Source: Oscillatoriaceae cyanobacterium Prado104
GTDB taxonomy: Bacteria > Cyanobacteriota > Cyanobacteriia > Cyanobacteriales > Microcoleaceae
Assembly: GCA_025454405.1 (NCBI GenBank)
Contig: JALOON010000062.1
Coordinates: 1 to 64,000, forward strand
Direction of reading: 5' to 3'
Length of the DNA stretch: 64,000 nt
Shown one piece after another: positions 1-64,000 of the stretch; within the stretch, counting starts at the first letter, position 1; each line of letters begins with the position of its first letter. Below the pieces are notes generated by a model. That model made no database searches, was not told where the DNA came from, and saw only the letters and a program-made list of their open reading frames with translations. The position numbers and the translations under genes are program-made.

Positions 1-160
1 ATCGCATAGAGATGGTCAAAACCACAGCACTGTTTCCTTTGTGTGGTGTGTCTAATTCCCGACTCGAAACGGAGAAAAACTATGCCCAATGCCCAATGCT
101 CAATGCCCAATGCCCAATGCCCTATTCCCCCCTCACCAAAAGACTTATTCAGCAAGCCCT
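1..160. mobile_element. Right part of a MITE-like element (copy 1)
   Basis: This stretch repeats 15847-15944 almost exactly, except for about 62 extra bases near 63-123. The extra bases carry a heptamer array (CCCAATG-type units around 80-121). Its right end at 141-160 (AGACTTATTCAGCAAGCCCT) is the same terminal inverted repeat as in the complete copy. The left end lies outside the window. No transposase is encoded. A 123-residue open frame across it is repeat-derived and is not called a gene. After the element, 161-363 holds only AT-rich upstream DNA of the next kinase. Confidence 0.7.
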
Positions 161-363
161 ATATAGCTATATAACTATAAATAGTAGAATTCTACGGTTA
201 CGAATTCAAGTGACGGACGCATTAAGATTTCCCGAAACCGAGTTTTTTAGCGATATTAGAGAGTGTAAGGCTATTTTCCTTAAAGCCTGTTGCTGCTTCC
301 GAGAGAATTCTGCTTTACCGATCGCGATCTTCGATTGCTTATTTCCCACTCTCTATTATATGT

Positions 364-3159
364 ATGATTTGGGATTTTTTTAATAACCTGCTATCGATCG
401 GGAATTATATTCCGCGCGGCAACTGCTACCTTTTGCCGCCGGAGCTAGTCGCGCTTAACATCGTGTCAGACTCTATAATTGCCCTGGCATATTATACAAT
501 ACCGCTATCGCTAATTTACGCGATCGCCCGGCGAAAAAACTTGCTGTTTCGCAACATTTTTTGGTTGTTCATCGCCTTTATTATCTGCAGCGGTACTGCT
601 CATCTCGCGGAAATTTGGACGCTGTGGCATCCGGTTTATTGGGTTTCTGGCATTCTGAAAATTATTACAGCAGCGATTTCTGCTTGCGCCGCTTTCGCAC
701 TAATTCCTTTAGTAATTCAAGCATTAACTCTCCCCAGTCCATCTCAAGTAGGGGCGTTCGATCGCATCCTGCAACAAGAAATCATCGAACGCCGAGAAAC
801 GGAAGCTCGCTATCAAACTTTAACCGAAGCTTCACCGGTAGGAATATTTTATACTGACGCTGCCGGAAACTGTTTGTACGTCAACGATCGCTGGTGTCAA
901 ATTTCGGGAATGGCAGCCGATAAAGCTTTAGATAAAGGGTGGTTGCAAGGCATTCATCCAGACGATCGCGAGCGGGTTTGTACGGAATGGTATCGCGCCG
1001 CCCAAAAGCAATTGCCGTTTAAATCTGAGTACCGCTTTCAAGCAATTAATCCTATTCAAATCCGTTGGGTATTCGGTCAAGCTGTCGGTCAACGCGGAGC
1101 AAATGGAGAGGTTAAAAGTTATGTGGGTACGATTACCGATATTACGGAACGCAAGCAGGTAGAAGAGGAAAATCGATTGCTCAATGAAACTCTGGAACGT
1201 CGAGTTGCCTCGCGCACGGCTCAAATCGAAATTTACAACAAAAAATTGCAACAAGAAATAGCAGATCGAGAAAAAACAGCGCTAACTTTGTTAGAATTGA
1301 GTCAACTGCAAAATGCAATTCTTAACAGCGCTAACTACACGATTATTTCTACAGATCCCGAGGGTACAATTAAAACATTTAATCGGGCTGCCCAGAAACT
1401 TTTAGGATATTCGATAGAAGAAGTTGTGGGAAAGGTTACGCCAGCAATCATTCACGATCCTCTAGAAGTTGCTCGAAGAGCGGAAGTTCTTTCTAGAGAA
1501 TTGGGAGTCAAAATAGAGCCAGGAATTGAAACTTTTGTTGCCTTACCCTGTCGGGGAATAGCTGATGAAAATGAATGGACTTACATTCGCAAAGACGGTT
1601 CGCGGTTCCCCGTAATGCTATCTGTAACTGCTTTGTTTGACGGCAACGGAAATGTCACTGGTTTTTTGGGTATCGGTCAAGATATTAGCGATCGCAAACA
1701 AGCGGAACAAGAACTGCGCGACCTCACCATTGCCATGCAAAATGCGGTAGAAGGAATTTCGCGCCTCGATAGCGACGGGCGTTATGTAAATGTTAACCGA
1801 GCTTACGCCAATAAATGCGGTTACGAACCAGAAGAAATGCTCGGCATGGCATGGCAGCTCACCGTACATCCCGACGATATTGAGAGGTTAATCTTAGCTT
1901 ATCAGGAAATGCTGAACTCTGGCAAAGTAGAAGCAGAAGCTAGAGGCGTTCGCAAAGATGGTTTGTTTTTTTACAAGCAAATAACAATGGTAAAAGCTGG
2001 CGATTCCCAAGGTATATTTAACGGCCACCACTGCTTTATGAAAGATATCACCGAGCGCAAAATTACCGAAGCAGCCTTACAGGAAAGCGAATTCAAATAC
2101 AGGCAAATTGTAGAACTGGCAGAAGAAGGTATTTGGGTAATTGACAGCAATACCCGCACCACTTACGTCAATCGAGCAATGTCGCGAATGCTGGGATATA
2201 CAGAAGCAGAAATGTTTGGGCGATCGCTTTTTGAGTTCATGGATGAAGATGCAAAACAGGAGGCTGAAAATAAGTTAGAGCGGCGCAAGCAGGGAATTAT
2301 CGAGCGACACGAATTTAAATTCAAAGACAAGAACGGCAAAGATATTTGGACTTTTATTTCTACAAGTCCGGTAATGGACGATCGGGGGAATATGGTATCG
2401 TGTTGCGCTCTAGTTTACAACATCAGCGATCGAAAATTAACAGAACAACAACTGTTGCAACTGACAGAGGATTTGCAGCGTTCTAACGAACAATTAGAAC
2501 AATTTGCTTATGTCGCTTCTCACGATTTGCAAGAACCCCTCAGGGCCGTTACCAGCTATACCCAATTGCTGGGCCAGCGCTACCAACATAATTTGGACGA
2601 TCGGGCAGATAAATATATCAATTATATTGTCAGTGGTGCGGCCAGAATGCAACAGTTAATTAACGATTTGCTGGCTTATTCGCGCCTGGGAACCCGAGGC
2701 AAAGAATTTGAGCGGACGGATTGCAACGATGTCCTGCAGCAAAGTTTGGGTAACTTGCAAATTGCGATCGCCGAAACCCAAGCTGTCATTGTCTGTGAAA
2801 GGATGCCAACTGTAATGGCAGATGCCTCTCAACTCGTGCAGTTATTCCAAAATTTGATCGGCAATGCTATCAAATTCTGCCGTCAAGATATCCCCACAAT
2901 TCATATTTCTGTCGCCCAGCAAGATAGCGCGTGGCTGTTTAGCGTGCGCGATAACGGCATTGGCATCGATCCGGAGTACGCGGAGCGCATTTTTATCATT
3001 TTTCAGCGCTTGCACTCACGGCGCGAATATGACGGTACTGGCATCGGCTTGGCGATATGCAAGCGCATTGTCGAACGCCACGGGGGACGCATCTGGGTTG
3101 ACTCTCGGGAAGGAGAAGGGGCGACTTTTTACTTCACTATACCTATAATTAATACGTGA
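364..3159 (+). CDS. Multi-PAS sensor histidine kinase with ethylene-receptor-like membrane domain
   Basis: A membrane sensor kinase expected to phosphorylate the regulator encoded just downstream. Residues 1-125 form a three-helix membrane domain resembling the ETR1 ethylene-binding domain: Asp36, Tyr43, Pro47 and Tyr52 fall at the spacing of ETR1 Asp25, Tyr32, Pro36 and Tyr41. Where ETR1 has Cys65-x3-His69, this protein has Ser76 and His80, with a Cys one place earlier (Cys75). Four PAS domains follow (about 145-265, 310-445, 450-570 and 575-690), each ending in a D-I-[TS]-[ED]-R-K type linker, with a coiled coil after the first. The HisKA box has His720 (ASHDLQEPLRAV), followed by HATPase_c with DNGIGI and GTGIGLAICKRI. 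The kinase core is of the bacteriophytochrome (Cph1-like) type. The ligand is unknown. Confidence 0.9.
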   Translation: MIWDFFNNLLSIGNYIPRGNCYLLPPELVALNIVSDSIIALAYYTIPLSLIYAIARRKNLLFRNIFWLFIAFIICSGTAHLAEIWTLWHPVYWVSGILKIITAAISACAAFALIPLVIQALTLPSPSQVGAFDRILQQEIIERRETEARYQTLTEASPVGIFYTDAAGNCLYVNDRWCQISGMAADKALDKGWLQGIHPDDRERVCTEWYRAAQKQLPFKSEYRFQAINPIQIRWVFGQAVGQRGANGEVKSYVGTITDITERKQVEEENRLLNETLERRVASRTAQIEIYNKKLQQEIADREKTALTLLELSQLQNAILNSANYTIISTDPEGTIKTFNRAAQKLLGYSIEEVVGKVTPAIIHDPLEVARRAEVLSRELGVKIEPGIETFVALPCRGIADENEWTYIRKDGSRFPVMLSVTALFDGNGNVTGFLGIGQDISDRKQAEQELRDLTIAMQNAVEGISRLDSDGRYVNVNRAYANKCGYEPEEMLGMAWQLTVHPDDIERLILAYQEMLNSGKVEAEARGVRKDGLFFYKQITMVKAGDSQGIFNGHHCFMKDITERKITEAALQESEFKYRQIVELAEEGIWVIDSNTRTTYVNRAMSRMLGYTEAEMFGRSLFEFMDEDAKQEAENKLERRKQGIIERHEFKFKDKNGKDIWTFISTSPVMDDRGNMVSCCALVYNISDRKLTEQQLLQLTEDLQRSNEQLEQFAYVASHDLQEPLRAVTSYTQLLGQRYQHNLDDRADKYINYIVSGAARMQQLINDLLAYSRLGTRGKEFERTDCNDVLQQSLGNLQIAIAETQAVIVCERMPTVMADASQLVQLFQNLIGNAIKFCRQDIPTIHISVAQQDSAWLFSVRDNGIGIDPEYAERIFIIFQRLHSRREYDGTGIGLAICKRIVERHGGRIWVDSREGEGATFYFTIPIINT

Positions 3160-3206
3160 CGGAGCGAAGTTGAATTTTCTCTTATCATCAAAAGGATGTG
3201 TAGCTT

Positions 3207-3653
3207 GTGAACGATCGAAGCACCGTTAGACCGATAGAGATTTTATTAATCGAAGATTCTCCCAGCGATGCCGATTTGGCTAGAGAAGCCCTCGGACAGG
3301 GTAAAATTTTGAATAACTTGCATTTTGTGGAGGATGGAGTTGCAGCGATCGATTTTTTGCGCCGTCGAGGACTCTATGTTAGCGCCCCCCGTCCCGATTT
3401 GATTTTGCTCGATTTGAATTTGCCGAAAAAAAGCGGTCAAGAAGTGCTATCAGAAATCAAAACTGACCCGGATTTAAAATTAATTCCTGTTGTGATTCTA
3501 ACTACTTCGGCAGCTCAAGAGGATATCCTCAAGTCCTATTCACTCCATGCCAACTGTTACATTACTAAGCCAGTTGATTTCGTGCAGTTTACTCGCGTAG
3601 TCAAGTTAATTGAGGAATTCTGGCTCGCCGTTGTTAAACTTCCTGTAGATTGA
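3207..3653 (+). CDS. Rcp-type single-domain response regulator
   Basis: A 148-residue CheY-like receiver with no output domain. The acidic pair is in [12 protein letters not shown], the phospho-acceptor is Asp69 ([11 protein letters not shown]), then TTS and the conserved Lys (ITKPVD). The length and the SPSDADL motif match the Rcp1 family, which accepts phosphate from Cph1-type kinases. It starts with GTG at 3207, preceded by AAAGGA at 3191-3196. It lies 47 bp behind the multi-PAS kinase, so the two are probably one operon and a cognate pair. How the signal is passed on is not visible. Confidence 0.9.
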
Positions 3654-3659
3654 TTGGGA

Positions 3660-3855
3660 GTTTTGAGTTGAAGAGGGAGTTTTGAGTTTTGAGTTTCTCG
3701 GGAGTTTTGAGTTTTGAGTTTTGAGTTTTGAGTTTCTCGGGAGTTTTGAGTTTTGAGTTTTGAGTTTTGAGTTAAAGAAGAGTTTTGAGTTTCTCGGGAG
3801 TTTTGAGTTTTGAGTTTTGAGTTAAAGAAGAGTTTTGAGTTTTGAGTTTTGAGTG
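3660..3855. repeat. Heptamer array, TTTTGAG family
   Basis: Short tandem repeats of TTTTGAG, interrupted by CTCGGGAG and AAAGAAGAG spacers, fill the gap between two signalling genes. The minus-strand open frame across it (rich in KTQNS) is a translation of the repeat and is not called. Confidence 0.9.
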
Positions 3856-3865
3856 ATGTCAATTT

Positions 3866-5386
3866 ATGTGGATTAAAATTCTGTTAGTAGAAGACAATCC
3901 GGCTGATGCCGATCTGCTTGCTGAACTTTTAGAATTATCTGTGGAAGTGCAGTGGGAACTGGTGTTGGTTGAGTTCCTACACGAAGCGATCGCCCATCTG
4001 TCCAAACAGCCCTTTGATGTAGTTTTGCTCGACCTTTCTTTGCCCGACAGCAGCGGTTTGGAAACCTTAACTCGCCTGCAACAAGTTGCTCCAGATACGG
4101 CAATGGTGGTGATGACGGGATTGGATGACGAAGCGATCGCCCTAGAATCAGTGCGCTTGGGAGCTCAAGATTACATTGTCAAAGGTCAAATTACTACGGA
4201 ATTATTAGTCAAAGCAATTCGCTACGCGATCGAACGCTCTCAAACATCTCAAATGCTGCGGGAAAGCGAGCGGCGTTTTCGAGCAATTTTTGACTCTTCG
4301 TTTCAACTAACAAATTTGCTCACTCCCGCAGGAATTGTGTTAGAAATTAATCAGACAGCCCTGGATTTTTCCGGTCTGAGATCGGGCAATATTATCGGCA
4401 AGCCGATTTGGGAAATGCCTGTGTGGACGCATTCGCCCAACGTTAAAAAACAGTTGAAAGAATTCATCGCCAAAGCCTGTCGCGGCGAGTTAGTTCGCAG
4501 CGAAATTGACTTGTTAGGAAAAAGCGGTCAAATTATCACAGTTGATTTTTCGGTGAAGCCAGTCAAAAATGACACGGGAGAAGTTTTGCTGCTGATTGCT
4601 GAAGCCCGCGATATTAGCGATCGCAAGCGAGCTGAAGCAGAAGTTTTAAAAACCCTGGCACGAGAAAAGGAACTTTCCGAACTCAGAGCTAAGTTCGTGA
4701 CTATGGTTTCTCACGAATTTCGCACCCCCCTGACAACCATCCAATTTTCAGCCGGATTGCTGCAAGATTACAGTGCTAATTGGTCTGAAGAAAAAAAATG
4801 CACTCATTTCGTGCGGATTCAACAGGCGATTAAACGCATGACAGAATTATTGGAAGATATTCTGGTAATTGGCAAAATCGAAGCCAACACGCTGAAATTT
4901 AAACCGGTTCCCTTAAACCTGGAAAAATTCTGCCGCCAACTGGTAGAAGACCAGCAACTCAACGATAGCAACCGACACGCCATATCCTTTATTTTTGAAG
5001 GGGGCAACTGTGAAGCTCAAATGGATGAAAAACTACTGCGACAAATGCTGGGGAACTTACTTTCCAATGCCATCAAATATTCTCCAGAAGGTACTCCTGT
5101 TTACTTGTACCTTTCCTGTCAAAAATCAGTGGCAATATTTCAAATTAAAGACAGCGGCATCGGGATTCCGCCGGTCGATCGAGAGCGGATCTGGGAAACT
5201 TTTTACAGAGCTACAAATGTCGGCACTATCTCTGGCACCGGTCTCGGGTTAGCAATTGTTAAAAGAGCGGTTGAACTGCACGGTGGCACGATCGCGATCG
5301 GCAGTCAAGAAGGAGTGGGTACAACTTTCACCGCGATGCTGCCTTTAATTTGCAATTCCATCCAGTCTCAAGATGAACCATTATAA
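3866..5386 (+). CDS. REC-PAS histidine kinase
   Basis: A 506-residue cytoplasmic kinase with an N-terminal receiver. REC spans 1-125, with the acidic pair in LLVEDNPADADLL, Asp56 in LLDLSLPDSSG and Lys in YIVKGQ. A PAS domain follows at about 135-255, ending in DISDRKRAE. HisKA has His283 (MVSHEFRTPLTTI), and HATPase_c has an N box in LLSNAIKYSPEG, DSGIGI and GTGLGLAIVKRAVELHGG. The receiver-before-kinase order suggests it is a phosphorylation target of the upstream kinase or regulator and then acts as a kinase itself. The ATG at 3866 follows the heptamer array by about 10 bp and no good Shine-Dalgarno is visible, so expression may depend on read-through from upstream. Confidence 0.9.
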   Translation: MWIKILLVEDNPADADLLAELLELSVEVQWELVLVEFLHEAIAHLSKQPFDVVLLDLSLPDSSGLETLTRLQQVAPDTAMVVMTGLDDEAIALESVRLGAQDYIVKGQITTELLVKAIRYAIERSQTSQMLRESERRFRAIFDSSFQLTNLLTPAGIVLEINQTALDFSGLRSGNIIGKPIWEMPVWTHSPNVKKQLKEFIAKACRGELVRSEIDLLGKSGQIITVDFSVKPVKNDTGEVLLLIAEARDISDRKRAEAEVLKTLAREKELSELRAKFVTMVSHEFRTPLTTIQFSAGLLQDYSANWSEEKKCTHFVRIQQAIKRMTELLEDILVIGKIEANTLKFKPVPLNLEKFCRQLVEDQQLNDSNRHAISFIFEGGNCEAQMDEKLLRQMLGNLLSNAIKYSPEGTPVYLYLSCQKSVAIFQIKDSGIGIPPVDRERIWETFYRATNVGTISGTGLGLAIVKRAVELHGGTIAIGSQEGVGTTFTAMLPLICNSIQSQDEPL

Positions 5387-5507
5387 TTAGGTAAACGCTA
5401 ACAGATGTTATCAACAGTATAAGGAGGATTATTAATCATAATAAACCAGCTAAAATCGATAAATATATCAAACAAGTTAATCAAAAAAGCCAACAATAAA
5501 AGGAGCA

Positions 5508-6605
5508 ATGACTGTGGCAATCAAAATATTAATAATTGAAGATGAAGAACCAATTAGAGAAAACATTTTAGAGCTGCTAGAAGCAGAGAAGTTTATAGCA
5601 CTGGGGGCGACGAACGGTAAAGCCGGTATCAAACTAGCTCTCGAACAAATTCCCGATTTAATCTTGTGCGACGTGATGATGCCGGAAATTGACGGCTACG
5701 GCGTTCTGAAAGCCCTGCGATCGGAACCGATAACCGCCACAATCCCCGTGATTTTTCTCACCGCCAAAGCCGATAAAACCGACGTTCGCCTCGGCATGGA
5801 ATTGGGAGCGGACGATTACATTACCAAGCCTTGCACACCGCAAGAACTGCTGAAAGCAATTGCAATTAGATTGGAAAGGCAGAAAACAATTAGCAGTCGT
5901 TCCCAAGAAAAGCTGGACGAAATGCGCAACAATATTAGTATGTCATTGCCCCACGAACTGCGGACTCCTTTGAATGCAATCCTCGGTTTTTCCGAGCTAA
6001 TAATATCAGAATATGACGTTTTAGAGCGCTCTGATATCTTAGAAATGGTCGGTCAAATTCAAGTTTCGGGTCAGCGCTTGTACCGCTTGATTCAGAATTT
6101 TTTGCTCTATGCCGAACTGGAAATAGCAGCAACCAATCCCGAACTGGTTCTTGAGATGCAAAACGGCGAATTGAACGGCGTCAAATCTTTGCTTGCTGAA
6201 AAAGCGAGGCAGCAAGCAAAACAAGCTAATAGAACAGCAGACTTGCAACTCAACTTGCAGGAATCTTTGGTAAAGATCGACATGATGAAACTGACAAAAA
6301 TTCTGGATGAATTGCTAGACAATGCATTCAAGTTTTCTGTAGAAGGCACTCCGGTTTGTGTGAGGACTGAAGTTAAAAATAATTTTTTTATTCTATCTGT
6401 TAAAGACAAAGGGCGCGGAATGTCTGCCGATCGAATTTCCCAAGTGGACGCTTACATGCAGTTCGATCGCAAAATCTACCAACAAGCAGGTTTGGGATTG
6501 GGTTTGGCAATTATCAAACGCATTGCCGAATTGCACGGCGGAGAATTAAAAATAGAAAGTTCGCCAAACCAAGGAACGATCGCCCGTGTTTTTCTGCCCA
6601 TGTGA
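5508..6605 (+). CDS. REC-histidine kinase without PAS
   Basis: A 365-residue receiver-kinase. REC spans 1-125 with Asp55 (LCDVMMPEIDGYG) and Lys in YITKPCTP. HisKA has His149 ([19 protein letters not shown]). HATPase_c has DELLDNAFKFS, a divergent G1 box DKGRGM and GLGLGLAIIKRIAELHGG. AAAGGAG at 5498-5504 stands just before the ATG at 5508; GTG at 5514 is a possible alternative with wider spacing. It follows the previous kinase by 121 bp on the same strand and may close the same transcription unit. No output domain is present, so its partner is not identified. Confidence 0.9.
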   Translation: MTVAIKILIIEDEEPIRENILELLEAEKFIALGATNGKAGIKLALEQIPDLILCDVMMPEIDGYGVLKALRSEPITATIPVIFLTAKADKTDVRLGMELGADDYITKPCTPQELLKAIAIRLERQKTISSRSQEKLDEMRNNISMSLPHELRTPLNAILGFSELIISEYDVLERSDILEMVGQIQVSGQRLYRLIQNFLLYAELEIAATNPELVLEMQNGELNGVKSLLAEKARQQAKQANRTADLQLNLQESLVKIDMMKLTKILDELLDNAFKFSVEGTPVCVRTEVKNNFFILSVKDKGRGMSADRISQVDAYMQFDRKIYQQAGLGLGLAIIKRIAELHGGELKIESSPNQGTIARVFLPM

Positions 6606-6910
6606 GAGGGAGTTTTTCGGGAGTTTTTCGGGAGTTTTTCGGGAGTTTTGAGTTTTGAGTTTTGAGTTTTGAGTTTTGAGTTAAAGAATAGTGAGAGAAT
6701 TTTGAGTTTTGAGTTTTGAGTTAAAGAATAGTGAGAGAATTTTGAAGTTTGAGTTTTGAGTTGAGAGGGAGTTTCTCGGGAGTTTCTCGGGAGTTTCTCG
6801 GGAGTTTTGAGTTTTGAGTTTTGAATAGAAGAAAAATTTTGAATTTTGAGTTGCTGGGGAGTTTTGAGTTTTAAGAATTCTTTAACTCAAAACTCAGAAT
6901 TTAAAACTCA
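6606..6910. repeat. Heptamer array, TTTTGAG family with GGGAGTTTCTC units
   Basis: About 300 bases of tandem TTTTGAG units mixed with repeats of GGGAGTTT(T/C)TC. Near 6880 the orientation switches to the complementary CTCAAAA form. No gene or promoter is recognisable in it. Confidence 0.9.
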
Positions 6911-6914
6911 AAAT

Positions 6915-7262
6915 TTAAAGGTTTTCGCCAGTTGTTTTGACGATAGAAGTTAGAATACGAATCAGTTCATCAACATGGTTTAGCGGTTCGTTCACATCAA
7001 CATTTACTATCTGGGATGCTTGCAGTAGCCTTAACCAATATTGAGTTTCTCTAGCTTCTTTTGAGGCTATAGACATTTTGGCTAAAAAGTCTTTTCTACT
7101 TTGTCCTGCACTAGCTTCTTCTACATTCGCACCTATGCTAGTTCCACTTCGCAGTAATTGTTTAGAAATGACATACTCTCGTTGTTCTTGAAGTTTACGG
7201 TAAAGTTGGATAATTTCCAGGGCAAACACAAAGCTTTTATTTTGAATAATACTTTTACTCAT
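6915..7262 (-). CDS. Four-helix-bundle protein (S23/IVP family)
   Basis: A 115-residue, mostly helical protein of the family first seen inside 23S rRNA intervening sequences. Family marks are an N-terminal FALEIIQLYRKL helix, LLRSGTSIGANVEEA and the helix KEARETQYWLRLL. Homologues assemble into small oligomers; the molecular role is not established. It is isolated between two TTTTGAG arrays and is not inside an rRNA gene here. Such genes are often associated with mobile or repeat-rich DNA. Confidence 0.88.
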   Translation of the reverse strand: MSKSIIQNKSFVFALEIIQLYRKLQEQREYVISKQLLRSGTSIGANVEEASAGQSRKDFLAKMSIASKEARETQYWLRLLQASQIVNVDVNEPLNHVDELIRILTSIVKTTGENL

Positions 7263-7284
7263 ACATTAAACTCCTCCTCCACGT

Positions 7285-7600
7285 TGAAAACTCAAAACTC
7301 AAAACCATCTCACTCCCCTACCACTCAAAACTCTCTCACTATTCTTTAAGTCAAAACTCCCGCAAAACTCAAAAACTCAAAACTCAAAACTCCCGAAAAA
7401 CTCATAACTCCCGAAACTTAAAACTCTCTTTCAATTCAAAACTCAAAACTCAAAACTCCCGAAACTTAAAACTCTCTTTCAACTCAAAACTCAAAACTCA
7501 AAACTCCCGAGTCACTCAAAACTCAAAACTCAAAACTCCCTCACTATTCTTTAACTCAAAACTCAAAACTCAAAACTCAAAACTCCCGAACAACTCAAAA
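7285..7600. repeat. Heptamer array, CTCAAAA orientation
   Basis: Tandem CTCAAAA units with CTCCCGA and TCACTATTCTTTAA spacers, the complement of the array at 6606-6910. The two arrays therefore flank the four-helix-bundle gene as long imperfect inverted repeats. Confidence 0.9.
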
Positions 7601-10207
7601 CTATTCAGAAGATATCGCCCATTTTAAACACCGTTGCAGGTAAATTTGAGCTACCTTATCTGCGGGGTTTATCTGCAAGCAGTGGGAAAATAATTTAGTT
7701 GCTTCAGCAAACTTTTCGATGTGATACAGTACCAAAGCTTGTTCAAACATTGTTTTTGTTTCTAACTTTTTCTCGCGGATCTCTGGCGGATCGGCGGCAA
7801 ATACTTCGTAAACCGTTACCAATTGCAATTTGCCTTTAACTTTCACGCGATCGATAAACCTAAAATCATAACTTTCGGTTAGCTGTAAAAAAGTATTTTG
7901 CGTAATTAACATCGATACTCCGAACTCTTTTGTCAAACATTCCACTCGCGAGGCTAAATTCACCGCATCGCTGATTACTGTACTGTCCATGCGATTTTGT
8001 CCGCCCACGGTGCCTAACATTAAATAGCCCGTATTGATACCGATCCCAATTTGCAGCGGCGGGCGATCGGGTCTGTTCCGAGTGCTATTGTATTCATTTA
8101 ACTGTTCTAGCATGGCAATTCCGGCTTTCACTGCATCATCAGCAGAACCGTTAAATAATGCCATAATTGCATCGCCAATGTATTTATCAATAAAACCAAA
8201 ATTTTCTGTAATTGCGGGTTCCATCCGCGATAAATAAGCATTAATAAATTGAAAGTTTTCTTCGGGACTCATCGTTTCCGAAAGCGATGTAAAATCGCGA
8301 ATATCTGAAAATAGCACCGACATTTCTTTTTGTACCTGATCGCCCAATTTCACTTCGAGAATGCTTTCATATCCCAAAAAATGGAGAAATTCGTGCGGTA
8401 CAAACCGCCCGTAAGCATCGGTTAATTTTTCTTCTGCTGCTAAAGCTTTTTCTAAATCGCTGGTGAATTGAAAGCGTTCTTGTTCTACCCGCTGGCGTTC
8501 TGTAATATCTTGAAAAGCTGCGATCGCGTAAGCAATATTTTTTCTTTCATCATAAATTGGAGTGGCCCAAACTTCGATCGGCACAATCTTGTCGGAATGG
8601 TGAATTTCCATATCGTCAACCCGTACAACTTCGCCCTGTAATGCCTGCAAAACAGGTTGCCGATCGAACGGATACAATCGATCGGTACCGGCACAATAAG
8701 CTTGATAAACTTCGGGAAACTTGTCAGGTAGCGCTTCATCAATTAAACCTTTGCCCAGTATTCTTTCGCCGCATGAATTCATGTAAAAAGGTTTTCCGCT
8801 AGCATCCACTACAAATATGCCCACGGGCATCGCTTCCAGCAATTGAGTCAGTCGGTTTTCGCTTTCCAAAAGCGCTGCATTTAATATTTCTTCGGCTACT
8901 AAAGCTTTTTCCAAATCGTTGGTAAACCTGAGGCGTTCCGCTTCCACCTCTTTTCGCAAAGTAATATCCTCAGCAAAACCCTGATAGTAAAGCACTTCTC
9001 CGTTAGGATCGAAAACGGTGCGCGCGTACTCAGAAATCCAGATAATACTGCCATCTTTGCGGTAAACTTCCGACTCAAACCCTGACAGAGTAGCGTATTG
9101 TGCCATCAGATCCAAAAACTCTTGGCGGCGGTTGGGCTGGACGTATAAGGGGCGATCGGTATTGTTAACTCTATCTCTCAATTCTTCTGGAGAATCATAG
9201 CCGTAGATTTGAGCCAGCGCCGGATTAGCGTTAATAAAATACCCGTCGGGGGCAGTTTGAAAAATACCTTCCAAGGCATTTTCAAATATACTGCGATACT
9301 TCTCTTCAGCTTCAATTAGCGCAGCTTCAGACTCCTTGCGTTCGGTAATATCAGTAAAAGCAATAATTGCATAGGAAATGTCGCCCGTAGAATCATAAAT
9401 AGGAGTCGCCCAACTTTCGACAGGAATCACCTTGTTCCCCGCCCGAATTTCTATATTTTCAGTTCTGACATTTTCGCCTCTCAGCGCTCGCATGATCGGC
9501 AGTTCTTCTACAGGACACCTGCGATCGGTCCCCGATATATAAAATTGATAAATTGCTGCTTTCTGCTCGGCAGTAATATGCGGTACAGTACCCCTACCAA
9601 AGATCTCCCGCGCTTTTTGATTGGCATAGAAAGATTGACCGTTAGCATCGAGCACGCACACGCCCAGCGGCATAGCTTCCAAGTATTGTGTCAAGCGACT
9701 TTCGTTTTCGTGGAGCGTGGCAATCAGCATCGCCTGCTTGCGGTTTAACCTCGTCAGTTCCTCATTCATTTCCTGAAGCTCTTTTTGTTTTTCAGCGAGT
9801 TGTTTGTCCTGAAAATACCTGTATATTGCCTCAGTTACTGTTAATTTTAAATCTTCAGGCTGCCAGGGTTTAGCTATATATCGATAGAGTTTTGCATAGT
9901 TAATAGCATTCGTTACTGCTTCTAAATCGGCTTGCCCCGTGAGCATAATTTTGAGAGTTTTTGGTGAAATTGCGTGCACGCTCCTCAACAGTTCGTCTCC
10001 TTTCATATTGGGCATAATATGGTCGGAAATGACTAAAGGAACTTCATACTGTTCTGCTAGCAATTCCAAGAGCAGCTCTAAAGCTTCTTCCCCGCTTTCT
10101 GCTGTTTCAACTAAATATTTATCTTCAAAGGCTTTCACCAAATCTATTTCCAGACTATCCAAGATAGTCGGCTCGTCATCGACACAAATAATGACTGGTT
10201 TTTTCAT
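7601..10207 (-). CDS. REC-PAS-PAS-PAS class III adenylate cyclase with C-terminal TPR-like tail
   Basis: An 868-residue signal-regulated cyclase predicted to make cAMP. REC is at 1-125 with Asp62 (ISDHIMPNMKG), then three PAS domains (about 165-290, 300-425 and 450-575). The catalytic domain starts near 630 with FSDIRDFT; metal ligands are Asp635 and Asp679. Base-specifying residues are Lys675 (KYIGD) and Thr743, the Lys/Thr pair of bacterial adenylate cyclases. The transition-state pair Asn750/Arg754 is intact (VNLASR). The tail (about 815-868) has a TPR-like helical pair. The start at 10207 is chosen because its ATG overlaps the TGA of the upstream regulator (ATGA, 10204-10207), implying translational coupling; an in-frame start at 10258 would overlap that gene. 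Confidence 0.88.
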   Translation of the reverse strand: MKKPVIICVDDEPTILDSLEIDLVKAFEDKYLVETAESGEEALELLLELLAEQYEVPLVISDHIMPNMKGDELLRSVHAISPKTLKIMLTGQADLEAVTNAINYAKLYRYIAKPWQPEDLKLTVTEAIYRYFQDKQLAEKQKELQEMNEELTRLNRKQAMLIATLHENESRLTQYLEAMPLGVCVLDANGQSFYANQKAREIFGRGTVPHITAEQKAAIYQFYISGTDRRCPVEELPIMRALRGENVRTENIEIRAGNKVIPVESWATPIYDSTGDISYAIIAFTDITERKESEAALIEAEEKYRSIFENALEGIFQTAPDGYFINANPALAQIYGYDSPEELRDRVNNTDRPLYVQPNRRQEFLDLMAQYATLSGFESEVYRKDGSIIWISEYARTVFDPNGEVLYYQGFAEDITLRKEVEAERLRFTNDLEKALVAEEILNAALLESENRLTQLLEAMPVGIFVVDASGKPFYMNSCGERILGKGLIDEALPDKFPEVYQAYCAGTDRLYPFDRQPVLQALQGEVVRVDDMEIHHSDKIVPIEVWATPIYDERKNIAYAIAAFQDITERQRVEQERFQFTSDLEKALAAEEKLTDAYGRFVPHEFLHFLGYESILEVKLGDQVQKEMSVLFSDIRDFTSLSETMSPEENFQFINAYLSRMEPAITENFGFIDKYIGDAIMALFNGSADDAVKAGIAMLEQLNEYNSTRNRPDRPPLQIGIGINTGYLMLGTVGGQNRMDSTVISDAVNLASRVECLTKEFGVSMLITQNTFLQLTESYDFRFIDRVKVKGKLQLVTVYEVFAADPPEIREKKLETKTMFEQALVLYHIEKFAEATKLFSHCLQINPADKVAQIYLQRCLKWAISSE

Positions 10208-10599
10208 AATTTTGCGAGACCTGACTGGATTGCTTGAATTAATTCGTAGTTGTGCCAAGGTTTTTGCAAAAAAGCATGGAGATTTGCTTGAGCTTTAGTT
10301 CGATCGATCGCTTCTTTATCTGCTTGTCCTGTTAGCATCACTGTCACAATTTTTGGATACTTTTGATGGATTTTAATTAGCAATTCATCTCCTTTCATCC
10401 CCGGCATTAACCAGTCAGAGACAATCACCAGGATATTAATGCCATCTTCACACAGCTCATCGATAATTTCCAGTGCTTCGGCAGCACTTTCAGCAAATTC
10501 GTAAAAATAATTATCGTTAAATGCCTGTCGCAGCTCTATTTCCAGACTCTCCAGTACCGCTACTTCATCGTCAACGCACAAAATTGCTGGTTTAAGCAT
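10204..10599 (-). CDS. Stand-alone receiver (response regulator)
   Basis: A 131-residue receiver: acidic pair in LCVDDEVAVL, Asp62 in VSDWLMPGMKG, MLTGQAD and Lys in LQKPWHNYE. There is no output domain. It closely resembles the receiver at the N terminus of the downstream cyclase (shared CVDDE..LESLEI / LDSLEI pattern), so the two probably arose by duplication and may compete for the same kinase. It overlaps the cyclase by four bases and lies 86 bp behind the REC-kinase. Confidence 0.88.
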   Translation of the reverse strand: MLKPAILCVDDEVAVLESLEIELRQAFNDNYFYEFAESAAEALEIIDELCEDGINILVIVSDWLMPGMKGDELLIKIHQKYPKIVTVMLTGQADKEAIDRTKAQANLHAFLQKPWHNYELIQAIQSGLAKL

Positions 10600-10685
10600 C
10601 GCTGGTTTCCTTGTTTCGTTATCAAACTGCTCGCCTGCAGCACCTCAGGTACTGAAAGCCAAGAAAATGGCTCGCCTCAATTGCC

Positions 10686-12122
10686 CTACTGTACGATATT
10701 CATCGGCAGAGACACAGTAAATGTAGTTTTAGCGGGCATTGACTCCACATCAATTGTACCTTGGTGTTTTTCAATTATTTTCTTAACAATATCCAATCCC
10801 AAACCGCTGCCTTCTCCTTGGGGCTTAGTTGTAAAAAATGGCTCAAAAATTTTCGGCAAAACCTCTGGGGGAATCCCCTGCCCGCTGTCGGTGATACTTA
10901 CCATCACCCATTTGTCTTGTTCTTTGGCATCAATTCTCAAAGTTCCCTGATTTTCCATTGCCTGTAAAGCATTGTGAATTAAATTAGTCCAAACTTGATT
11001 TAGTTCGTCTGGATAGCAGAGTACAGCAGGCAGTTGGGGTTGATAATTTCTGATGACTTCAACACCCTGTTTGAGTTGGTTGTGATAAAGAGTCAATACA
11101 GTTTCAATCCCCTCGGCAATATTCACAGGTACTTTTTCTCCAGTTGCATCGTAACGTGCGTAGTTTTTGAGAGCAAATACCACTTTAGCAGCTCGTTCGG
11201 TAGCGGTAGCGATCGTCCTGGCACTTTTCTGAATGCTAGCAAATTCGTAAGCTGTCTTGATAATTTTTTCACTGTCCGGATCTTGCAACAGTGGCAAGAA
11301 TTGTTGCAGGCTTTCCATCAACCCGATATTGATTAAAATGCTGGCCATGCTGTCAGCATTTGCAATTCCTTCCTGCTCTAGTTGCTGCTTCATCGATTTC
11401 TTAAATTCCCGTTTCTCTCGAGTAGTTAAAGAGGTTATTTGCTGGCTGGATTTTTGCATGAGATTTAAAAAATCTGACTCGCGCTCGACAGAAAGTTCTT
11501 TAAAAAAAGAGGGCAAAGTTTCGATATTTGTTTCCAAAAAATTAGTAATATTGCCGATCGACGATCGGATCGCCCCCAGCGGCGTATTGATTTCGTGAGC
11601 GATGCCAGCAATCAGTTGCCCTAGGGCTGCCATTTTTTCCGATTGCACTAACTGATTTTGAGTCTCTTGCAATTGTTCTAAAGCTGCTGTCAGTTGCTCA
11701 TTTTTTTGTCTGAGGCTATTTTGGAGATTGCACATTGCTAAGTGAGTTTCTACCCTTGCCAGTACCTCTTCCATTTGAAACGGTTTGGTAATGTAGTCTA
11801 CACCGCCGATATTAAAAGCTTTTACCTTATCTAGCACGTCATCGATCGCGCTGATAAAAATTACTGGAATGTCGCGAGTGCGCTCGTCTGCTTTGATTTG
11901 CTTGCAAACTTCATACCCGTCCATTTCTGGCATCATAATATCCAGCAAAATCAAATCTGGAGGCATTCCCCGCGCTGCAGAAAGAGCCAATTCGCCGCTG
12001 GGAACCGGACGTACTTTATAGCCTTTACCGTTCAAAATTCCCGCCAGCAGCCTCAAATTAGCTGGCGTATCGTCTACCACTAAAATATTTCCGCGAGCGG
12101 CTGTATTGAGGTCGTTATTCAT
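10686..12122 (-). CDS. REC-histidine kinase with coiled-coil linker
   Basis: A 478-residue kinase. REC is at 1-130 with Asp61 (LLDIMMPEMDGYE) and Lys in YITKPFQMEE. A coiled coil (about 135-165) leads to the HisKA box with His176 (GIAHEINTPLGAI). An insertion of about 100 helical residues separates this from the HATPase_c domain (NLIHNALQAM, DSGQGIP, GSGLGLDIVKKIIEKHQG). It heads a minus-strand group with the stand-alone regulator and the REC-cyclase, so the likely job is phosphate control of cAMP synthesis; that link is inferred from order only. Confidence 0.88.
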   Translation of the reverse strand: MNNDLNTAARGNILVVDDTPANLRLLAGILNGKGYKVRPVPSGELALSAARGMPPDLILLDIMMPEMDGYEVCKQIKADERTRDIPVIFISAIDDVLDKVKAFNIGGVDYITKPFQMEEVLARVETHLAMCNLQNSLRQKNEQLTAALEQLQETQNQLVQSEKMAALGQLIAGIAHEINTPLGAIRSSIGNITNFLETNIETLPSFFKELSVERESDFLNLMQKSSQQITSLTTREKREFKKSMKQQLEQEGIANADSMASILINIGLMESLQQFLPLLQDPDSEKIIKTAYEFASIQKSARTIATATERAAKVVFALKNYARYDATGEKVPVNIAEGIETVLTLYHNQLKQGVEVIRNYQPQLPAVLCYPDELNQVWTNLIHNALQAMENQGTLRIDAKEQDKWVMVSITDSGQGIPPEVLPKIFEPFFTTKPQGEGSGLGLDIVKKIIEKHQGTIDVESMPAKTTFTVSLPMNIVQ

Positions 12123-12564
12123 GTTAGATAGTTGACAGTTGACAGTTGACAGTTGTTCCGGAGTTATGATTTTTAAGTTTTGAGTTTCTCGGGAGTTTTG
12201 AGTTGAAAGAGAGTTTTTGAGTTGAAAGAGAGTTTTAAGTTTCGGGAGTTATGAGTTTTAAGTTTTGAGTTGTGAATTAAGAAGAGTTTAACTCACAACT
12301 CAAAAGTCAACATTCAAAACTTTTTCAGTTGACAGTTGACAGTTGAAATTGATTGTTGACCACCTTCCCTCTTCCTTCCTTCTTTCTGATGACTGATGAC
12401 TCATAAAACAGCTCGATAATTCATCCGTGTATCTTTCGACCTCCAACTCTGGTGATGCTACTATTTGACCTGAAACTCTCAGATATTGCCGTTATTCGAG
12501 TTCCAGGTCAAACTCGTTATTCGAGTTGGAAGTCCAAGTCATAATCCGTGTAGTGACCTCCTTC
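12123..12564. repeat. Intergenic repeats: TTGACAG and TTTTGAG heptamers
   Basis: GTTGACA units occur at 12130-12153 and again near 12330-12350, with TTTTGAG units between them. The part from 12440 to 12550 contains a short duplicated phrase (GTTATTCGAGTT at about 12490 and 12518) but no gene or clear promoter. Confidence 0.75.
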
Positions 12565-15411
12565 TTAGGTTTGAGAAATTAAGTTCAAAACTTCATCGTA
12601 CTCAAAATTATACAGACGGTTAGCGATCGCACCTCCCAATACCGAATTCTCCAATCTAATTTGCTCTACAGACCGATCGATTAAATCCATATCTGCATTG
12701 AGGATACCTTGCCTTAAATTCGCTACCAACAACTCTGGCAGTAACGTGAAATCCGCCGCCATAATTTCGGCTTGCTTGGTACAGTTTATTGCTGGCAAAT
12801 TAGCTGGACTCGAGTCTTCATAAATATAGCGCACTCCAATATGTTTGTGCATAGTATCAAAAATCTCGGCTTCCCGAAAAGGTTTCCGCATAAATCCGTC
12901 GCAGCCCGCTGACAAAATCACGGCCCGTTCCTCTTCCAAAACGCTAGCAGTCAGAGCAATAACGGCCGTAGCTTGACCTTTGACAGTTCCTTTAATCTGT
13001 TGCGTTGCTTCGTAGCCGTCCATCACCGGCATTCTCATATCCATCCAAATTAAATGCGGTTCCCAACTGTCCCAAATATCAATAGCTTCTTGACCGTTAG
13101 TTGCTTCTTTCAATTCAAAACCGAGAGGATGGAGTATTCTAAATAACAGTTGGCGGTTGAGCGGTTTGTCGTCTACTATTAAAATACGGTAGGGATGTTG
13201 ATTTGGCGCTAGAGCGATCGGGTGGCGGGTCATTTTTTTGCTGTCACTGTCAGCGCCAGCAACCGCGATCGCTTGAATGTTAAACTTAAAAGTTGTACCT
13301 TTTCCTACTTGCGAACAAACGCTCATCGTGCCCCCCATTAATTCGACAAACTTGCGGCTGATGGGCAATCCCAGTCCCGTCCCTTCTTGGGATTCTATCC
13401 CAGTTTGCGTTTGCACGAAAGCCTCAAAAAGATTGTCTAATTCATCGGCAGCGATTCCAGCACCGGTATCTGCCACTTCAAAGCTCAGGCAGCAGGAATT
13501 ATCCGCATCAAAACCCTCTGTTAAGGCTGTAAAACCTTTCTGTTCCGATTCGATCGACTTTAAACTATTCAAATCCTTACTTGCTAGCATCTCCGATTTT
13601 ATTTCTCGGTTGCGAACAGCGACTTCTTCCCCTGCTTCCTTCAGCCTCACTCTCACCGAAACGCTCCCCTTCTCAGTAAATTTTAGAGCGTTGTTGAGCA
13701 GATTGATTAAAACTTGGCGCAACTTTAACTCGTCGGTTGCTATATATCGGGGGACTTCAGCAGCACGATCGAAAACTAACTGCAAATTTTGGTCATCCGC
13801 TTTTAATTGAAACATATCTTCCACATCGGACAGCAAGCGATAAAGGTCAAACTTTTTAGAATTCAGCATGGTGCGTCCCGCTTCGATTTTGGACAAATCT
13901 AAAACGTTATTAATGAGAGCGAGCAGGTATTCTCCGCTCTTGCTAATTATGCTAATATTTTCGCGATCTTCGGGAGATAAAGTGCGACTGCGGGTCATCA
14001 GTTGGCAAAAACCGAGGATGGCATTCAGGGGCGATCGCAATTCGTGGCTCATGTTAGCAAGAAAAGTGCTTTTAGCTTGATTTGCTACTTCTGCCTTTTC
14101 TTTAGCCACCTCTAATTCAGCAGTTCGTTCTAGCACTCGATTTTCTAAAGTTTCAAAGGAATATTTCAGTTGTTTTGCCATGCTGTTAAACGATCGTCCC
14201 AATTCCCCCAATTCGTCAGATCGCGAAATTTCCTCTGTTTTATCCCATTCGCCTCTAGCAATATTTTTTGCTGCTGCATTCAAGCGCACGATCGGCTCTG
14301 TTACCCACCGAGAAGTCATAATTCCGATAATTAAAGCTACGGCTAAAGCTGCCAAACACAGTAGAATCGTCGAGCGAGTATTGGCATCAATTTGTTCTGT
14401 GAAATCTGCTTTGGGAACCACCACTACGATCGACCAGTCCAAGTCTTTGTCATCCTGAAAACTCAGGACTTTGAGAAAGTGTGGCTGGCCGTTGATGTTA
14501 AAGTTTAATACTTCTAGATCGGGTCTTTTATTAAATTGGGAAATTTGCGATGCTAGGTATTTTGCTGTCGATATAGTCAAGGGGTTGCTGCTTTCAGTAG
14601 CTTTAATTATTTGTCTGCGATTGTTGGTGGTGCGAAACGGTTTTTCAGAAGTTGAGGTTGCTAGCAAAGTGCCTTGGCGATCGATAATAAAAGCTTGGCC
14701 GGATTTACCAATTTGCAGGCTGTTAAGAAATCTGCCTAGATGGTCGAGACGCAAAGCAGCATTTACTATTCCTTGCAAGCGATCTCGATCGTCGTAAACC
14801 GGTTGAACGGCGCTAACTATTAAAGTCGGTTCGAGAAACGAAACATAAACCGAAGTCCAAGTTGCTTTGCCCGCCTTTACCGCCTCTTGGTATGAAGAAT
14901 GCTGTCGCGGATCTAAAAACTGAACGACGGCTGCAACGCTAGTGCGATTTCCCTCTCGATCTGTATTGTAAGAATAGAAATTTTTCCGAATAGATGGTTC
15001 GATCGCATTTATTATTAACGAACCATTTGACATTTGTTCTCCTGCTCGATACTCCCCTCGTGCGTTAGTCACAGACGTAAAATTAATATAAGGATACAAT
15101 TGTACTTGCCACCAAAGATATTTCTCCCAAGCCGATAAATCGTACATCTTTAAGATCCCCACTTTGACAGCATCCAGCTTGGTTTGATTGATTTGATGGG
15201 GAGTTTTCAAATAAACTTGCAAGTTTTGCTCTACCCGCAAACTCACCTCGTTCATTAACTGACTGGCAAGGTTATTAACAGCTTGTTGACCGTTTTTAAA
15301 AGATAGATACCCTACCAGTCCCACCGCGCCAGCAATTTGCAACACAAACGGTACAATGAGAACCGCACGCAGTGGCAATTTATCTAAAATTTTAGGAAAC
15401 ATAAGATTCAA
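12565..15411 (-). CDS. Cache-HAMP hybrid histidine kinase
   Basis: A 948-residue membrane sensor. A transmembrane helix at about 15-37 is followed by a periplasmic Cache-type region of about 300 residues, a second membrane helix (347-367) and HAMP (368-420, with the [13 protein letters not shown] signature). HisKA has His456 ([16 protein letters not shown]), then HATPase_c ([31 protein letters not shown]) and REC with Asp791 ([15 protein letters not shown]). The C-terminal extension of about 100 residues after REC has no recognised domain. It probably senses an extracellular small molecule. It is separated from the REC-kinase by 442 bp of repeats and may be transcribed alone. Confidence 0.9.
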
Positions 15412-15770
15412 AGGTAAATAAAATGAATTTAGGCGTCGGATCTTCCCCGCACGACGATTTCAACCGCAGCCACATTGGCTTTTGATTAGTTAGCGCCAAT
15501 TGGTTTGGCAGTTTTGGCGGCCACAGATACTCAAAAGATACTCAACCCCGATCGAATTTCAACTTATTTAAACTTAATATTTGATATTTGCTGCCTTAAA
15601 TGAAATTATTCTACCAATTACTTCTCACCTCTTGGGACATTTTCAGTATATTTGACATCCCACATCCTCAAATTTATACTCGACACGCAGGACTTGAGGG
15701 CGATTTGCGCCGGCAGGGGCATTGAGGCGCGATCGTACTGTCAGTACGCGACGCCCCAGCAACAATATCT

Positions 15771-15944
15771 AGGGTTTGCTGAATAAAACTCTCAGCCCCC
15801 GAGAGCAATGGTTTTGAGCCTTTTGCGATCGATTTAGTGCGGGACGATCGCATAGAGATGGTCAAAACCACAGCACTGTTTCCTTTGTGTGGTGTGTCTA
15901 ATTCCCGATTCCCCCCTCACCAAAAGACTTATTCAGCAAGCCCT
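15771..15944. mobile_element. Complete MITE-like element (copy 2)
   Basis: The left end AGGGTTTGCTGAATAAAACT (15771-15790) and the reverse complement of the right end, AGGGCTTGCTGAATAAGTCT (15925-15944), match at 17 of 20 positions. ATCT flanks both ends directly (15767-15770 and 15945-15948), a plausible target duplication. At 174 bp with no open frame it is a non-autonomous element. The rest of the 15412-16047 gap holds no gene. The nearly identical partial copy at 1-160 supports recent mobility. Confidence 0.75.
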
Positions 15945-16047
15945 ATCTAAACCCGCCCAAACAGTTGACTCCGGGCGCACCCAAAAAACATTTGTCCGGT
16001 AGCACTAGCCATTTCGCGATCGGATGTGCTATACTCTAATACGATAA

Positions 16048-16120
16048 GGGTACGTAGCTCAGTGGATAGAGCATCAGGTTCCGGTCCTGAGGGTCGGGGG
16101 TTCGAATCCCTCCGTGCTCG
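16048..16120 (+). tRNA. tRNA-Arg (anticodon CCG)
   Basis: A 73-nt cloverleaf. Acceptor GGGTACG pairs with CGTGCTC (two G-T wobbles), the D arm is GCTC/GAGC, the anticodon stem is TCAGG/CCTGA around loop TTCCGGT (anticodon CCG, reading CGG), and the T arm is GGGGG/CCCTC with TTCGAAT. No CCA is encoded. The minus-strand open frame across it (RRDSNPRPSGPEPDALSTE) is the usual antisense-tRNA artefact. Confidence 0.95.
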
Positions 16121-16265
16121 TTGAAAGTTAGTGGAAACTACGCACGAAGTCAATATCTAGTAAGGATACGCATTTTTCGATACCAACTAATTTTATCATT
16201 CGATCGACCTAATACGATCCGACTGATGACTGCAGAAGTATCGAGGGGGGTGAGGCGCACTCCCA

Positions 16266-16291
16266 AGCAATTACCAATTACCAATTACCAA
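16266..16291. repeat. ATTACCA heptamer repeat
   Basis: Three to four tandem units of ATTACCA lie downstream of kaiC. This is another member of the heptamer repeat classes seen across the window. Confidence 0.7.
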
Positions 16292-16323
16292 AGCGCACCT
16301 CCAGAAACTAAAGCAAGGCTATA

Positions 16324-17883
16324 TTACAGGTCATTATCTTCCCCTTGCACCCCTTGCAAAATTCGAGATAATTCGCTCTTCTCATTAACCGCAATCCGCG
16401 TCGGCGAACCGCTAATAATCCGTTCGTAACTGCGGAAAGAATCTTTAATTTCCGGTCCTCGTTCGGAAATCGTGTACTCCCGAATCCCCTTGTCGTGCCA
16501 CGAACCGCGCATTTTAAACACATTAATTGCCCGCGACATTTCCCCGCGAATTTCTACGTACTGCAACATGAGAATCGTGTCAGTAATCGTCGAAATATGA
16601 GAATCCGTAATTGAGTGAGAACCCATAAACTGATCGGTTGTATTGGTGAAAAATCCCGTAATTTCCTCTTGTTTCGCAAAACCCGTTACGCCGATGACAA
16701 ACTGTCTGAAAGCATTGCTGCTGACACCTCTAGCCAACGCAGACAGCGAATCTATGGCAATGCGCGACGGTTTAAACTCAGCAATTTCTGATTTAATCGT
16801 CTGCAAGTGGTCTTCCAAACCCGCTGATTCTGGATAAGTACACAACAGTTTCAGCAATCCTTTTTGTTCCATTTCTTCAAAATCAATGCCCCAAGAATAA
16901 GCATTGCGGAACAACTGCGCCCGCGATTCTTCGTAAGCAAACAGCATCGCCCGATAGCCATTGGTACAGGCATTTTCCAAAAACTTGCTTACCAGCAGTG
17001 TTTTGCCGGTTCCCGTCGCGCCGGTAGCCAAAATAATTGAGTCTTTAAAGAAACCGCCCCCGCACATTTCATCGAGTGTTTTATCGCCGGAAGAAACCCG
17101 CACGTTAGAAGACCTTTGTGTCAATCGCATTGCCCCCAACGGGAAAATATTAATGCCGTCGTTAGTAATAGTAAAAGGATACTCGCCTTTCATGTGAGTT
17201 GTGCCGCGCAATTTCAAAATTTCCATTGTCCGGCGGCGGCGTTCTCCTTCTAAAACATTGCGGACAATTACCACGTTGTCCGATACGAATTCTTCTACTC
17301 CAAATCTGGCTACCGGACCGTATTCTTCGACTCTTTCGGTAGTCATGACTGTAGTCGCACCTACTTGTTTCAAACGGGCGACTAAGCGAAAAATTTCGCG
17401 CCGCACTACCGATGCAGCGTCGTACTGCTGAAATACTGCCGTTACGGAGTCGATCGAAACGCGCTTGGCTTTGTACTTGCGAATTGCGTACTGAATCCGT
17501 TCGATTAGTGCGGACAAATCGAAATTTCCGACAATATCCTGACCTTCGGGATCGGGGGAAGCATCTAAAATAAATAGCTTCCCTTCATCGATTAAGCGTT
17601 GCAAGTCCCAGCCGAAGCTGTAGGCATTTTTGATAATGTCTGTGGGAGATTCTTCAAAAGTCACAAATACTCCCGCTTCGTCAAAATGGGCAATGCCGTT
17701 GTAGAGGAATTGTACGGCAAATAAAGTTTTTCCCGTTCCCGAGGTGCCGCTGACGAGGGTAGTTCTACCTACGGGCATTCCACCGTGACTGATGTCATCG
17801 AATCCCTCAATCATCGTGCGAATTTTTTTGACTCCTGCCATTACCAATACTTCTGCCTCCGAGGCGGGACTAATTTCATTCAT
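16324..17883 (-). CDS. kaiC: Circadian clock ATPase/autokinase KaiC
   Basis: The central clock protein, a double RecA-like hexameric ATPase that autophosphorylates and dephosphorylates over about 24 h. Its 519 residues equal the classical length. The CI domain has Walker A GTSGTGKT and CII has GATGTGKT. The phosphorylation pair is Ser431/Thr432 in DSHISTITDT, the same numbering as Synechococcus elongatus. The C-terminal tail ends in an acidic stretch, as needed for KaiA binding. It is preceded by kaiB with a 141-bp gap. Nothing in the sequence suggests loss of function. Confidence 0.98.
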   Translation of the reverse strand: MNEISPASEAEVLVMAGVKKIRTMIEGFDDISHGGMPVGRTTLVSGTSGTGKTLFAVQFLYNGIAHFDEAGVFVTFEESPTDIIKNAYSFGWDLQRLIDEGKLFILDASPDPEGQDIVGNFDLSALIERIQYAIRKYKAKRVSIDSVTAVFQQYDAASVVRREIFRLVARLKQVGATTVMTTERVEEYGPVARFGVEEFVSDNVVIVRNVLEGERRRRTMEILKLRGTTHMKGEYPFTITNDGINIFPLGAMRLTQRSSNVRVSSGDKTLDEMCGGGFFKDSIILATGATGTGKTLLVSKFLENACTNGYRAMLFAYEESRAQLFRNAYSWGIDFEEMEQKGLLKLLCTYPESAGLEDHLQTIKSEIAEFKPSRIAIDSLSALARGVSSNAFRQFVIGVTGFAKQEEITGFFTNTTDQFMGSHSITDSHISTITDTILMLQYVEIRGEMSRAINVFKMRGSWHDKGIREYTISERGPEIKDSFRSYERIISGSPTRIAVNEKSELSRILQGVQGEDNDL

Positions 17884-18024
17884 GTCCGTTTATATCAATT
17901 TTCATTATTCTCGCTCCCTCAGTCATTAATCGCAGCTTATTAGTGCGCGCATCCTTTTAGTTGGACTTTTCGTTCCTTAACTAATGAATGCCAGTTTCTA
18001 GCTGCTGGCTGTCTCCTGATTATC

Positions 18025-18339
18025 TTATGAATTGATGTCTTCTTCGCGAAGTTCTTCATAGAGCAAATCCAATCCTATCAAAACTTTCTCCCGATCGGAT
18101 AAATCGCCGATAATTTTTCGCACCGGTGGCGGCAAGATTTTAGCTAGCGTTGGGGTCGCTAAAATTTTGTCCTCTTCTGCTAGTTGGGGATTTTTGAGAA
18201 CATCTATGACTTTGAGTGCGTAGACGCCTTGAAATTCCTGTTCTAGGATTTCCTTAAGGGTTTTCAAAGCCCGCACAGAGTTCGGAGTATTGCCCGCGAC
18301 GTACAGCTTCAGGACATAGGTTTTTTTGAGGGGGCTCAT
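18025..18339 (-). CDS. kaiB: Circadian clock protein KaiB
   Basis: A 104-residue thioredoxin-like, fold-switching clock protein that binds the CI ring of phosphorylated KaiC and sequesters KaiA. The N-terminal core [18 protein letters not shown] and the later [20 protein letters not shown] segment are typical, and the acidic C terminus is present. The ATG at 18339 leads directly into the conserved core. It sits between kaiA (155-bp gap) and kaiC (141-bp gap); kaiBC are co-transcribed in studied cyanobacteria. Confidence 0.97.
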
Positions 18340-18494
18340 GAATTTGTGTTAAACATTAAGAGTTAGCTGTTAGATGTTAGTTTTAGTTGTAATTTGTCTT
18401 ATATTCGCGGTTCTTTGTTATTTTATAATAATTTTTGCCCGACCCTCGCTCGGGAACGCAGCAAGCCTGCCGGTGGGGTGCCTCCAGCAGCATT

Positions 18495-19481
18495 CTAGCC
18501 AGTGCTAGATTCATCCTTAGGAATCGAGCGGCGGTACATTTCGCACAAATGAGCGATCGCATCTATCAAAGTCAATCGGTAGTCGAGCAATATTTCCTCG
18601 CTGCGACCTTCCAATTTGAGCTGCGTGGCAAATTCGTCCATCAATTCCATGTGAATTTCAACAACTTGAGTCACCGGAACATCGGCAAAAAAAGCCAAGC
18701 AAACAAATTCGTCGATTTGATTGTTAACCGCAGAGTTTCGATCGAAATACTTCAAAACAATCTGGCGATAACTTAACTTGAGTTGTTCTAAAAATTTTTG
18801 CTTTTCTGCCCCAGAGAGATTCCGCAAAAAATTCTGAGGATTTCTTTTATAATACACGCCTAAGTATCCCAATCGCTCCCGCAATTTTTCAGCTAGTCGG
18901 CGCTGCTGTCGCTGAAGCAAACTTTGAGCCGTTAATTGAGAGATCGCGCCGCTGCTAGCAGGCAAGTCGCCGGATGGAACAGCAGTCGAAAGTTTGAGAA
19001 ATTGCACGATCGCTCGATCGATTCCGCCGGCAATTTCGCCCACTCGGACAACCGGCAGTTGTACCTCAGCGGCGTGGTAAAACAAACAGCTACTTTCCTG
19101 TCGATCTTCCTTGCCGGTACTTGACTTGTCATGACACTCGCCCGTACATATCGATACATCATCCCCCAACAAATGTGAAAAAATTACAGCCGGCAAAAAT
19201 ATCGCTCGCTTTTGCAATTCGAGTGCCAGCGAGCGGATCGCTTCATCAGCCTCAACAACCAAACAGTCGATCGGGCGGTGGCACTCCAGTATTTTCCACA
19301 ACTGGTCAGCCGACTTCACCCGCGTCACAACGTAGCGGTCACTTGCCAAAACCTTTGCTGCTGCCTCTGCAAGTTCCCGAGACCCGATCGAAATACATAC
19401 AGAAAGTTGGGGACGCCAACTAACAGCAGGCGAAACACCCCCGTTACCCGACAAGTTACCCGAAAGTGCTGGATCGCTCAG
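18495..19481 (-). CDS. kaiA: Circadian clock protein KaiA (non-ATG start)
   Basis: The positive factor that binds the KaiC tail and stimulates its autokinase. An N-terminal pseudo-receiver (from RPQLSVCISIGSREL) leads through a linker to the C-terminal four-helix dimerisation domain, with the conserved RLGYLGVYYKR, MAFFADVPVT-type (AFFADVPVTQVVEIHMEL) and LIDAIAHLCEMYRRSIP motifs. This is the long form. No ATG or GTG occurs in frame ahead of the conserved region. The only candidates are TTG at 19454, which has no Shine-Dalgarno, and CTG at 19481, nine bases after AAAGGAG (19491-19497). The latter is shown, giving 328 residues; the TTG form would have 319. The family assignment is firm, the start is not. 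Confidence 0.9.
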   Translation of the reverse strand: MSDPALSGNLSGNGGVSPAVSWRPQLSVCISIGSRELAEAAAKVLASDRYVVTRVKSADQLWKILECHRPIDCLVVEADEAIRSLALELQKRAIFLPAVIFSHLLGDDVSICTGECHDKSSTGKEDRQESSCLFYHAAEVQLPVVRVGEIAGGIDRAIVQFLKLSTAVPSGDLPASSGAISQLTAQSLLQRQQRRLAEKLRERLGYLGVYYKRNPQNFLRNLSGAEKQKFLEQLKLSYRQIVLKYFDRNSAVNNQIDEFVCLAFFADVPVTQVVEIHMELMDEFATQLKLEGRSEEILLDYRLTLIDAIAHLCEMYRRSIPKDESSTG

Positions 19482-19493
19482 AGTTGATATCTC

Positions 19494-19847
19494 CTTTACA
19501 AAGTACTTAACATTACCACAATCATCTAAACATTAATTGTAACCAATCTTAACCCCAAAAGCGCTAAGAACCTTGTAGTAGAGGGATAATAAAGGTCAGT
19601 CATCGGTCTGGGCGTCAAGCTGCCCGAGCCGGATTTCTGCAATTAAGCTTAAGCCTTAAAATAATAGTCAGCCGCCTCAAAGTAGCCTCAAATCAGGCAC
19701 AGACATCAAAATTGCAGGCGCAGTTGCAGACCAAAACCGCGATCGCCGACTGATATAACTCAAATTAGATACAGAAATCGGCCGCTGCATTGAATCTTAA
19801 AAATATTAAATTACTGCTGCTCTCGGGAGCGGAATGTTAGGTTTGCT
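19494..19847. promoter_or_regulatory. Divergent intergenic region between kaiA and the hybrid kinase
   Basis: The gap must carry promoters for both kaiA (minus) and the kinase at 19848 (plus). A Shine-Dalgarno for kaiA is at 19491-19497. AT-rich stretches near 19500-19550 and 19670 could hold promoter boxes, but no convincing -35/-10 pair was identified and no further gene is visible. Confidence 0.4.
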
Positions 19848-22800
19848 ATGTCACTCACCAGCCCCAATCTAAAAAATTTTATCGAACCCGTGCCGCTGTG
19901 CGTGGAAACAGCGCCCTTAAAAACGCTGATGTCAATTTTCCGTCGCGACAACTGCGATCGCGTCGCTGTAGTCAACCAACAGCTACAGCCTCTCGGACTA
20001 TTTTACCTCCGCAGCCTCGCGTCGATGACTGTCACAGCCAGCGATGGCGAACAGCCCCTCACCAAACTCAGCCCCCAGGCACTGGCTCCCCTGAGATCGG
20101 TACCTGCAGATCTCAGCGCGATCGAATTCTGGCAGTACCTGCAAACAACAGCACCTCAGATTCCAGCCAGCCCGATCGCCCTGACAAATGCCGACGGTCA
20201 ATTTTTAGGACTGCTAGACAGCCTCAGCCTGCTGCAATTCGCAGCAGCTAACAACAGTTTAGCCTCCCGCGAAACAGAGCTCCATGCCCCTCTCAACGCC
20301 CAGCAAACAGAAGTGGCAGGCGTTGGCTACCCCCCCCAACCTTTTACCCTCGAAACCGCCCTAGACGCTCAATTACGCTGTCTGGAAGCAGGATTGCAAC
20401 CCTCCGAAAGCCTCAGTTCCCTAGTCCAACTGCTCGAAAAACTGCCCCTGCCCCTGAGACTGCAAACCTCCACCGGTCAAATAGTCAGCCAAAACGCAGC
20501 GTGGCGGATGTTTCTCGGAGCCGGGCCCGAACCGATCGCCGAAACAGCAGCCGCACCCGGTCAGCCCCCGAACCAGCTCGGTCATCCAGCCTTAGAATAC
20601 CAAAGAGTACCAGCGACCGCCCTCACCAAAGAGTGCAGGAGCCTGGTGAACGCCGCGCGGGCAGCCGACAGCACAACTACCGCCATGAGTTGCCCTCTGC
20701 CGCTGTACTCCGCTCCCCCGTCCGCCTTAACCGCTCCAGTTTGGTGTCCGATCGGCGACAAACCAGAAACCTACCTGTGCGACTGCCCGATACACCACGA
20801 TCGAGAGCGGATTTGGCAATTTGTCAAACAGCCCCTATCAACAAACCTCATCTTAATCGTGGGACAAGATGTTACCGAAGAACATTTAGTTGCCCAAGAA
20901 CTAGCAGCCAAAAATGCCGACTTAATCCACCTCAACAGGCTCAAAGACGAATTTTTATCCTGCATCAGCCACGAACTCAAAACTCCGCTCACCGCCGTGC
21001 TGGGCTTGTCCAGCCTCCTCAAAGACAAACTGATCGGAGAACTCAACGAACGCCAAACCCGCTACGCCAAACTCATCCACCAAAGCGGGCGGCACTTGAT
21101 GACGATAGTTAACGACATTTTAGACTTGACCCGGATGGAAACCGGGCAGCTCGAATTAATTCCCGAAACAGTCGAAATTGCTGCCGCGTGCCGCAAAGCT
21201 TTTGAACAAGCCCAGCAACGACCGCAACAAGAAGAAAAATCCCCCTCCAAACAGCAAAAAACTAACAATTCTGCTGGCGGCGAACCCGAGCCAAAAATCG
21301 AATTTAGCCTGGAAATAGAACCGGGACTTACAACCTTAATTGCTGACGAACTGCGACTGCGGCAAATGCTCGTCAACCTGCTTTCCAACGCGATCAAATT
21401 CACTGAAACAGGCGGCAAAATCGGCTTGAAAGTAAATGTTTGGGAAGGCTGGATCGCATTCACTGTTTGGGACACCGGCATCGGCATCCCCGCAGAAAAA
21501 CAGCACCTGATCTTTCAAAAATTCCAACAGCTAGAAAGTCCCCTGACCAGGCGATTTCAAGGAACCGGACTGGGACTGGTACTCACCCAAAGACTGGCTC
21601 GCCTCCACGGTGGAGATGTTTCGTTTATTTCTTCAGAAGGTCAAGGCTCTCAATTTACCCTGCTCCTGCCACCGCATCCCCCCGCAAAAAACAGGGAAAA
21701 ACCCGAAGAACCCACGGCCCAAACCGCAGCAGAATTCTTAAAATCTAAATACCAGCACCCAACGGCGACCGCCAATACTCGCTCCCGTTTGATATTAATA
21801 GTGGAAGCAGTTCCGCAATATATTGAAAATTTAACCAGCGGACTCTCCGGTTTGGGCTACCAAGTCATCGTCGCCCGTTCCGGTACCGAAGCGCTGGAAA
21901 AAGCCCGCCGCTTCAGTCCCGAAGCGATTTTCCTCAACCCGCTGCTGCCGCTGCTGTCCGGCTGGGATTTGCTGACCCTGCTCAAAAGCGATCCGGACAC
22001 GAAAGCAATCCCCGCGATCGTCACTGCCACCAGAGGCGAAAAAGAACGGGCCTCGGTCAACCGAGCTGAAGGCTTTTTGACCTTGCCGGTCAAAGCACCA
22101 GCTTTGCAGCGACTGCTAGAGGATTTAATCGGGCCGCAGAAAGATCCGCCACCTCAAAGCGCTACCAGTTCTTTAACTATTTTGTGGCTCAGCCCGCAGA
22201 ACGGTTCCTCCGAGGGTTCGTCTTTATTGCTCAACCCCACCTATTGCCGGGTTTTAGAAGCAGACGACCTCGGTCAGGCAGAACTCGTGGCCCGGATTTG
22301 GCACCCCGACGCGATCGTCCTGGATGGTACGAGTCAACTGCAAAACCCCTCTGCTTTCGTGGAACAGTTAAGCCTGTCTCGCATTTTGGGCTCTCTCCCC
22401 TTGGTGACTTTAGACCCTGCAACTACGCAACTGGCAAATCAAGTTCCGGGACTGTCGGTGTTTCCGTGTTTGGCAGCCGGTTCTGCCCGTTGCGCCGGAA
22501 CGAACAGCGCCCGATCGTCCGCGTCTGCTTTGTGGCAAGTTATTCAGGTAGCTGCTGGCATGAATTGGAAGCCCTGCATTTTGTTTGCTGACATTTCGAC
22601 TTTACCGGACTTGCAACCAATTGCTGGGGGGAGTTTGGCAGCTGCAGAAGCTGAAACAGACAATACAGACAATGCCGATCGAGCTGCAAATAATGTTAAA
22701 TTGCCACCCCGATCGGAACCCGCACACCCCAACTTTCAAGCGTTAATTCAATACATTCAAACAGCAGGATTTCGAGGGTCGATCGCTCGTTCTTGGGCAG

Positions 22801-23099
22801 ATGTTTCGCAGCAGTTGCAGTATCAAAGCGCTGACTTGCTGTTACTTTGCTTGCGAGATGGCATGTCAATTTCTCCTGCTACGTTGCAATTGCTATCTAG
22901 CCTGCGGCAAATCTCAGCAAAACTGCCGATTTTAGTTTGGGATTATCGGTCTGATGAATCGGCAAAATCCCAAGCGATTGACTTTTTGCTGCAAGAAATA
23001 TCTGCTAATATTTTGCCAGCTTCTCTATCGGTGGCAGAATTGTTAGATGAAATTCAACAGATAGTTCGTAAAAAGGTAGGAGAGATCCATCAAAATTAA
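19848..23099 (+). CDS. Hybrid histidine kinase with CBS-like N terminus and degenerate receivers, divergent from kaiA
   Basis: A 1083-residue soluble kinase. Residues 1-150 resemble a CBS-domain pair (DRVAVVNQQLQPLGLFYL; SPIALTNADGQFLGLLDSL). A divergent PAS-like region follows (about 185-345). HisKA has His375 (CISHELKTPLTAVLGLSSL), and HATPase_c has NLLSNAIKFTETGG, DTGIGIP and GTGLGLVLTQRLARLHGG. Two or three receiver-like domains follow: the first (about 645-765) lacks the acidic pair and has Asn697 where the phospho-Asp should be (FLNPLLP); the second keeps an Asp (IVLDG) but not the pocket; the third is weaker. A kinase ending in pseudo-receivers is the architecture class of the clock protein CikA. 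Its place beside kaiA makes a clock-input or output role plausible, but this is inference. Confidence 0.88.
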   Translation: MSLTSPNLKNFIEPVPLCVETAPLKTLMSIFRRDNCDRVAVVNQQLQPLGLFYLRSLASMTVTASDGEQPLTKLSPQALAPLRSVPADLSAIEFWQYLQTTAPQIPASPIALTNADGQFLGLLDSLSLLQFAAANNSLASRETELHAPLNAQQTEVAGVGYPPQPFTLETALDAQLRCLEAGLQPSESLSSLVQLLEKLPLPLRLQTSTGQIVSQNAAWRMFLGAGPEPIAETAAAPGQPPNQLGHPALEYQRVPATALTKECRSLVNAARAADSTTTAMSCPLPLYSAPPSALTAPVWCPIGDKPETYLCDCPIHHDRERIWQFVKQPLSTNLILIVGQDVTEEHLVAQELAAKNADLIHLNRLKDEFLSCISHELKTPLTAVLGLSSLLKDKLIGELNERQTRYAKLIHQSGRHLMTIVNDILDLTRMETGQLELIPETVEIAAACRKAFEQAQQRPQQEEKSPSKQQKTNNSAGGEPEPKIEFSLEIEPGLTTLIADELRLRQMLVNLLSNAIKFTETGGKIGLKVNVWEGWIAFTVWDTGIGIPAEKQHLIFQKFQQLESPLTRRFQGTGLGLVLTQRLARLHGGDVSFISSEGQGSQFTLLLPPHPPAKNREKPEEPTAQTAAEFLKSKYQHPTATANTRSRLILIVEAVPQYIENLTSGLSGLGYQVIVARSGTEALEKARRFSPEAIFLNPLLPLLSGWDLLTLLKSDPDTKAIPAIVTATRGEKERASVNRAEGFLTLPVKAPALQRLLEDLIGPQKDPPPQSATSSLTILWLSPQNGSSEGSSLLLNPTYCRVLEADDLGQAELVARIWHPDAIVLDGTSQLQNPSAFVEQLSLSRILGSLPLVTLDPATTQLANQVPGLSVFPCLAAGSARCAGTNSARSSASALWQVIQVAAGMNWKPCILFADISTLPDLQPIAGGSLAAAEAETDNTDNADRAANNVKLPPRSEPAHPNFQALIQYIQTAGFRGSIARSWADVSQQLQYQSADLLLLCLRDGMSISPATLQLLSSLRQISAKLPILVWDYRSDESAKSQAIDFLLQEISANILPASLSVAELLDEIQQIVRKKVGEIHQN

Positions 23100-23179
23100 C
23101 TCCATAATTTTTGACGGCGGGCGATCGCATTGCTTAAAATGACTTTTGAGCGAGCATAAAAATCAGTTTATTTCAATCT

Positions 23180-23440
23180 CAGACGCGAGCGAGGACGCTC
23201 GCACTTTTCGTCGCTCCAAATGCCAGCCGTTCGCTCCAAATGCCAGCCGTTCGCTCCAAATGCTAGCCGTTCGATCGAAATCCTAGCAGCAAGCGAGGAC
23301 ACTCGCACTTTTCGTCGCTCCAAATACCAGCCGTTCGAGCCACAGGCCAGCCGCGAGCGGGGACGCTCGCACTTTTCGTCGCTCCAAATACCAGCCGTTC
23401 GAGCCACAGGCCAGCCGCGAGCGGGGACGCTCGCACTTTT
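23180..23440. repeat. Tandem hairpin repeats (GCGAGCG...CGCTCGC)
   Basis: Units of about 64 bp (AGCCGTTCGAGCCACAGGCC starts at 23329 and 23393) each contain the palindrome GCGAGCGGGGACGCTCGC. Shorter 19-bp units (CGCTCCAAATGCCAGCCGTT-type) occupy 23211-23275. Open frames across both strands are repeat translations. Related hairpins recur at 63800-63880. Confidence 0.85.
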
Positions 23441-23508
23441 GTCAATACAACCTGGAACAACCGGACGGTCATCAAGTCATAAATAGATAAGCAATTGGAG
23501 GGAAATCT

Positions 23509-26500
23509 ATGGCAACCAATACCTCTCAGATATCGGAAATTGCTATCATCGATTCCAGAGTAGAAAATTACTCGGATCTCGCCGCCAGCGTCCAACCCGG
23601 AACAGAAGTAATTGTACTAAATCCAGCAACAGACGGCATCGCACAAATTACCAGCGCGCTGAAAAATCGCAGCGATATTAAAGCCGTTCATATCATTTCT
23701 CACGGCGAACCGGGAAGTTTGTTGTTAGGTTCAACTAAGCTCAATTCAGACAATCTCGATCGCTATCAACAAGATATCAAACAATGGTTTTCGGCATCAT
23801 TTACAAATAACAATGACAGTCTGGGTGACCGGAAACCGGGTTTTTACGAAAATAGTTCGTTGCAGCCAGCAGAATCGGAGAAAAACCCGATTTCTTCGAT
23901 CGCAGTGCACAAATCTTATGCACATTCCTCACCCGACATTCTGCTGTACGGTTGCGAAGTTGGCAAAGGAGAGAAAGGCAATAACTTTATCTCTAAATTA
24001 AGCGAATTAACAGGTGCTGATGTTGTCGCTTCCGATGACTTAACCGGAAATGCCAAATTAGGCGGAGATTGGATTTTAGAACAAGCAACAGGAAATATTG
24101 AAACGCCTTTAGCATTTCAAATTGGAGTAATGGCAGCTTATCAAAGTGTTTTGCCTAACTTTAATGTCACGGACACTGCCACTCTGGCTAATGCAATTAA
24201 CACTTCAGTTAACGGCGACACGATAACTTTACTCAACGACATTACACTGAATGCCGACTTACCAATTATTACTAAAAACCTCGATTTTATCGGCAACGGT
24301 TTCGGAGTTAGCGGCAACGATACTCGGCGAATTTTTTGGATAGGCAACGATCTGAGTGCAACTCCAACTACTACTAATCCAATTGTGAATTTCACCAATC
24401 TGAGAATTACCAACGGATTAGCAAAAGGTGGCAATGGCGGTAACGGTTTTACGGGTGGAGGTGGCGGTGCGGGATTGGGAGGCGGCGTTTTTATTCTGAA
24501 TGGAAGTGTCGCGTTTAATAGAGTGACATTTGATGGCAATAGGGCGATCGGGGGCAACGGCGGTAACGGCGATCTCAGCGTTGGCGGCGGTGGCGGCGGC
24601 GGGGGAATGTTCGGCAATGGCGGTAACGGCGGTGCAAATGGTGGAGGGGGAGGTGGTGGTTTAGGAGGAAACGGTGCAAACGGTACGGCAAACGGCGGTA
24701 ACGGCGGGAGTGGTGGGTTGCTTGGCGGACTTGCGGGTGTAGGTGGCACAGGCTTAAGTCCAGGTAGCGACGGCACAGATGGCGGTAACGGCGCAGGTGG
24801 CGGTGGCGGTGGTGACGACCCTACCTTTGACTCAAGTAGTGGCATAATCGGGGGTTTTAGTGGCGGGAGCGGGGGTTTTGGCGGTGGCAACGGTGGCGGT
24901 GGTCGCGACGGCGACGGCGGTGATTTGTTCTCCTTTCCGCCCTCAAACTTCGGTGGGGGCGGTGGTGGTGCTGGTGGTATCAACGGTGGCTTTGTTGGCA
25001 GGCGCGGCTACGGTAATTTTGGAGGAGAAGGTGGTGGCGGTGGTATTCCTGCTACCGCTGCTCCAATAGGTTGGGGCGGTGATGGTGCAGGGGCTGGCGG
25101 TGGTGGTGGCAACGGAGTAGGAGGTGCGATTTTTAAAAGGAGCTTGGGGACTCTTACTATTGTTGACAGCACTTTCACAAACAACTCAGCGAGAGGCGGT
25201 GCTGGTGGCATTGGCAGCGCTAGCAATAATGGTTTTGATTCCATCGGCGCAGGTGGTGCTGTTGCGAGCAATGGAGCATCAATTAGTAATACCACTTTTT
25301 CCGGCAACACAGCCAATACTTTGGGCAGTAATGGTGTAGGTGGTGGCGGTGCCGTTTTCGGCAATGGAAGCCTCAACATTACTAACTGTATTATCTCTAA
25401 CAATACAGCAGGTTTTGGAGGCGGTGTTTACAGTGATTATGGTGCAAATCTCACCGTAACCAATAGCACTATCTCCGGCAACACGGCTAACAGCACATTT
25501 GGTGCAGGAGGAAATGGCGGTGGGATTGCCAACTTTGCCGGTGGCACTCCCTTTCCCAACCCAGGTAACAGTCTTACTGTAACTAATAGCACTATCTCCG
25601 GCAACACAGCCAGTAACTTTGGTGGCGGCATTTCTAATTGGGGAATTGCTACCTTAACTAACAATACAATTGCGCTCAATCAAGTTACAGGAGGCAACGG
25701 TGGCGGAGTTTCTAATGCTCCTTTAAGCCCTACTCCTATTACCACAAATGTCAGCAACAACATCATCGCTGGCAATACCGCTACAACAAACCCCGATGTT
25801 TCAGGACTTTTTAACGGCAATAACAACAACTTAATTGGCAATCTTACAGGCAGCAGCGGCTTCAACACCGCAGGTACTGACAAATCTTTCGCTACTCTCG
25901 GCATTACCAATATTAATCAAGTTCTCAATCCAACTTTAGCCCTGAATAACGCCCCGACGGGTTCGCCTTTAACTCACGCACTGATTCCCAGCAGTCCCGC
26001 GATCGACAGTGGAAATAATGCTAACATTCCCGCAGGAATTACTACCGACCAACGCGGAACTGGTTTTCCACGAATTCAAAATGCTGCTGTCGATATCGGC
26101 GCTTTTGAGTTGCCTCCGCCGATTCTTAATGTCTCGGAAAGCGGTGTCAATATTCCAGACAATACAGGCAGCTTTAATTTTGGCGTTACTCCTGTCGGCA
26201 CTTCGGTTACTAAAACTTTTACTGTGACGAATTCGGGTGCGGCTAATGCAATTCTGACGCCTTTAATTGCCCCTGTTGGCTTCAGTTTGGCAAGCGGTTT
26301 CGGAACAACAACTCTCGCCCCCGGCACATCGACAACCTTTGCGCTGACATTTCCCGGCGTTAGCAATACTAACGCTACGCTGCAATTTGCAAACAATGTT
26401 AGCGGTCAAAACCCCTTTGATTTTACGATTAGCGGTAGTGTTGGGAATATTCCGGCGGTAAGTTCGATCGCCCGCGCCACATCTAACCCCACAAATGCTG

Positions 26501-28506
26501 CTACCGTTAACTATACTGTTACTTTCAGCGAAAACGTTACGGGAGTTGACGCTACAGATTTTATCGTAACGGGGACGGGGGTAACTGGAAGTGCGATCGC
26601 ATCTTTAACAGGTAGCGGTAATAGTTATACTGTCGCCGTCAATACTGGCAGCGGCGACGGCATTTTAGGATTAAATCTTGTTGATGACGATAGCATTAGA
26701 AATGCTGCAAACTTATTCCTGGGCGGTACGGGCGCGGGGAATGGCAACTTTACAGGAGAGATTTTTACTATTGATAAAACTCCTCCGACTGCGAGTTTAA
26801 CTCCTGTTGGTGGGATTAATGCAGCGGGTGGCACCAGTCAAACTTTAACTGTCACGTACAGCGATAGCAGTGCGATATCGGCTTCCACTCTCGACAGCAG
26901 TGACATTCTTGTAACGAATAGCAGCGGTTTCAGCCAACAGGCAACCCTGGTAAGTTTTTCACCTGCGGGCAACGGTACGCCTCGCACGGCAATTTATCAG
27001 ATTGTACCTCCGGGCGGGAGTTGGGACAGCGCGGACAACGGTACTTACACCGTGCAGTTGCAAGCAAATCAAGTCGGCGATACTGTTGGCAATTTAGCGA
27101 CGGGTAATGTTTTGGGAACTTTTGCGGTGAATGTTGCCGTACCGACGCCAACGCCAACACCGACGCCGACACCGACACCAACGCCGACGCCGACACCGAC
27201 GCCAACGCCGACGGATACGCCAACGCCGACACCGACGCCAACGCCAACGCCAACGCCAACGCCGACGCCAACACCGACGGATACGCCAACGCCGACACCG
27301 ACGCCGACGCCGACGCCAACAGAGACGCCGACGCCGACTCCGACACCAACGCCGACCCCAACAGAGACGCCAACTCCAATTCCAACAGAGACGCCAACTC
27401 CAATTCCAACACCAACACCAACGCCAACAGAGACACCAACTCCAATTCCAACACAGACGCCAACTCCAGCCCCAACTCCAATTGAGATACCGACTCCAAC
27501 CCCAACTCCAGCACCAGCACCGACTCCAACTCCAACACCAACTCCAACACCAACACCAACGGAAATTCCCGCGCCGACACCGACACCAACTCCTGCCGAT
27601 CGCACTTCAATTGACTGTATTTGCGATAAAATCGATCGGCCGAATCTCGATCGACCCAATGTTACCGATAATATTATTAACAGCAACGGTAGCAGTGAAA
27701 TTCAATTTGGTGCTGCCGGAAATGATGCCTTTTTTGGCAGTCTAAATCCCAATTTATTTGCAGCGGAAACAGGCGACGATAACGCATTTTGCGGTGAAGG
27801 TAACGACTCCCTAAACGGCAATGAAAATAATGATTTTATCGATGGCAATAAGGGAGACGATCTTTTATTCGGAGGTAAAGATCGAGATATTCTTCTCGGC
27901 AATGAAGGTCAAGATTCAATCTACGGAAATCTTGGCAGCGATGCGGTTAATGGGGGCGATCGCGACGATTTAATTAACGGCTGCGCGGGTGATGATTTTA
28001 TTGAGGGCGGTAAGGGAAACGATAGTTTATTTGGTGGCAAAGATAGCGATCTAATTCTCGGCAGTCAAGGTGAAGATTCGCTTTTAGGTAACAGGGGCGA
28101 TGATACTGTTTGCGGCGGCGGAGGCGACGATTTATTGAGGGGCGATGAAAATAACGATCTGTTAGATGGTAGTGCCGGAAATGATAGCATTTATGGAGGC
28201 GAAGATAGCGATACTCTCATCGGTTGTGGCGGTAACGATACCTTGAGTGGCGACTTGGGTAACGATAGTCTGTGGGGCGGCAGCGGTAACGATGTATTTG
28301 TGTTAGTTGCAAATGGGGGATTCGATTTAATTAACGATTTTACTGTGGGTGAGGATAGGTTGGCACTAGCGCCGGGATTGACGTTCGATCGGCTGAGGAT
28401 TTCTCAAGGAGAAAACGCTACTTTTATTAGTTTGAACAGCGGGGAACGTTTGGCAGTGATTTTAGGGGTGGAAGCTAGCGCGATCGCCCTTAATCTAATT
28501 TCTTAA
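23509..28506 (+). CDS. Giant DUF4347 / Gly-rich beta-helix / PT-linker / RTX protein
   Basis: A 1665-residue protein predicted to be exported by a type I system and to act at the cell surface. Residues 8-205 form a DUF4347 domain with His65 (ISHGEPG) and Cys149 (LLYGCEVG). A parallel beta-helix-like region follows, broken by a very Gly-rich segment (about 305-560). Next are choice-of-anchor/HYDIN-like ([17 protein letters not shown]) and Ig-like domains, then a Pro-Thr repeat linker of about 150 residues (1212-1365), which separates them from a block of GGxGxDxLxG calcium-binding repeats (about 1395-1610). GGAGG at 23498-23502 precedes the ATG. No classical signal peptide is present, consistent with C-terminal RTX secretion. 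Substrate and partners are unknown. Confidence 0.88.
27145..27590. repeat. Pro-Thr coding tandem repeat
   Basis: An array of 6-base units coding Pro-Thr (CCGACG/CCAACG), interspersed with ETPTPI and DTP variants, inside the DUF4347/RTX gene. Open frames on the other strands (GVGVGV, RQRQR) are translations of the repeat. It probably varies in length between strains. Confidence 0.9.
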
Positions 28507-28512
28507 TATAAT

Positions 28513-28686
28513 TTAGGAACGACTAAATGGAAATGCGATCGCCCCTTCATCAAAATCAAGTACATTCGCATCGAGTTTGCGGTAATATTCTTCCATTTCT
28601 GCATCTAGTTGGCGGCGTTCCTCTTCTATAAATTCCAGCATCTCATCAAATTGGGGGTCGTCTTTGAACATTCCAGCAAATTTCAT
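28513..28686 (-). pseudogene. Antitoxin-like gene remnant
   Basis: From an ATG at 28686 a 57-residue frame reads MKFAGMFKDDPQFDEMLEFI and continues with a coiled acidic helix. The frame stays open upstream to about 28850 (including PPKPEHPW just before the Met) but without another start codon. The EHPWMKFAGMFKDDPxF phrase resembles the C-terminal toxin-wrapping part of cyanobacterial VapB-type antitoxins. No PIN-domain toxin lies next to it. It is too short for a whole antitoxin, so it is read as a remnant lacking its DNA-binding N terminus. The rest of 28507-29055 holds no gene. Confidence 0.4.
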
Positions 28687-29055
28687 CCACGGATGTTCTG
28701 GTTTGGGTGGTGCGATTTCCAGCGAAATTAGTTCGGATTTTTCAATTCGACTAGAACGGTCAAAGAAAAAATAGCTTTTTTTGAGAGCGAGTTGAGCATT
28801 ATTTTGGCAGTCATGGCAGTATTTATTAGATAACGACTCTGCTTTTAATTATAACTGATATTATTTTCGCTCGATCGAACCCAATAAAATGAGCAGTTAG
28901 CGTGCCCAAATTATCTTGGCATATTATCGTGATAAGGTTCGCACCGCGCACGCTACATAAGTTAAATAAGCGACGACTTGAATAAGTTCCGATTAGTTTG
29001 CTGTCAGGACTTCAGTCATTCCTGCGGACTGAAGTCCTCACTACAAACCGTTTTT

Positions 29056-30858
29056 TTAATGACTTTCAAAATCATCTAAGCCGGGTCTGGGTACTGCTAA
29101 AACCTTGTTTTTATTTAGCTGGCGCAATGCCATCCAACCTGCAACAGCAGCAGTTAAAGATACCCATCCAGTTAGCGGTTGCAGCAGTAAAAAACCGCCG
29201 ATTGCAAACATCGAGCCAAACATCAACACAATCGCAGCTAACACTCGTTTGATGTCATTTTCTAAGTCTTGAACCGGTGCCAAACCAGTACGATCGCGCT
29301 GTCTTTTCCAACCCGGACCGGCCGGCCGCACCCGGCGGTAAAATTCATCTAAAGTATCGTCAGATTCCGCAGGAGTCGCCAGCATTGCAACTACCCACAT
29401 AATACCAACTGTCACCGTAATAAACAGCAAACGCAAACCAAAATCTTTAATTTGCAAAGCCGGCACAGCGCTGGTAGTCAAACCAACAACAAAACCGCCG
29501 AGAATTGCTGTCAGTTCCGCTGCTGCATTAATTCGCCACCAAAACCAGCGCAAAATTAACACCAATCCCGAACCAGTTCCGATCGCAATTACTAATCGAA
29601 AGACCGTCGCCACATCTTGAGCAAAATAAGCCGCCACCGCCCCTAAAGCAGTAACAAAAATTGAAGAAAGCCGACCCACCCACACGAGTTCTGCCTGAGT
29701 AGCATTTGGCTTGAAAAAGCGCAGGTACAAATCGTTAGTTACGAAGGAAGCGCCCCAGTTAATTGAAGTAGAAACCGTACTCATAAAAGCTGCCAGCAAG
29801 GATGCTACTACTAACCCCAAAACTGCTGGAGGCAAAAAATCTAGCATCAATTTAGGATAACCCAATTCTCGGTCTTCCAAATCGGGATAAATTGCGATCG
29901 CCACCAAAGCAACTACAATCCAAGGCCAAGTCCGCACCACGTAATTCAAAACATTAAACAACCAAGCAGATTTTTCCGCTTCTTGTTCATCTTTTGCCGC
30001 AATCAAACGTTGAATGAATTCGCCACCGCCATCGCTGCGCCGCCAGGACCACCATTGAATGCCAATATAAGCTAAAAACGTGCTAGCGCTGATTCCCGCT
30101 GCTTCACTCCACTGAAAGCCACCCGATCCAAAACTGAAGGGGAAAAATGATAAAATATCCTGTTTTGTAGCTTGCTGTACGGCAGGAATTAGCGCGTGAA
30201 TTCCGGGAATCCGATCGCTGCTAAGAGCAAACATTGCTACTAAAATAGCACCCACAAGTGCTAAAACCAACTGAAAGAAATCTGTCGCAACTACGCCCCA
30301 CAATCCGGCAAATCCTGCGTAAATTAACACGAGAATGCTGACGCCGAGAACGCTGACAAACTTGAGATTTTGTCCCGGTTCGATGCCAAAACTTTGCCAT
30401 ATTTGCAAGGCATCTACAACTTTCACTGTAGCCAACATCGCGTAACCGATGCCGATGCAGTTGATAGGAACCGCAAACAAAAATGCTTTCGTCGCGCGCA
30501 AAATAGCCGCTGTTTTTCCCCCGTAGCGCACCTCTGTCAGTTCCGCATCGGTGATGACTTCCGATCGCCGCCACATTTTGGCAAAAACATAGACCATAAT
30601 AATGTGAGAAATGCCGAAACTCCACCATTCCCAATTTCCAGCAATGCCGCGATTGCCGACAATTCCGGCGACGTAGAGAGGCGTGTCAATGGAAAAAGTA
30701 GTCGCGGCCATGCTGCTACCAGCCAGCCACCAAGGAAGCGATCGGCCCGATACAAAAAAATCTACCATACTCTTTGACCCTTTACGGGAAAGATACAATC
30801 CCAACCACAGGGAGAATATTAGGTAAAGCAGGACAATTAACCAGTCTATTAGTTGCAT
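29056..30858 (-). CDS. Sodium:solute symporter family transporter
   Basis: A 600-residue inner-membrane carrier with about 13 hydrophobic helices, of the SSS family, which uses the sodium gradient to import solutes. The N terminus has DWLIVLLYLIFSLWLGLYLS followed by FFVSGRSLPWWLAGSSMAATTFS, the typical first-helix signature region. The core includes AAFMSTVSTSINWGASFVTN, matching the family's second sodium-site helix. The substrate cannot be told from sequence. Its nearest neighbours are a repeat array upstream and an antitoxin remnant downstream; no metabolic context is visible. Confidence 0.92.
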   Translation of the reverse strand: MQLIDWLIVLLYLIFSLWLGLYLSRKGSKSMVDFFVSGRSLPWWLAGSSMAATTFSIDTPLYVAGIVGNRGIAGNWEWWSFGISHIIMVYVFAKMWRRSEVITDAELTEVRYGGKTAAILRATKAFLFAVPINCIGIGYAMLATVKVVDALQIWQSFGIEPGQNLKFVSVLGVSILVLIYAGFAGLWGVVATDFFQLVLALVGAILVAMFALSSDRIPGIHALIPAVQQATKQDILSFFPFSFGSGGFQWSEAAGISASTFLAYIGIQWWSWRRSDGGGEFIQRLIAAKDEQEAEKSAWLFNVLNYVVRTWPWIVVALVAIAIYPDLEDRELGYPKLMLDFLPPAVLGLVVASLLAAFMSTVSTSINWGASFVTNDLYLRFFKPNATQAELVWVGRLSSIFVTALGAVAAYFAQDVATVFRLVIAIGTGSGLVLILRWFWWRINAAAELTAILGGFVVGLTTSAVPALQIKDFGLRLLFITVTVGIMWVVAMLATPAESDDTLDEFYRRVRPAGPGWKRQRDRTGLAPVQDLENDIKRVLAAIVLMFGSMFAIGGFLLLQPLTGWVSLTAAVAGWMALRQLNKNKVLAVPRPGLDDFESH

Positions 30859-30905
30859 AGATTCGCGTTGATTTGAGTTGAGAATTGCAATTCGAGAAAT
30901 CTCGT

Positions 30906-31185
30906 TTTTACCGCAGGTTAGATCCCCCTAAATCCCCCTTAAGAAGGGGGACTTCGAGCGCTTTTACCGCAGTTTAGATCCCCCTAAATCCCCCTTAAGA
31001 AGGGGGACTTCGAGCGCTTTTACCGCAGGTTAGATCCCCCTAAATCCCCCTTAAGAAGGGGGACTTCGAGCGCTTTTACCGCAATCTAGATCCCCCTAAA
31101 TCCCCCTTAAAAAGGGGGACTTCGAGCGCTTTTACCGCAATCTAGATCCCCCTAAATCCCCCTTAAAAAGGGGGACTTTGAACAC
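30906..31185. repeat. Five-copy 56-bp tandem array with hairpins
   Basis: Exactly spaced units start at 30906, 30962, 31018, 31074 and 31130. Each holds GATCCCCCTAAATCCCCC followed by TTAAGAAGGGGG or TTAAAAAGGGGG, a C/G-run stem, and ends GACTTCGAGCGC. A degenerate half-unit in inverted orientation follows near 31190-31215. The array lies upstream of the symporter gene and has no spacers, so it is not CRISPR. Confidence 0.95.
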
Positions 31186-31305
31186 TCCGGTTCCCCCCTT
31201 CTTAAGGGGGGGGGATCGAGATCTAATGGTCAAACAACAGGCTGATGCTACCTAGTTTCAGCTATATGCAAATCTTGAATTACAAGACTTACTCATTAAA
31301 ACCAA

Positions 31306-31370
31306 AGAAACCGGGTTTTTATCGAAGCTGCAGGCGAGTGTGAAAGATTTTCGCAAAAAACCCGGTTTCT
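31306..31370. repeat. Inverted repeat AGAAACCGGGTTTTT / AAAAACCCGGTTTCT
   Basis: Perfect arms of about 15 bases flank a 35-base centre. Fragments of the same ACCGGGTTT motif recur at 42750-42790. This is a dispersed palindromic element typical of cyanobacterial intergenic DNA; no coding potential is seen. Confidence 0.75.
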
Positions 31371-31506
31371 GACTACCCGCACACAAGTCTTGAATTAGCT
31401 ATGTTGCAGTTGACGCCTAAAACAGTTTACAGTCTTCGGTCTTAATTCCCGTATATTTTTAGGAAAATGAGCTGGCAAAAAGTTTAGCATGAAGGGGCGA
31501 TCGACT

Positions 31507-33065
31507 TTATATTAATCTAGAATCTGTCACCTTCAACAGTTGTCTCCCCACAAGTTCATCAATCTCCGGCTGTGCGGGAAATATTTCTCCTATTCGATCG
31601 CCCAGTAAAATTAATTGCTCTAAATTAGGATACTTCAAATTGCGCAAATCTGTAGCATTAACTTGAGTATTTCCGTTGAACAGCCGGAAAAACGCATCTA
31701 CCAAACTCGAATTTAGGTGAGGTTCAATCCCCGTCCCCGTTGGTGAAAGTAATTTAAATGGTTCTCAAAACCCACTTTCGGATATTTAATTCGATCGGCA
31801 TTCCAAACAACAGCAACAATTCGCTTTTTCTCTTCCTTTGATGAGAAGCGCTTGGTCAAAACATAATGTTCGTTAGGTACAAATAATGCAGCATTTTTTT
31901 CCGTAACTGCTAAAGCTTGAGGCTTTCTCGTTACTGCTGGATATTCAATACCGCCCGCTGAGAAATTTGCGGGATAAATTAGCGGCATTGTACCATTTTC
32001 CGGCGCGAGACGCAAGTTCGATCGCACTCTAAAATCAACCACTTTCCCCGTAGAAACCGTTAAACCTAATTCCTCTAATCTGCAAGTAAATTGACTCATT
32101 TTTTCTACTACTTGCTGGCTGGCGCGATCGGGCAAAATTCGGATAATTCGATCGGCATCTTGGGGATTCACTGCATCGCAATACCGCAATTGATGGGATG
32201 AAATTAAATCGTCATCTGCACTGTTGCTGGAAGTTATTAATATATTTTCATGCTTGTCTGTTTGTTTGGTAGCGCGCATAATAATAGTTTCTTGCAGCAC
32301 CGCATCATCCTGAAATGGCAACTGTCGGGATTCAAATAAATGTAGCTGGCGCAAAGCCATCATTTCTAGAAATACTTTGCGGAAATCTCGAAAGTACAAA
32401 CCGCTGCAAAAACTGCGGGGAGTAATCGATACTAATTCGCCGTTTGGTGCGAGCAATTTAGCAGCAGCAACTGCAAATCCGGCGTAAAGATTGCTGGTTT
32501 CTACACCCAGGGAACGCAACAAGGTTCTAGTTTGGGATTTTGCATTGATTTTGGCGTAGGGAGGGTTGATAATTGCATGGGTAAATTCTGATTTTTGGGG
32601 TTGCGTAAATAGAGTGGGATGGATTCGATCGACCGCATCTTGAATAAAATCAACTTGACGGATTTCGCTAGCAAAAACTATTCCGCACCGCTGGCATTCA
32701 CTTGCGCACAATTCTAAAACTTGCTTGAGGTATTCAATTAAAATAATATCAACTTCATACGCGGTAATTTGCAGGATGCGCGGTTTTTTTGGGCGCTGGC
32801 AAATCTCGCAAACAACTGCGGATAAAAGCGATCCAATTCCGGCACCGGCATCTAACAGGGAGATATCTTGAGAGTTAAATTCAAACATTCCCGCCATCAA
32901 GCTTGCGACGGAGGAAGGTGTTAAAAATTGTCCTTTTTTTCCTCTCTGGCTTTGCTGCAATTTTTGGGTTGCTTCTTTGCGCAGGATGTCTAGTCGATCG
33001 AGCAAATTGCTTGCAGTTGAGTTGCTGTTATTTTGAATGCTTAGTTTTTGCAGGTCGGATAGCAT
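31507..33065 (-). pseudogene. N6-adenine DNA methyltransferase, frameshifted
   Basis: The first part (33065 to 31713, 450 residues) has the SAM-binding motif LLDAGAGIGSLLSAV and catalytic NPPY (AIINPPYAKI), of the Eco57I/BsuBI-PstI-like adenine methyltransferase type. It runs to ENHLNYFHQRGRG and then stops. The normal family ending, LVDAFFRLFNGNTQVNATDL, continues in another frame at 31507-31704. The shift falls at or near the G-rich run complementary to 31727-31740. The join is also a few residues shorter than expected, so a small deletion is likely. The methyltransferase core is complete, so residual activity is possible. No matching restriction enzyme is recognised. Confidence 0.75.
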
Positions 33066-33099
33066 AACATTTAATGTAGCGATTGTTTGAGAGATAACA

Positions 33100-33735
33100 T
33101 TAATTTGAGTTCTCCATTTTAATGCGATCGCTACCCATTTCTGTAAAATTCCATTCGCTTATTTCAATATTGATATCTGTATTGACAAATTCCAGCGCCT
33201 CTATTAATGAATGTTCTATAGTTTCATAAAGCGGTCGATCGGCATATTCATAACTGATGAAGCAAACAAGGACATTGGGATAACTAACAATTGTAATATT
33301 TGACGGCACAGGTCTGTGCAAACCATCTTCAGGATTGCCTTGATGAATTAAAATTTTACCAGTTAGTTGATGTTGGCTACTTGGCTGAATGCTGGAAAGC
33401 AGACACGCTTGGAGGCTGCGGAATTCGTCAAGCATCTCAAAGAAAGTTGAAAAAGCGACAGATTGACCGAACTGGTCTTCCATGATATCCCAAGGCAGGG
33501 TGTTTGATTCTCCAAAAAGTCGATGCGGTATCCAGTTAACAAAGTGCCAATATGGAGGTGTTCCTTCATCAATTTTAATTCCATTATAAAAACAAGCAGA
33601 CTCATAGCCTATTACAAAAGCCATAAGTGCGGTCAGGGTTATACCGTTATTGCCCAGATACAATTTTGGTCGGGTACGCACGAGGTCAAATAAGTCATAA
33701 ATTGTTTTAATTAGTGGTTGTTCGATCGCAGTCAT
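33100..33735 (-). CDS. Unknown protein with RPKLYLG motif
   Basis: A 211-residue soluble protein not assigned to a named family. An N-terminal helix leads to TRPKLYLGNNGITLTALMAF, a pattern (RP-x-[LM]-Y-[LI]-G then a helix ending in IxGY) that also occurs in small immunity-like proteins; that likeness is weak. The middle is rich in aromatic residues (YWHFVNWIPHRLF). It lies 34 bp before the adenine methyltransferase on the same strand, and its start is 51 bp from the divergent m5C methyltransferase. A role within the restriction-modification island is inferred only from position. Confidence 0.6.
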   Translation of the reverse strand: MTAIEQPLIKTIYDLFDLVRTRPKLYLGNNGITLTALMAFVIGYESACFYNGIKIDEGTPPYWHFVNWIPHRLFGESNTLPWDIMEDQFGQSVAFSTFFEMLDEFRSLQACLLSSIQPSSQHQLTGKILIHQGNPEDGLHRPVPSNITIVSYPNVLVCFISYEYADRPLYETIEHSLIEALEFVNTDINIEISEWNFTEMGSDRIKMENSN

Positions 33736-33786
33736 ATCCGTGTCTTATATGTTATTTTACTTATTGTAGCAAACAGGTAGCTAACG

Positions 33787-34971
33787 ATGACAAAAATTCA
33801 AACCAAGCGTGTTCCGCGCAGCCTTGACTTGTTTTGCGGCATAGGAGGATTAACTCTGGGTTTTCAACGTGCGGGTATTCAATCAATCGGAGGCATAGAT
33901 TGCTGTCAAAATGCCACACAAACTTTTGAGCACAATCTATCTCCACTTCGCTGTTTCCTATCCGATATAACCCAGACAACGGTTTCCGAAATAGAGGAAT
34001 TCTTTCAAATTTCAGCATCAGAAATCGATATAATTACTGGCGGACCGCCGTGCCAAGGATTTAGCACTGTTGGCAAGCGAGAGATAACCGATCCGCGCAA
34101 TTCTTTATGGCGCAATTTTAGCAACTTGGTGGCAGAAATTCGTCCCGCTTATGTAATTATCGAGAATGTTGAAGGAATGCTGGTAATGCAGGGAGGTAAA
34201 GTGCGCGATTCAGTAATCGCTAGCTTTGCCGATATCGGCTATCACATGAAATGCCGCCTTTTAAAAGCGGCTGACTGCGGCGTTCCCCAACTGCGCAAAC
34301 GTGCTTTTTTTATAGGTTGGTTGGTTGGATTGCTGCCGCCTGAGTTTCCCGTACCAAGTTCTAATTATTATGTGACTGTAGCCGATGCAATTTCAGATTT
34401 ACCGCCATTAAATGCTGGCGAAATATGTAAATCTTACCACAGCGCTCCGCAAACTGCTTATCAAATAGCTAGGCGCAAGAACGCAAACATACTGCTACAT
34501 CACGAGGCTGCAAATCATTCACAAAAGTTAGTTGAAATGCTGAAGTATATCCCCAATGGTGGCAACCGCAAGTCAATTCCCGATCGGCTGCAACCAGCTA
34601 GCGGTTTTCACAATAGCTATGCTCGACTAGCTAGCAATAAACCAGCTATTGCTGTAACTTCTAACATGAGAAAACCTTCCTCTGCAAGAGCGACTCATCC
34701 AACCCAGCATCGAGGATTGACTGTCCGCGAAGGATTGAGGTTGCAATCTTTTGATGATGATTTTGAGGTGATTGGTTCGAGAACATCGCAGTATATTCAA
34801 GTTGGAAATGCCGTACCTCCACTACTCGGATTGGCGGTAGGTAAGGAAGTTGTCAAGGCTTATCAAAGTCACTCAGATGAGGAAATTGTTAAAGCGCGAT
34901 CGCAACCAATTAAATCGCTGAATGCAGACCTAAAATTTCCTATTCAGCTTGCCCTTGAAATCTCTGTTTAA
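33787..34971 (+). CDS. DNA (cytosine-5) methyltransferase
   Basis: A 394-residue m5C methyltransferase. Motif I is LDLFCGIGGLTLGF, motif IV GGPPCQGFS with the catalytic Cys, motif VI IENVEG, motif VIII QLRKRAFFIGW and motif X QVGNAVPP, in the standard order and complete. The target-recognition region between VIII and X is about 140 residues; specificity cannot be read from it. It is divergent from the RPKLYLG gene and has no cytosine restriction nuclease beside it. It may be an orphan enzyme or the protective half of the nuclease-ParA locus that follows. Confidence 0.93.
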   Translation: MTKIQTKRVPRSLDLFCGIGGLTLGFQRAGIQSIGGIDCCQNATQTFEHNLSPLRCFLSDITQTTVSEIEEFFQISASEIDIITGGPPCQGFSTVGKREITDPRNSLWRNFSNLVAEIRPAYVIIENVEGMLVMQGGKVRDSVIASFADIGYHMKCRLLKAADCGVPQLRKRAFFIGWLVGLLPPEFPVPSSNYYVTVADAISDLPPLNAGEICKSYHSAPQTAYQIARRKNANILLHHEAANHSQKLVEMLKYIPNGGNRKSIPDRLQPASGFHNSYARLASNKPAIAVTSNMRKPSSARATHPTQHRGLTVREGLRLQSFDDDFEVIGSRTSQYIQVGNAVPPLLGLAVGKEVVKAYQSHSDEEIVKARSQPIKSLNADLKFPIQLALEISV

Positions 34972-35244
34972 CTTTATAAGCGATCGCACGATTTAGGATT
35001 TTAGATTGACTCCAATGATTAATTTAAGATGACTTGCGCTCTCCAATACATCCGATCGCTATTGTATAACTGTTTTGTATATCGCTTGAATTAATGCAAA
35101 TATCTATGCGATTGTCAAGTCCGATATAAACAATATAAGTTTTATAAAATGATGTTTGCTGTTGGGATAACTATATCGGAAGTAGCTAACCATAACATAA
35201 ACTCAAACCAAGCGTTACGATTTTAATTAAGTATTTAGGTGTAA

Positions 35245-36615
35245 ATGATGGCAGCGATCGACTGGAATGATGTTTTAGATAGGATTTCGGAGAATGCTGA
35301 CGAGCATCAAGTAGAAGAGAGATTTGTCAAACCCCTTCTAGATGCACTTGGATTCAGCGCTGATGAATGGGTACAAGAGTTTAGAACTGGTAAAGGATCG
35401 GCTGATTTTGCTGCCCGCAAAAATCACGACAACGATAAATTTTCAGATTCTAAGATTAATCCATATTTAGTCATTGAAGTTAAAGGCAGAGTATCGGGAA
35501 AGACGATCGTTAACTTAGCAGAAGGTACTCCGCATTACAAACAAACTAAAGAACAGATAAAAAATTATCTTCTTGATTCTAAGTGCCAAACAGTTCAATG
35601 GGGTATCATCACCAATTCAACAGATATCCAGCTATTCCGCAGACATGGTAAAATAGTAGTGCCTGCTACTAATTGCATGAGGATATACAAAAATAATATC
35701 GTGGAGATTATTACTCGAATCAAGCAATTGCTGGACAACCCACCCAAAGCTTTAACAATTTGCATCTATAATGATAAGGGAGGTGTGGGAAAAACTACAA
35801 CTACAATTAACTTGGCTGGAATCCTTTACCAACAGCATAAAAAAGTGCTGGTTGTTGACTTTGACCCGCAACAAGCAGATTTAACAGATTCATTGGGATT
35901 GCAGGAGGGAAAAGTTAAATTATCTGAGTGCCTGGTTGATGGTAGCTTAAATGTTCGAGACACTATTCAACCATTGGCACTGAAGAATAAAGTAGGTCAA
36001 TTAGTTAAGATATTTGATGTCATTCCATCTGACTCGGGGTTAGCGAGGTACATGAATCATGAGTATGAAGCAAAAATTGAAAAAGGTTCAGCAAGGCTGC
36101 AAGATTTGCTCGATATTTTTAGATGCGAATATGATTACATTTTAATTGACGCACCTACGAACTGGACTTTTTTTAGTAAAAGCTCAGTGAGAGCTGCTGA
36201 TGCTATCTTCATGCCCGCAGAACCCAATAACTTTTCGTCTTTAAAAAATGTTGTTAAAGTTATTAAATACTTCTTGCCTGAAGTTAAGAAGGTGAGGGAG
36301 GACGGCGGTCCTATTGCCCTCCCCATCTTTTTCAATAAATACAAAAAAACTGATGCTTTAAAGCAAAGAATGAGGAAAGAAATCACGACAATTCTTACAA
36401 TAAAAAAAGGGGGAAATGAGGTACTAGATCCTAATTTATTGCCATATTTTTGGCCTAAATATACCAAAGGGGAGCCTGACACAAGCATATTTTTTGTACC
36501 GGAATATGAAGTTGTATCGAGTGCAGCTTTTTCTCGAAGACCAGCAGTTTTTCAGCATAAAACAGCAAATAAATATTACTTAGACTTAGCTCGGGAGTAT
36601 TTCTTGTATGAATAA
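35245..36615 (+). CDS. PD-(D/E)XK nuclease-like domain fused to ParA-type ATPase
   Basis: A 456-residue fusion. Residues 1-150 resemble the HsdR N-terminal nuclease domain: Glu25 (VEERFVKPLLDALGF), Asp54 (GKGSADFAAR), Glu78-x-Lys80 (LVIEVKGR) and Gln104-x3-Tyr108 (EQIKNYL). Residues 170-456 are a ParA/MinD ATPase with the deviant Walker A KGGVGKTTT (Lys178, Lys183), Walker A' VVDFDPQQADLT and Walker B YILIDAPTNW. All key positions of both halves are present. It overlaps the next gene by eight bases. ParA proteins normally position DNA or protein cargo; joining one to a restriction-type nuclease suggests a defence or DNA-surveillance role rather than plain partition. The function is inferred. 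Confidence 0.85.
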   Translation: MMAAIDWNDVLDRISENADEHQVEERFVKPLLDALGFSADEWVQEFRTGKGSADFAARKNHDNDKFSDSKINPYLVIEVKGRVSGKTIVNLAEGTPHYKQTKEQIKNYLLDSKCQTVQWGIITNSTDIQLFRRHGKIVVPATNCMRIYKNNIVEIITRIKQLLDNPPKALTICIYNDKGGVGKTTTTINLAGILYQQHKKVLVVDFDPQQADLTDSLGLQEGKVKLSECLVDGSLNVRDTIQPLALKNKVGQLVKIFDVIPSDSGLARYMNHEYEAKIEKGSARLQDLLDIFRCEYDYILIDAPTNWTFFSKSSVRAADAIFMPAEPNNFSSLKNVVKVIKYFLPEVKKVREDGGPIALPIFFNKYKKTDALKQRMRKEITTILTIKKGGNEVLDPNLLPYFWPKYTKGEPDTSIFFVPEYEVVSSAAFSRRPAVFQHKTANKYYLDLAREYFLYE

Positions 36616-37390
36616 TTCAGAGAACATCGGTAGGTTAATGAACTTGGAGTTAGCTAAAATTGACCCAGCAGAATTATGCTCTGATTCAGAGTTTATCATT
36701 GCTGGAGCAGCCGAAGCTATCTTACAATCGGGCAATCGCAATTGGATTCCGATTATCGTCAAAGAAACGAGCAATTCTCGGTATGAAGTTGTAAGCAATA
36801 ACTTTGTCTATGCTGTAGCTCAACAAGCTAAATTAAAGGAAGTATGGTGCATTGTTATTGACCCAAAACCATCAAATATCGAGCAAGCAAAGATTTTAAC
36901 GCGAGAAGCAATTCCTACCGTCAATCTGAGTACCGCATCAAAAGATACTATTGTGGCTGTACTTAAATACTTAGTTCAAGAACATAATTGGAAGAACGTA
37001 AAACCAGTTGAAGCTGCAAAGAAAATTGTTGATTCTAACCGGGAACAATGGTCAGATTTTATCCCTTTGACTAAGCTGCAATGCGGCTTGACTAAGGCAA
37101 GATTGGATTGTATTGCTAAAGTATTTACTATATCGCCACCACCGCCACCACCGCCACCGCCGGAAGCCGTTAGCGTAAAACGCGCATCAAGAGAGGAAAT
37201 TTTCGATCGACTCAATTACTTATGGACTAATAAAATAGGAGGCTTTGAAAAAATTGATGTCGAAAAAACAACCGACGCTATCTTCAACGCGAGTAAAGGC
37301 AAGTGGAAAAGCCTCACTCCAATTTCCAAACTTGAATGCAGCATCGATACAGCCAAAATGAAAATCATTAAAACCTTATTTACTCTGTAA
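36608..37390 (+). CDS. ParB-like / duplicated Rho-N-like partner protein
   Basis: A 260-residue protein. Residues 8-85 look like a ParB/sulfiredoxin-type domain (AKIDPAELC, AAEAILQSG, WIPIIVKE, YEVVSNNFVYAVA). Two related modules follow, each ending in a similar helix: WSDFIPLTKLQCGLTKARLD (about 143-170) and WKSLTPISKLECSIDTAKMK (about 235-257). These resemble Rho-N/SAP-like nucleic-acid-binding modules. A run of nine prolines at 37136-37162 separates them. Its ATG at 36608 lies inside the last codons of the ParA fusion, with GGGAG ten bases upstream, so translation is coupled. It is probably the DNA- or RNA-binding partner of the ATPase. Confidence 0.75.
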   Translation: MNNSENIGRLMNLELAKIDPAELCSDSEFIIAGAAEAILQSGNRNWIPIIVKETSNSRYEVVSNNFVYAVAQQAKLKEVWCIVIDPKPSNIEQAKILTREAIPTVNLSTASKDTIVAVLKYLVQEHNWKNVKPVEAAKKIVDSNREQWSDFIPLTKLQCGLTKARLDCIAKVFTISPPPPPPPPPEAVSVKRASREEIFDRLNYLWTNKIGGFEKIDVEKTTDAIFNASKGKWKSLTPISKLECSIDTAKMKIIKTLFTL

Positions 37391-37558
37391 AACTAGGTTA
37401 ATTAGTCTTGCTGATTCAATTTCGCCCGATCGCTCGTTTTAATTCAAAAATGTGCGAGAATGTCAAGCAAAAGATCGAAAGATTTAAGATTTACAATTAA
37501 CTCCGACGATCGCACCCCAAGTCCGTAAAGAACAGTTAAACGCTCTCTCACACATTTC

Positions 37559-39169
37559 ATGCGAACACACAAAACATTCTATTTGTCAAGCCTGTTCGCG
37601 ATCGGCTTAACAATTAGCTTGCTGCTGGCGAACGGCGGTTTATTAAATTGGTTTCCCTCGCGGGCACTAGCACTGACTCCACCCGCCCAAACCGCCGAAT
37701 TTCGAGCCTTTTGGGTAGATGCTTTCAATCCCGGCTTCAAAACGCCTCAAGAAGTCACAAAATTGATCGCAGACGCCCAGCGCGCCAATGCTAACGCGAT
37801 CGTCGCCCAAGTCCGCCGTCGCGGCGATGCTTTCTATACCAGCGCGATCGAACCCCGGACGATCGATCCTAACGTCCCTCCCGGCTTCGACCCGCTGCAA
37901 GATTTAATCGAGAAAGCTCACGCTGCAGGTATCGAAGTACACGCTTGGATGGTCACGCTACCAGTAGTTTCTGGTAAAAAACTCCCCGCCAATCACGTTT
38001 GGCAGCAACACGGGTCCAATGCCCCCGGTAGAGACAATTGGGCGATGCTGACATCGAGTGGCGAAGCACCCGGTTTCCTCGATCCGGGCCATCCAGACGC
38101 CTTAGATTATACGGTTTCCGTCTATTTGGACTTGCTGAAGCACTACGATGTCGATGGCGTGCAACTCGATTACGTGCGCTACGGCGGGCCGAATTGGGGC
38201 TACAACCCAACTTCGATCGCCCGTTTCAACCAACAAACCGGGCGCACCGGCAAACCCGCACCCACCGATCCGGTATGGATGCAGTGGAGGCGCGAACAAG
38301 TGACAAATTTAGTGCGGAAGCTATATGTAGAAGCCCTCGCAATTAAGCCGCAAGTGAAAGTAACGGCGGCGACGATCGCCTGGGGAGACGGCCCGGCAAA
38401 TGATGCGGGCTGGTATAAAACGCAACCCTACCAAGAAGTATTGCAAGATTGGCGCGCTTGGCTGGAAGAAGGGATTATCGACATGGCGATGCCGATGACT
38501 TACCAGCGCGAGTACAAGCGATCGCAAAAACAAGCCTACGATCGTTGGATCGAGTACGCTAAAGACCACCAATACAACCGCCAAATTGCGATCGGTCCCG
38601 GCAATTACCTCAACTACATCGAAGACACCCTAGACCAAATCCGCCGCGCCGAAGCGCCTTCAGCGCATGGAAATCGCGTCGCGGGTACGGTTTTGTATTC
38701 CTACGCTAGCAGCAACCTGTACGCCAACGTCGAACTGCGATCGGGCGCTAGCAGCAGGGATTTGCCCCGCCAGCCTTGGAAATACGTTCCCCAAAGCAAC
38801 GATTTGTTTTACACCGCGCTTTCCCAGCCCGCCGCCTACGTTGACGGCGCTACGGGCAAAACAATTGAAACTCAGCCGGTGTGGGCGATTCCCGCAGCCG
38901 TTCCTGATATGCCTTGGAAGTCGCGGCCGCGGGCAGGCGCGATCGCGGGTAATTTGCTGCAGTGCGAGCGAACTTGCGACGGCGCTAGCTTGACATTGCA
39001 GCCTATTCGTGGTAATAGCGAAGTGCGGCAATTGCGGGCAGATGGTACGGGATGGTTTGGGGCGATCGAACTTGCTCCGGGAACTTATCAGTTGAAAGTT
39101 GATGGCGATCGGATTCAACAAACAGTTAATGTTGTTGCCGGGAAAGTCACAAACATCAGTTTGCAGTAA
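37559..39169 (+). CDS. Secreted glycoside hydrolase-like family 10 (GHL10) protein
   Basis: A 536-residue exported protein. A signal peptide (1-39) ends in SRALA before LTPP. The TIM-barrel domain starts at AEFRAFWVDAFNPGF, with ANAIVAQVRRRGDAFY, GIEVHAWMVT and the acidic DGVQLDYVRYGG strand expected to carry catalytic carboxylates. The C-terminal part (about 460-536) is a small beta domain with a carbohydrate-binding or PEGA-like look. The family is common in cyanobacteria and probably acts on envelope or extracellular glycans; the substrate is unknown. It is flanked by accessory genes and no operon is seen. Confidence 0.88.
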   Translation: MRTHKTFYLSSLFAIGLTISLLLANGGLLNWFPSRALALTPPAQTAEFRAFWVDAFNPGFKTPQEVTKLIADAQRANANAIVAQVRRRGDAFYTSAIEPRTIDPNVPPGFDPLQDLIEKAHAAGIEVHAWMVTLPVVSGKKLPANHVWQQHGSNAPGRDNWAMLTSSGEAPGFLDPGHPDALDYTVSVYLDLLKHYDVDGVQLDYVRYGGPNWGYNPTSIARFNQQTGRTGKPAPTDPVWMQWRREQVTNLVRKLYVEALAIKPQVKVTAATIAWGDGPANDAGWYKTQPYQEVLQDWRAWLEEGIIDMAMPMTYQREYKRSQKQAYDRWIEYAKDHQYNRQIAIGPGNYLNYIEDTLDQIRRAEAPSAHGNRVAGTVLYSYASSNLYANVELRSGASSRDLPRQPWKYVPQSNDLFYTALSQPAAYVDGATGKTIETQPVWAIPAAVPDMPWKSRPRAGAIAGNLLQCERTCDGASLTLQPIRGNSEVRQLRADGTGWFGAIELAPGTYQLKVDGDRIQQTVNVVAGKVTNISLQ

Positions 39170-39227
39170 AAAATTTCCAAGTTTTGTAGGGGCGGGTTCG
39201 CTAAGGGTTAAAAACGGAGTAAATAAG

Positions 39228-39434
39228 TTAAATAAACCCGCCCCACCCCACTGCAATACGAAATTTTACATTTTCCGGAGTAACAGCAAAAACAGATGCT
39301 TTAAGAGGGTCAAAGCATCTGTTTGGCTTTGAAAGAGTATGTCCTGCATAAGCTGAAATCCCCAAATAGCCAACCACTAGAAATGCTGAGATACCAGAAG
39401 CTAACTTGATAAAAAGATGCTTTTTGGCTTTCAT
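39228..39434 (-). pseudogene. N-terminal remnant of an alpha/beta hydrolase-like gene
   Basis: 68 residues. A hydrophobic anchor (LASGISAFLVVGYLGISAYA) is followed by GHTLSKPNRCFDPLKAS and TPENVKF, which resembles the start of membrane-anchored alpha/beta hydrolases (HTLTxP...TPxDxGL.YExVxF). After that the frame runs into a short repeat pair (GGGCGGG at about 39192 / CCCGCCCC at about 39237) and ends. The catalytic part is absent, so it is called a remnant. Homology is judged by pattern only. Confidence 0.4.
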
Positions 39435-39509
39435 CTCTTTTGTTCCATAGTTCTTGATGATTATTTTAGCGAATGTTCCAGAGAATTTCCTTACTGCATC
39501 AGTACCGCG

Positions 39510-39893
39510 TTAACAGGTTGAGTGAAATATTCCCCCGACCTTCTTACCTTGTTGCATTAAATTGTTGAACAGGTCTACAGCCAATTTGGTATGCCCAATA
39601 TAATACTCAATACCTCTTTGACTTAGCAGTTGTTCAGTTTCGGGACAGGTATGTAGCATGAGTTCCATACCCCGTGTCAAAACCATAAATTCTATACCTT
39701 GCTCTAAAATTTCTTCGATATCAGCAGGTTGAATACCTGGTTGGTGACGAGTACCTGTGAGTCTCCAATCCCATTGCTTAGCACCTCCAGACCATACTTT
39801 ACAATCTTTGAATTGACAAGTTTTGCCGTCAGTGGTTACTTCAATACGTCCCCAAGAGATATGACTAATCAGGCTTTTTTGAGAATTGCTCAT
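39510..39893 (-). CDS. Mth938-like domain protein
   Basis: A 127-residue cytoplasmic protein of the Mth938/DUF498-like fold. Marks are ISWGRIEV, the FKDCKVWSGGAKQWDW segment, TGTRHQPGIQPADIEEIL, the VLTRGMELML strand and the C-terminal VGGIFHSTC. The biochemical role of the family is not established. The start at 39893 is preferred because residues before it in the longer frame (to 39983) are translations of the neighbouring gene's 3' end. It begins just downstream of the M14-like gene. Confidence 0.85.
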   Translation of the reverse strand: MSNSQKSLISHISWGRIEVTTDGKTCQFKDCKVWSGGAKQWDWRLTGTRHQPGIQPADIEEILEQGIEFMVLTRGMELMLHTCPETEQLLSQRGIEYYIGHTKLAVDLFNNLMQQGKKVGGIFHSTC

Positions 39894-39909
39894 AATCTTG
39901 TTTTTTCTA

Positions 39910-40773
39910 TCATAAAAAGATGGACAACAGAGATTTAGCAAATGTAGATAGGAGCGCCCAACGGCGAATTTGATAGGACACACCTTCTGTGCTGTTCGGT
40001 TCTATTGTTTCCGAGCCAAATCGTTGAGTTAGTCTCGAACAAGAATCTGATGTTGCAGATACGGCAAGCAAAAGCTTATAAGTTCCCCAGCCTCCTAAAC
40101 CTGTGTGGAAATCAATATGCACTACATCAGAAGCATTACCAATCCATTGGGGCAAATTGCTAGATAGAATCTCTTGTGTTTTGGATGGAGCATGGCCACC
40201 AAAGAAAAGACCCTTTGGAAAATCGTATTGCCCTACAGGAAGAGTGTTTCTCAAAGTGGTCATTCCATATTTCAAGATTAGCCAGAGAGCTTGAATAATA
40301 TAGGGTTCAAATTGTGATGGAGGCGAAATTGGATTTAGGAAAGAATTGAATTTAGGATAATCCTTTGGGCTGCCCTCAAAAACTTCTTGAGGCAACAAAA
40401 AGTTACGGTTTAAGTCTACATTGTTTTCATTCCAACGCCGTCTCCACGCAAAACCATAAGGATTCAGAGCATGAATAAGTACAACTTTAATATCAGATGA
40501 CAACGCTACGATCGGCTGGCGCTCTTCTAACAAGGCAAGCTGTATTGCCGATCCCAAAAAGCCTTCTACTCCATGCAAACCACTAGAGATGACTACAGTT
40601 CGTCGTGGGTAGGGAGAACCACCGATCGCCACATCAATAGTTAGTTCTTCACCAGTTGGACTGACCTGTTCAATTGGATAAGCGGAGTTCTGATAACCTA
40701 AAGATGAAGATGCCGATCGAAATCGCTCTCGTGCAGTAATGTAGTTAGGCGAAAATGCTTCTGAATAGCTCAT
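39910..40773 (-). CDS. M14-like (DUF2817) metallopeptidase, C-terminally truncated
   Basis: 287 residues of a zinc carboxypeptidase-like protein. The zinc site is His-x-x-Glu in SGLHGVEGFLGS and a later His in VHIDFHTGLGG, and the NPYGFAWRRRWNENNVDLNRNF segment (Asn-Arg substrate-binding region) is clear. DUF2817 proteins usually run about 80 residues further. Here the reading diverges after GVSYQIR and ends in an unrelated tail next to the Mth938 gene. The missing part includes the region where the catalytic glutamate is expected, so activity is doubtful. Confidence 0.8.
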   Translation of the reverse strand: MSYSEAFSPNYITARERFRSASSSLGYQNSAYPIEQVSPTGEELTIDVAIGGSPYPRRTVVISSGLHGVEGFLGSAIQLALLEERQPIVALSSDIKVVLIHALNPYGFAWRRRWNENNVDLNRNFLLPQEVFEGSPKDYPKFNSFLNPISPPSQFEPYIIQALWLILKYGMTTLRNTLPVGQYDFPKGLFFGGHAPSKTQEILSSNLPQWIGNASDVVHIDFHTGLGGWGTYKLLLAVSATSDSCSRLTQRFGSETIEPNSTEGVSYQIRRWALLSTFAKSLLSIFL

Positions 40774-41023
40774 AAATCTTCTCTATTTTGGTAAATTGAT
40801 GTCGATCTCGCGGAATAAATAACCGACCAACTCCCATATAGTTGTCAATGTCTAGAACAATCTCAACAAGACGCTCAACACATCGCTCTCAGCAGTCAAA
40901 CTCATCAAGGAGATCGATATCTGCAATTGTCAATACAGGAAATGAATCTGCTGTATTTTCCTCGCGCATCACCTGTTCGAGTGAATCATCGCCCTTCATG
41001 TTTCGGTTGACTGTGAGTATCAT
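40745..41023 (-). pseudogene. PIN-like protein remnant with internal TGA
   Basis: Reading from an ATG at 41023 gives ADSFPVLTIADIDLLDEFDC, then a TGA. The same frame goes on with ERCVERLVEIVLDIDNYMGV and GRLFIP. Together this looks like the C-terminal half of a PIN-like nuclease (LPVLTI..., YRERC..RL.EI, DNY.G.GRLFIP), broken by one in-frame stop. It ends inside the start of the M14-like gene. The plus-strand open frame across it is not credible. Confidence 0.4.
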
Positions 41024-41114
41024 CTAAAAAGGAGCGAAAACCTGAATTTTTCCTCTAAACTTACAACTGACCAAGAATTTCTTATCAGAGTATAGCTCGA
41101 ATGGTCGATCGCTA

Positions 41115-41152
41115 AACGGTGTTGCGCGTTTTTTACATCGCGCAACACCGTT
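41115..41152. terminator. Stem-loop AACGGTGTTGCGCG / CGCGCAACACCGTT
   Basis: A perfect 14-bp stem with a 10-base T-rich loop, 38 bp after the stop of the minus-strand RTX gene. The position suits a transcript end, but no T-run follows on the minus strand. Near-copies at 42988-43019 and 46893-46925 stand behind the two related RTX genes. Confidence 0.6.
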
Positions 41153-41189
41153 CTAGATTCAAATTTAAAGCAGTGCGATCGCCTGAAAA

Positions 41190-42455
41190 CTAACTGAATA
41201 TAAATTGCCTTGTATCGTTTAGGTTAAGGCCAGAGGGTGCATCTTGAACGATCGCAATCAACTCAAGGGGCTGTGCAAATCCAGTGTTCTTGAAAATTCC
41301 CATATCTTGAGTTGCACGCCCTCCTTGCAGGGAATTGGTGATGGGTTTGAGTTGATAGCTACTGCGCGGCCCAGCCAGTTGAATGACATCCTCACCGACT
41401 ATGAAGTCTGGGATGCGAGCAAAATCTCCCGTGCCATCGATGCCCTGCCAAAAGTTGATCGCATCGCCATCTATAAAGGCGTTGCCATCATCATAGAAAT
41501 TGCTCAACACAAAAGTATCTCGACCCGTGCCGCCGATGAGTACATCGATCTCACCCCGTCCCCGATTGGAACTCTCGGCACCAATAATTCGATCGTTCCC
41601 GTCACGCCCGAAAAGAAGGTCACTTCCTCCATCGCCCGAGAGCGTGTCGTTCCCGTTACTGCTTACGAGAATATCATTTCCGTTACCACCACTAGCATCG
41701 ATGTTTGCCGATACATTATCCGTATCCATGCGATCGTTGCCATCCCCCCCCGCAAATTTGATAAATTCGACACCACTTGCCACGGGTAGATTGCTGATAT
41801 TCAACGAATCATCGCCACCCCCACCGTTAATTGCATCGAAACTTTCTATACCTTGAGTGATTAAGGTTGCGGGGACGAGATTAGTGCGCTGCAATAAAAC
41901 TTCCGAGCCCGATTGGCTGAGGTTAAGATTATCCCCTTGCACGGAACCGTTGAATAACAATTTATCCTTACCTTCGCCACCTTGAATCAGATCGGTGCCA
42001 TCGCCATCCACCCATTGAAACAAGTCATCGCCGCTGCCGCCGTTCAACTTATCTTTACCCTGGTTACCAGCCAAGAAATCTGCCCCATCGCCACCATCTA
42101 GCACATCCTCATCGTCGCCACCTATCAGGCTATCATTTCCTAATTCTCCGTTTAAAGTATCGAATCCGGCGAAACCAACTAGGGTATCGTTTCCTGCCCC
42201 GCCCGATAAAATATCGTTCCTTTCCGTACCAAATGCCAAATCGTTCTCTGCCCCGCCCGAGAAGTTGCCGCGGGGATTGCCGATGAGGGTATCGCTCTCA
42301 TTATTGTCAGGTAAGACATCTCCACCGCCCTCCAGAATATCTTCCCCAAGCAAATTGTTAAAACTGTCTAATGCAATCTGATTTTCGCTAAATTTCTGAA
42401 GGGGATCGTTAGCAAAAGTACCGATTGGATTGCCATTGTCATTAATTAATTCCAT
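41190..42455 (-). CDS. RTX calcium-binding repeat protein (unit A)
   Basis: A 421-residue protein almost entirely made of GGxGxDxLxG-type nonapeptides in two blocks (about 55-140 and 235-290). Between them lies a region shared with the pseudogene at 46966 (LNLSQSGSEVLLQRTNLVPA). The end has ELIAIVQDAPSGLNLNDTRQ. It has no signal peptide and is presumably exported by a type I system through its C terminus. No enzymatic domain is seen. AGGAG eight bases before the ATG is good. Upstream it carries the 240-bp leader shared by three RTX units. Confidence 0.85.
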   Translation of the reverse strand: MELINDNGNPIGTFANDPLQKFSENQIALDSFNNLLGEDILEGGGDVLPDNNESDTLIGNPRGNFSGGAENDLAFGTERNDILSGGAGNDTLVGFAGFDTLNGELGNDSLIGGDDEDVLDGGDGADFLAGNQGKDKLNGGSGDDLFQWVDGDGTDLIQGGEGKDKLLFNGSVQGDNLNLSQSGSEVLLQRTNLVPATLITQGIESFDAINGGGGDDSLNISNLPVASGVEFIKFAGGDGNDRMDTDNVSANIDASGGNGNDILVSSNGNDTLSGDGGSDLLFGRDGNDRIIGAESSNRGRGEIDVLIGGTGRDTFVLSNFYDDGNAFIDGDAINFWQGIDGTGDFARIPDFIVGEDVIQLAGPRSSYQLKPITNSLQGGRATQDMGIFKNTGFAQPLELIAIVQDAPSGLNLNDTRQFIFS

Positions 42456-42470
42456 GTTCTTTGCTCCTAG

Positions 42471-42714
42471 ATATTAAGTAAAGTATTCAGCAAAATCAAA
42501 ACTATTTGCTTTGGTTTGCTATGTCACTATCCTAGGAAATCAACCCCGTGCAAAACATCTGAAAAACGTCTCGATTCTGACATCAACGAAATAGATATTC
42601 TCGATCGCCCCCTCATCCGCAAAAAGTCTCGATCGCCCATCGCTGCTGGGTGCGATGTTGGCGTTTCCTATCCCGATCGGCTATAACTTTAGTCTTGGTT
42701 CTGACTCCAAACCT
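42471..42714 (-). promoter_or_regulatory. Shared RTX leader, copy A
   Basis: About 240 bases that recur upstream of the other two RTX genes (45751-45950 and 47713-47946). Conserved points are TATGTCACTATCCTAGGAAATCA, split by small changes, CATCTGAAAAACGTCTCGAT, CATCAACGAAAT and GATCGGCTATAACTTTAGTC. Conservation of a non-coding block in front of three genes of one family suggests promoter and 5' UTR functions. The remaining sequence to 43067 contains an ACCGGGTTT palindrome fragment, a TTTAGTCCG hairpin (about 42850-42890) and the unit B stem-loop. Confidence 0.6.
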
Positions 42715-42987
42715 GAGAAAAGTTATAGCAGTTTTGAGGTATGTGAGGGACTCCAGAAACCCGGTTTCGCCAAAGTTACCGGGTTTGGAGGAGTGTACTT
42801 CATAAACTTGCAATCTGCTGTATAGTTCGATCGACTTGTTCGTAGTACAGACTTTAGTCCGTAAAATGCTGCGGACTTTAGTCCGCACTACAAACCATTT
42901 TTATTGCTGGGAATCGATCGGACTTGTTTGTTGAGAATGCCGCAAGATGTCAGTTTGAGTAAATTCGACGGGGACGATCGACAAAAG

Positions 42988-43019
42988 GTGTTGCGTGTTT
43001 TTTGCAGCACGCAACACCA
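42988..43019. terminator. Stem-loop GGTGTTGCGTG / CACGCAACACC
   Basis: An 11-bp perfect stem with a 10-base loop, about 48 bp after the stop of the unit B RTX gene. It differs from the unit A hairpin by compensating changes on both arms (CGCG to CGTG and CACG), which suggests selection for pairing. Confidence 0.6.
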
Positions 43020-43067
43020 TATAGGTTTGAGTAGGTTTCACAGAACGGATGTTGGTAAAAAACTGGT

Positions 43068-45695
<2,628 letters not shown>

Positions 45696-45750
45696 GAATT
45701 GTTCTCCAAAAATTTCAAGTTGTTAGGTTCAAATTTCAGATTGGTAAATG

Positions 45751-46007
45751 CTTTGGTTTGTTATGTCACAATCTTAGGAAATCAGCTCGGTTCAACACAT
45801 CTGAAAAACGTCTCGATCGGACATCAACGAAATGGGTATTCTCGATCGCCCCCCCACCTGCAAAAAGTCTCGATCGCCCCTCACTACCGATTGCGATGTT
45901 CGCGATTCCTATCCCGATCGGCTATAACTTTAGTCGTGGTTCGATCGGGTTTGTTCGTAGTGTGGAGTTTAGTCGGCTCTCAGGTTGCGGACTAAACTCC
46001 ACACTAC
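45751..46007 (-). promoter_or_regulatory. Shared RTX leader, copy B, with hairpin
   Basis: Corresponds to copies A and C up to about 45950. It is followed by a perfect 18-bp stem, GTAGTGTGGAGTTTAGTC / GACTAAACTCCACACTAC (45957-45974 / 45990-46007), and then a phrase shared with copy A (TTTTTATTGCTGGGAATCGA). The remaining part to 46195 shows no gene. Confidence 0.6.
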
Positions 46008-46195
46008 AAACCGTTTTTATTGCTGGGAATCGATCGGACACGATATGACAGACATTTTGTATCAATCTGGTGCAAGTTAGTTTTTGGCAAAGATGCGTGT
46101 ATAAAATCAAGTCTATTGGGGGTGAACAGTTTCTTAGTTCACCTCCAATTTTTGATAAAAACCTGTCGATCGTTTGAAGAGCGTGAGGGCTGATT

Positions 46196-46561
46196 TTGAA
46201 TCAACTTGAGGAACAGGCTAAAAGACTGCTGCAAACACTCTTATCTGTGCCGTTTGAGTCCTGTGCATCAATCACCCGTGAATTTCGAGATCTCCCACTG
46301 TCACCTGGACTGTATGCCGTCAGGCATCGAGAGCACGGGCTGCTTTATCTTGGTAAAGCGAAAAAACTCCGAGAGCGATTTAGAGGCGGACACAAAGCCT
46401 GCACATGGTCATGGTTGGATGATTACGACCATCAAGACGTGGCGATCGCGTTCGCACCGCTTTCAATGGTTGATGTTCTAAAATTGGGAGATGAGCTAGA
46501 AAGCATTCTGATTCATGCAACGCAGCCCCCATACAATGCCAGATATCCTAGTAGATACTAA
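46196..46561 (+). CDS. Small GIY-YIG nuclease-fold protein
   Basis: 121 residues. The GIY-YIG core is LSPGLYAVRHREHGLLYLGK, followed by Lys/Arg-rich KKLRERFRGGHKA and a later Glu (DELESILIH). The end, HATQPPYNARYPSRY, resembles the Asn-containing close of single-domain members. It may be a nuclease or a degenerate relative. It starts with TTG at 46196. The next gene begins 11 bp after its stop. The pair lies inside the amplified RTX locus on the opposite strand. Confidence 0.75.
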   Translation: MNQLEEQAKRLLQTLLSVPFESCASITREFRDLPLSPGLYAVRHREHGLLYLGKAKKLRERFRGGHKACTWSWLDDYDHQDVAIAFAPLSMVDVLKLGDELESILIHATQPPYNARYPSRY

Positions 46562-46572
46562 AGGTCATAACT

Positions 46573-46803
46573 ATGCAAACTCTCCCACAAACCGATCGGA
46601 AGCATCTGGGCCATGATGCGGCATTGATGTTGTTGGCAGTGTTACCGGAACACATCCGCGATGCTTATTTGAATTATGCCAAACAGATTGACTACTCGAT
46701 CGAAATGGTATTGGAGATGGCACTAGCCGACTTTCTCGACCCTGATTCATTAACGTTTACAGACTGCAAGCCTCAAATCGGTTTACCTCTAAACGAAGAC
46801 TAG
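46573..46803 (+). CDS. Small hypothetical partner of the GIY-YIG gene
   Basis: A 76-residue helical, acidic protein of unknown family (EHIRDAYLNYAKQIDYSIEM, then VLEMALADFLDPDSL). The middle resembles the short helix-helix part of small DNA-binding or antitoxin-type proteins, but no motif is decisive. The 11-bp gap to the upstream GIY-YIG gene indicates one transcript. Confidence 0.6.
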   Translation: MQTLPQTDRKHLGHDAALMLLAVLPEHIRDAYLNYAKQIDYSIEMVLEMALADFLDPDSLTFTDCKPQIGLPLNED

Positions 46804-46892
46804 GTTGCACGGTCGCCAATTGGAGGGCGATATGCCTCCGACACGCTACGCGAACGCATCTTAACTCCTCATCGCTGGGGCCGATCGCCAAA

Positions 46893-46925
46893 CGGTGTTG
46901 CGCGTTTTTTACATCGCGCAACACC
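46893..46925. terminator. Stem-loop CGGTGTTGCGCG / CGCGCAACACC
   Basis: An 11-bp perfect stem identical to the unit A hairpin except at its outer base pairs, 41 bp after the end of the unit C RTX pseudogene. Confidence 0.6.
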
Positions 46926-46965
46926 ATATTTCATTCACATTTAAAGTAGTGCAGTTGCCTGAAAA

Positions 46966-47712
46966 CTAAATAAATTTAAATTGTCTTGTATCGTTCAGAT
47001 TGAGGCCAGAAGGTGCATCTTGAACGATCGCAATCAACTCAAGGGGCTGGAATCCATTGTTCTTGAAAATTCCCATATCTTGGGCGGCAGACCCTCCTTG
47101 CAGGGAATTGGTGATAGGTTTAAGCTGATAGCTACTGCGCTGCCCGGACAGTTGAATCAGATCCTCGCCGACTTTGAAGTCTAAGATGCGAGCAAAATCT
47201 CCCGTGCCATCAAAGCCATTGAAAAAGTTAATCCAATCGCCATCTATAAGGGTGTTGCCATCATCATAGAAATTGTCCAGCACAAAAGTATCTTGACCCG
47301 CACCGCCGATGAGTGTATCGATCTCGCCCCGTCCCAGATTGGAACTCTCGGCACCAATAATTCGATCGTTCCCGTTACCCCCAGAAATAATGTCATTTCC
47401 TCGATCGCCCAACAGGGTGTCATTTCCGTTACTGCCCGAGAGAATATCGTTTCCGTTACCACCAGTAGCATCGATGTTTGCTGATGTATTATTTGCAGTC
47501 AGGCGATCGTTGCCATCTCCCGCCACGAATTTGATAAATTCGACACCGCTTGTCGCGTCTAGATTGCTGACAGTCAAAACGTCATCGCCACCGCCACCAT
47601 TAATTGCATTGAAACGTTCGATACCTTGGATGTTTAAGGTTGCGGGCACGAGATTGGTGCGCTGCAATATAATGTCCGAACCCGATTGGCTGAGGCTAAT
47701 TGCATCGCCCTG
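46966..47712 (-). pseudogene. 5'-deleted RTX gene (unit C)
   Basis: About 248 codons closely related to the last 227 or so residues of the unit A protein, from AISLSQSGSDIILQRTNLVP to SGLNLNDTRQFKF. The 5' half (start codon and first RTX block, about 570 bases) is missing. The shared leader (47713 onward) is joined directly to internal coding sequence at TAATATC/AGGGCGATG. The only in-frame start candidate is a TTG at 47667 with no ribosome site. It is a deletion derivative. Confidence 0.8.
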
Positions 47713-47946
47713 ATATTAAGTGAAGTATTCAGCGAAATCAAAAATATTTGTTTGGGTTTGCTCTGTCACTATCCTAGGAAATCAACCCAGTTCAAAACAT
47801 CTGAAAAACGTCTCGATCGGACATCAACGAAATAGATATTCTCGATCGCCCCCTCATCCGCAAAAAGTCTCGATCGCCCGATCGCTGCCGGGTGCGATGT
47901 TGGCGTTTCCTATCCCGATCGGCTATAACTTTAGTCTTGGTTCTGA
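47713..47946 (-). promoter_or_regulatory. Shared RTX leader, copy C
   Basis: Nearly identical to copy A over its whole length (ATATTAAGT, AAGTATTCAGC, CTATCCTAGGAAATCAACCC, GATGTTGGCGTTTCCTATCC). It now abuts a truncated coding region. The gap continues to 48055 with the promoter region of the next kinase, where AGGAGG is at 48042-48047. Confidence 0.65.
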
Positions 47947-48055
47947 GGTCTAGCATCAACGAAAGTTAGAAAATTGCCGAGTTTTATAGACATTCAGCCT
48001 GACTTGCACTATTTTTTGGGAATAATGGAGAGCCAAAACTACAGGAGGCCAGGTC

Positions 48056-49258
48056 ATGACGGCAATCGCATCCCTACTAAAAACCCAACCCCAACCATTT
48101 CGTTTTCTGCTGTACACCGAATGGATCATGTTAGGCAGTTGTGGAGTGATGGCCGCGATCGAGGCCTGGCAGCGTCAAAGTATTCCGGTACAGCACATTA
48201 CAATCCTGATCGCCCTGGGCTTTATGGGATGGATTTTGCCCGCTGGCAAAACTCCGGTGCGCTATTTCTATACGGCGATCGAAATGGGTCTGATCTTCTA
48301 CGGAACTACCTTGGGATACCTGCATATCTTGCCGACGCTGTATTTAATCGTGTTGATTCGCAGTTGTTTTTTATTTGATGCGCCCGGTAGGTGGATCGTG
48401 GCCGCTCTTTCCCTGCTAATGTATCTGGTTCACCAGTTTCAGTACCTGCAGAGGGTGATGCCCCTGATGTTGCCTAATGTCGAACAACAGCAAATTTGGA
48501 TGCACCAGACAGCAGAATTGTTGATGTTTGCGTTGGGGCTATTTTTTGTATCGCAGTTGGTCAGTACCTTACTAGCAGAGCGCAGAACTCAGGAACAACT
48601 AGCGCAAGCCCACGCGCAGCTACGGGAATATGCCCTGCAAATAGAAGATTTAGCGGCGCTTCAGGAACGCAACCGCATTGCTAGAGAGATTCACGATTCT
48701 TTAGGTCATGCCTTAACTGCGCTCAACATTCAACTGCAAACCGCCGTGAAACTCTGGCAGCACGATCCAATGGAGGCACAACCGTTTTTGGAACAAGCAC
48801 ACCGACTCGGTAAGGTTGCCATGAAAGAAGTTCGACAATCGGTAAATGCGCTGCGGGCAGACGCAGAGGAAGAAGAAAGCTTAGAACAGCAGATTGCCTC
48901 GCTGATGGAAAACTTCCGTCAGAGTACGGGCATCACTGTTGCCAGCAACATTTGCCTGGAAGTTATGTTACCGCCGACCGTTGCCAAAACGCTGTATCGG
49001 ATCGTCCAAGAAGCGCTGACCAACATTTGCAAATACGCTCAAGCTACTGAGGTTCGCCTGCAATTGCAAACAACGGGCGATCGAGTGGATTTGAGTATTG
49101 AGGATAACGGGCGGGGGTTCCAGGTGGAAAGTCGTGCTAGCGGATTTGGATTGCAAGGGATGCGAGAGCGAATTGCTTCGCTCAACGGAGAGTTTCACCT
49201 GGAAACATCACCCGAAGCAGGGTGCAGAATTGATGTTAGTCTGCCTCTAAGCAGGTAG
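48056..49258 (+). CDS. NarL-type sensor histidine kinase
   Basis: A 400-residue membrane kinase of the HisKA_3 class. About four to five hydrophobic helices occupy residues 15-180 with no large extracellular domain. A coiled coil leads to His213 in the REIHDSLGHALTALN box. HATPase_c follows, with REALTNICKYAQA and DNGRGFQ, and ends LETSPEAGCRIDVSLPL. The absence of a periplasmic sensor suggests sensing of membrane state, as in DesK-like kinases, but the signal is unknown. AGGAGG nine bases before the ATG is strong. The LuxR-type regulator 311 bp downstream is the likely partner. Confidence 0.9.
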   Translation: MTAIASLLKTQPQPFRFLLYTEWIMLGSCGVMAAIEAWQRQSIPVQHITILIALGFMGWILPAGKTPVRYFYTAIEMGLIFYGTTLGYLHILPTLYLIVLIRSCFLFDAPGRWIVAALSLLMYLVHQFQYLQRVMPLMLPNVEQQQIWMHQTAELLMFALGLFFVSQLVSTLLAERRTQEQLAQAHAQLREYALQIEDLAALQERNRIAREIHDSLGHALTALNIQLQTAVKLWQHDPMEAQPFLEQAHRLGKVAMKEVRQSVNALRADAEEEESLEQQIASLMENFRQSTGITVASNICLEVMLPPTVAKTLYRIVQEALTNICKYAQATEVRLQLQTTGDRVDLSIEDNGRGFQVESRASGFGLQGMRERIASLNGEFHLETSPEAGCRIDVSLPLSR

Positions 49259-49539
49259 GTGTAAATATAGCGTTCGATCGGAAAACTGGGTTGAAAATCC
49301 TGCCCTTATCGGACGGCTCTATGTGGCAAGCGAAAGTTGGTGAATGGCTGCACTTATACCTATTTTCTCAAGTCATGCTACAGATAAATTCTGCAATTTC
49401 TATGAATCGAGGGTTTTGCAGATAGGGGCGGTAGCGCTATTTTATGAATTCGGTATTGGGAGGGGGAGTGTTAAGTAACAAAATGTAAAACTCTGCCAAT
49501 CCCTTGCCGCGTTTTTCTTTTTCTCTGTAATTAAGAATT

Positions 49540-49574
49540 ATCATGGGATAACAGATTGAGGACTATCCCATGAT
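49540..49574 (+). promoter_or_regulatory. Hairpin enclosing the start of the NarL-type regulator
   Basis: A perfect 11-bp inverted repeat, ATCATGGGATA (49540-49550) and TATCCCATGAT (49564-49574). The start codon ATG at 49570 lies in the right arm and the Shine-Dalgarno GAGGA (49558-49562) in the 13-base loop. It could mask initiation in RNA or serve as a dyad operator in DNA. The rest of 49259-49539 shows no gene. Confidence 0.6.
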
Positions 49575-50229
49575 TCGTCTTTTATTAGTTGACGATCAGC
49601 AGCTTATCTGCCAAGGACTCAAGGCTATGTTAAGCCTCGAATCAGATTTAGAGGTGATTGGAGTTGCGCACAATGGTCAAGATGCCCTAGAGCAAGTCAA
49701 AGCTCTCCAACCGGATGTTGTATTAATGGATTTAAAAATGCCCGTGATGGATGGTAGAGAAGCAACTCGCCTGATCTGCCAGTCATTTCCCAATACGAAT
49801 GTCTTGGTTTTAACTACTTTTGATGACGATGGATACATTATTGATGCGATGCGATCGGGAGCCAAGGGCTATTTATTGAAAGATATGCCATCGGAAGAGT
49901 TAGCGCAGGCAATTCGCTTGGTGCAATCTGGTTATACTCAACTGGCCCCTGGTTTAATGGAAAAGCTAATGACAGGATTCAGCGCTGCACCTGCTACTCC
50001 AGCACCTACCGCTCAACCCGCGAAAAACGCTGCGCTGGCACAATTAACCCCGCGCGAACAAGAGGTATTGCAGTTAATCGGTACGGGTTTAACCAATCGA
50101 GATATTGCCCAGAAGTTGTTTATTTCTGAGGGGACAGTAAAAACCCATGTCACCCATCTCCTCAATCGGTTGAATTTGCGAAATCGATCGCAGTTGGCAA
50201 TTTACGCTAATTCTGCGATCGATACCTGA
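49570..50229 (+). CDS. NarL/FixJ family response regulator
   Basis: A 219-residue transcription factor. The receiver (1-120) has acidic pair DDQQ, phospho-acceptor Asp54 (VLMDLKMPVMDG) and Lys in YLLKDMPSEE. A Pro/Ala-rich linker (about 138-155) leads to a LuxR-type HTH (LTPREQEVLQLIGTGLTNRD, then FISEGTVKTHVTHLLNRL). It is probably activated by the kinase upstream. Its targets are unknown. Its start codon is within a perfect inverted repeat, so it may regulate itself. Confidence 0.93.
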   Translation: MIRLLLVDDQQLICQGLKAMLSLESDLEVIGVAHNGQDALEQVKALQPDVVLMDLKMPVMDGREATRLICQSFPNTNVLVLTTFDDDGYIIDAMRSGAKGYLLKDMPSEELAQAIRLVQSGYTQLAPGLMEKLMTGFSAAPATPAPTAQPAKNAALAQLTPREQEVLQLIGTGLTNRDIAQKLFISEGTVKTHVTHLLNRLNLRNRSQLAIYANSAIDT

Positions 50230-50394
50230 ATCATTTTATTGTTTTTTACTACCGCAGATGGCGCAGAGAGAGAGAAGAGATAGGTTATATCTTAATCTGT
50301 TAGGGGGTGATTTTTAAGTCAGCGATGTGCGATTTACTGAGGAGTGGTATAATCAAGTTATCCTGAATGGAATTGCGATATTTTTGGTAAAGCT

Positions 50395-50979
50395 ATGCTG
50401 ATAACAGAAGCCCCTTTTACGCTCCGGAAATGGACGGTTAAAGAATATCACAAGCTGGGAGAGATGGGATTTTTTCACCCAGAGGAACGAGTTGAATTAA
50501 TTTCAGGAAATATTATCAAAATGAGTGCGAAAGGAACTGCGCATACTTCGGCTTTAGGACGGACGGATAGATTGTTTCAAGATTTGTTTAACAATTTAGC
50601 ATGGGTGCGAGTGCAAGATCCGATCGCCATCGATGATAGTTCCGAACCCGAACCGGATATCGCTGTAGTTATTATCGATCCGTTTGATTATGCAACTCAC
50701 CATCCGACTCCTTCAGAAGTATATTTAATTATTGAAGTAGCAGATAGCAGCTTGGCTTACGATCGCGAGGTGAAAGCTGAAATTTACGCTCGATCGGGAA
50801 TTGCCGATTATTGGGTATTAAATGTAAACGAAAGGCAGTTGCACGTTTTTCGAGAACCGACTGAGGATGGATATCAAAGCGAGGTAATTCTTGAGGAAAG
50901 TGCGAGTATTTCTCCGCTGCAATTTCCTGCTTTTAATATCATCATTCAGGCAATGTTGCCACCAATTATGCTAAATTGA
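50395..50979 (+). CDS. Uma2 family (DUF820) protein
   Basis: A 194-residue protein of the large cyanobacterial Uma2 family with a PD-(D/E)XK nuclease fold. Visible are WTVKEYHKLGEMGFF, EERVELISGNIIKM, the acid in EPEPDIAVV, IIEVADSS with the active-site Glu, Lys in REVKAEIYA, and GIADYWVLNV. Uma2 genes occur in many copies in filamentous cyanobacteria and their function is not settled. It is a single gene with no partner nearby. Confidence 0.9.
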   Translation: MLITEAPFTLRKWTVKEYHKLGEMGFFHPEERVELISGNIIKMSAKGTAHTSALGRTDRLFQDLFNNLAWVRVQDPIAIDDSSEPEPDIAVVIIDPFDYATHHPTPSEVYLIIEVADSSLAYDREVKAEIYARSGIADYWVLNVNERQLHVFREPTEDGYQSEVILEESASISPLQFPAFNIIIQAMLPPIMLN

Positions 50980-51172
50980 AAGCATTACTAATTTTTTTAT
51001 TTACCGCAGAGAGCTCAGAGGGCGCAGAGAGAGAAGAGAGAGGCAAGCTTTTAATCAGTTTGTAACAACCACAAACTATATTGAAATTTAAACCTCTAGA
51101 TAACTGGTAATTATATTGCAGTGGGGAACATTAAGAAAGTTGAGGAAAATGCTAGTATCGATTAGGCAAATA

Positions 51173-52631
51173 CTACTCATTCCCGTACTCCCGCAAACGA
51201 GATAGCCATGCCATTGCTTGCTGTTTTCTCTCATCAGGCGCGTGCGGCGACTTGACAAATCGATCGACAGCTCCAGCAGTTACCAATTGACCTAGAGGAC
51301 CTTGCAATATCAGGCTGGGAAAATCATACATATCTCCGAGTCGTACCAGGCGACTATCCCCGGCTGCCGGATCTCGATAACAAAACACTACATCGCCCAG
51401 AGCGCGATCGGGTAAGGCATCCATTAGCGCGGGGTTGTGAGTAGAAAGCAGCACCCGCAACTGACGCTGTTCGGCAAGATCTCGGATACTGCTAAGTAGA
51501 TGTTTGGCGCGGTTGGGATGAACGCCATTATCTATTTCTTCAATGACTACTAAACTACCTTCAGTTGCTGACAGCATCGCTGCTGTAATTGCTAACACTC
51601 GCAACGTGCCATCCGATAACAAAGCAGCTTCGCAATTGCGCTGTTTATTCCCAAAGGTTTCTGCCAGCCGCACCATCACTTCATCTCGCGGACCAAAAAT
51701 AAAATCTAGTCCTTCTATCGCTTGTTCTGGCAAGCTCTGAATAAAATTTAAAATTGTTTGTCGATCGTCTTGGTTGCTCCACAGGCGAAATAAAACGCTG
51801 GAAAGATTAGTGTCATCTTCCTGCAAGCGTTTATCGGATTTAAAGCTGTACTCCCGCATTTTGGCAGGAATGGGATCGAGAAAGAGGATGTTTTGCAATA
51901 CTCTTTGATATTCGCGGACAGTTTCAGGAACAATTTTTTGCGATTTGGGGTACTTTGCATCAAAACGAGCGGGCGTGTCTATAGCGGTTTTCATTAACAT
52001 GAGGTACAAAAAACTTGTCAAGCAAGCTCTATGCCCTATGCCCTATGCCCTATGCCCTATGCCCTATGCCCTATGCCCTATGCCCTATGCCCTATACCCT
52101 ATGACCGGGTGCACCTCATGTTACTAAGAAAGGCTATAATTGGGCAAATATAGCCATTAGATCGCTGCAAGTTACTCGTGGCTTATTTCTACCTTTGGTA
52201 AAATTATTATATGAAACTTCAACATCCGTTCCTATTCCTTCAGATGGTTTAATTAGGTTATATAACGGTGGTTGATTTGTCGAACCAACAATCTGCTCGC
52301 CACTAATATGCAGTTCTCCCTCGCGCACGTTGAGGGCGATCTCGAGTTGGTTCCATTCTGTTGAGTCTAAATGGCAACCAACGGTAAAACTTGACTCTCC
52401 GAGATGGCACAAATCATCGACTCGACCGCGGATAATTCGATCGGCATTATTGACCGCATACTGAATAGTAGTGAGTTTTTGACCTTGCGCCAACCATGAC
52501 AGAAAGCGTAAAGCTTCAATTGCATTACTTTTGCCTGCCGCGTTGGCTCCAATGAGAACAGTCAGCGATCCGAGCGGTAATCGGCTTGTTTTGTAACTCT
52601 TGAAGTTTGCGAGGGTAAATTCTGTCAGCAT
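51173..52631 (-). pseudogene. AAA (RecF/OLD-like) ATPase split by stop codon and repeat element
   Basis: The N-terminal part (52631 to 52134, 165 residues) carries FTLANFKSYKTSRLPLGSL and Walker A LIGANAAGKSNAIEAL, and stops at TAG (52134-52136) after MAIFAQL. The C-terminal part (from MKTAIDTPARFDAKYP at 51992 to 51173) carries LRVLAITAAML, Walker B SLVVIEEIDNGVHP and STHNPALMDALP. Together they give the usual length (about 435 residues). An element bounded by inverted repeats and filled with ATGCCCT heptamers (51993-52123) lies between them. Removing it would restore one frame, but the TAG would remain, so decay has gone beyond insertion. Two separately translated halves cannot be excluded. 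Confidence 0.75.
51995..52125. mobile_element. Inverted-repeat element carrying ATGCCCT heptamers
   Basis: The left end TAACATGAGGTACA and the reverse complement of the right end, TAACATGAGGTGCA, match at 13 of 14 positions, with TA at each outer edge as expected of an IS630/mariner-type TA target. Inside are about ten tandem ATGCCCT units (52031-52100). The inner motif AGGTACAAAAAAC is shared with 61400-61412. No transposase is encoded. It interrupts the AAA ATPase gene. Confidence 0.65.
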
Positions 52632-52647
52632 GGTGTTATAAAATCCC

Positions 52648-52696
52648 AGTCGGTTTTAACCGACTTTAGCTATGAGCCAGGGGTTTAAACCCCTGG
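52648..52696. terminator. Two palindromes between the ATPase gene and argF
   Basis: AGTCGGTTTTAACCGACT (52648-52665) and the perfect 20-base palindrome CCAGGGGTTTAAACCCCTGG (52677-52696) lie downstream of argF and just upstream of the split ATPase gene. They could end the argF transcript, although no T-run follows; both also resemble dispersed cyanobacterial palindromes. Confidence 0.5.
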
Positions 52697-52764
52697 CGGA
52701 CTGGCGAACTGACGGACTAACGAGATATCTTTGAGGACTGAAGTCCTCACTACAAACCTAATTT

Positions 52765-53685
52765 CTAATCGCTTTCCAGGATGCTAGCTAGCAAAGCTTG
52801 CTGAACGTGCATCCGATTTTCTGCTTGATCCCAAACGCGCGATCGACCGCCTTCGATTACTGCATCGGTAATCTCTTCATCCCGGTGTGCGGGCAAACAA
52901 TGCAGTACAATTGCATTGCGATCGGCCAATTCTACTAATTGTTCGTTTACTTGATAGGGTGCAAATACGGGAATCCTGAGATTTGCTTCCTCTTCTTGAC
53001 CCATACTCGCCCACACATCGGTATAAATTACTTGAGCGTTTTTGGCAGCAGCTTTCGCATCAGCAGTCACAATAACTTCGGTTTTTCCCTCAGCAATCGT
53101 CTTAGCTTTTGCTAAAATTTCAGGATTCGGTTGAAAGTTTTCCGGGCAAGCAATTGTGACGTTCATTCCCGTCATCGCGCAGCCCAACATTAGCGAATTT
53201 GCCATGTTGTTGCCGTCGCCAAAATAAGCTAACTTGACTCCTTCCAGCTTACCAAAACACTCTTTAACTGTTAGCAAGTCAGCTAGCACTTGACAGGGAT
53301 GTTCGTCATCGGTTAGCGCGTTAATTACCGGAATTTCTGCATAATTGGCAAAAGTTACTAAATCTTTTTGCTCGAAAGTCCGAATTGCTAAAATGTCTAA
53401 ATATCTGTCTAAAACTCTTGCTGTATCTACCAAAGGTTCGCCGCGGCTGACTTGAGTGACGTTGGGATTGAGGTCGATTACTTGCCCTCCCAATTTGTAC
53501 ATCGCTACTGTAAAACTTACCCTGGTTCGCGTTGAAGCTTTGGAAAATAACAAGCCGAGAACTCTCGTCCGTTTTAGCTTGACCATTCCCGATTTTAAAC
53601 TGGCTGCTAAATCTAGCAAATAATTTAATTCGTCAATGCTTAAATCAGCCAGACTTAATAAGTCTCGTCCTTTTAATGAATCCAT
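52765..53685 (-). CDS. argF: Ornithine carbamoyltransferase
   Basis: Catalyses carbamoyl phosphate plus ornithine to citrulline in arginine biosynthesis, in the cytoplasm as a trimer. The 306-residue length is normal. The carbamoyl-phosphate loop is SKASTRTRVSF, HPCQ is present at DDEHPCQVLADL, and the ornithine/catalytic Cys motif is HCLPAHR. The start at 53685 is chosen because GAGGAG stands seven bases before it; the six residues further upstream are not conserved in type. It stands alone, with a large hairpin between it and dusB upstream. Confidence 0.97.
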   Translation of the reverse strand: MDSLKGRDLLSLADLSIDELNYLLDLAASLKSGMVKLKRTRVLGLLFSKASTRTRVSFTVAMYKLGGQVIDLNPNVTQVSRGEPLVDTARVLDRYLDILAIRTFEQKDLVTFANYAEIPVINALTDDEHPCQVLADLLTVKECFGKLEGVKLAYFGDGNNMANSLMLGCAMTGMNVTIACPENFQPNPEILAKAKTIAEGKTEVIVTADAKAAAKNAQVIYTDVWASMGQEEEANLRIPVFAPYQVNEQLVELADRNAIVLHCLPAHRDEEITDAVIEGGRSRVWDQAENRMHVQQALLASILESD

Positions 53686-53753
53686 AATTGCTCCTCGCAC
53701 CAATTTTCAACTGTTTCTTAGATATTGTTCGATGATTACCTGTAATAAAAGCG

Positions 53754-53811
53754 GTTTGTAGTGAGGACTTTAGTCCGCACCTATCTAAGGACTAAAGCCC
53801 TCACTACAAAC
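53754..53811. repeat. Large hairpin GTTTGTAGTGAGGACTTTAG / CTAAAGCCCTCACTACAAAC
   Basis: Arms of 23 to 24 bases with one mismatch around an 11-base centre, between dusB and argF. The same CTCACTACAAAC end occurs at 29038-29047, 52747-52756 and, changed, at 42890 and 46000. It is a dispersed palindromic family. Confidence 0.8.
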
Positions 53812-53892
53812 TAATCTTTTTGCGATCGAGAGAGGGTCTGCACTCTTAAATCTCAATTCGCAACGGCAGGCTGTTTGCCTTTTCCCCGAGTT

Positions 53893-54906
53893 TTAAACTG
53901 CGGGCAATTGTTCGATCGCGCGATCGATCGAATCGCAGCCTTGCTCGACAGTTTCCACCACCGACAACAAGCCCCGCAATTCCCCAGCACCGGGGAAACC
54001 TTTAGCATACCAGGTTAAGTGTTTGCGTGCTTGCCGGACGCCGCTTTCGCCTTTGTATTCCCACAACGCCCTCAAGTGTTCTTTAGCACATTCGAGCTTT
54101 TCAATTGGTGTCGGGGCTATCTTTTCTTCACCTGTTTTCAGAAAATAATCGACTTCTCCTACTAAGAATGGATAGCCTAATGTGCCGCGAGAACACATCA
54201 CTCCGTCGGCCCCTGTTTCTTCGAGACATCGCACTGCTGCTGCCACAGAAAAAATGTCTCCGTTGCCAATTACAGGAATCGATAAAACTTCCTTAACGCG
54301 GCGAATCCATTCCCATTTTGCCGGACCGTTGTAACCTTGCGATCGAGTGCGGCCGTGTACGGTAATCATTTGCGCGCCGGCATCTTCCATGCGTTTGGCA
54401 AAGTCTAAAATAGTAATTTCTTTGTCTGTCCAACCGATCCGAGTTTTGACAGTAACTGGAACTTCCACTGCTTGCACGACTGCGCGAACGATTGCTTCTG
54501 CTGTTTTCGGATCTCGCAGCAGGGAAGAACCGCCTCCATTTTTAGTAATTTTGTTTACCGGACAGCCCATATTAATATCAACTGTATCGGCTCCTTCTGC
54601 AACTGCTTTTTGCGCTGCTTCTGCTAAGAAATCCGGGCGACAGTCGAATAATTGAATGCTAATCGGGCGTTCGTTGGGGTCAACTTCCATGATTCTCGGC
54701 AGTTGTTTGACGTAGTGCAAACCCGTAGCGTTTACCATTTCGGTGTACATCATCGAATCCGGCGCGTAGCGGCGCACCAAGCGGCGAAATACTAAGTCTG
54801 TAACGCCGGATAATGGCGATTGCAGGACGCGGCTTTTGACTTCAAAGTTGCCGATTTTGAGCGGTGTTGCTAATCTTTTTTGTAATTCTGGATTGATGGA
54901 TAGCAT
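53893..54906 (-). CDS. dusB: tRNA-dihydrouridine synthase (DusB-like)
   Basis: A 337-residue FMN- and NADPH-dependent enzyme that reduces uridines in tRNA D-loops. The TIM-barrel marks are LQSPLSGVTDLVFRRLV, INMGCPVNKITKNGGGSSLL with the catalytic Cys, VTVKTRIGW, MITVHGRTRSQGYNG and VIGNGDIFS. The C-terminal helical domain (from about 250) binds tRNA. It is monocistronic in appearance, with heptamer repeats upstream. Confidence 0.93.
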   Translation of the reverse strand: MLSINPELQKRLATPLKIGNFEVKSRVLQSPLSGVTDLVFRRLVRRYAPDSMMYTEMVNATGLHYVKQLPRIMEVDPNERPISIQLFDCRPDFLAEAAQKAVAEGADTVDINMGCPVNKITKNGGGSSLLRDPKTAEAIVRAVVQAVEVPVTVKTRIGWTDKEITILDFAKRMEDAGAQMITVHGRTRSQGYNGPAKWEWIRRVKEVLSIPVIGNGDIFSVAAAVRCLEETGADGVMCSRGTLGYPFLVGEVDYFLKTGEEKIAPTPIEKLECAKEHLRALWEYKGESGVRQARKHLTWYAKGFPGAGELRGLLSVVETVEQGCDSIDRAIEQLPAV

Positions 54907-55382
54907 GGTAGATAGTTGGTAAGGAGTTTTGAGTTTTGAATTTTGAGTTGTGAGTTAAAGACAGTTCTTAGGAGTTTTGAATTTTGAGTTGTGAGTTAAA
55001 GACAGTTCTTAGGAGTTTTGAATTTTGAGTTGTGAGTTAAAGACAGTTCTTAGGAGTTTTGAATTTTGAATTTTGAGTTAAAGACAGTTCTGAAGTTCAA
55101 AACTCAAAACTTAAAACTCAGAACTTCCCCGCGATCGATATTAGTTTGTTAAATCGGAAGATGTATATTTTAACACGAAGAAGCCAGAATTAAAACTACT
55201 CTCATTCTCCCACTCTCGCACTCTCCCACTCCCCCACTCTCCCCCTCTGGTCCCTGCCCCACTCTCCCCTCTCCCACTCTCACAAAGCGAGCAAATCAGT
55301 CTCCGGGAAGATGGCAAACCCCCAAAAAATGTGATTTCTTATATAAAAAATACATAATCCTTTCAACTTTCAGGTACAGTTC
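54907..55382. repeat. Repeat-filled gap before the RHH gene
   Basis: Units of about 52 bp (GAGTTTTGAATTTTGAGTTG, then TGAGTTAAAGACAGTTCTTA) repeat three to four times at 54926-55095. A CTCCCACT-type pyrimidine repeat follows at 55200-55280. The last 100 bases are the AT-rich promoter region of the RHH gene. No other gene is seen. Confidence 0.85.
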
Positions 55383-55607
55383 ATGACGAACCCAGATAAG
55401 GTCAAGGTGCGCTTAAACTTCGTTGTTTCATCCGAAATCAACGATACTCTCGAAGAACTCGCCAACAAAACTGGTGGAACTAAAACCGAAGTGTTTCGTC
55501 GAGCTATTGCCTTGATGGAAGTAATCGTCGATGCTAAAGAAGAGGGAAAAAAAGTAGGAATTACCGACAAAGACCGAAATTTAGTTACTGAAATTGTTGG
55601 CATTTAA
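55383..55607 (+). CDS. Ribbon-helix-helix (CopG-like) protein
   Basis: 74 residues with a short beta strand (KVKVRLNFVVSSEIN) and two helices around the turn GGTKTEVFRRAIALME, the pattern of RHH transcriptional repressors. It probably binds DNA as a dimer and may regulate itself or the large kinase that starts 59 bp downstream. RHH proteins are also common antitoxins, but no toxin gene is adjacent. Confidence 0.8.
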   Translation: MTNPDKVKVRLNFVVSSEINDTLEELANKTGGTKTEVFRRAIALMEVIVDAKEEGKKVGITDKDRNLVTEIVGI

Positions 55608-55666
55608 TAAACATTTACCCCTAGTAAAGAAGTGCGATCGCGCTATCTCCACAGGTCAAAAAAACA

Positions 55667-58600
55667 ATGAGCCCGCTTCAGGCACCGCCCCTACCGATCG
55701 AACCCTACAGTACTGCTACATTTACCGCAGTTACGGCACTACTTTTGGCAACTATGTTGCTGTTCGCAATCAAAGCAACTCCTGCATTTCTGTTGTTTGC
55801 TGCTGCGATGGTTGTCGCTTGGTATGCAGGTTTAAAATCAACGGAACGCGAACTAAAACAAGAACGGGATATTATCGCGCAAGTCCTCAGTACGGCCGCC
55901 TGTTTCATCGTAGTTATCGACAAGCAAGGGCGGATTGTCCGCTTCAATCAAGCTTGCGAAAAAACTACGGGTTACTCATTTGCCGAAGTTAAAAGTAAAT
56001 GCTTTTGGGATCTATTTTTAATTCCTGAAGAGGTAGAGTCAGTGCGAGCTGTTTTCGATAGACTGTTAAAAAATAACGACTCGATCGGCAGCAGCCATCA
56101 AAACTATTGGCTGACAAAAAATGGCGATCGGCGCTTAATTTTTTGGTCGAATACCGTCATTCTAGACCGCCAAGGTTTGGTAGAATATGTAATAGCTAGC
56201 GGCACGGATATTACTGCCCGCCAGCAAGCAGAAACAGCCCTATCTAAAGCTTACTTAGAGCTAGAAAACCGAGTCAAACAGCGCACTGCAGAACTGATAG
56301 TAGCTAAAGAAGCCCTGCAAGCACAAGAAGAACGATTTCGCTCTTTGAGTTCCTGTTCTCCGATCGGCATTTTCATGGCTGATATTAACGGTCGCTGTAC
56401 CTATACCAACCCTCAGGCTCAGGCTATTTCGGGATATAATTTAGCAGAACTTTTAGGAGATGGCTGGCAAAACGGAATTCATCCAGAAGACCGATCTCGG
56501 GTATTAGCTGCTTGGCAAGATTATATCCAAGGTAAAAGTCAATACGCAAATGAATACCGCCACCAAACAACTGAAGAAATTATCCGCTGGGTTAACATTC
56601 GCAGTTCGCCGATGTTTTCCGACTCCGGCGAACTCGTAGGTCATGTCGGTACGGTCCAAGATATTACCGAACAGCGGGAAGCACAAGCAGCTTTATCCAG
56701 CAGCGAAAAGCAACTAAAAGCAGTGCTGGAAAATGCGCCGGATATCATTATCCGCACCGACAAACAACTGCGCTACATATACGTCAACGCAGCGGTAGGC
56801 AGAACTCAAGGATTACCTGTTTCTTACTTTCTCGGCAAAACCAGCCAAGAAATCGGAATGCCAGACGAACTGTGCCAATTGTGGGATGAAACCCTGCGCA
56901 AAGTATTAACAACGGGTCAAGAACAAATTATAGAATTTGAGTCGCCCTCAGCCAACGGCATGAGAAATTATCAATCCCGCGTAGTTCCCGAATTGGACGC
57001 GGACGGCATTCCGGAAACGGTTTTAATTGTCGCCCGCGACATCACCGAACTCAAACTAGCAGAGATTCAAAAAGCTCAGTTGCTAGTAGCACAAACAGCC
57101 CGAGAAAAAGCCGAAAAAGAACAAGCCCGATCGGCCTTTTTAGCAGAAGTCAGCAAAATGCTGGCAACCGCTTTTAACGGCGAAACGGTATTGCAAAATG
57201 TCGCAGAACTAGCGGTGTCAATTGTAGCAGACGGGTGCTGCATTCACTTAATGGAACCAGACGGCACCGCGCGGCAAGCGGCAGTTGCTCACGGGGAATC
57301 CTCCAAGGTTGATGCGCTCGATCGATTGAGCATCCAAAACCCGATTGACTCCAACATTGCTAACGGTTATCCCCTAGTAATTCGTACCGGAAAATCCGAA
57401 TTAATTTCCGAAGTTGATGAAGCACTTATAGCAGCCGCAGGAGTCTGTGAAGCTGAAATGGAAATCCTGCGATCGCTCGAAATCGTCTCTCACGCTTGCG
57501 TACCGCTGACAGCCCGCGGTAGGGTAATGGGCGCGATTACCTGCTTTACTGCCAAAGGAGGCCGCCGCTACAATGCTGAAGATCTCACAATGCTAGAAGA
57601 CCTAGCTTACCGCGTCGCAATCGCCCTCGACAATGCCAGACTTTACGCCGAAGCACAGCAAGCACTAGCTGAAAAATCGCAATCTTTTGCCTTAATTGAT
57701 TCGCTATTAGAAGCCTCTCCCTTAGGCATTTGCTTTTTCGATCGCGAAATGCGTTTCCTCCGCATCAATCGAGTTTTAGCAGAACTCAACGGCTTGTCGC
57801 CCCAACAGCATTTAGGTCAAGATTTCCGCCAACTGTTGCCGAAAACTGCAGCCAAATTTGCACCGATTGTCCAGCAAGTTTTAGACAGGGGCGAGCCGAT
57901 TCTCAACCTAGAAATTAGTGGCGAACCTGCTGGAAAACAGGGAGAGTTTGGCTATTGGCTGGGCAACTACTATCCAGTAAAAAATCAAAGAGGAGAAATA
58001 CTCGGGGCAGGCATCATCCTCACAGATATCACCGCAGCCAAACAGACAGAAATCGCTTTGCAAGAAAGCGAAATGCGGTTCCGCAGCGTCCTAGAATCCA
58101 ATACGATCGGCATCGGTTTCTGGGATACGAGCGGTAAAGTTACTGAAGCTAACGATGTTTTGCTAAAAATGCTCGGTTACAACAGGGAAGAATTAGTTTT
58201 AGGAAACCTGCGGTGGTCGGACTTAACTCCCCCCGAACAGCAACACCTCGATCGCGCGGCTTTCGAGCAAGTGCAAACAGAAGGAAAATGCACGCCTTTT
58301 GAAAAAGAATACATCCGCAAAGATGGTTCCCGCTTCCCGGTTTTAGTCGGCAGCGCATGCTTTGCCGGATGTCAAGACAAAGGCTCGTTCTTCGTCCTCG
58401 ACATCACCGATCGCAAACAAGCTGAAAATATAATTCGCGAAAACGAAGCTCGGCTCGCCCGCCAACTAGCAGAACTCGATTTAGTTTACAATACCGCACC
58501 GGTCGGGCTGTGCTTTGTCGATACCGATTTGCGCTGCGTGCGGGCGAACGAATACTTTGCTGCGATTAGTGGCCACCCGATCGCAGACCGGATCGGGCGC

Positions 58601-60862
58601 ACCATCAGAGAAGTAATTCCCGAACTCGCCGATCTAGTAGAACCGATTTACCGCCAGGTTCTTGCCACGCAAACTCCCGTACTCGACTTGGAAGTCAAAG
58701 CCGCCACCCTCCAACAGTCGGGAGTCCTGCGGGATTGGCTGGTCAGCTTTTACCCCGTCAGGGAGGAATCCGGGGCGTTGTTAGGCATCAGTACGGTAGT
58801 GCAGGAAATCACAGATCGCAAGCAAGCAGAACGGGTAATGCGCCACAGCGAATTGATTTTCCAGCGGCTGTTTGCAGCAGATATCTTTGGCGTCGCGATC
58901 GGCGATTTCACCGGTCGCATCGCCTACGCCAACGATACCCTGTTGAAAATGGTGGGCTACACCCGCACTGACCTGCTGTCAGGGGCCCTGCGGTGGGACA
59001 GGATGACTCCCCCCGAATACCTGCACCTCGACGCGCAGGCGGCGCAAGAACTGCGGGCTAAGGGCGTCGCCACTCCTTTTAAGAAAGAGTACATCCGCAA
59101 AGACGGCAGCCGGGTGCCCATCCTGATCGGCGGGGCAACTCTCGACGGATGCGATCTCGAACCGGCGACGATCGTGGCATTCTACATCGATTTGACGGAA
59201 ATCGAGCGGGTGCAGGCCGAACTCAAAAAAGATCGGGAACGGCTGCAAATCGCCCAGCAAGCGGGCCGGATCGGAACTTTTGAGTGGAACATCCAAACTA
59301 ACGAATCCACCTGGACGCCGGAGTTAGAGGCTTTGTACGGCCTCCCGACCGGCAGTTACGGCGGCAATTATCAAAATTGGGTCGAAATGTTGCATCCAGA
59401 CGATCGCGCTTTTGCTCAACAGCAGATGCAAGTGGCGGCTACCAACGGCGGGGAATTGGAGATGGAGTTTCGCATCTGTCGCGCGGATGGGAACGTGCGC
59501 TGGATGGCTTGCAGGGCAATCGTGTTTCAGGACGATCGGGGCGTGTCCCTGCGGGCGATCGGGGTGAATGTGGATATCAGCGAACGCAAGCAAGCCGAAG
59601 CCGAACGCGCCCTGTTGCTGGAGAGGGAACAAGCGGCTCGTGCTCAAGCTGAGGCAAACAACCGCCTCAAGGACGAGTTTTTGACAACTCTTTCCCACGA
59701 ACTGCGGACGCCTTTAAATACGATTCTGGGCTGGTCGCAGCACCTGCGCAAGGGCGGGTACCAGCCAGCGATTTTAAGCCGCGCTTTGGAAGCGATCGAG
59801 CGTCAGGCGAAGATTCAGACGCAGTTGGTGGAAGATTTGCTTGAAGTTTCGCGGATCGTTCAAGGCAAGATGGTTCTCAAACCCGGCTGGTTTCATGCGG
59901 TAAAGGCGATCGAAGGAACTCTCAACGCGATCGATAGTGCTGCCCAAGCCAAGTCTGTCATCGTGCGATCGGAACTCGACCCGTCAGTCGGTTTAATCTG
60001 GGGCGACGTGCAGAAGTTTCAGCAAATAGTGTCGAATTTGCTCAGCAACGCTGTCAAGTTTACGCCATCGGGGGGAACAGTCCGGTTGCGGGTGTCGGCA
60101 GTGGGGGGAAATGGCGAACCCGATTGCTTGCACATTCAAGTTAGCGATACCGGCAAGGGAATTGCTGCGGATTTTCTGCCCTACGTGTTCGATCGCTTCC
60201 GTCAAGCCGACGGTTCGATTACTAGGGCCCAAGGCGGTTTGGGACTCGGATTGGCCATCGTCCGCCATTTGGTGGAACTGCACGGCGGCACCGTGACGGC
60301 GGACAGCCCCGGAGAGGACCGAGGTGCGACATTCAACGTCTTGCTGCCCCTAAAACAAGCGGCAGCGAAAGCTGAAAGTATTGGTAATTCGGCGATTGGC
60401 TCCCGATCGCAGTCAACCGAGCGGACCAGTCAGAGTTCCGATCCCAGAAGCGCAAGCCAGCAAGCACTTTTGGGCGGGGGAAGGCTCGCTGGTTTGGCGG
60501 TTTTAGTAGTTGACGACGAGTCCGACAACCTCGAATTTTTGGCAGTGGCAGTCCAAGAGTGCGGCGCTAGGGCGCTGCCAGCAGCTTCGGCAGCAGAGGC
60601 GATCGAGATTTTAGAAACTAGGAAGCCGGATATTTTAGTCAGCGACATCGGTATGCCCGACGAAGATGGCTATTCCTTAATCCGCAACATTCGAGCTGCC
60701 GAATCCGACAAAACTAAGCGATTGCCTGCCGTAGCTTTGACTGCTTACGCGGGTGAAGAATACCGAAATCGGGCGATCGAAGCCGGCTATGACGAACACT
60801 TAACCAAGCCGATCGAACCTGCTGAATTCGCCGCTGTTTTAGCTAAGTTAGTTCAAGCTTGA
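55667..60862 (+). CDS. Giant hybrid histidine kinase with eight PAS and one GAF domain
   Basis: A 1731-residue membrane-anchored kinase. Two hydrophobic segments (about 15-60) are followed by PAS1-3 (about 70-205, 225-345 and 350-470) and GAF (about 490-665). PAS4-8 follow (about 680-800, 805-930, 945-1060, 1065-1190 and 1195-1315). Several PAS linkers are near-duplicates, for example EYIRKDGSR occurring in both PAS5 and PAS7. HisKA has His1344 (TLSHELRTPLNTILGWSQHL), then HATPase_c (NLLSNAVKFTPSGG, DTGKGI, GLGLGLAIVRHLVELHGG). A C-terminal REC has Asp1660 (LVSDIGMPDEDGYS). It is likely to integrate several cytoplasmic signals and pass phosphate to its own receiver and then to an unlinked phosphotransfer protein. 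Confidence 0.92.
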   Translation: MSPLQAPPLPIEPYSTATFTAVTALLLATMLLFAIKATPAFLLFAAAMVVAWYAGLKSTERELKQERDIIAQVLSTAACFIVVIDKQGRIVRFNQACEKTTGYSFAEVKSKCFWDLFLIPEEVESVRAVFDRLLKNNDSIGSSHQNYWLTKNGDRRLIFWSNTVILDRQGLVEYVIASGTDITARQQAETALSKAYLELENRVKQRTAELIVAKEALQAQEERFRSLSSCSPIGIFMADINGRCTYTNPQAQAISGYNLAELLGDGWQNGIHPEDRSRVLAAWQDYIQGKSQYANEYRHQTTEEIIRWVNIRSSPMFSDSGELVGHVGTVQDITEQREAQAALSSSEKQLKAVLENAPDIIIRTDKQLRYIYVNAAVGRTQGLPVSYFLGKTSQEIGMPDELCQLWDETLRKVLTTGQEQIIEFESPSANGMRNYQSRVVPELDADGIPETVLIVARDITELKLAEIQKAQLLVAQTAREKAEKEQARSAFLAEVSKMLATAFNGETVLQNVAELAVSIVADGCCIHLMEPDGTARQAAVAHGESSKVDALDRLSIQNPIDSNIANGYPLVIRTGKSELISEVDEALIAAAGVCEAEMEILRSLEIVSHACVPLTARGRVMGAITCFTAKGGRRYNAEDLTMLEDLAYRVAIALDNARLYAEAQQALAEKSQSFALIDSLLEASPLGICFFDREMRFLRINRVLAELNGLSPQQHLGQDFRQLLPKTAAKFAPIVQQVLDRGEPILNLEISGEPAGKQGEFGYWLGNYYPVKNQRGEILGAGIILTDITAAKQTEIALQESEMRFRSVLESNTIGIGFWDTSGKVTEANDVLLKMLGYNREELVLGNLRWSDLTPPEQQHLDRAAFEQVQTEGKCTPFEKEYIRKDGSRFPVLVGSACFAGCQDKGSFFVLDITDRKQAENIIRENEARLARQLAELDLVYNTAPVGLCFVDTDLRCVRANEYFAAISGHPIADRIGRTIREVIPELADLVEPIYRQVLATQTPVLDLEVKAATLQQSGVLRDWLVSFYPVREESGALLGISTVVQEITDRKQAERVMRHSELIFQRLFAADIFGVAIGDFTGRIAYANDTLLKMVGYTRTDLLSGALRWDRMTPPEYLHLDAQAAQELRAKGVATPFKKEYIRKDGSRVPILIGGATLDGCDLEPATIVAFYIDLTEIERVQAELKKDRERLQIAQQAGRIGTFEWNIQTNESTWTPELEALYGLPTGSYGGNYQNWVEMLHPDDRAFAQQQMQVAATNGGELEMEFRICRADGNVRWMACRAIVFQDDRGVSLRAIGVNVDISERKQAEAERALLLEREQAARAQAEANNRLKDEFLTTLSHELRTPLNTILGWSQHLRKGGYQPAILSRALEAIERQAKIQTQLVEDLLEVSRIVQGKMVLKPGWFHAVKAIEGTLNAIDSAAQAKSVIVRSELDPSVGLIWGDVQKFQQIVSNLLSNAVKFTPSGGTVRLRVSAVGGNGEPDCLHIQVSDTGKGIAADFLPYVFDRFRQADGSITRAQGGLGLGLAIVRHLVELHGGTVTADSPGEDRGATFNVLLPLKQAAAKAESIGNSAIGSRSQSTERTSQSSDPRSASQQALLGGGRLAGLAVLVVDDESDNLEFLAVAVQECGARALPAASAAEAIEILETRKPDILVSDIGMPDEDGYSLIRNIRAAESDKTKRLPAVALTAYAGEEYRNRAIEAGYDEHLTKPIEPAEFAAVLAKLVQA

Positions 60863-61275
60863 ACTGGTAGTTGCGTGTTGGCTCGCTGGAGCGGGCGATC
60901 GCAACTATCAGCAAACACTCGTGTAAACTAGACAAACAATAAACGGCAGCGACAAATATCCCGTATTTTCACACCAACCTTGTTTGATGTGCCAGAACGT
61001 CCTCCGGCAGACCCTTTAATAGGCTATTTTAAGTTAGACCATGCCTCAATTCTATAAAATATTTTTAACATATCACAACTACCTTTTTTAGTTAAGCTCT
61101 CAAACGCACAAAAATCGTCAAATAATTGAAAATTATTCGCAATTATTTTGAGATTGCAGTCAATTTTAGCCCCGATCAATAATTTTTGCGAACAAACGTA
61201 AAGAATCATAACGCGATGGCTGTCGATCTCAAAGAGAAACCCCGACAAGCCCTCGCGCCTTTGAGGTAGTAGGTG

Positions 61276-61399
61276 ATACCAAATCCGGGTTTCTCACCCC
61301 CTTTATTCCTGAAACCCGCGAAGGCGGGTTTTGTACGTATAGTTGAGGGTGAAAATCGAATCACAGGTTTGACCGGGATATCTAACCCGGATTTGGTAT
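61276..61399. mobile_element. Inverted-repeat element with ATACCAAATCCGGGTT ends
   Basis: Perfect 16-base terminal inverted repeats (61276-61291 and 61384-61399) bound 124 bp containing an internal stem AACCCGC/GCGGGTT (about 61314-61331). Related ends ATACCAAATCCTCAG (61497) and CAGATTTGGTAT (61618-61629) border the next stretch. An ATGAGGTACA/TGTACCTAT-like segment at 61399-61450 recalls the element in the AAA ATPase. The 60863-61631 gap is otherwise free of genes. Confidence 0.7.
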
Positions 61400-61631
61400 G
61401 AGGTACAAAAAACCCTCCAAAACACTGAAGTTCAAATAGGTACACCTCATCATGAGTGAGAACCGCCATACCTCAGGAACTTGCAATCTTCTGCAATACC
61501 AAATCCTCAGATCGTACCCCCTCGATAATTTCCTCAAAGTAGGGAATGCGAGATTAAACGAGCGACGCACCCTACAACTTAATAACGAGCACGAACACCC
61601 TCCGCTTCGCTCCGCCCAGATTTGGTATAAT

Positions 61632-62168
61632 TTATTTCAAATCCAGCAAACCGCTAGTTTTCAACTTAGGATTGAACCGAATTTCTTCAGTTACGCCGCG
61701 AGCTTTAAGCTGCGCGAAAATTTCATTTTCCACCCGACGCGCTACATTTTTCAAAAGTTTATCTTTAGCAATTTCATCAACCACAATCCCTGCATAACTA
61801 GCTGCTTCTTCAGCAGTCATCAATGTTTTAGTATCGATCGGATCGTTCCACAAAGCACCAGCAGCGTTTCCCTGAGGTAGCGAACCGTTTTCAGCAATCC
61901 AACTTTCTCGGATGCTTTCTAAAAGAGTGCGGTTGGGTCGATCGATAGTTTGGACTTTCAGCCAATAACACAACTGAGTTTGGCGGACTAAATGCTGTTT
62001 CAGGCTGAGACAAATATCGCGAGAATAACCCACAAATTGCAGCACTTTCTCGCTGTCAAAAATCCCGTAAACGCCGATTTTTCCCTGTACGGATTCGGGC
62101 AATTTACCCTCGGAATTGATGTAGGGAACAAATTCTAAACTGGCGAGCGATCGAATGTCTGCTGTCAT
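61632..62168 (-). CDS. GIY-YIG domain protein
   Basis: A 178-residue protein. The GIY-YIG core appears as GKIGVYGIFDSEKVLQFVGYS followed by RDICLSLKQHL; the second motif is degenerate (FVGYS). The C-terminal part is helical (MTAEEAASYAGIVVDEIA, then VENEIFAQLKARGV). The loss of strict catalytic residues suggests a non-nuclease role. It stands alone, with inverted-repeat elements downstream. Confidence 0.75.
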   Translation of the reverse strand: MTADIRSLASLEFVPYINSEGKLPESVQGKIGVYGIFDSEKVLQFVGYSRDICLSLKQHLVRQTQLCYWLKVQTIDRPNRTLLESIRESWIAENGSLPQGNAAGALWNDPIDTKTLMTAEEAASYAGIVVDEIAKDKLLKNVARRVENEIFAQLKARGVTEEIRFNPKLKTSGLLDLK

Positions 62169-62214
62169 TTTTTTTGAAATGAATTAAAAGTTGAGAGTTG
62201 AGAGTTGAGAGTAG

Positions 62215-62290
62215 AAGCGTGCCAGCGTCGGGAACTCGCGAACCGATTCGGAATTAATAAGTGCGAGCGTTGGGAACTCGCGAACTGATA
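62215..62290. repeat. Imperfect direct repeat GCGTTGGGAACTCGCGAAC
   Basis: Two copies (about 62223-62241 and 62267-62285) of a GCGT(C/T)GGGAACTCGCGAAC phrase lie between two minus-strand genes, near a GAGAGTTGAGAGTTGAGAGT heptamer array (about 62190-62210). Confidence 0.6.
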
Positions 62291-62362
62291 TCAAGTCCAA
62301 CTCGAAACAGGAAAAAGTAATAACTCAAGACACCAATCCACCAGAAAACCTGTGTTTGATAA

Positions 62363-62689
62363 TTATGTTTGAAAAACTCTATATATGGCACAGAGGCGGC
62401 TGGGTTTAAAAACTTTTCCTTGGAACATAAAATTAGGTGGCACGTTGATAATTGCAAAATCGCTGCGGTTGTAATACTGCTCGAATTCAGCCGGCATTCC
62501 CTTCGGCGTCTCAGTGCTGTAAGGCACTGGCTGAAACAATAATTCGGTAAATTCAAGCTGCGAACACCGCAATTGCTCGGCTAGCTGTTTGAGAAAATTT
62601 TCACCAGTTAACAAACCAAACAGTGCAGCTTTCGCATCCGCTTCGAGGGCAAAACTGCCATCATAGCTGTCGATAATCTTCAAACCCAT
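62363..62689 (-). CDS. Hypothetical protein
   Basis: A 108-residue acidic protein with no recognised domain. An N-terminal DSYDGSFALEADAKAALFGL region is followed by a helix and a mixed region. No membrane segment or signal is present. It is in the same direction as the GIY-YIG gene, 194 bp upstream of it. The ATG at 62689 fits the open frame, and coding character is the main support. Confidence 0.55.
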   Translation of the reverse strand: MGLKIIDSYDGSFALEADAKAALFGLLTGENFLKQLAEQLRCSQLEFTELLFQPVPYSTETPKGMPAEFEQYYNRSDFAIINVPPNFMFQGKVFKPSRLCAIYRVFQT

Positions 62690-62906
62690 TTTGTGCGTAT
62701 TCCCTAACAGTCGATCGGCGCATCCTGCATTTTACCCGACATCAGCGTCTTTGAAAGCACAAAACTCATCTTTTAGCATTTGTCATAACTCAAGCAAAAT
62801 ATCGCAATTGCAAAATTTTGGCAAACAGTCCTGATTTTTTTCCCGATCGCTTCTATCATGTGCCTATGTTGTCAATGAAATATACCAGACTACGACTAAT
62901 AAGGTT

Positions 62907-63704
62907 ATGCAGAAGATCGATGACGGATCGTTTACAGCGATGAGAAGTTCCGCAAATCAACGGGATTGGCTGGAAGTGGCGGAATATGCTTCTATTGCCG
63001 GTTCAGCTATCGGCACTGTTGCTGCGGCATTGTCGGGGCAAATTATCTACGCAGCAGCCCCGTTAACCGCCGCACTCTCGCTGAATTTCGCCAACCGCCA
63101 GCGTTTCCAGCAGCAAATACAACAACAAGCAAATTCTGCGATCGCCGGCGTACATTTAACTGTAAAATCCCTCCAGCAGCAAGTTCAGGCACCCCCCAAG
63201 GAAGTGGAACTCTACACTGCCGTCTCCGATTTGCAGCAGAAATTCCGCAGTTTGGAGTCCGACGCCCTCGCGGAAGTACACGGTGCTCTAGAAGCGCTTC
63301 AGCAGCAAGTACAAGTATTTCCGGGAGACTCCGGGGAACTCTACACCATCCTTTCCCAATTGCGGCAGAAACTCGACAATTTGGAAAATAGCGCCCTCCG
63401 AGAACAAGATTGGGAAAATGTCAACGTCCGATTTTTATTAATGGATGAAAAGCTAAATGAAGTTAAAAATATTACAGCAGATTTGCAGGAACGATCGAAC
63501 TTGACAGACTTCAATGCAATTCAAGATTCTTTGAAGCAATTGCAGGAATTGCTCGATCGACCGACAATCGATGTAGCAGTGCTGCAAAATGAAATTCACC
63601 ATTTGCAGGAGCAAGTTTCTGAATTGCAGCGTCAAAATCGAGAAATTGTCAAGCCTTATTTGCAGCGTTTGACTCGCGCTATGAAACAGCTATCAGCAAG
63701 TTAA
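62907..63704 (+). CDS. Membrane-associated coiled-coil protein
   Basis: A 265-residue protein. Residues 30-62 are hydrophobic (ASIAGSAIGTVAAALSGQII, then YAAAPLTAALSL), enough for one or two membrane passes. The rest is a long, Gln/Leu-rich coiled coil with three related segments (LQQQVQAPPKEVELYTAVSD and LQQQVQVFPGDSGELYTILS). This pattern recurs in filamentous-cyanobacterial proteins of unknown function. No partner is visible; the next 300 bases are repeats. Confidence 0.75.
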   Translation: MQKIDDGSFTAMRSSANQRDWLEVAEYASIAGSAIGTVAAALSGQIIYAAAPLTAALSLNFANRQRFQQQIQQQANSAIAGVHLTVKSLQQQVQAPPKEVELYTAVSDLQQKFRSLESDALAEVHGALEALQQQVQVFPGDSGELYTILSQLRQKLDNLENSALREQDWENVNVRFLLMDEKLNEVKNITADLQERSNLTDFNAIQDSLKQLQELLDRPTIDVAVLQNEIHHLQEQVSELQRQNREIVKPYLQRLTRAMKQLSAS

Positions 63705-64000
63705 TTGTCTGTAATATTATCAGTAGGGTGCGCCGAAGCGCACCTTACCAATTCCCAATTTTTAATTAGATCTGGTTCGCCAATATAATTATCGACGATC
63801 GCGAGCGGGGACTATTCACCCGAGCGCGAGCTCTGACGCTCGCACTATTCCCCGAGCGCGAGCTCTGACGCTCGCACTAATGACCAATAACATTCGATCG
63901 CTCTGATGCGAGTAAGGTGCAATGTCTTTAACTCAAAACTCAAAATTTAAAACTCAAAACTTTTCTTAACTATCAACTATCAACTATCAACTGCTTGCCA
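63705..64000. repeat. Terminal intergenic repeats
   Basis: GCGAGC...GACGCTCGC hairpin units (two 31-bp copies of CCCGAGCGCGAGCTCTGACG type at about 63820-63880), then CTCAAAA units (63929-63960) and tandem CTATCAA units (about 63967-63991). No gene is seen. Confidence 0.85.

Follow-up and report, generated by a model that had tools for sequence, protein, structure and literature searches.

Moving DNA and other cargo is the textbook task of ParA/ParB modules. ATPases of the ParA/MinD type are marked by a deviant Walker A motif, KGGxGKT, together with further conserved aspartates, and the ParB of a ParABS partition system combines a CTP-binding GERR-type motif with a helix-turn-helix (HTH). The ParB/sulfiredoxin (Srx) fold is also found outside partition, in conflict systems, as reports on DndB and on plasmid ParB/Srx proteins indicate (PMC12839542, PMC10853773, PMC5512222).

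In this study, 64,000 nucleotides of contig JALOON010000062.1 from Oscillatoriaceae cyanobacterium Prado104 (hereafter the window) were analysed, in which ORF A encodes a predicted nuclease fused to a ParA-like ATPase and ORF B a ParB-like partner (Table 1). A-B is a little-noticed cyanobacterial gene pair that may act as an ATP-controlled guard against unwanted DNA; literature searches found no description of it in print.

Table 1. Features of the A-B locus and its surroundings (positions in the window)
Feature	Position	Strand	Basis or remark
BsuBI/PstI-type methyltransferase, 450 aa	31713..33065	-	truncated relative to congeners
211-aa hot-spot gene, no convincing Pfam/PADLOC match	33100..33735	-	
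m5C methyltransferase, lacking at this slot the REase gene found beside it in congeners	33787..34971	+	
Leader of ORF A, resembles m5C methyltransferase gene start	35190..35243	+	alignment, read by eye
ORF A, PD-(D/E)XK nuclease-ParA fusion, 456 aa	35245..36615	+	ORF call, Pfam, AlphaFold2, Foldseek, alignment
ORF A nuclease domain, aa 1-165: E20, D54, E78-x-K80, Q104-x3-Y108	35245..35739	+	profiles, model, alignment
ORF A ParA/Soj-like ATPase domain, aa 168-456; K178, K183, D207, D302 conserved	35746..36612	+	Pfam, Foldseek, alignment
ORF B, ParB-like partner, 260 aa; 8-bp overlap with ORF A	36608..37390	+	ORF call, profile, model, Foldseek
ORF B ParB/sulfiredoxin-like domain, aa 1-100; reads S-N-N-F at GERR place	36608..36907	+	Pfam, Foldseek, alignment
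ORF B family-specific helical module, copy 1, aa 104-177	36917..37138	+	model, profile comparison
ORF B nine-proline run, aa 177-185	37136..37162	+	sequence
ORF B helical module, copy 2, about aa 189-260	37172..37387	+	model, profile comparison
19-bp hot-spot site (TGTGCGAAAATGTCAAGCG, 2 mismatches), GHL10 side of slot	37451..37469	+	flank comparison
Conserved gene bounding hot spot on right	37559..39169	+	congener slot comparison

A predicted nuclease shares a chain with a ParA ATPase

A preliminary description of the locus had read in ORF A an HsdR-type nuclease signature consisting of Glu25, Asp54, Glu78-x-Lys80 and Gln104-x3-Tyr108. An alignment of the A family was examined for these residues (121 ORFs, reduced to 109 at 95% identity, of which 102 have at least 390 aa; 38 in a first count). 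D54, E78, K80, Q104 and Y108 are kept in 100, 102, 101, 101 and 90 of the 102 sequences, respectively, whereas position 25 is variable and the conserved helix glutamate is instead E20 (101/102). One full-length A, L037, has lost both D54 and K80. The Pfam families HSDR_N and HSDR_N_2 match the window's A with E values of 0.0021 and 0.0042, both below Pfam's cut-off, and HSDR_N_2 matches 24 of 30 nuclease domains of the family at E ≤ 0.01. In the AlphaFold2 model of ORF A (pLDDT 93.9, pTM 0.93), residues 1-165 follow the order helix-strand-strand-strand-helix-strand as in PD-(D/E)XK nucleases, with E20, D54, E78/K80 and Q104 on the expected elements; lack of this fold in residues 1-150 had been named as an outcome that would speak against a nuclease, and the modelled topology fits the fold. 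The 50 matches listed for a Foldseek search with whole ORF A are all ParA-type, with none to a solved nuclease domain, and a profile search of the PDB found no relevant sequence for A.

The full ParA ATPase proposed for the same chain is confirmed by an AAA_31 match of 8e-30, KGGVGKTT starting at residue 178, ILIDAP at residues 299-304 and Foldseek matches to Soj/ParA. K178 occurs in 101 of the 102 sequences, and K183, D207 and D302 each occur in all 102. The C-terminal part of ORF A consists of ParA-type domains, and the SF2 helicase motor of type I HsdR is absent. The predicted nuclease, with its conserved active-site residues, is on the same chain as ParA.

ORF B resembles ParB but departs from partition proteins

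The 8-bp overlap of the two genes and the ParB-fold-like domain of ORF B, both noted before, hold. The ParB_N match is weak (0.0012), and Noc, ParB, PadC and KorB in the PDB match the model of ORF B (pLDDT 92.7, pTM 0.70) with Foldseek E values of 8e-6 to 6e-4, the overlap being partial at TM scores of 0.3-0.5. A profile search of the PDB found no relevant sequence for B. At the aligned place where partition ParBs carry the GERR-type motif, the B family reads N64-x-F66-x-Y68-A69, and no GERR-type motif is present in the family alignment. Pfam scans of the window's B and its homologues found no HTH family.

The two modules of ORF B had been called Rho-N-like and described as split by nine prolines. 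The proline run and the two modules are there, but a Rho-N identity was rejected: the modules are copies of one family-specific module of about 74 residues (profile comparison 99.8%) without a match to the Rho_N-type tails of other members (0.7%). Rho_N matches 39 of 67 B proteins, the window's not among them, and in 41 of the 67 homologues a shorter tail, mostly Rho_N/SAP-like, stands in place of module copy 2.

The ParA and ParB folds would suit a partition-like role or genome maintenance, the main rival considered, in which ParA positions or segregates B-marked DNA (for example polyploid cyanobacterial chromosomes), the nuclease fold binds or resolves DNA and the window copy is a mobile relative of a core function. 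The conserved nuclease residues argue against this role, as do the missing HTH family and the missing GERR-type motif, and we consider it unlikely.

A and B form a conserved cyanobacterial unit

A related-locus search including the window gave alignments of 64 A and 67 B sequences. B lies at most 80 bp downstream of A in 96 of 102 cases, with a 4-bp overlap in 61, so the expected partner gene is tightly linked to the fusion. Five genomes carry a full-length A without B, and B is absent there also at E ≤ 1e-10. Of 386 genomes, 43 have A and 43 have B, and 36 are common to both lists; the B profile was built without fragments and two distant matches. Distances in A and B are correlated (r 0.88, 93 pairs, 0 of 999 permutations), a value to which shared descent contributes and which stands without a control gene pair. 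Judged by their sequences, A-B is a conserved unit, and A and B diverge in step.

Every relative found is cyanobacterial. The contig scan relied on a single pattern built from cyanobacterial sequences, and the window protein was the sole query for plasmid and phage records, so absence outside Cyanobacteriota holds only at that sensitivity. An apparent non-cyanobacterial member, on a contig of a 'Tatlockia' MAG (L118), was rejected since it nests beside Chlorogloea in the tree; a phylum sample of that genome again gave cyanobacterial places. Relatives also occur in bloom-forming Microcystis.

Within the window's genus, A-B is present in 10 of 29 genomes as three divergent types, and several clades of a quick tree mix Microcoleus- and Nostoc-labelled rows. 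Of the 43 carrier genomes, 20 have the pair on contigs longer than 1.7 Mb. Some A-B copies are truncated or interrupted. The dN/dS of A within types is 0.28-0.44, compared with 0.04-0.14 for flanking genes. Synonymous distances are 0.33 for A vs 0.72 for a flanking gene between genomes G386 and G396, 0.43 vs 0.65 between the window and G386, and 2.65 (saturated) vs 0.96 between the two A-B types found at the slot described below. Between the window and G396 they show no exchange of A (0.45 vs 0.41).

The window copy occupies a genus hot spot

One chromosomal slot in the window's genus alternates between A-B, restriction-modification (R-M) and toxin-antitoxin genes. It is bounded on the right by a gene that we take to be of the GHL10 type, and the leader of ORF A is possibly a scar of cassette exchange. 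On sequence comparison, the window's A-B branch is an accessory cassette alternating with these genes.

The two methyltransferase genes reported within 4 kb of the fusion are present, but one is truncated and the other lacks its REase here. The BsuBI/PstI-type enzyme has 523-894 aa in seven congeners vs 450 aa in the window; one congener protein of 854 aa is a methyltransferase-REase fusion. Both methyltransferases have their own REases in congeners (G099 proteins; the m5C methyltransferase with a 376-aa REase), and the two in the window are relics of two type II R-M systems rather than partners of A-B. The supposition that a methyltransferase always accompanies the fusion failed, as homologues of the window's two genes, the only ones counted, lie near A at 2 other loci of 109. 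In G396, G395 and G402, A-B fills the slot without either gene, and PADLOC, run on 145 neighbour proteins encoded in 20 genomes, found no MTase_I or MTase_II family and one mad2 match. Partnership with the methyltransferases was therefore rejected. The first reading of the locus, a restriction enzyme coupled to them, has in its favour their proximity in the window; it is largely refuted by these counts and extremely improbable.

Scans for promoters and terminators around the locus gave no excess over shuffles, and positions 30500-40000 have no Rfam match. Upstream alignments and repeat searches found no clustered centromere-like (parS-like) repeats in the flanks examined, where a single site would escape, which also weakens the case for partition.

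Defence genes, plasmids and mobility

Clustering with known defence genes, proposed earlier as a check, is seen at the genus hot spot with its R-M and toxin-antitoxin genes, but not as an excess in the 20 other genomes, where PADLOC found no enrichment near A-B over control stretches (scanned were 145 of the 216 neighbours and 145 of the 200 controls, proteins of at least 1500 aa being left out). A general defence-island location was thus rejected. The flanks of A-B are mostly housekeeping genes among those listed.

At 1e-20, A has matches in 4 of 72,556 plasmid records. Two of these four are plasmids of Nostoc UHCC 0870, each of which also carries ParM, and on a 30.7-kb contig a beta-type pair adjoins genes for a plain ParA and for a GERR-bearing ParB. 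Phage records gave 29 matches to A at 1e-10, covering at most 46% of it and nearly all in the ParA part; in IMG/VR one contig has the nuclease domain, and the others among at least 80 matches hit the ParA part. Identification as a plasmid partition or phage gene was rejected on these grounds, and neither the family-wide catalytic loss nor the strict tie to plasmid partition, named together beforehand as contrary evidence, is seen in the alignment and the plasmid records. The rarity on plasmids and the ParM genes on two of them likewise count against a partition role.

No transposition gene regularly accompanies A-B, small integrase-like clusters touching 4 of 41 loci. Direct repeats of at least 14 bp flank 7 of 89 loci, compared with 0 of 300 mismatched pairings; they are mostly unlike one another, and a transposon with fixed ends was rejected. 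A selfish cassette that persists by passing from one chromosomal slot to another, with no gain for the host, would account for the hot-spot alternation with its common 19-bp site and for the damaged copies. The scarcity of transposition genes and repeats speaks against it, as does a dN/dS well below 1, and we think it very unlikely.

A divergent single-copy branch

Divergent nuclease-ParA pairs exist as well, including a single-copy gamma/delta form. All 20 gamma/delta and all 3 beta relatives sampled keep the catalytic residues, in a comparison with 18 alpha rows chosen out of 102. The single-copy branch was detected in 54 of 292 genomes at E ≤ 1e-20, the window's genome included, and in 5 of 5 members of the window's genus sampled. 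Of the 20 gamma/delta loci read, 18 have a forward gene no more than 80 bp downstream, and 5 adjoin a plain ParA gene. This arrangement and the occurrence in all genus members sampled speak for partition or genome maintenance.

Because a single-copy form of the same architecture exists, a housekeeping role is a real alternative. The pair could be a nuclease for repair, recombination or DNA uptake whose place and timing are set by ParA and B and which is not directed specifically at invaders. Such an enzyme fits the single-copy branch, the mostly housekeeping flanks and the missing defence enrichment; it does not fit the window branch, which is patchy, mixed among taxa and located in a slot common to R-M and toxin-antitoxin genes, and we rate it as decidedly unlikely. 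Because one genome carries both branches, housekeeping and defence can be compared there directly.

Proposed function

The reading we favour is that A-B is an ATP-gated, two-component DNA-targeting nuclease, the window branch being a mobile, probably anti-mobile-element accessory; we see this as a serious possibility, just short of probable. On ATP binding, the ParA parts would dimerise and grip DNA non-specifically, and the same dimerisation would join two nuclease domains. B may set where or when A loads or releases, via its ParB-like domain and its tail, a role filled by Rho_N/SAP in many members and by the duplicated helical module in the window. The most likely targets would be plasmids, phages or aberrant DNA of another kind, and host DNA would be spared because cutting needs the signal from B, not a methylation mark.

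Counted against the two-component nuclease were the lack of defence enrichment and of a PADLOC model, the mostly housekeeping genes among the flanks listed, A without B in five genomes, the single-copy branch in 5 of 5 genus members, which suits housekeeping better, the window-G396 distances and the loss of D54 and K80 in L037. Counted for it were the conserved catalytic and ATPase residues, the close linkage, co-occurrence and correlated distances of A and B, the patchy spread, the alternation with R-M and toxin-antitoxin genes at the slot, the synonymous distances and dN/dS of A, and the other partition genes of plasmid carriers (ParM, or a plain ParA and GERR ParB).

The conserved nuclease site on ParA and the near-constant ParB-fold neighbour suggest that ParA/ParB logic has been turned to DNA cutting. 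A wider proposal, more tentative and in our view possible though doubtful, is a new DNA-surveillance class in Cyanobacteria, in which a nuclease-bearing ParA, gated by ATP and by a ParB-like partner, destroys or controls non-self or mis-segregated DNA without needing a methylation mark, in inherited single-copy and mobile, R-M-swapping forms. If ParA/ParB logic does serve DNA cutting here, a methylation-independent, ATP-gated nuclease class would be added to bacterial immunity or genome maintenance. Genes annotated on RefSeq plasmids only as 'AAA family ATPase', 'ParA family protein' or 'Rho termination factor N-terminal domain-containing protein' would thereby gain a function.

Comparison with known systems

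No PADLOC model describes A-B. A resembles the PADLOC candidate PDC-M28 weakly: its match to PDC-M28B (6e-8) spans the P-loop and covers only positions 56-166 of 438. In five full-length cyanobacterial loci read (L158-L162), PDC-M28B is a KGGVGR ATPase with another N-terminus, without the nuclease domain of A, and its gene lies between a gene of about 143 aa and one for an ATPase-like protein. Membership of PDC-M28 was rejected on these differences.

With the N-terminal domain of HsdR, A shares the motif order and the HSDR_N_2 match, but it has no helicase domain, its motor is a ParA ATPase and no conserved methyltransferase lies alongside. The type II R-M systems of the hot spot occupy the same slot and are likewise nuclease-bearing accessory genes, whereas A-B has another nuclease and motor, and a cognate methyltransferase is not encoded with it. 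ParABS systems share the ParA fold and residues and the adjacent gene for a ParB-fold partner; they differ in that A carries a fused nuclease domain, neither the GERR-type motif nor a recognised HTH is present in B, no centromere was found and A-B is seldom on plasmid records. In having a ParB/Srx fold outside partition, B resembles DndB and the plasmid ParB/Srx proteins of conflict systems.

Architecture of the nuclease-ParA fusion and its partner

The C-terminal part of ORF A is a ParA ATPase, as proposed in the preliminary description (Pfam AAA_31, 8e-30), and its best PDB matches are Helicobacter Soj and other ParA, McdA and MinD proteins. The HsdR-type nuclease proposed for the same chain stayed under the Pfam cut-off in the window protein alone but was recovered in its relatives, of which 24 of 30 N-terminal domains match HSDR_N_2 (E<=0.01). 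An AlphaFold2 model built with 64 sequences (pLDDT 93.9, pTM 0.93) shows, within residues 1-165, helix 20-34, strands 42-47, 52-57 and 75-79, helix 96-109 and strand 119-123, an order that fits the PD-(D/E)XK fold. E20, D54, E78-x-K80 and Q104 are predicted to sit on these elements. With the whole protein as query, no nuclease was among the 50 fold matches listed.

Among 102 non-redundant A sequences, the nuclease-domain residues E20 (101), D54 (100), E78 (102), K80 (101), Q104 (101), N124 (102) and H134 (102) and the ATPase residues K178 (101), K183 (102), D207 (102) and D302 (102) are kept. Position 25, where the helix glutamate had earlier been placed, is variable, and the conserved one is E20. 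In L037 a full-length A has substitutions at both D54 and K80 and adjoins a full-length B.

Coordinates of the gene pair and of related loci
Feature	Coordinates	Length
ORF A, nuclease-ParA fusion	35245-36615	456 aa
ORF B, ParB-like partner	36608-37390	260 aa
Short dispersed repeats flanking the hot spot	39185-39251; ~30901-31244	
A with D54 and K80 replaced	L037:8038-9417	
Second nuclease-ParA gene of the window's genome	G000:C87:98389-99951 (= L408:3390-4952 minus)	520 aa
Partner of the second gene	L408:2611-3333	
Beta pairs	L364:1609-3618; L365:1691-3653; L367:798-2606	partners 135-185 aa
Gamma-type nuclease-ParA gene (partner downstream), genus relative (G099)	L421:5420-6922	

The 8-bp overlap of the two genes was confirmed from the ORF coordinates, and the proposed tie to a ParB-like partner holds in most of the family: B starts <=80 bp downstream in 96 of the 102 sequences, with an overlap of exactly 4 bp in 61, and in one locus the genes are 363 bp apart (L123). 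Five loci (L047, L056, L065, L066 and L068) carry a full-length A with no B adjoining, nor was B found elsewhere in these genomes (E<=1e-10); such loci make it possible to ask, as a natural experiment, whether A can function by itself. Distances between A sequences correlate with those between B sequences (r 0.88, 93 pairs, 0 of 999 permutations), to which shared descent contributes.

The B model (pLDDT 92.7, pTM 0.70, AlphaFold2) is similar along part of the chain to Noc, ParB, PadC and KorB, and ParB_N is present in 53 of 67 B relatives (E<=0.01). The two modules previously read as Rho-N-like proved to be copies of one helical module (profile comparison 99.8%), and comparing it with the short tails of other members gave no match (0.7%). 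The Rho_N consensus falls in the group of these short tails, apart from the window's module. Rho_N was found in 39 and SAP in 10 of the 67 proteins, and neither in the window's B. In the window's branch the second module copy occupies the place of the Rho_N-type tail.

Distribution of the pair

A was found in 43 of 386 sampled phylum genomes (E<=1e-30) and B likewise in 43 of 386 (E<=1e-10); 36 carry both, seven A alone and seven B alone, two of the A-only genomes (G078 and G145) having broken copies. A pattern derived from the nuclease domain of A, run against genome_contigs (84,980 species), yielded 96 confirmed relatives. The titles of the 80 listed are all cyanobacterial except one MAG labelled Tatlockia, whose A nests among cyanobacterial sequences. 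In a quick tree (SH-aLRT only), Microcoleus- and Nostoc-labelled rows are spread over several separate clades. A lies on a contig >1.7 Mb in 20 of the 43 carriers and on shorter contigs in the others, including two Nostoc UHCC 0870 plasmids that also bear ParM-type partition genes and whose B is named in RefSeq 'Rho termination factor N-terminal domain-containing protein'. It matches 4 of 72,556 plasmid records. A conserved leader of ~50 bp (GGGAACACTAG...TTGCTGGAAGT), perhaps an operator or promoter travelling with the cassette, precedes A in L095, L099, L102, L103, L105, L107 and L109, a mostly Nostoc clade.

A genus hot spot and the defence context

METHYLTRANSFERASES is explained by a genus hot spot beside a conserved gene, presumably of GHL10 type. 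A occurs in 10 of 29 genomes searched in the window's genus, and in seven the pair occupies this slot: the window, G386 and G396 (75-78% identity to the window's A), and G395, G402, G387 and G405 (52-54%). G396, G395 and G402 have neither methyltransferase at the slot; the G387 contig stops at A. A third type lies elsewhere in G392, G393 and G407, near a topoisomerase-like gene (named by eye). Of ten relatives read that lack the pair at this slot, four (G099, G394, G336 and G354) have an m5C methyltransferase there that faces a convergent gene of 376-401 aa, and seven have a BsuBI/PstI-type methyltransferase of 523-894 aa. In G099 a type II REase model hits the 376-aa gene (6e-40), and an 854-aa gene is a fusion of methyltransferase and BsuBI/PstI endonuclease. 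The window retains the m5C gene with no REase at the slot and a BsuBI/PstI gene shortened to 450 aa. Small genes come and go, among them a ParE-type toxin (Pfam match, G099). The flanking dispersed repeats have many copies in the genome and genus.

A 19-bp sequence picked from these loci themselves stands on the GHL10 side in 17 of 17 slots read. At the opposite end, 4 of 7 A-B slots and 2 of 4 m5C R-M slots have a second copy (<=3 mismatches); the window's copy at that end is degenerate. By eye, the leader of A at the slot looks like the beginning of the m5C gene, which would fit replacement of an R-M cassette by A-B. Synonymous distances agree in part with such exchange: A 0.33 versus GHL10 0.72 for G386-G396, 0.43 versus 0.65 for window-G386 and 2.65 (saturated) versus 0.96 for window-G402, whereas window-G396 (0.45 versus 0.41) does not agree. 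Within types, A has dN/dS values of 0.28-0.44 and B of 0.14-0.36; those of GHL10 are 0.11-0.14, and the left flank gene has 0.04.

The methyltransferase partnership suggested earlier is not supported: homologues of the window's methyltransferases lie near A in 2 other loci of 109, L063 (5.9 kb) and L082, the latter a member of the window's genus. The window's 211-aa gene has a homologue near A in one (L055). Nor did the pair generally cluster with defence genes. A PADLOC scan (1e-15, 20 genomes) of 145 of 216 A-B neighbour proteins, and of 145 of 200 controls taken elsewhere on the same contigs, matched 16 families near A-B (among them one type II REase, six members with mad3 and one mad2 match) versus 123 in controls, type I R-M genes included; no MTase_I or MTase_II family was matched among the 145 neighbours. 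The genus hot spot with its R-M genes is thus the exception, not the rule. In the cyanobacterial PDC-M28B-like loci L158-L162, a gene for a KGGVGR ATPase stands between a ~143-aa gene and a ~450-aa ATPase-like gene.

The single-copy branch of nuclease-ParA fusions

Searching with the nuclease profile additionally brought up divergent fusions (beta, gamma and delta types), most with a partner-like gene directly 3', and the most important new fact is a single-copy branch among them. The gamma/delta profile matches 54 of 292 genomes at E<=1e-20 and 72 at 1e-8, one place each, including the window's own genome and all five genus members of the sample; five matches lie in frames <300 aa. A forward gene follows within 80 bp in 18 of 20 loci read; in L412 the next gene starts after 228 bp, and in L420 none follows. 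Of ten divergent partners scanned, seven match ParB_N (E<=0.01); among these seven, two match Rho_N as well and two, weakly, helix-hairpin-helix. Those of L424, L425 and L364 have no ParB_N match, though the L364 partner is a hit of the B profile (3e-24). All of the gamma/delta (20/20), beta (3/3) and chosen alpha (window-type; 18/18) sequences retain the catalytic E, D, E and K as well as the ATPase residues. Q104 is not kept outside alpha (6/20 gamma/delta, 0/3 beta). In a tree of ParA domains alpha clusters with beta, gamma and delta stand apart, and plain ParAs fall between them, so the tree does not establish one origin for the fusion.

The second gene in the window's genome adjoins a fatty-acid-desaturase-like gene (by eye), and its partner contains ParB_N. 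The beta pairs have a P-loop altered to KGGVAKTT, and that of L365 (30.7-kb contig) adjoins genes for a plain ParA and for a ParB whose GERR motif is intact. Farther 3' in L421 lies a 364-aa protein resembling, by eye, a delta-type partner.

The literature searched, with most subscription papers and all bioRxiv preprints outside its scope, gave no description of the pair; the available sections of PMC12839542, PMC10853773, PMC5512222 and PMC3506569 do not describe it, and the whole word ParA is absent from that of PMC3482391.

Proposed mechanism

The pair A-B is genuine and conserved, belongs to cyanobacteria and has an unusual architecture. One chain combines conserved residues of a nuclease and an ATPase, the ParB-fold partner is linked and diverges in step, and the window's branch alternates with other cassettes; a defence role is plausible, not proven. 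ParA proteins dimerise on ATP and bind DNA non-specifically. By analogy, ATP would cause A to dimerise and bind DNA non-specifically, juxtaposing two nuclease domains, and B might act through its tail as loader or releaser. More tentatively, the target may be invading or aberrant DNA. Partition ParBs carry a GERR motif, at whose position the aligned B reads N-x-F-x-Y-A; because of this replacement, CTP-driven sliding by B is unlikely.
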